This document shows, in pieces, positions 1 through 10,568 of a stretch of DNA of 10,568 bases. This DNA is from Thermomicrobiales bacterium. Its GTDB lineage: Bacteria > Chloroflexota > Chloroflexia > Thermomicrobiales > UBA6265. The DNA lies in NCBI GenBank assembly GCA_025928535.1, contig JAICJJ010000050.1, positions 1 to 10,568 of the forward strand, in the 5' to 3' direction. How positions within the stretch are numbered: position 1 is the first letter of the stretch; each line of letters begins with the position of its first letter. Under the pieces are notes generated by a model. The model saw only the letters and a program-made list of their open reading frames with translations. It was not told the DNA's origin and did not search any database. A program made the position numbers and the translations under genes.

Positions 1-7
1 AACCGAC

Positions 8-37
8 TTGACGCCGATGGCGGGCCGCCGGTATGCT
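8..37 (+). promoter_or_regulatory. Probable sigma-70-type promoter of the FMN riboswitch operon
   Basis: TTGACG (8-13, five of six consensus positions) is followed after an 18-nt spacer by TATGCT (32-37, four of six). Transcription would start near 44-46, just ahead of the riboswitch P1 stem at 52, which is where it should start for the aptamer to be the first structure made. The same stretch contains a 7-bp inverted repeat (11-17 with 40-46, ACGCCGA/TCGGCGT). That repeat could instead belong to the end of an upstream gene or be an operator. No experimental support can be read from sequence alone. Confidence 0.6.
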
Positions 38-51
38 TGTCGGCGTAGAGA

Positions 52-193
52 GCCTTCGGGGCATGGTGCGTCCGGACGTGGTTTCCGGCCAATTCCAGAC
101 CGGCGGTAAAGCCCGCGAGCGAGCGCGCGACGTCGCGCAAGCATGATCCGGTGCGATTCCGGAGCCGACGGTACAGTCCGGATGGGAGAAGGC
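52..193 (+). ncRNA. FMN riboswitch (RFN element)
   Basis: This is a clear RFN aptamer that senses flavin mononucleotide and normally shuts off downstream genes when FMN is plentiful. Visible landmarks in order are P1 5' strand GCCTTC (52-57) within CTTCGGGGC (54-62), ACCGGCGGT (99-107), GCCCGCGAGC (111-120), a variable hairpin GCGCG/CGCGC (125-129/134-138), GATCCGG (145-151), GCCGACGGT (164-172) and AGTCCGGATGGGAGAAGG (175-192), whose GAAGGC (188-193) closes P1. An insertion with its own 5-bp hairpin (72-76/84-88) lies inside P2, between GGTG and AATTCCA. Elsewhere this family controls riboflavin synthesis or flavin transport genes. Here it precedes an ABC-permease/flavoenzyme operon. Confidence 0.96.
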
Positions 194-326
194 GTCCGCT
201 CGGCCGGCATGTCCGGCCGGGCTGATGTTGGCATCCTTCGCTCCCGCCACGCCCGTGGGCCGTCGCCCCGGGCGTCGTTGCGTCCGGGCCGCCTGAATCC
301 CGGCGCGGCCGGGCGCGGACCGTCGG
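194..326 (+). other. Riboswitch expression platform and leader before the first permease
   Basis: There are 133 nt between the aptamer and the first start codon. A perfect 7-bp hairpin immediately follows P1 (201-207 CGGCCGG with 213-219 CCGGCCG, loop 208-212). More GC-rich self-complementary stretches follow up to the start codon. No T-tract follows any hairpin, so a classical intrinsic terminator is not evident. Control could be at translation, by Rho, or through a terminator without a U-tract. The region before the start codon at 327 has no strong Shine-Dalgarno. A reading frame running through this area on the + strand is a shadow of the permease. Confidence 0.5.
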
Positions 327-1271
327 ATGCTGCGATTCATCCTGAGACGCATCGGCTACGCGGCGTTGGTCCTCTTCGGAGTGACCACGCTCGTCTTCAT
401 CCTGATCCATGTCTCGGGCGATCCGCTGGCCGGGCTCGTGCCGCCGGGGAGTTCGCCCGAGCAACTCGCCCAACTGCGGGTCGCCTACGGGCTCGATCGC
501 CCGCTGCCGGCGCAATACGTCACGTTTCTCGGCCGCGCCGTTCGAGGCGATTTCGGCGAATCGTGGCGGCAGGGGCGGCCGGCGCTGACGGTCGTGCTCG
601 AACGGCTGCCGGCGACGCTGGCGCTGGCAGGGGCGGCGACCGCGCTGGCGTCGATCGTCGGGATTGGGCTGGGCATCGCCGCCGGGTGGCGGTCGAGCGG
701 CGCGGTTGATCTCGCGGCGCGGCTCGTCGCGCTGGCCGGGCAGGCGATTCCCGGATTCTGGCTCGGGACGATCCTCATCGCCTATTTCGCGGCGAGGTTG
801 CATTGGCTGCCGTCGTCGGGGCTCGAAGGGCCGGCGTCGCTCGTCTTGCCGGCCGTCACTCTGGCCGCGTTGCCGGCGGCGGCGCTGACTCGACTGGTGC
901 GCGCCGGCCTGCGCGAAACGCGTCGCGCCGATTGGCTGCGAACCGCCCGGGCGAAAGGGTTGCCGGAAGACACGGTCTTGCGGCGGCACGCGCTGCGCAA
1001 CGCGCTGTTGCCGGCGCTGGCGTTCGTCGGCGTGCAAGCCGGGTTTTTGCTCGGCGGCGCGGTGGTCGTCGAATCGGTTTTCGCCTATCCCGGCATCGGA
1101 TTGCTCGCCCTGAACGCGGTCGCCGACCGCGATCTGCCGATCATCGAAGCGTTCGTCGCCTTGGTCGCGGTCACGATCGTCATCGTCGAAATCGGGGTCG
1201 AGGTCGCGGCCCGGCTGCTCGATCCGCGCCTGCGGATGGAAGCGGGCGTCGCGGCGGCGGGCGCGGTATGA
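327..1271 (+). CDS. ABC transporter permease, Opp/Dpp type (DppB-like)
   Basis: Integral membrane subunit (314 aa) of an oligopeptide/dipeptide/nickel-type importer, the first structural gene behind the FMN riboswitch. Family hallmarks are the N-terminal RRIGYAALVLFGVTTLVF membrane segment (about residues 8-29), the GLDRPLPAQY stretch, GDFGESW before the core domain, several further hydrophobic segments, and the cytoplasmic EAA loop (about 198-228, with ARAKGLPED and HALRNALLP) that docks on the ATPase. The C-terminus has the usual FAYPGIGLLALNAV and RDLPII motifs and ends with LLDPRLR. Length is normal for DppB. Its stop overlaps the next start (ATGA), indicating translational coupling. Substrate cannot be read from the permease. 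The riboswitch context suggests a flavin-related solute instead of peptides, but that is inference. Confidence 0.93.
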   Translation: MLRFILRRIGYAALVLFGVTTLVFILIHVSGDPLAGLVPPGSSPEQLAQLRVAYGLDRPLPAQYVTFLGRAVRGDFGESWRQGRPALTVVLERLPATLALAGAATALASIVGIGLGIAAGWRSSGAVDLAARLVALAGQAIPGFWLGTILIAYFAARLHWLPSSGLEGPASLVLPAVTLAALPAAALTRLVRAGLRETRRADWLRTARAKGLPEDTVLRRHALRNALLPALAFVGVQAGFLLGGAVVVESVFAYPGIGLLALNAVADRDLPIIEAFVALVAVTIVIVEIGVEVAARLLDPRLRMEAGVAAAGAV

Positions 1272-2158
1272 TCGCGACCGCCCGCCCGGCCGCTGGACGC
1301 AGCCTCACGACCATTCAGCGGCCAACCGCGCCTCGTCCAGCAATCCGGCGACGGCCAGCCTGGGGCGTCGGCGGGGCGATCGGGCTGGCGCTGACGTTGC
1401 TGCTGGTCGCCGTGGCGCTCGCCGGGCCGTGGCTGCCGCTCGACCCGGACCATCAGGCGCTGGCGCAGCGGCTGCGGCCGCCGGTCTGGGCAGGTGGATC
1501 GGCGGCGCATCCATTCGGGACCGACCAACTCGGGCGCGATCTGCTGGCTCGCGTCGTCGTCGGCGCGCGGATTTCGTTGCTCGTCGGCGTCGCGGCGACG
1601 CTCGGCGCCGGCGCCATCGGCGTCGGACTCGGGCTGGTGGCCGGATTCGTCGGCGGCCGCGTCGATGCCGCGATTTCGTGGTTGATCGATGTCCAGTTGG
1701 CTGTTCCCTTCGTGGTGACGGCGATCGCGTTGACGGCGGCGGTCGGGCGGGGGCTCGGCACGTTGCTCGCCACGCTGGCGCTGACCGGGTGGATCGCCTG
1801 CGCCCGGGTCGTCCGGCTGCAGGCGCGGGCGGCGCGGCGCGCGCCGTGGGCGGAAGCGGCGCGTTCGCTCGGGGCGAGCCCGGCGCGGGTGGCGATTCGC
1901 CACGTCTTGCCGAATCTGGCCGCGCCGATCCTCGTGCTGGCGACGCAACAGGTGGCGGCGATGATCCTCTACGAAGCGGCATTGAGTTATCTCGGGCTGG
2001 GCCTTGGCGGCAAGGCGATCACCTGGGGCGGCATGGTCGCGGGCGGCCGTGAAACGCTGCTGGTCGCGCCGTGGGTGTCGATCGTGCCGGGCGGCGCGAT
2101 CGCGCTGGCCGTGCTCGGGTTGAATCTGCTCGGGGATGCATTGATCGACCGGTCATGA
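1268..2158 (+). CDS. ABC transporter permease, Opp/Dpp type (DppC-like)
   Basis: Second membrane subunit (296 aa), partner of the preceding DppB-like protein. A basic, proline-rich N-terminus of about 36 residues precedes TM1. HPFGTDQLGRDLLARVVVGARISLLVGV is the diagnostic DppC signature. The EAA loop lies at about 194-220 (EAARSLGAS, RHVLPNL). The C-terminal part has YEAALSYLGLGL and WGGM before the last membrane segment. The ATG at 1268 overlaps the TGA of the upstream permease by four bases, which fixes the start well despite a longer open frame upstream. The SBP gene follows 26 nt later. No ATPase gene (DppD/DppF) follows, so the transporter must borrow ATPases encoded elsewhere or upstream of this window. 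Confidence 0.93.
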   Translation: MIATARPAAGRSLTTIQRPTAPRPAIRRRPAWGVGGAIGLALTLLLVAVALAGPWLPLDPDHQALAQRLRPPVWAGGSAAHPFGTDQLGRDLLARVVVGARISLLVGVAATLGAGAIGVGLGLVAGFVGGRVDAAISWLIDVQLAVPFVVTAIALTAAVGRGLGTLLATLALTGWIACARVVRLQARAARRAPWAEAARSLGASPARVAIRHVLPNLAAPILVLATQQVAAMILYEAALSYLGLGLGGKAITWGGMVAGGRETLLVAPWVSIVPGGAIALAVLGLNLLGDALIDRS

Positions 2159-2184
2159 CCGGCGGCGCGTGCGAAGGAGGAGCG

Positions 2185-3732
2185 ATGAACGAGGTGTTGG
2201 TGCGGCGGGCGACCCGGCGCGGGCTGCTTGGCGGGATTGGCGCGGGCGCGCTCGCGGCGGCGTTGCCGGCTCCATGGGCGCGGGCGCAGGCGACGCCGGC
2301 GTCGTCGGCGCCGTTGGCGGCGGCGATGACGATCGACCTGGCGGCCGAACCGCCGACGCTCGATCCCGCCCTCGTCTACGACAACGACGGCTGGTCGGTG
2401 GTCCATTCGATCTACGATTCGCTCGTCCAGTACGGGCCGGGCGGCGATCTGCAGCCGCTGCTGGCGGAATCGCTGACGCCGCTCGATCCGACCACCTACG
2501 AAGTCGAATTGCGGCAGGGCATCACGTTTCACAACGGCGAACCGTTCGACGCGAGCGCGGTGTCGTTTTCGGTCGCCCACATTCTCGATCCGAAGACAAA
2601 ATCGCAGGTGGCGCAAAATTTCGCCGTCATCGAAAAGGTCGAGGAGATCGATCCGCACACCGTTCATTTGAAACTTTCCGCGACCGCGCCGTGGCTGCCG
2701 GGGCAGATAGCGGCTTGGCTTTGCATGTTGCCGCCAAAATACGCGGCGGACCCGGCCAACGATTTCGCCAACCGGCCGGTCGGAACCGGGCCGTATCGCT
2801 TCGTCAACTGGGAGCGGGGAGCCAAAGTCGAATTGGCGGCCAACCCCGACTATCCGCGACTCAGTCCGAAAGGTCGGCCGACGTCCGGGAAGGTCGCGTT
2901 CCGGTTCGTGCCGGAAGGGAGCACGCGGGTGTCCGACCTGCTGGCGGGCACGGCCGATCTGATCCGGAGTGTCCCGGTGGACCAAGTGTCGGCGGTGGCG
3001 CAAGCGGGCGAGGTGATCACCGAGCCGATCTCCGGATCGGCCTGGGTGCGGATCGCGACCGACGTCACGCCGTTCGACGACGTTCGGGTGCGGCAGGCGC
3101 TCAACTACGCGATCGACGTCGACAGCATCGTCCAGGCGCTGCTCGGCGGCAAAGGTCAGCGGCTGCCGAACTTTTTCGTGCCGGGCGGCCTCGGCTACGA
3201 TCCGGCGCTCAAGCCGTATCCGTACGATGTCGACCAGGCGAAAGCGTTGCTCGCCGCGGCCGGACATGGCGACGGCTTCGACACGCAACTTTCGGTCACG
3301 ACGGCGGAACGGCTCGACATCGCGCAGGCGATCGCCGGGCAACTGGCCGATGTCGGCATCCGGGCGGAGGTGATGCCGACCGAGACGGCGACGTTCAACG
3401 CCACGTGGACCGACAAATCGTCGCCGCCGTTGCGCTTCGCGACCTGGCGGCCGATGTTCGATCCCTACACCTTGCTCAGCCTCGTCGTTGCCGACAAGGG
3501 ATACCTCTCCCGGTACGACAATCCGAACGCCGAGCCGCTCCTGCAGGCGGGGGCGACCGAGCCGAATCCGGACAACCGGGCCAAGACCTACCGGGAACTC
3601 GGCAAAATCTTGCGCGACGACCCGGCCGCCATCTATCTCTACCGCCTGACGTCGCTCTATGGTCTTCGGAAAGGCGCGCCGCGCTGGACGCCCCGACCGG
3701 ACGACTACATCATCCCGACCGTGGTCGAGTAG
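2185..3732 (+). CDS. Family 5 extracellular solute-binding protein, Tat-exported
   Basis: Substrate-capture component (515 aa) of the Opp/Dpp-like importer, family SBP_bac_5. The N-terminus carries RR pairs (7-8, 11-12), then GLLGGIGAGALAAALPAPWARA with a likely AxA cleavage after about residue 34, resembling a Tat signal. There is no lipobox cysteine. The mature part shows the family opening (EPPTLDPALVYDNDGW, IYDSLVQY), the PLLAESL and LRQGITFHNGEPFDASAV motifs and NRPVGTGPYRFVNWERG. Length is typical. Start choice: a strong AAGGAGG (2174-2180) precedes ATG 2185. An in-frame ATG at 2155 overlaps the permease stop but lacks such a site and would add 10 residues before the signal. The ligand is unknown, and FMN-riboswitch control makes a flavin, its precursor or a conjugate a reasonable hypothesis. 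Confidence 0.93.
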   Translation: MNEVLVRRATRRGLLGGIGAGALAAALPAPWARAQATPASSAPLAAAMTIDLAAEPPTLDPALVYDNDGWSVVHSIYDSLVQYGPGGDLQPLLAESLTPLDPTTYEVELRQGITFHNGEPFDASAVSFSVAHILDPKTKSQVAQNFAVIEKVEEIDPHTVHLKLSATAPWLPGQIAAWLCMLPPKYAADPANDFANRPVGTGPYRFVNWERGAKVELAANPDYPRLSPKGRPTSGKVAFRFVPEGSTRVSDLLAGTADLIRSVPVDQVSAVAQAGEVITEPISGSAWVRIATDVTPFDDVRVRQALNYAIDVDSIVQALLGGKGQRLPNFFVPGGLGYDPALKPYPYDVDQAKALLAAAGHGDGFDTQLSVTTAERLDIAQAIAGQLADVGIRAEVMPTETATFNATWTDKSSPPLRFATWRPMFDPYTLLSLVVADKGYLSRYDNPNAEPLLQAGATEPNPDNRAKTYRELGKILRDDPAAIYLYRLTSLYGLRKGAPRWTPRPDDYIIPTVVE

Positions 3733-3737
3733 GAGAC

Positions 3738-4823
3738 ATGACCGAATCGAAGCCCGCCGTCGATCCGGCCGATCTGGCGTTCATCCGCGAGCGCCGGGTC
3801 GGCCACCTCGCCACGGCCGACGAAGACGGAGCGCCGTCGGTCGTCCCGGTCTGCTACGCGCTGATCGAGGACGTCGGCGGGGCGACGATCGTGACGCCGC
3901 TCGACGCCAAACCGAAGACGGTCGACTGGCGGAGCCTGCGACGCGTGCGCAACATCGCGGCCCGGCCCAAGGTCAGTTTCGTCGTCGACGACTACGTCGA
4001 AGATTGGTCGCGGCTCGCCTGGGTTCTGGTTCGTGGGCGGGCACGATTGGTCGAACCCGCGACGCCGCCGCACGCCGATGCCGTCGCGGCGCTGCGGGCG
4101 AAATATCCGCAGTATCGGGCGATGCCGCTGGATGACCTTCCGGTAATTGCCATCGAGCCGCGCGCGATCCGTTCCTGGCGATTCGGCGGCGCAGCCGGCG
4201 CGTCCGCGCGGCCGGGCGGGCCGGAACTGGCGGCGCTGGTCCGGGGCCGGCGGTCGGTGCGGGCGTTTCGCGCCGACCCCGTGCCCCGGCCGATCGTCGA
4301 GCGGGCGATCGAAGCCGCGGGATGGGCGCCGTCGCCGCACGGCCGGCAGCCCTGGCGTTTCGCCGTCGTCGAGGCGCCGGAACGGCGGGCGGCGCTGGCC
4401 GGCGCGATGGCGGCGACCTGGCGGGAGCAACTGAATCTCGACGGGCAAGACGCCGCGATCGTGCAGCACCGTCTCAACCAGAGCCGGGAACGGCTGCACA
4501 CCGCTCCCGTCCTGATCGTGCCCTGCCTCTACCTGTCCGATCTCGACCGCTATCCCGACGCCGGACGGCAGGCGGCCGAAGAGATCATGGCGATTCAGAG
4601 TCTCGGCGCGGCCGTGCAAAATCTCCTGTTGTCGCTCTACGCCGGCGGCGTCGATGGCGGCTGGATGTGCGCGCCCCTCTTTTGTCCCGAGGTCGTCCGC
4701 GACGCGCTCGGCCTCGCGCCCGAACTGATCCCCCACGCCCTGATCGCTGTCGGCTACGCCGCGCGCGATCCCGTCCGCCGGCCGCGTCTGCCGCTCGAGC
4801 AACTGATCGTTTCCTGGGAATGA
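3738..4823 (+). CDS. Fusion of PPOX-class F420/FMN-binding domain and nitroreductase (FbiB C-terminal-like)
   Basis: Two-domain flavoenzyme (361 aa). Residues about 8-150 match the Rv0121-type PPOX family (probable F420-dependent split-barrel proteins): RRVGHLATADEDGAPSVVPV, LDAKPK (55-60), LRRVRNIAARPKVSFVVDDY, EDWSRLAWV, KYPQYR (122-127) and the terminal RSWRF. After a short Ala/Gly linker, residues about 163-361 form a nitroreductase domain with RRSVRAF (171-177), APSPHGRQPWRF (197-208), and a closing GYAARDP plus PLEQLI. The RRSVR and APSPHG motifs resemble the C-terminal FMN domain of FbiB, which reduces dehydro-F420-0. No F420-ligase domain is present. The gene starts 5 nt after the SBP stop behind AGGAG, so it is in the riboswitch operon. 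The actual reaction is unknown. Both domains bind flavin-type cofactors. Confidence 0.88.
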   Translation: MTESKPAVDPADLAFIRERRVGHLATADEDGAPSVVPVCYALIEDVGGATIVTPLDAKPKTVDWRSLRRVRNIAARPKVSFVVDDYVEDWSRLAWVLVRGRARLVEPATPPHADAVAALRAKYPQYRAMPLDDLPVIAIEPRAIRSWRFGGAAGASARPGGPELAALVRGRRSVRAFRADPVPRPIVERAIEAAGWAPSPHGRQPWRFAVVEAPERRAALAGAMAATWREQLNLDGQDAAIVQHRLNQSRERLHTAPVLIVPCLYLSDLDRYPDAGRQAAEEIMAIQSLGAAVQNLLLSLYAGGVDGGWMCAPLFCPEVVRDALGLAPELIPHALIAVGYAARDPVRRPRLPLEQLIVSWE

Positions 4824-4832
4824 ACGCGCCGC

Positions 4833-6101
4833 TCAGCCGGCGACGCCGCACCACTCCAGCATGAAGGCGCCGATCGTCTTCGCGGTCGGGACCATCGAGG
4901 CGAGGTCGAGCCATTCGTCAGCAGCGTGTCCCCCCGCGCCGCCCGCGCCGAAGCAGCCGGAAGGAATGCCGACGAAGTTGAAATAGCGCATGTCGTTGAT
5001 GCCGGTGCCGGCGCGCGGTTCCATCTCGCCGCCCATCACGCGATGCTTCCATTTGGCGAGCATCCGCACCCACGGCTCGTCCATCGCGACGATCGATCCG
5101 GCGCTCTGGAAGCCGTCGTAGGTCACGACCGGCGGGTGGTCACGGAGCCAGGGATCGGCCGCGGCCGCTTCGGCGATGGCCGCTTCGATCGCGGCGCGGG
5201 TTTCGGCGATCGTCTGGCCGGGATAGAGGCTGAGCCGGCAATGCAATTCGCAATGTCCCGGCACCGTGCTCGGCCAGTCGCCGCCCTCGATGACGCCGAT
5301 GTTGAGATTGATCGGATGCTCGACTCCGGCGAACGTGGGATGGGTCTGCTCGTTGAGACGCGCGTCAAGACGCTGCAACGCGTCGATCACCGGCACGGCC
5401 TTGACGATCGCGTTGACCCCTTTCCAGGCTTGCATCGCGTGCCAAGAGACGCCTTCGATGGCGACCCGGAACCAGAGGACGCCGACGTGGGCGCTGGTGA
5501 AGGCGCCGCCGGTCGGTTCGGTGACGAGCGCGGCGTCGGCCCGGTAGCGGAGGCTGGCGTCGAGCGCGCCATTGCCGGTGCATTCTTCTTCGATCACGCT
5601 CTGGACGACGACGTCGCCGCCGAGCGTGATGCCGAGGTCGCGGATGAGGCGGGGCAGGAAGAGGTTGAGGGCGACGCCGCTTTTCATGTCGTAGGCGCCG
5701 CGGCCGTACATCTTGTCATCGACGATCTCCGCGCCCCACGGATCGTGCGTCCAGGCGCTGACCGGCTCCGGGCTGACGACATCGTAGTGCCCGTTCAGAA
5801 TCAGTGAGCGCCCGCCGCCGGCGCCCGGCAACGTGCCGGCGACGTTCGGCCGCCCGGCGAACGGCACGCCGCTGTCGCCGGCGTTTTCGCGCTGCTTCAG
5901 ATCGTCCGGAATGTCCCACGATTCGGCCTGCAGGCCCGATTCGGCCAGATAGCCTTCGACGAAGCCTTGGGCAGGCGCTTCGTCGCCGAGCAGGCTCGGA
6001 ATGCGGACGAGGTCGGCGACGAGCGCCGTCAATTCATCCTGGCGCTCCTCGATCGCCTGCCAGAGCCGTTGGGTCGCGTCGGTTGTCGCCTTGTCGCTCA
6101 C
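4833..6101 (-). CDS. M20-family metallohydrolase (ArgE/DapE/ACY1-type deacylase)
   Basis: Zinc-dependent amidohydrolase (422 aa) related to acetylornithine deacetylase and succinyl-diaminopimelate desuccinylase. The metal/catalytic set is visible: GHYDVV (H105, D107), YGRGAYDMKSG (D138 bridging), EEECTGNGALD (catalytic and metal glutamates within 171-173), E195 in EPT, and H392 in GGHAADEW. The dimerisation (lid) domain lies between about 200 and 320. The substrate is undetermined, and the family covers N-acyl amino acids and related amides. The start is GTG 6101, because a near-consensus promoter lies at 6142-6170 and GAGGAGAC at 6111-6118. The open frame continues upstream to 6278, but through repeat sequence and without homology. 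It converges with the riboswitch operon, leaving a 9-bp gap and no visible terminator. Confidence 0.9.
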   Translation of the reverse strand: MSDKATTDATQRLWQAIEERQDELTALVADLVRIPSLLGDEAPAQGFVEGYLAESGLQAESWDIPDDLKQRENAGDSGVPFAGRPNVAGTLPGAGGGRSLILNGHYDVVSPEPVSAWTHDPWGAEIVDDKMYGRGAYDMKSGVALNLFLPRLIRDLGITLGGDVVVQSVIEEECTGNGALDASLRYRADAALVTEPTGGAFTSAHVGVLWFRVAIEGVSWHAMQAWKGVNAIVKAVPVIDALQRLDARLNEQTHPTFAGVEHPINLNIGVIEGGDWPSTVPGHCELHCRLSLYPGQTIAETRAAIEAAIAEAAAADPWLRDHPPVVTYDGFQSAGSIVAMDEPWVRMLAKWKHRVMGGEMEPRAGTGINDMRYFNFVGIPSGCFGAGGAGGHAADEWLDLASMVPTAKTIGAFMLEWCGVAG

Positions 6102-6141
6102 GATTGATCCGTCTCCTCGAATGCGGTCGATTCGGGTTGGA

Positions 6142-6170
6142 ATCAGACCGTGCCGGCGGCGGTCTGTCAA
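6142..6170 (-). promoter_or_regulatory. Promoter of the M20 hydrolase gene
   Basis: Read on the minus strand, a perfect TTGACA (6165-6170) is followed by a 17-nt spacer and TCTGAT (6142-6147, four of six). The predicted transcript starts near 6135, leaving a leader of about 35 nt that includes the GAGGAGAC ribosome site (6111-6118) before GTG 6101. This argues that the hydrolase is not translated from the longer upstream frame and can be transcribed independently of the upstream SDR gene. Confidence 0.7.
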
Positions 6171-6177
6171 TTGCCGA

Positions 6178-6209
6178 AGTCGGGGAGCCGAGGAGTCGGG
6201 AAGTCGGGA
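6178..6209. repeat. Short tandem array of an 8-nt G-rich repeat (left copy)
   Basis: Four consecutive 8-nt units: AGTCGGGG, AGCCGAGG, AGTCGGGA, AGTCGGGA, then a decayed AGACTTGA. It mirrors the right-hand array at 6335-6374 in reverse orientation, with the palindromic element between them. It is non-coding, though it lies within an open-frame extension upstream of the M20 start. Confidence 0.8.
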
Positions 6210-6234
6210 AGACTTGAAGCGGCGCGTCGCCCTC

Positions 6235-6316
6235 ATCGTCATGTCGAGCCTGTCGAGGCATCTCGTCTCTGTATCCAAGAACGACGAGATCCTTTGTCTT
6301 CGTTCAGGATGACGAT
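6235..6316. repeat. 82-bp imperfect palindromic element (REP/MITE-like)
   Basis: Outer arms ATCGTCAT (6235-6242) and ATGACGAT (6309-6316) are perfect 8-nt inverted repeats. Inner arms ATCTCGTC (6260-6267) and GACGAGAT (6283-6290) are another perfect 8-nt pair around a 15-nt loop. Between them the arms are related but diverged: CATGTCGAGCCTGTCGAGG on the left, and on the right AGGATCTTT-type sequence with CGTTCAGGATGACG. The pattern resembles dispersed intergenic palindromes found in many GC-rich genomes. No transposase is present. It could also act as a transcript-end or stabilising structure between the SDR and M20 genes. Copy number cannot be judged from one window. Confidence 0.65.
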
Positions 6317-6334
6317 CCGCGCAGCGCCGTCTCC

Positions 6335-6374
6335 ACTCCCCGACTTCTCGACTTCCCGACTCCCCGACTCCCCG
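6335..6374. repeat. Short tandem array of an 8-nt repeat (right copy, inverted)
   Basis: Five 8-nt units: ACTCCCCG, ACTTCTCG, ACTTCCCG, ACTCCCCG, ACTCCCCG. The reverse complement is the AGTCGGGG-type unit of the left array, so the two arrays form a large inverted pair around the 82-bp palindrome. It ends seven bases before the SDR stop codon. Confidence 0.85.
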
Positions 6375-6380
6375 ACTCGT

Positions 6381-7160
6381 TCACCCTGGCACGTTGCCGC
6401 CGTCGACGTTCAGCGTTTGCTGCGTAATGTAGTCGGCGTCGGCGGAGGCAAGGAAGGCGGCGGCGGCAGCGATGTCTTCCGGTTGCTCGATTCGGCCGAG
6501 CGGGATCGCGGCGACGGCGCGGCGTTTGGCGGCGCCGGGCTCGAGTCCTTCGTAGCGGGCGAATTCGCTATCGACGACGTCCCACATCGGGGTGTCGACG
6601 ATGCCGGGCGCGATCGCGTTGACGTTGATCTTGTGGGGCGCCAGCGCGAGCGCCATCGACTGCGTCATGCTGATGACCGCCGCCTTGCTGGCGCAATAGG
6701 CGAGGACAAGCGGCTCGCCGCGCCGTCCCGCTTGTGACGAGAGGTTGATGATCTTGCCGCCTTGTCCCTGGGCGATCATCTGACGCGCGGCGGCTTGGGC
6801 GCACCAAAGCGTGCCTTTGCAGTTGACGTCGAAATTGAAATCCCAGTCCGCGTTCGTGATGTCGAGAAATGGCTTCATGCGGAAGACGCCGGCGTTGTTG
6901 ACGAGGATGTCGAGCCGGCCGAAGCGGGCGACGGCGGCGTCGACCATCGCCTGGACCTGCTGCTGGTTGCGAACATCCACCTGCACGGCGAGCGCATCGC
7001 CGCCGTTGGCCGTGATTTCGCCGGCGAACGCGGTCGCTCCCTCCAGATTCATGTCGGCGACGACGACCTTCGCGCCTTCGCGGACGAAGCGTTCCACGAT
7101 CGCGCGGCCGATGCCGGACGCGCCGCCGGTGACGATGGCGACCTTGTTTTCGAGCCGCAT
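6381..7160 (-). CDS. SDR-family polyol dehydrogenase (sorbitol dehydrogenase, SmoS-like)
   Basis: NAD(P)-dependent short-chain dehydrogenase, 259 aa, normal for classical SDRs. It shows TGGASGIGR (residues 11-19) for the cofactor, D36 at the end of beta-2 (favouring NAD), NNAG (88-91), N113, S142, and Y155-x3-K159 as the catalytic residues. The segment KIINLSSQAGRRGEPLV, then YCASKAAVIS, INVNAIAPGIVDTPMWD and the C-terminal YNVDGGN-like TLNVDGGN closely resemble bacterial sorbitol/L-iditol 2-dehydrogenases, so a hexitol or related polyol is the likely substrate. Exact specificity is uncertain. ATG 7160 is preceded by GGAGG (7168-7172) at good spacing. A longer frame to 7217 has no such support. 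The neighbouring M20 gene lies downstream on the same strand but across a 279-nt repeat-containing gap with its own promoter. Confidence 0.93.
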   Translation of the reverse strand: MRLENKVAIVTGGASGIGRAIVERFVREGAKVVVADMNLEGATAFAGEITANGGDALAVQVDVRNQQQVQAMVDAAVARFGRLDILVNNAGVFRMKPFLDITNADWDFNFDVNCKGTLWCAQAAARQMIAQGQGGKIINLSSQAGRRGEPLVLAYCASKAAVISMTQSMALALAPHKINVNAIAPGIVDTPMWDVVDSEFARYEGLEPGAAKRRAVAAIPLGRIEQPEDIAAAAAFLASADADYITQQTLNVDGGNVPG

Positions 7161-7427
7161 TTGAGTTCCTCCGTTCTGGCCGACTGCCGCTGATGATAAC
7201 GGCGACAGGCGTGACAAAAGGTGGAATATTTCCTGCCCTAACGGGCCACGACTGTTCGTGCAAGTTTAGTGGACCGATCGTACCCGACGTAGAGGAGACC
7301 CATGGAGGTGCGGCCGCGCTCCGCCGATTGCGGCGGCGTGGCTTGGGCGCTACGATGCAGTCGAGGCATGGACGCTTGGGCAGCGCGCCGATTCTGTGGT
7401 CATGCTCGCGTTGCGAGGAGGAGTGGG
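7161..7427. other. Intergenic control region between divergent SDR and wHTH-dGTPase genes
   Basis: The region contains the SDR ribosome site (7168-7172), a short inverted repeat GCCC-TAAC-GGGC (7235-7246), an AT-richer patch around 7213-7232, and a perfect 6-bp inverted repeat CCGCCG-ATTG-CGGCGG (7321-7336). An ATG at 7302 has a fair ribosome site (AGAGGAGA, 7291-7298) and is in frame with the small gene downstream. The 42 residues it would add look like random GC-rich translation, so I treat it as non-coding. Base composition starts to fall here, marking the left edge of the less GC-rich block. Confidence 0.5.
7328..7356 (+). promoter_or_regulatory. Tentative promoter of the wHTH-dGTPase pair, overlapping an inverted repeat
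   Basis: TTGCGG (7328-7333) and TACGAT (7351-7356) are separated by 17 nt. The -35 hexamer overlaps the inverted repeat CCGCCG-ATTG-CGGCGG (7321-7336). A transcript starting near 7363 would give a leader of about 65 nt to the ATG at 7428. The hexamers match consensus only moderately, so this is a candidate. The overlap suggests an operator, possibly for the small helix-turn-helix-like protein encoded next. Confidence 0.4.
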
Positions 7428-7673
7428 ATGGTTCTCACTGACGAAGAGTTGACGCGGGCTGAGGAGCAGGTTTTGTCGCTTCTCCAAGAGTTGCCGGCTC
7501 CCGCTTCGCCGTTGCTCGTCATCAACCGGCTGAAAGATGAAAACCTCGCTGAACCTCTCATTCGTGCCGCCATTTGGTACCTCATCGATCGGAATGCGGT
7601 GCAGTTGACATGGGATCGTCGGCTGAAACCGGCGAGGACGTTTGACGTTCCCGGCGCTCTTTCTGGTCGGTGA
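7428..7673 (+). CDS. Small winged-helix-like protein coupled to dGTPase
   Basis: Unrecognised small protein, 81 aa, soluble and charged. It has a predicted helix EELTRAEEQVLSLLQEL (about 5-21), a turn with PAPASPLL, a second helical stretch with LAEPLIRAAIWYLIDRNAV (about 39-57), then a short beta-type segment VQLTWDRRLKPAR that reads like the wing of a winged helix-turn-helix fold. This is judged by eye, with no family match claimed. The start at ATG 7428 is preceded by GAGGAGG. An upstream in-frame ATG (7302) would add an unlikely 42-residue extension. Its TGA overlaps the GTG start of the dGTPase (GTGA), so the two are translationally coupled. It may be a regulator of the operon or a partner subunit. 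Confidence 0.8.
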   Translation: MVLTDEELTRAEEQVLSLLQELPAPASPLLVINRLKDENLAEPLIRAAIWYLIDRNAVQLTWDRRLKPARTFDVPGALSGR

Positions 7674-9037
7674 GCGAGCGATTCGACCGCTACCATTCGT
7701 CACACACCGACAATCCTGACGACCGGCGATCGGCTGGCCGTCGAGACCGCGACCGGATTCTCTACTCGTCCGCATTCCGGCGCCTGTCCGGCATCACGCA
7801 GGTGGTTTCGGCAACGGATCGCCATCCGATTCACAATCGACTCACCCATACGTTGGAGGTCGCCCAAATTGGGCGAAGTCTGGCGGAGGAGTTGCTGCGG
7901 TCCGGAATCGATGAAAAACGGATTGCGGAACTCGGCGGTCTCGATCCGGACGTCGTCGAAGCCGCCTGTCTTGCCCACGACCTCGGCCATCCACCCTTCG
8001 GTCACGTTGCAGAGGAAGAACTTGATCGACTGGCAACGGAGCGTGGGGTCGTCGATGGCTTCGAGGGAAATGCGCAGACCTTTCGAATTCTGACGCGATT
8101 GGCCGTTCGGTATCGGGATGTTGCTGGTCTCAATCTCACGCGCGCGACGCTCTGCGCGGTGCTGAAATATCCTTGGCTGAGAGGGGCTGAGGGTGATCGG
8201 GCGACGAAATGGGGAGCCTATTTGTCGGAGAAGGCGGAGTTTGATTTCGCTCGCCAACTACTCATGGAGCCCGGCGACGGCCGAAGCGTGGAAGCCGAAC
8301 TGATGGACTGGGCTGACGACGTGGCCTATGCCGTGCATGATGTCGAAGATTTTTATCGTGCCGGACTCATCCCTCTGGACAAAGTATCGACAGATCCATT
8401 CGAGCGTGACCGACTCATCGCGGCGGAACTCGAGCGCAACACCAAACTCAACGCATACGGGGCCGATAACCTCGCTCAGGCATTCAATGGTCTCATGGAA
8501 TTCTCGCCAATCTTCGAGCCGTACCGCGCGAGCGCCGAGAGTCGTGCTCGACTCCGGAGTTTCACGTCAGCGTTGGTGGACCGCTACGTGAAAGCCGTCT
8601 CCCTTTCTCGTGATGGCGATGGAACAGAACGGCGCGGCCTTGTTGTCAAGCAAGAGGCCCGAATGGAAGTCGCGATGCTCAAAGGTCTGACGTGGCAATA
8701 CGTCATCGAGAGCCAATCTCTCATCACGCAGCGATACGGACAAACACGACTTGTCCGTTCCTTGTTCGAAACGCTCTGTGAGGCAGGAGCGTCAAGGAAT
8801 GATCGCAGAATTTTCCCTGAGTTTTATCGTGAGGCGATTGGTCAGTCTCCCGATGACGCCACCGTCGTTCGAACAGTTGTCGATCTGATATCGTCGATGA
8901 CCGAACCTCAGCTCGTTGCTCTGCAGCATCGCCTTTCCGGCGTCTCTTTGGGAGAGGCGCTCGATCCGATCTTGCCGTTGAGAGCATCAACCCGACATGG
9001 CTCGGCGATAGCGACGTGCAGTACCCTTGCCCCATGA
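7670..9037 (+). CDS. dgt: dGTPase-family HD-domain triphosphohydrolase
   Basis: Deoxynucleoside triphosphate triphosphohydrolase (455 aa), expected to cleave dGTP or other dNTPs to the nucleoside plus tripolyphosphate in the cytoplasm. It shows SAFRRLSGITQVV (34-46), NRLTHTLEVAQIGR with H60, LAHDLGHPPFGH with the HD pair H103-D104, FEGNAQTFRILTRL (131-144), LKYPW (165-169) and DWADDVAYAVHDVEDF (213-228) supplying the last metal aspartate. The four-residue H...HD...D set is intact. Length is within the family range. GTG 7670 overlaps the upstream stop by four bases. Codon use and GC (45-58% in sampled 60-nt lines) differ sharply from flanking genes (77% in a sampled line), suggesting horizontal acquisition. 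Related enzymes serve dNTP homeostasis or anti-phage dNTP depletion. Which applies here is open. Confidence 0.93.
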   Translation: MSERFDRYHSSHTDNPDDRRSAGRRDRDRILYSSAFRRLSGITQVVSATDRHPIHNRLTHTLEVAQIGRSLAEELLRSGIDEKRIAELGGLDPDVVEAACLAHDLGHPPFGHVAEEELDRLATERGVVDGFEGNAQTFRILTRLAVRYRDVAGLNLTRATLCAVLKYPWLRGAEGDRATKWGAYLSEKAEFDFARQLLMEPGDGRSVEAELMDWADDVAYAVHDVEDFYRAGLIPLDKVSTDPFERDRLIAAELERNTKLNAYGADNLAQAFNGLMEFSPIFEPYRASAESRARLRSFTSALVDRYVKAVSLSRDGDGTERRGLVVKQEARMEVAMLKGLTWQYVIESQSLITQRYGQTRLVRSLFETLCEAGASRNDRRIFPEFYREAIGQSPDDATVVRTVVDLISSMTEPQLVALQHRLSGVSLGEALDPILPLRASTRHGSAIATCSTLAP

Positions 9038-9056
9038 CGAATCGACCCAGGAACGG

Positions 9057-9587
9057 ATGGCGCGGATGAATCGCACTTCAGGCGGGTTGCGCCGGCTGAC
9101 GGCCGGCCGTATGCAGCGCCGGACGCTGCTCCAGGCGGCGCTCGGGGCGGGCGGGCTGGCGCTCGTCGGCTGCACGGCGCCGGGCGTCGCCGACCAGGGC
9201 GGCTTCGGCAGCACGGATCTCGTCGCCTGGCCGGCGAAAGACCAATGGCCGCAGATCTTCTGGAACGCGCCCGCCTCCGTGCAGGAGGTCTACCGCTACG
9301 CGGTCGCGCACGAAGACGAATTGAAGTGGATGCCCTGTTTTTGCGGTTGCGTCAATCAGGGGCATCGCTACAACTTCGATTGCTACGTGACGGAGGCGCG
9401 CCCCGACGGGTCGGTCGTGCTCGACCCCATGAGCTTCGGCTGAGGGGTCTGCCTCGACGTCGCGCGGAGCGTGATGAAACTACGTCCAGAAGGCAAGACG
9501 CTGCGGGAGATCCGGGACTACGTCGACAAGACGTTCGCCGGAGTCGGCCCGCCGACGAACACGCCGATGCCGCCGGAAGGCGTCTAG
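9057..9587 (+). CDS. Putative selenocysteine-containing PCYCGC-family lipoprotein (in-frame TGA at 9441-9443)
   Basis: Secreted lipoprotein of unknown function, 176 aa if TGA codon 129 is read as selenocysteine. The N-terminus has a Tat/lipoprotein-like signal, QRRTLLQAALGAGG (20-33), with lipobox LVGC and lipidation Cys39. The family core follows: a short alpha-helical stretch, then WMPCFCGCVNQGHR (C94, C96, C98), a further Cys109 and DGSVVLDPMSFG. Family members normally continue with CGVC. Here the reading is TGA-GVC, followed by a fully conserved tail (LDVARSVMKLRPEGK, LREIRDYVDKTF) to TAG 9585. A hairpin with a GGA loop lies just after the TGA. The start could also be ATG 9066 or 9111. 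The alternative is a recent nonsense mutation that truncates the protein at 9443. The conserved frame, exact Cys replacement and hairpin favour Sec. Confidence 0.78.
9458..9476 (+). promoter_or_regulatory. Candidate bacterial SECIS hairpin
   Basis: CGUCGCGC-GGA-GCGUGAUG forms an uninterrupted 8-bp stem (six Watson-Crick pairs, two G-U) with a 3-nt loop beginning with G. The loop starts 22 nt after the UGA at 9441-9443. This fits the general bacterial SECIS description: an in-ORF stem-loop shortly downstream of UGA with G in the first two loop positions. A GC-rich gene will form many hairpins by chance, so this supports the Sec reading without proving it. A second small stem-loop, GAGG-GGUCUG-CCUC (9442-9455), sits directly on the UGA. 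Confidence 0.55.
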
Positions 9588-9664
9588 CCATCGATCAGCC
9601 GGGGCTCGCTTCCCTTGGGCCGCTGGTCGTCGATCGGTTCGCGCTGCCCGGCACGAACGAGGTG

Positions 9665-10318
9665 ATGTCGATCGTCCGGCCGGACGACATCGACCGGCTG
9701 CTCGACGGCGCGGCGGCCGATCCGGAGCAAAATCTTCCCTATTGGGCCGAATTGTGGCCGAGCGGCATTGCGCTGGCCGCAAGCATTGCCCGCGCGCCCG
9801 ACCTCGTTCGGAACGCGCGTTGCCTCGAACTCGGCTGCGGCCTCGGCGTGACGGCGGCCGCGGCGTTGCGGGCCGGCGCCGATCTGCTGGCGACCGACTA
9901 CGCGCCTGAAGCGCTGGCGCTTTGCCGCCACAACTGCCTCGTCAACGCCGGGCGCGCGCCGCGGACGCTGCACGTGAACTGGCGGCGGCCGACGCGGCTG
10001 CGGACGGCGGCCGGGCAGGGCTTCCCGGTCGTCCTGGCGGCAGACGTGCTCTATGAACGGCGCGACGTCGAACCGCTGCTCGCGCTGGTCGACTGGCTCG
10101 TCGCGCCGGGCGGCTTGCTCTGGCTGGCCGAGCCGGGGCGTCCGCCCGCCGCCGCGTTTCTCGAAGCGGCGACCGAACGCGGCTGGCGCGGCGCGTTCGA
10201 GGAAGTCGCCGGCCCATGGCCCGATCCGAACGACCGAGAAGTGATCGTTCGAGTGCACCGGCTGCGACGCGGGGCGAGCCGATCGCGGCCGGGACCGTTG
10301 CAATCATCCGTGGACTGA
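9665..10318 (+). CDS. Class I SAM-dependent methyltransferase (nicotinamide N-methyltransferase/METTL21-like)
   Basis: Cytoplasmic methyltransferase of Rossmann type, at least 217 aa. Counting from ATG 9665, it shows LPYWAELWPSGIALA (24-38), typical of this protein-/small-molecule-methyltransferase group, motif I CLELGCGLGVTAA (53-65), D78 ending strand 2, VVLAADVLYE (122-131) as motif IV, and APGGLLWLAEP. The substrate is unknown. The start is uncertain: sequence upstream in frame (LGPLVVDRFALPGTNEV) resembles the usual N-terminus of the family, yet no ATG or GTG lies in frame between the selenoprotein stop and 9662. A ribosome-site-like GGAAGG (9575-9580) precedes an in-frame ATC at 9590, and a CTG is at 9623. 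The true protein may therefore begin at a rare start codon near 9590-9623. It follows the selenoprotein closely and is probably co-transcribed. Confidence 0.85.
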   Translation: MSIVRPDDIDRLLDGAAADPEQNLPYWAELWPSGIALAASIARAPDLVRNARCLELGCGLGVTAAAALRAGADLLATDYAPEALALCRHNCLVNAGRAPRTLHVNWRRPTRLRTAAGQGFPVVLAADVLYERRDVEPLLALVDWLVAPGGLLWLAEPGRPPAAAFLEAATERGWRGAFEEVAGPWPDPNDREVIVRVHRLRRGASRSRPGPLQSSVD

Positions 10319-10440
10319 ATTGCGCCGGGCTGCACGGACTCCGCTCGGCCTGACGAACGAGACGCGGGCCGGTTCCGCGATGGGCGGTCCGGACCGATAA
10401 TCGCTTCCGCGACAATTGCTGAACACGGAGGAGAGCAACG

Positions 10441-10568
10441 GTGACGGGACAGCGCCCAGACGAGCGGCGAGCGCTCTGGATCTATCCGTGGGACATCCTC
10501 GACGCGGGCATCGACGCGACGGTGCGGCGCGCGGGGCATGAATGGCGGCTTTCGGCCCTCAGCCTCAC
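10441..10568 (+). CDS. N-terminal part of an unidentified gene (runs off the window)
   Basis: Partial frame of 42 codons, open to the window edge. GTG 10441 has an excellent ribosome site, GGAGGAG (10427-10433), with a 7-nt spacer. The protein begins with a short basic leader, then RALWIYPWDILDAGIDATVRRAG and HEWRLSALSL. The alternating hydrophobic strand (LWIYPWDIL) followed by an amphipathic helix resembles the first strand and helix of a TIM-barrel-type protein, but this is a guess from shape and I do not assign a function. A GATAAT at 10396-10401 could be its -10 element, though no good -35 sits upstream. The 122-nt gap before it otherwise shows nothing distinctive. Confidence 0.65.
   Translation, partial: MTGQRPDERRALWIYPWDILDAGIDATVRRAGHEWRLSALSL

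What the first reader, a model, noticed from the sequence alone, without database searches (positions are those of the whole stretch)
9057..9587. Overlooked selenoprotein: PCYCGC-family lipoprotein with Sec in place of the first Cys of CGVC
The frame is interrupted once, by TGA at 9441-9443. The sequence upstream (PCFCGC, GHR, DCY, DGSVVLDP) and downstream (GVCLDVA, EGKTLREIRDYVDKTF) both match the family continuously in the same frame. The TGA falls exactly on a position that is Cys in ordinary PCYCGC proteins (from memory of the family). This would give a redox or metal-binding U-x-x-C pair on an exported, lipid-anchored protein, beside the CxCxC cluster. Standard gene calling would report a 128-residue truncated protein. 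Whether Sec forms of this family are already catalogued I cannot check.
Basis: partly seen in the sequence, partly recalled or inferred. Interest (0 to 1): 0.88.

Follow-up and report, generated by a model that had tools for sequence, protein, structure and literature searches.

The report
Selenocysteine in a PCYCGC lipoprotein
A gene that looks cut short by a stop codon most likely encodes a complete exported protein carrying the rare amino acid selenocysteine; the broad family was already on lists of selenoproteins, but this branch of it and its possible link to copper-protein assembly look new.

Summary
Window 9057-9587 (+) is one PF13798 (PCYCGC) reading frame interrupted once, by TGA at 9441-9443. 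Each half matches PF13798 on its own. The TGA sits exactly where relatives carry Cys (U/CxxC). Among 18 homologues in the 61 nearest genomes, 15 have TGA there and 3 have Cys. Among 80 named homologues there are 22 TGA, 56 Cys, 1 Arg and 1 unassigned. A covarying 7-bp hairpin follows the TGA: intact in 28 of 34 distinct TGA sequences, 3 of 73 Cys sequences, and about 3 of 34 expected from synonymous shuffling. The window genome has full-length selB. No selA, selD or tRNA-Sec was found there, but it is a 64% complete MAG, and six TGA-bearing relatives carry all four parts. So this is almost certainly a Sec gene.

It is not a new kind. PF13798/'CYCXC family' (OS_HP4, UxxC) is already catalogued and has an NCBIfam model, which this protein matches only below cut-off. 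New here: a Thermomicrobiales/Chloroflexota/Bacillota branch with a different hairpin. Recurrent neighbours in relatives (CuA-type cupredoxins; less often TlpA, CcdA, P-type ATPases) suggest a thiol/selenol protein in copper-site assembly. That function is inferred.

The parts
9057..9587 (+). PCYCGC-family (PF13798) selenoprotein gene; TGA read as Sec; TAG stop 9585-9587
   Evidence: homologues
9117..9122 (+). twin-arginine (RR) of a Tat-like signal peptide (RRTLLQ)
   Evidence: sequence; a loose RR pattern upstream of the domain in 24 of 34 distinct Sec sequences and 7 of 73 Cys sequences; motif recalled
9162..9173 (+). lipobox-like LVGC; C39 is the expected lipidated residue
   Evidence: sequence; LVGC, LVAC or LAAC aligned in relatives; motif recalled
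9333..9350 (+). PCFCGC motif (C94, C96, C98)
   Evidence: the three Cys are invariant in the 66 rows of A3
9363..9365 (+). H103, invariant in A3
9381..9383 (+). C109, invariant in A3
9429..9431 (+). M125, four residues before Sec (His in nearly all Cys forms)
   Evidence: distinct sequences: Met with Sec 23, His with Sec 11, His with Cys 72, Met with Cys 1, Met with Arg 1
9441..9443 (+). TGA codon for selenocysteine (U129)
   Evidence: aligned column: 24 U, 18 C, 1 R of 43 loci; 22 U, 56 C, 1 R, 1 unassigned of 80 named loci; the two sets share some contigs
9450..9452 (+). C132, partner of Sec in the UxxC pair
   Evidence: invariant in the 66 rows of A3
9458..9476 (+). SECIS-type hairpin: stem 9458-9464 / 9470-9476, loop 9465-9469 (CGGAG)

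Best explanation
This is a working selenoprotein gene. SelB, helped by a hairpin at 9458-9476, puts selenocysteine at the UGA codon 9441-9443 (inferred from strong comparative evidence; no protein was examined). The product is a PF13798 protein exported by a Tat-like signal and probably lipid-anchored, with an invariant CxCxC...H...C cluster and a U-x-x-C pair. Most likely function (inferred, about 0.35): an extracytoplasmic thiol/selenol protein that reduces, or hands copper to, copper-site cysteines such as those of CuA-type proteins, perhaps re-reduced by a CcdA-TlpA type thiol relay. The confidence below is for the Sec decoding.
For: Sec: (1) Cys/UGA pairing at one column: 15 U and 3 C of 18; 24 U, 18 C, 1 R of 43; 22 U, 56 C, 1 R, 1 unassigned of 80 named loci in Chloroflexota/Thermomicrobiota, Methylomirabilota, Rokubacteria and Bacillota. 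(2) Part after the TGA constrained: pN/pS 0.32-0.56 against 0.26-0.51 before it, six comparisons. (3) Hairpin: all 7 pairs in 28 of 34 distinct Sec sequences, 3 of 73 Cys sequences; synonymous-codon null for the Sec set mean 3.2, maximum 8 in 500. 96.6% of cells paired and 20 cells with double-sided changes, against 4.4 in shuffles, 0 of 500 as high. G at loop position 2 and 21-nt spacing fit the published bSECIS model. (4) Residue +8, which forms the loop, is Arg (CGT/CGG) in 34 of 34 Sec forms and 4 of 73 Cys forms. (5) Full-length selB, 662 aa, in the window genome. Of 13 TGA-bearing genomes among the 61, selB is over cut-off in 11, selA in 11, selD in 9, and six have all three plus a tRNA-Sec above 66 bits. 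(6) In Bacillota, selB over cut-off in 4 of 4 genomes with Sec forms and 1 of 9 with Cys forms. Function: a cupredoxin with a CuA motif beside the gene in 18 of 128 loci, a Fer4_5 protein in 22, TlpA-like in 7, CcdA-like in 5, each count including the locus the query came from; 0 of 31 control loci for each. One gene order CcdA-TlpA-CcmH-PCYCGC(Sec)-CuA/Fer4_5 (L050). P-type ATPase matches in 11 of 128, 3 of them weak.
Against: selA, selD and tRNA-Sec were not found over cut-off in the window's own genome; at 64% completeness, losing all three by chance is possible but not the commonest outcome. By the strict published model (uninterrupted stem, energy at or below -7.5) only 17 of 34 Sec hairpins pass, though the window's does. 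Over 60 nt the window's fold is no better than shuffled (z -0.96). In 29 genomes reached through named loci, selB is over cut-off in only 8 of 12 with Sec forms, and also in 7 of 17 with Cys forms. Function: none of 9 neighbour proteins scanned in the window is a copper protein. Most loci lack the cupredoxin neighbour. The controls are a tenth of the bases (103 against 1,018 kb), so about 2 cupredoxin hits would be expected there at equal density. CsoR, CtaG and DUF1775 were each found at one locus only, ccmH at one. Iron genes also occur: FeoB_N matches in 2 of 80 neighbour ORFs, and a Cys form of Parageobacillus lies beside an Fe3+ binding protein (PMC13068155, passage).
Confidence: 0.93

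Rival explanations
1. The TGA is a true stop and the downstream part is a decaying remnant, or the TGA is a sequencing error.
For: Standard calling gives a 128- or 138-aa ORF. selA, selD and tRNA-Sec were not detected in this MAG.
Against: The same TGA recurs in 15 of 18 homologues of the relatives and 22 of 80 named loci, two of them in named non-MAG records (Thermomicrobium sp. CFH 73360, Melghiribacillus thermohalophilus). The downstream part alone matches PF13798 and is constrained.
Confidence: 0.02
2. UGA is read through, but as Trp, Gly or Cys by a suppressor or an altered code rather than as Sec.
For: Only sequence is in hand; no protein data exist.
Against: TGA is an ordinary stop in the neighbouring genes. 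The recoded codon pairs with Cys, apart from one Arg. A hairpin at SECIS spacing is kept in TGA forms and not in Cys forms. selB co-occurs.
Confidence: 0.03
3. Sec is right, but the protein is a metal-binding or metal-sequestering lipoprotein (CxCxC/H/C/M/UxxC as ligands; copper or iron) rather than a redox partner in copper-site assembly.
For: Invariant Cys and His cluster. Met instead of His at -4 in 23 of 34 Sec forms. P-type ATPases in some loci; CsoR-like repressor and CopC at single loci. Iron neighbours as well.
Against: UxxC/CxxC pairs are typical redox motifs (recalled). TlpA-like and CcdA-like neighbours in a few loci point to thiol exchange. Neither side was tested.
Confidence: 0.38
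4. The protein is a CcmH-like thiol reductase for cytochrome c maturation, not for copper.
Against: Each signal is weak. ccmH adjoins at one locus only. No CcmH found in the window genome. The commonest recurrent neighbour has a CuA motif.
Confidence: 0.12

Closest known systems
NCBIfam NF041379 OS_HP4_CYCXC, 'CYCXC family (seleno)protein'; listed in PMC13188914 Table 1 under PF13798, UxxC, citing Zhang & Gladyshev 2007
   Same: Same Pfam family by that table; same Sec column in the 20 members read.
   Different: Window protein scores 45 bits against a 90-bit cut-off. The hairpin is shifted by one or two nucleotides with another loop (7-bp stem in 19 of 20, offset 18 or 19). It is a separate branch of the tree.
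Cys-form PCYCGC proteins (PF13798) of Bacillales and Anaerolineae
   Same: The invariant Cys and His positions.
   Different: Cys in place of Sec, hairpin not kept, RR motif in 7 of 73, residue +8 Arg in 4 of 73.
CcmH (PF03918)
   Same: CxxC followed by helices; weak profile and fold similarity.
   Different: No CxCxC cluster in the CcmH consensus; similarity too weak to claim homology.
TlpA/ScoI/CoxB copper-site thiol pathway of Bradyrhizobium (PMC6696091, passages read)
   Same: Proposed job and neighbour types (TlpA-like and CuA-type proteins).
   Different: A different protein family is proposed for the copper/thiol step; no biochemistry exists for PCYCGC proteins in what was read.

Membership tests
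PF13798 PCYCGC | score over Pfam gathering cut-off (25 bits) | tested here: met
   108.4 bits
PF13798 PCYCGC | CxCxC, H, C, (C/U)xxC pattern | tested here: met
NF041379 OS_HP4_CYCXC equivalog | score over curated cut-off (90 bits) | tested here: not met
   45 bits
Bacterial selenoprotein gene | in-frame TGA aligned with Cys of homologues | tested here: met
Bacterial selenoprotein gene | bSECIS: 3-9 nt loop, G in its first two positions, 16-37 nt from UGA, energy at or below -7.5 | tested here: met
   window hairpin -9.5 kcal/mol, spacing 22 with a triloop, 21 with a 5-nt loop; model from PMC13188914 section 5; 17 of 34 Sec sequences pass the strict form
Bacterial selenoprotein gene | SelB in the genome | tested here: met
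   G000:C388, 317.2 bits against cut-off 242.25; 662-aa ORF
Bacterial selenoprotein gene | SelA, SelD and tRNA-Sec in the genome | tested here: inconclusive
   none over cut-off in the 64% complete MAG; all present in six TGA-bearing relatives
Bacterial selenoprotein gene | Sec shown in the protein | not testable with these tools
   needs mass spectrometry or 75Se
CcmH (PF03918) | score over Pfam cut-off | tested here: not met
   no PF03918 match listed for the window protein; 4 of 66 members match weakly
CcmH (PF03918) | shared fold of the N-terminal domain | tested here: inconclusive

The most novel reading that the evidence does not exclude
PCYCGC proteins are a previously unnamed class of extracytoplasmic thiol/selenol factors for assembling CuA-type copper centres, fed by CcdA-TlpA. 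In Thermomicrobiales and other lineages the attacking Cys has become Sec, its His neighbour has often become Met, and the protein travels by Tat. The SECIS took different forms in separate branches and fixed an Arg in the protein.
Probability: 0.22. Interest if true: 0.68.

Novelty: new member of a known kind. Interest (0 to 1): 0.45.

Why it matters
It settles one gene that plain ORF calling truncates and shows that the branch is wide: TGA forms in 22 of 80 named homologues, two in named strains (a Thermomicrobium and a Melghiribacillus) that could be grown to test it. NCBI's selenoprotein model scores the window protein below cut-off, so such proteins may well be annotated as truncated (inference). 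The recurrent CuA-type neighbours give a testable function for a family whose Pfam entry says unknown. Sec and Cys forms in sister rows (Alicyclobacillaceae Bu37 and Kyrpidia Bu79) offer a natural experiment on why selenium is used.

Tried and rejected
Pseudogene, sequencing error and TGA recoding at large were considered and rejected (see rivals). Protein constraint alone does not explain the hairpin in Sec forms: the synonymous null gives 3.2 of 34, not 28. Homology to CcmH was pursued and left open: fold search, member scan and hhalign are each weak, and the hhalign was chosen after seeing the fold hit. A profile search of solved structures gave nothing significant (best E 0.011, saposin). 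I saw no thioredoxin-named entry among the fold matches listed, which shows nothing either way. A pooled Pfam tally of 80 of 95 picked neighbour ORFs (plus CsoR of L157 among the 80) was too mixed to help: ABC transporters 5, AhpC/TSA 4, cupredoxin 3, FeoB_N 2 of 80; one search replaced it. In one search the queries came from the same loci they were sought in, so each count includes its source locus, some of the 128 loci are one contig fetched twice, and only recurrence elsewhere counts. One search in the phylum of L143 was used only to place the OS_HP4 branch; 20 loci of its matches were read. Of the 38 places, 25 loci were aligned; 5 repeated loci and 8 had no locus. L151 could not be assigned by the motif script and was dropped. 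For the tree repeats were dropped, Cys rows among L100-L161 were thinned to one in three and 10 of the 20 OS_HP4 loci were used. Papers not held: Zhang & Gladyshev 2007 and Haft & Tolstoy 2025, so neither was read. Searches of the held library for PCYCGC, OS_HP4, CYCXC, PF13798 and selenocysteine with Thermomicrobium listed nothing whose title or start of abstract treats this branch or a copper role. On checking the draft, the odds of the copper function were lowered (0.4 to 0.35; novel case 0.25 to 0.22) because CsoR, CtaG and ccmH recur nowhere else among the loci and iron neighbours exist too.

Full report
WHAT IS THERE. Window 9057-9587 (+) holds a frame with a single in-frame TGA at 9441-9443 and a TAG stop at 9585-9587. 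Read through, it is 176 residues and matches Pfam PF13798 (PCYCGC) at 108.4 bits; the part before the TGA alone scores 54.7 and the part after it 39.1, with a cut-off of 25. Neighbouring genes use TGA as an ordinary stop. The protein starts with a twin-arginine signal ending in a lipobox-like LVGC (motifs recalled); then come PCFCGC, H103, C109, M125 and U129-x-x-C132.

THE TGA IS CONSERVED AND PAIRS WITH CYS. In the window genome and its 60 relatives, 16 of 61 genomes have a homologue, 18 matches in all; 15 of 18 have TGA at the aligned column and 3 have Cys. Adding 25 loci from a sample of the phylum (34 of 301 genomes have PF13798) gives 24 U, 18 C and 1 R of 43. A scan of named genomes kept the best 80 of 210 relatives: 22 U, 56 C, 1 R (CGA, L086) and 1 not assigned. 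The two sets share some contigs. Sec forms occur in Thermomicrobium and other Chloroflexota/Thermomicrobiota, Methylomirabilota, Rokubacteria and Bacillota, including Melghiribacillus thermohalophilus DSM 25894. On a tree of 81 rows (43 U; 111 columns, many forks unresolved, rows thinned) U and C need 8 changes, at least 4 forced by well-supported branches. Alicyclobacillaceae Bu37 (U) and Kyrpidia Bu79 (C) are sister rows there.

THE DOWNSTREAM PART LOOKS TRANSLATED. Against six relatives, pN/pS is 0.26-0.51 over 36 codons before the TGA and 0.32-0.56 over 34 codons after it. A decaying remnant would not stay constrained.

A SECIS-TYPE HAIRPIN. Seventeen nucleotides from the first base of the TGA begins a 7-bp stem with a 5-nt loop (window 9458-9476). 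All 7 pairs form in 28 of 34 distinct Sec sequences and 3 of 73 Cys sequences; with codons shuffled synonymously the expectation for the Sec set is 3.2 (maximum 8 in 500), and for the Cys set 1.6 (maximum 6); mean pairs of the Cys set equal its null (3.88 and 3.88). On an alignment of the 34, 96.6% of cells pair, 4 of 7 pairs have double-sided changes (50 of 500 shuffles reach 4), and 20 cells carry such changes, against a mean of 4.4 in shuffles (0 of 500 as high); sliding the partner by 1 to 3 columns leaves 9-63% paired. The shuffles do not correct for relatedness. The loop has G at position 2 and 21 nt of spacing, as the published model asks (PMC13188914 section 5, read whole). Under a strict scan of that model 17 of 34 Sec, 19 of 20 OS_HP4-branch and 3 of 73 Cys sequences pass; the window passes at -9.5 kcal/mol. 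The short hairpin folds at -10.6 (z -2.38), but the 60-nt stretch is not unusual (z -0.96). The loop codon makes residue +8 Arg in 34 of 34 Sec forms and 4 of 73 Cys forms: the RNA seems to dictate the protein there.

MACHINERY. The window's genome (64% complete, 646 contigs) has a 662-aa SelB. SelA, SelD and tRNA-Sec are not over cut-off. Among the 13 TGA-bearing genomes of the 61, SelB is over cut-off in 11, SelA in 11 and SelD in 9; six (G022, G024, G033, G037, G040, G042) have all three plus a tRNA-Sec score above 66 bits. Four more (G028, G030, G052, G058) have tRNA matches of 47-49 bits, just over the 47-bit cut-off; I treat these as doubtful. The two without SelB have SelA (G028) or SelD (G004). 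Of the 43 relatives with SelD over cut-off, most show an in-frame TGA in it. SelB is common in the phylum (234 of 301), so co-occurrence there says little. In 29 genomes reached through 30 of the named loci, SelB is over cut-off in 8 of 12 with Sec and 7 of 17 with Cys forms; within Bacillota 4 of 4 against 1 of 9 (one-sided Fisher by hand 9/1287 = 0.007; completeness of these genomes is not told).

NOVELTY CHECK. The 2026 review PMC13188914 (passages and section 5 read) lists 'CYCXC family protein (hypothetical protein OS_HP4)', PF13798, UxxC, citing Zhang & Gladyshev 2007 (not held); PMC9312934 (passages) lists OS_HP4 as UxxC. NCBIfam has NF041379 for it; the window scores 45 bits against a cut-off of 90. 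In the phylum reached from L143, 35 of 95 genomes exceed that cut-off; the 20 loci read carry TGA at the same UxxC column, with a 7-bp hairpin at offset 18 or 19 in 19 of 20 instead of 17. So the Sec position is known, and this is another branch with a different hairpin. In PMC12013277 the terms sought for this family were not found.

FUNCTION, INFERRED. The AlphaFold model is good (mean pLDDT 84.4) but no clear solved relative was found; the CcmH N-terminal domain is a weak hit, and a profile comparison with CcmH pairs U/CxxC with CPVC at probability 29.9%, E 5.6e-4. Neighbours are more telling, though not decisive. Of 128 PCYCGC loci (some contigs twice), a cupredoxin lies beside the gene in 18 and a Fer4_5 membrane protein in 22; TlpA-like in 7, CcdA-like in 5, P-type ATPase matches in 11 (3 weak); the source locus of each query is included. 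None is seen in 31 control loci, which hold a tenth of the bases. The 24 cupredoxin ORFs hit all carry CxxxCxxxHxxM, the CuA motif (motif recalled). In L050 the order is CcdA-like, TlpA-like, CcmH, PCYCGC (Sec), CuA cupredoxin with Fer4_5 (the first two named by eye). At single loci there are a CsoR-like repressor with an HMA P-type ATPase (L157), CtaG (L094), and CopC with DUF1775 (L093; CopD below cut-off). In Bradyrhizobium TlpA reduces ScoI and the CuA subunit (PMC6696091, passages). Hence the proposal: a thiol/selenol factor in copper-site assembly or copper handling. Against it: none of 9 neighbour proteins scanned in the window is a copper protein; there and in its four closest relatives the constant neighbour is a methyltransferase gene; and iron genes occur near some members (PMC13068155, passage).

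VERDICT. Sec decoding about 0.93; copper-related thiol role about 0.35; new member of a family already catalogued as containing selenoproteins.

Noticed in passing
L086 6001-6339 (same contig as L073): A close relative has CGA (Arg) at the Sec codon, one transition from TGA, although its genome G265 has selB over cut-off: a possible Sec loss or an assembly error.
   Followed up: partly
relatives of the window genome: SelD of most relatives with SelD over cut-off contains an in-frame TGA itself.
   Followed up: no
window 9590-10318: A lysine-methyltransferase-like gene (PF10294) follows directly, perhaps from a non-ATG start; it is also beside the gene in the four closest relatives (L002-L005).
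   Followed up: partly
34 distinct Sec sequences: RR (Tat-like) signal in 24 of 34 Sec forms against 7 of 73 Cys forms. Phylogeny is not corrected for.
   Followed up: partly
residue -4 from Sec: His in 72 of 73 Cys forms but Met in 23 of 34 Sec forms, a possible change of metal ligand.
   Followed up: partly
L095, L097, L098, L101, L102, L108: A second ORF with a C-x3-C-x3-H-x2-M motif lies further downstream of the first cupredoxin.
   Followed up: no
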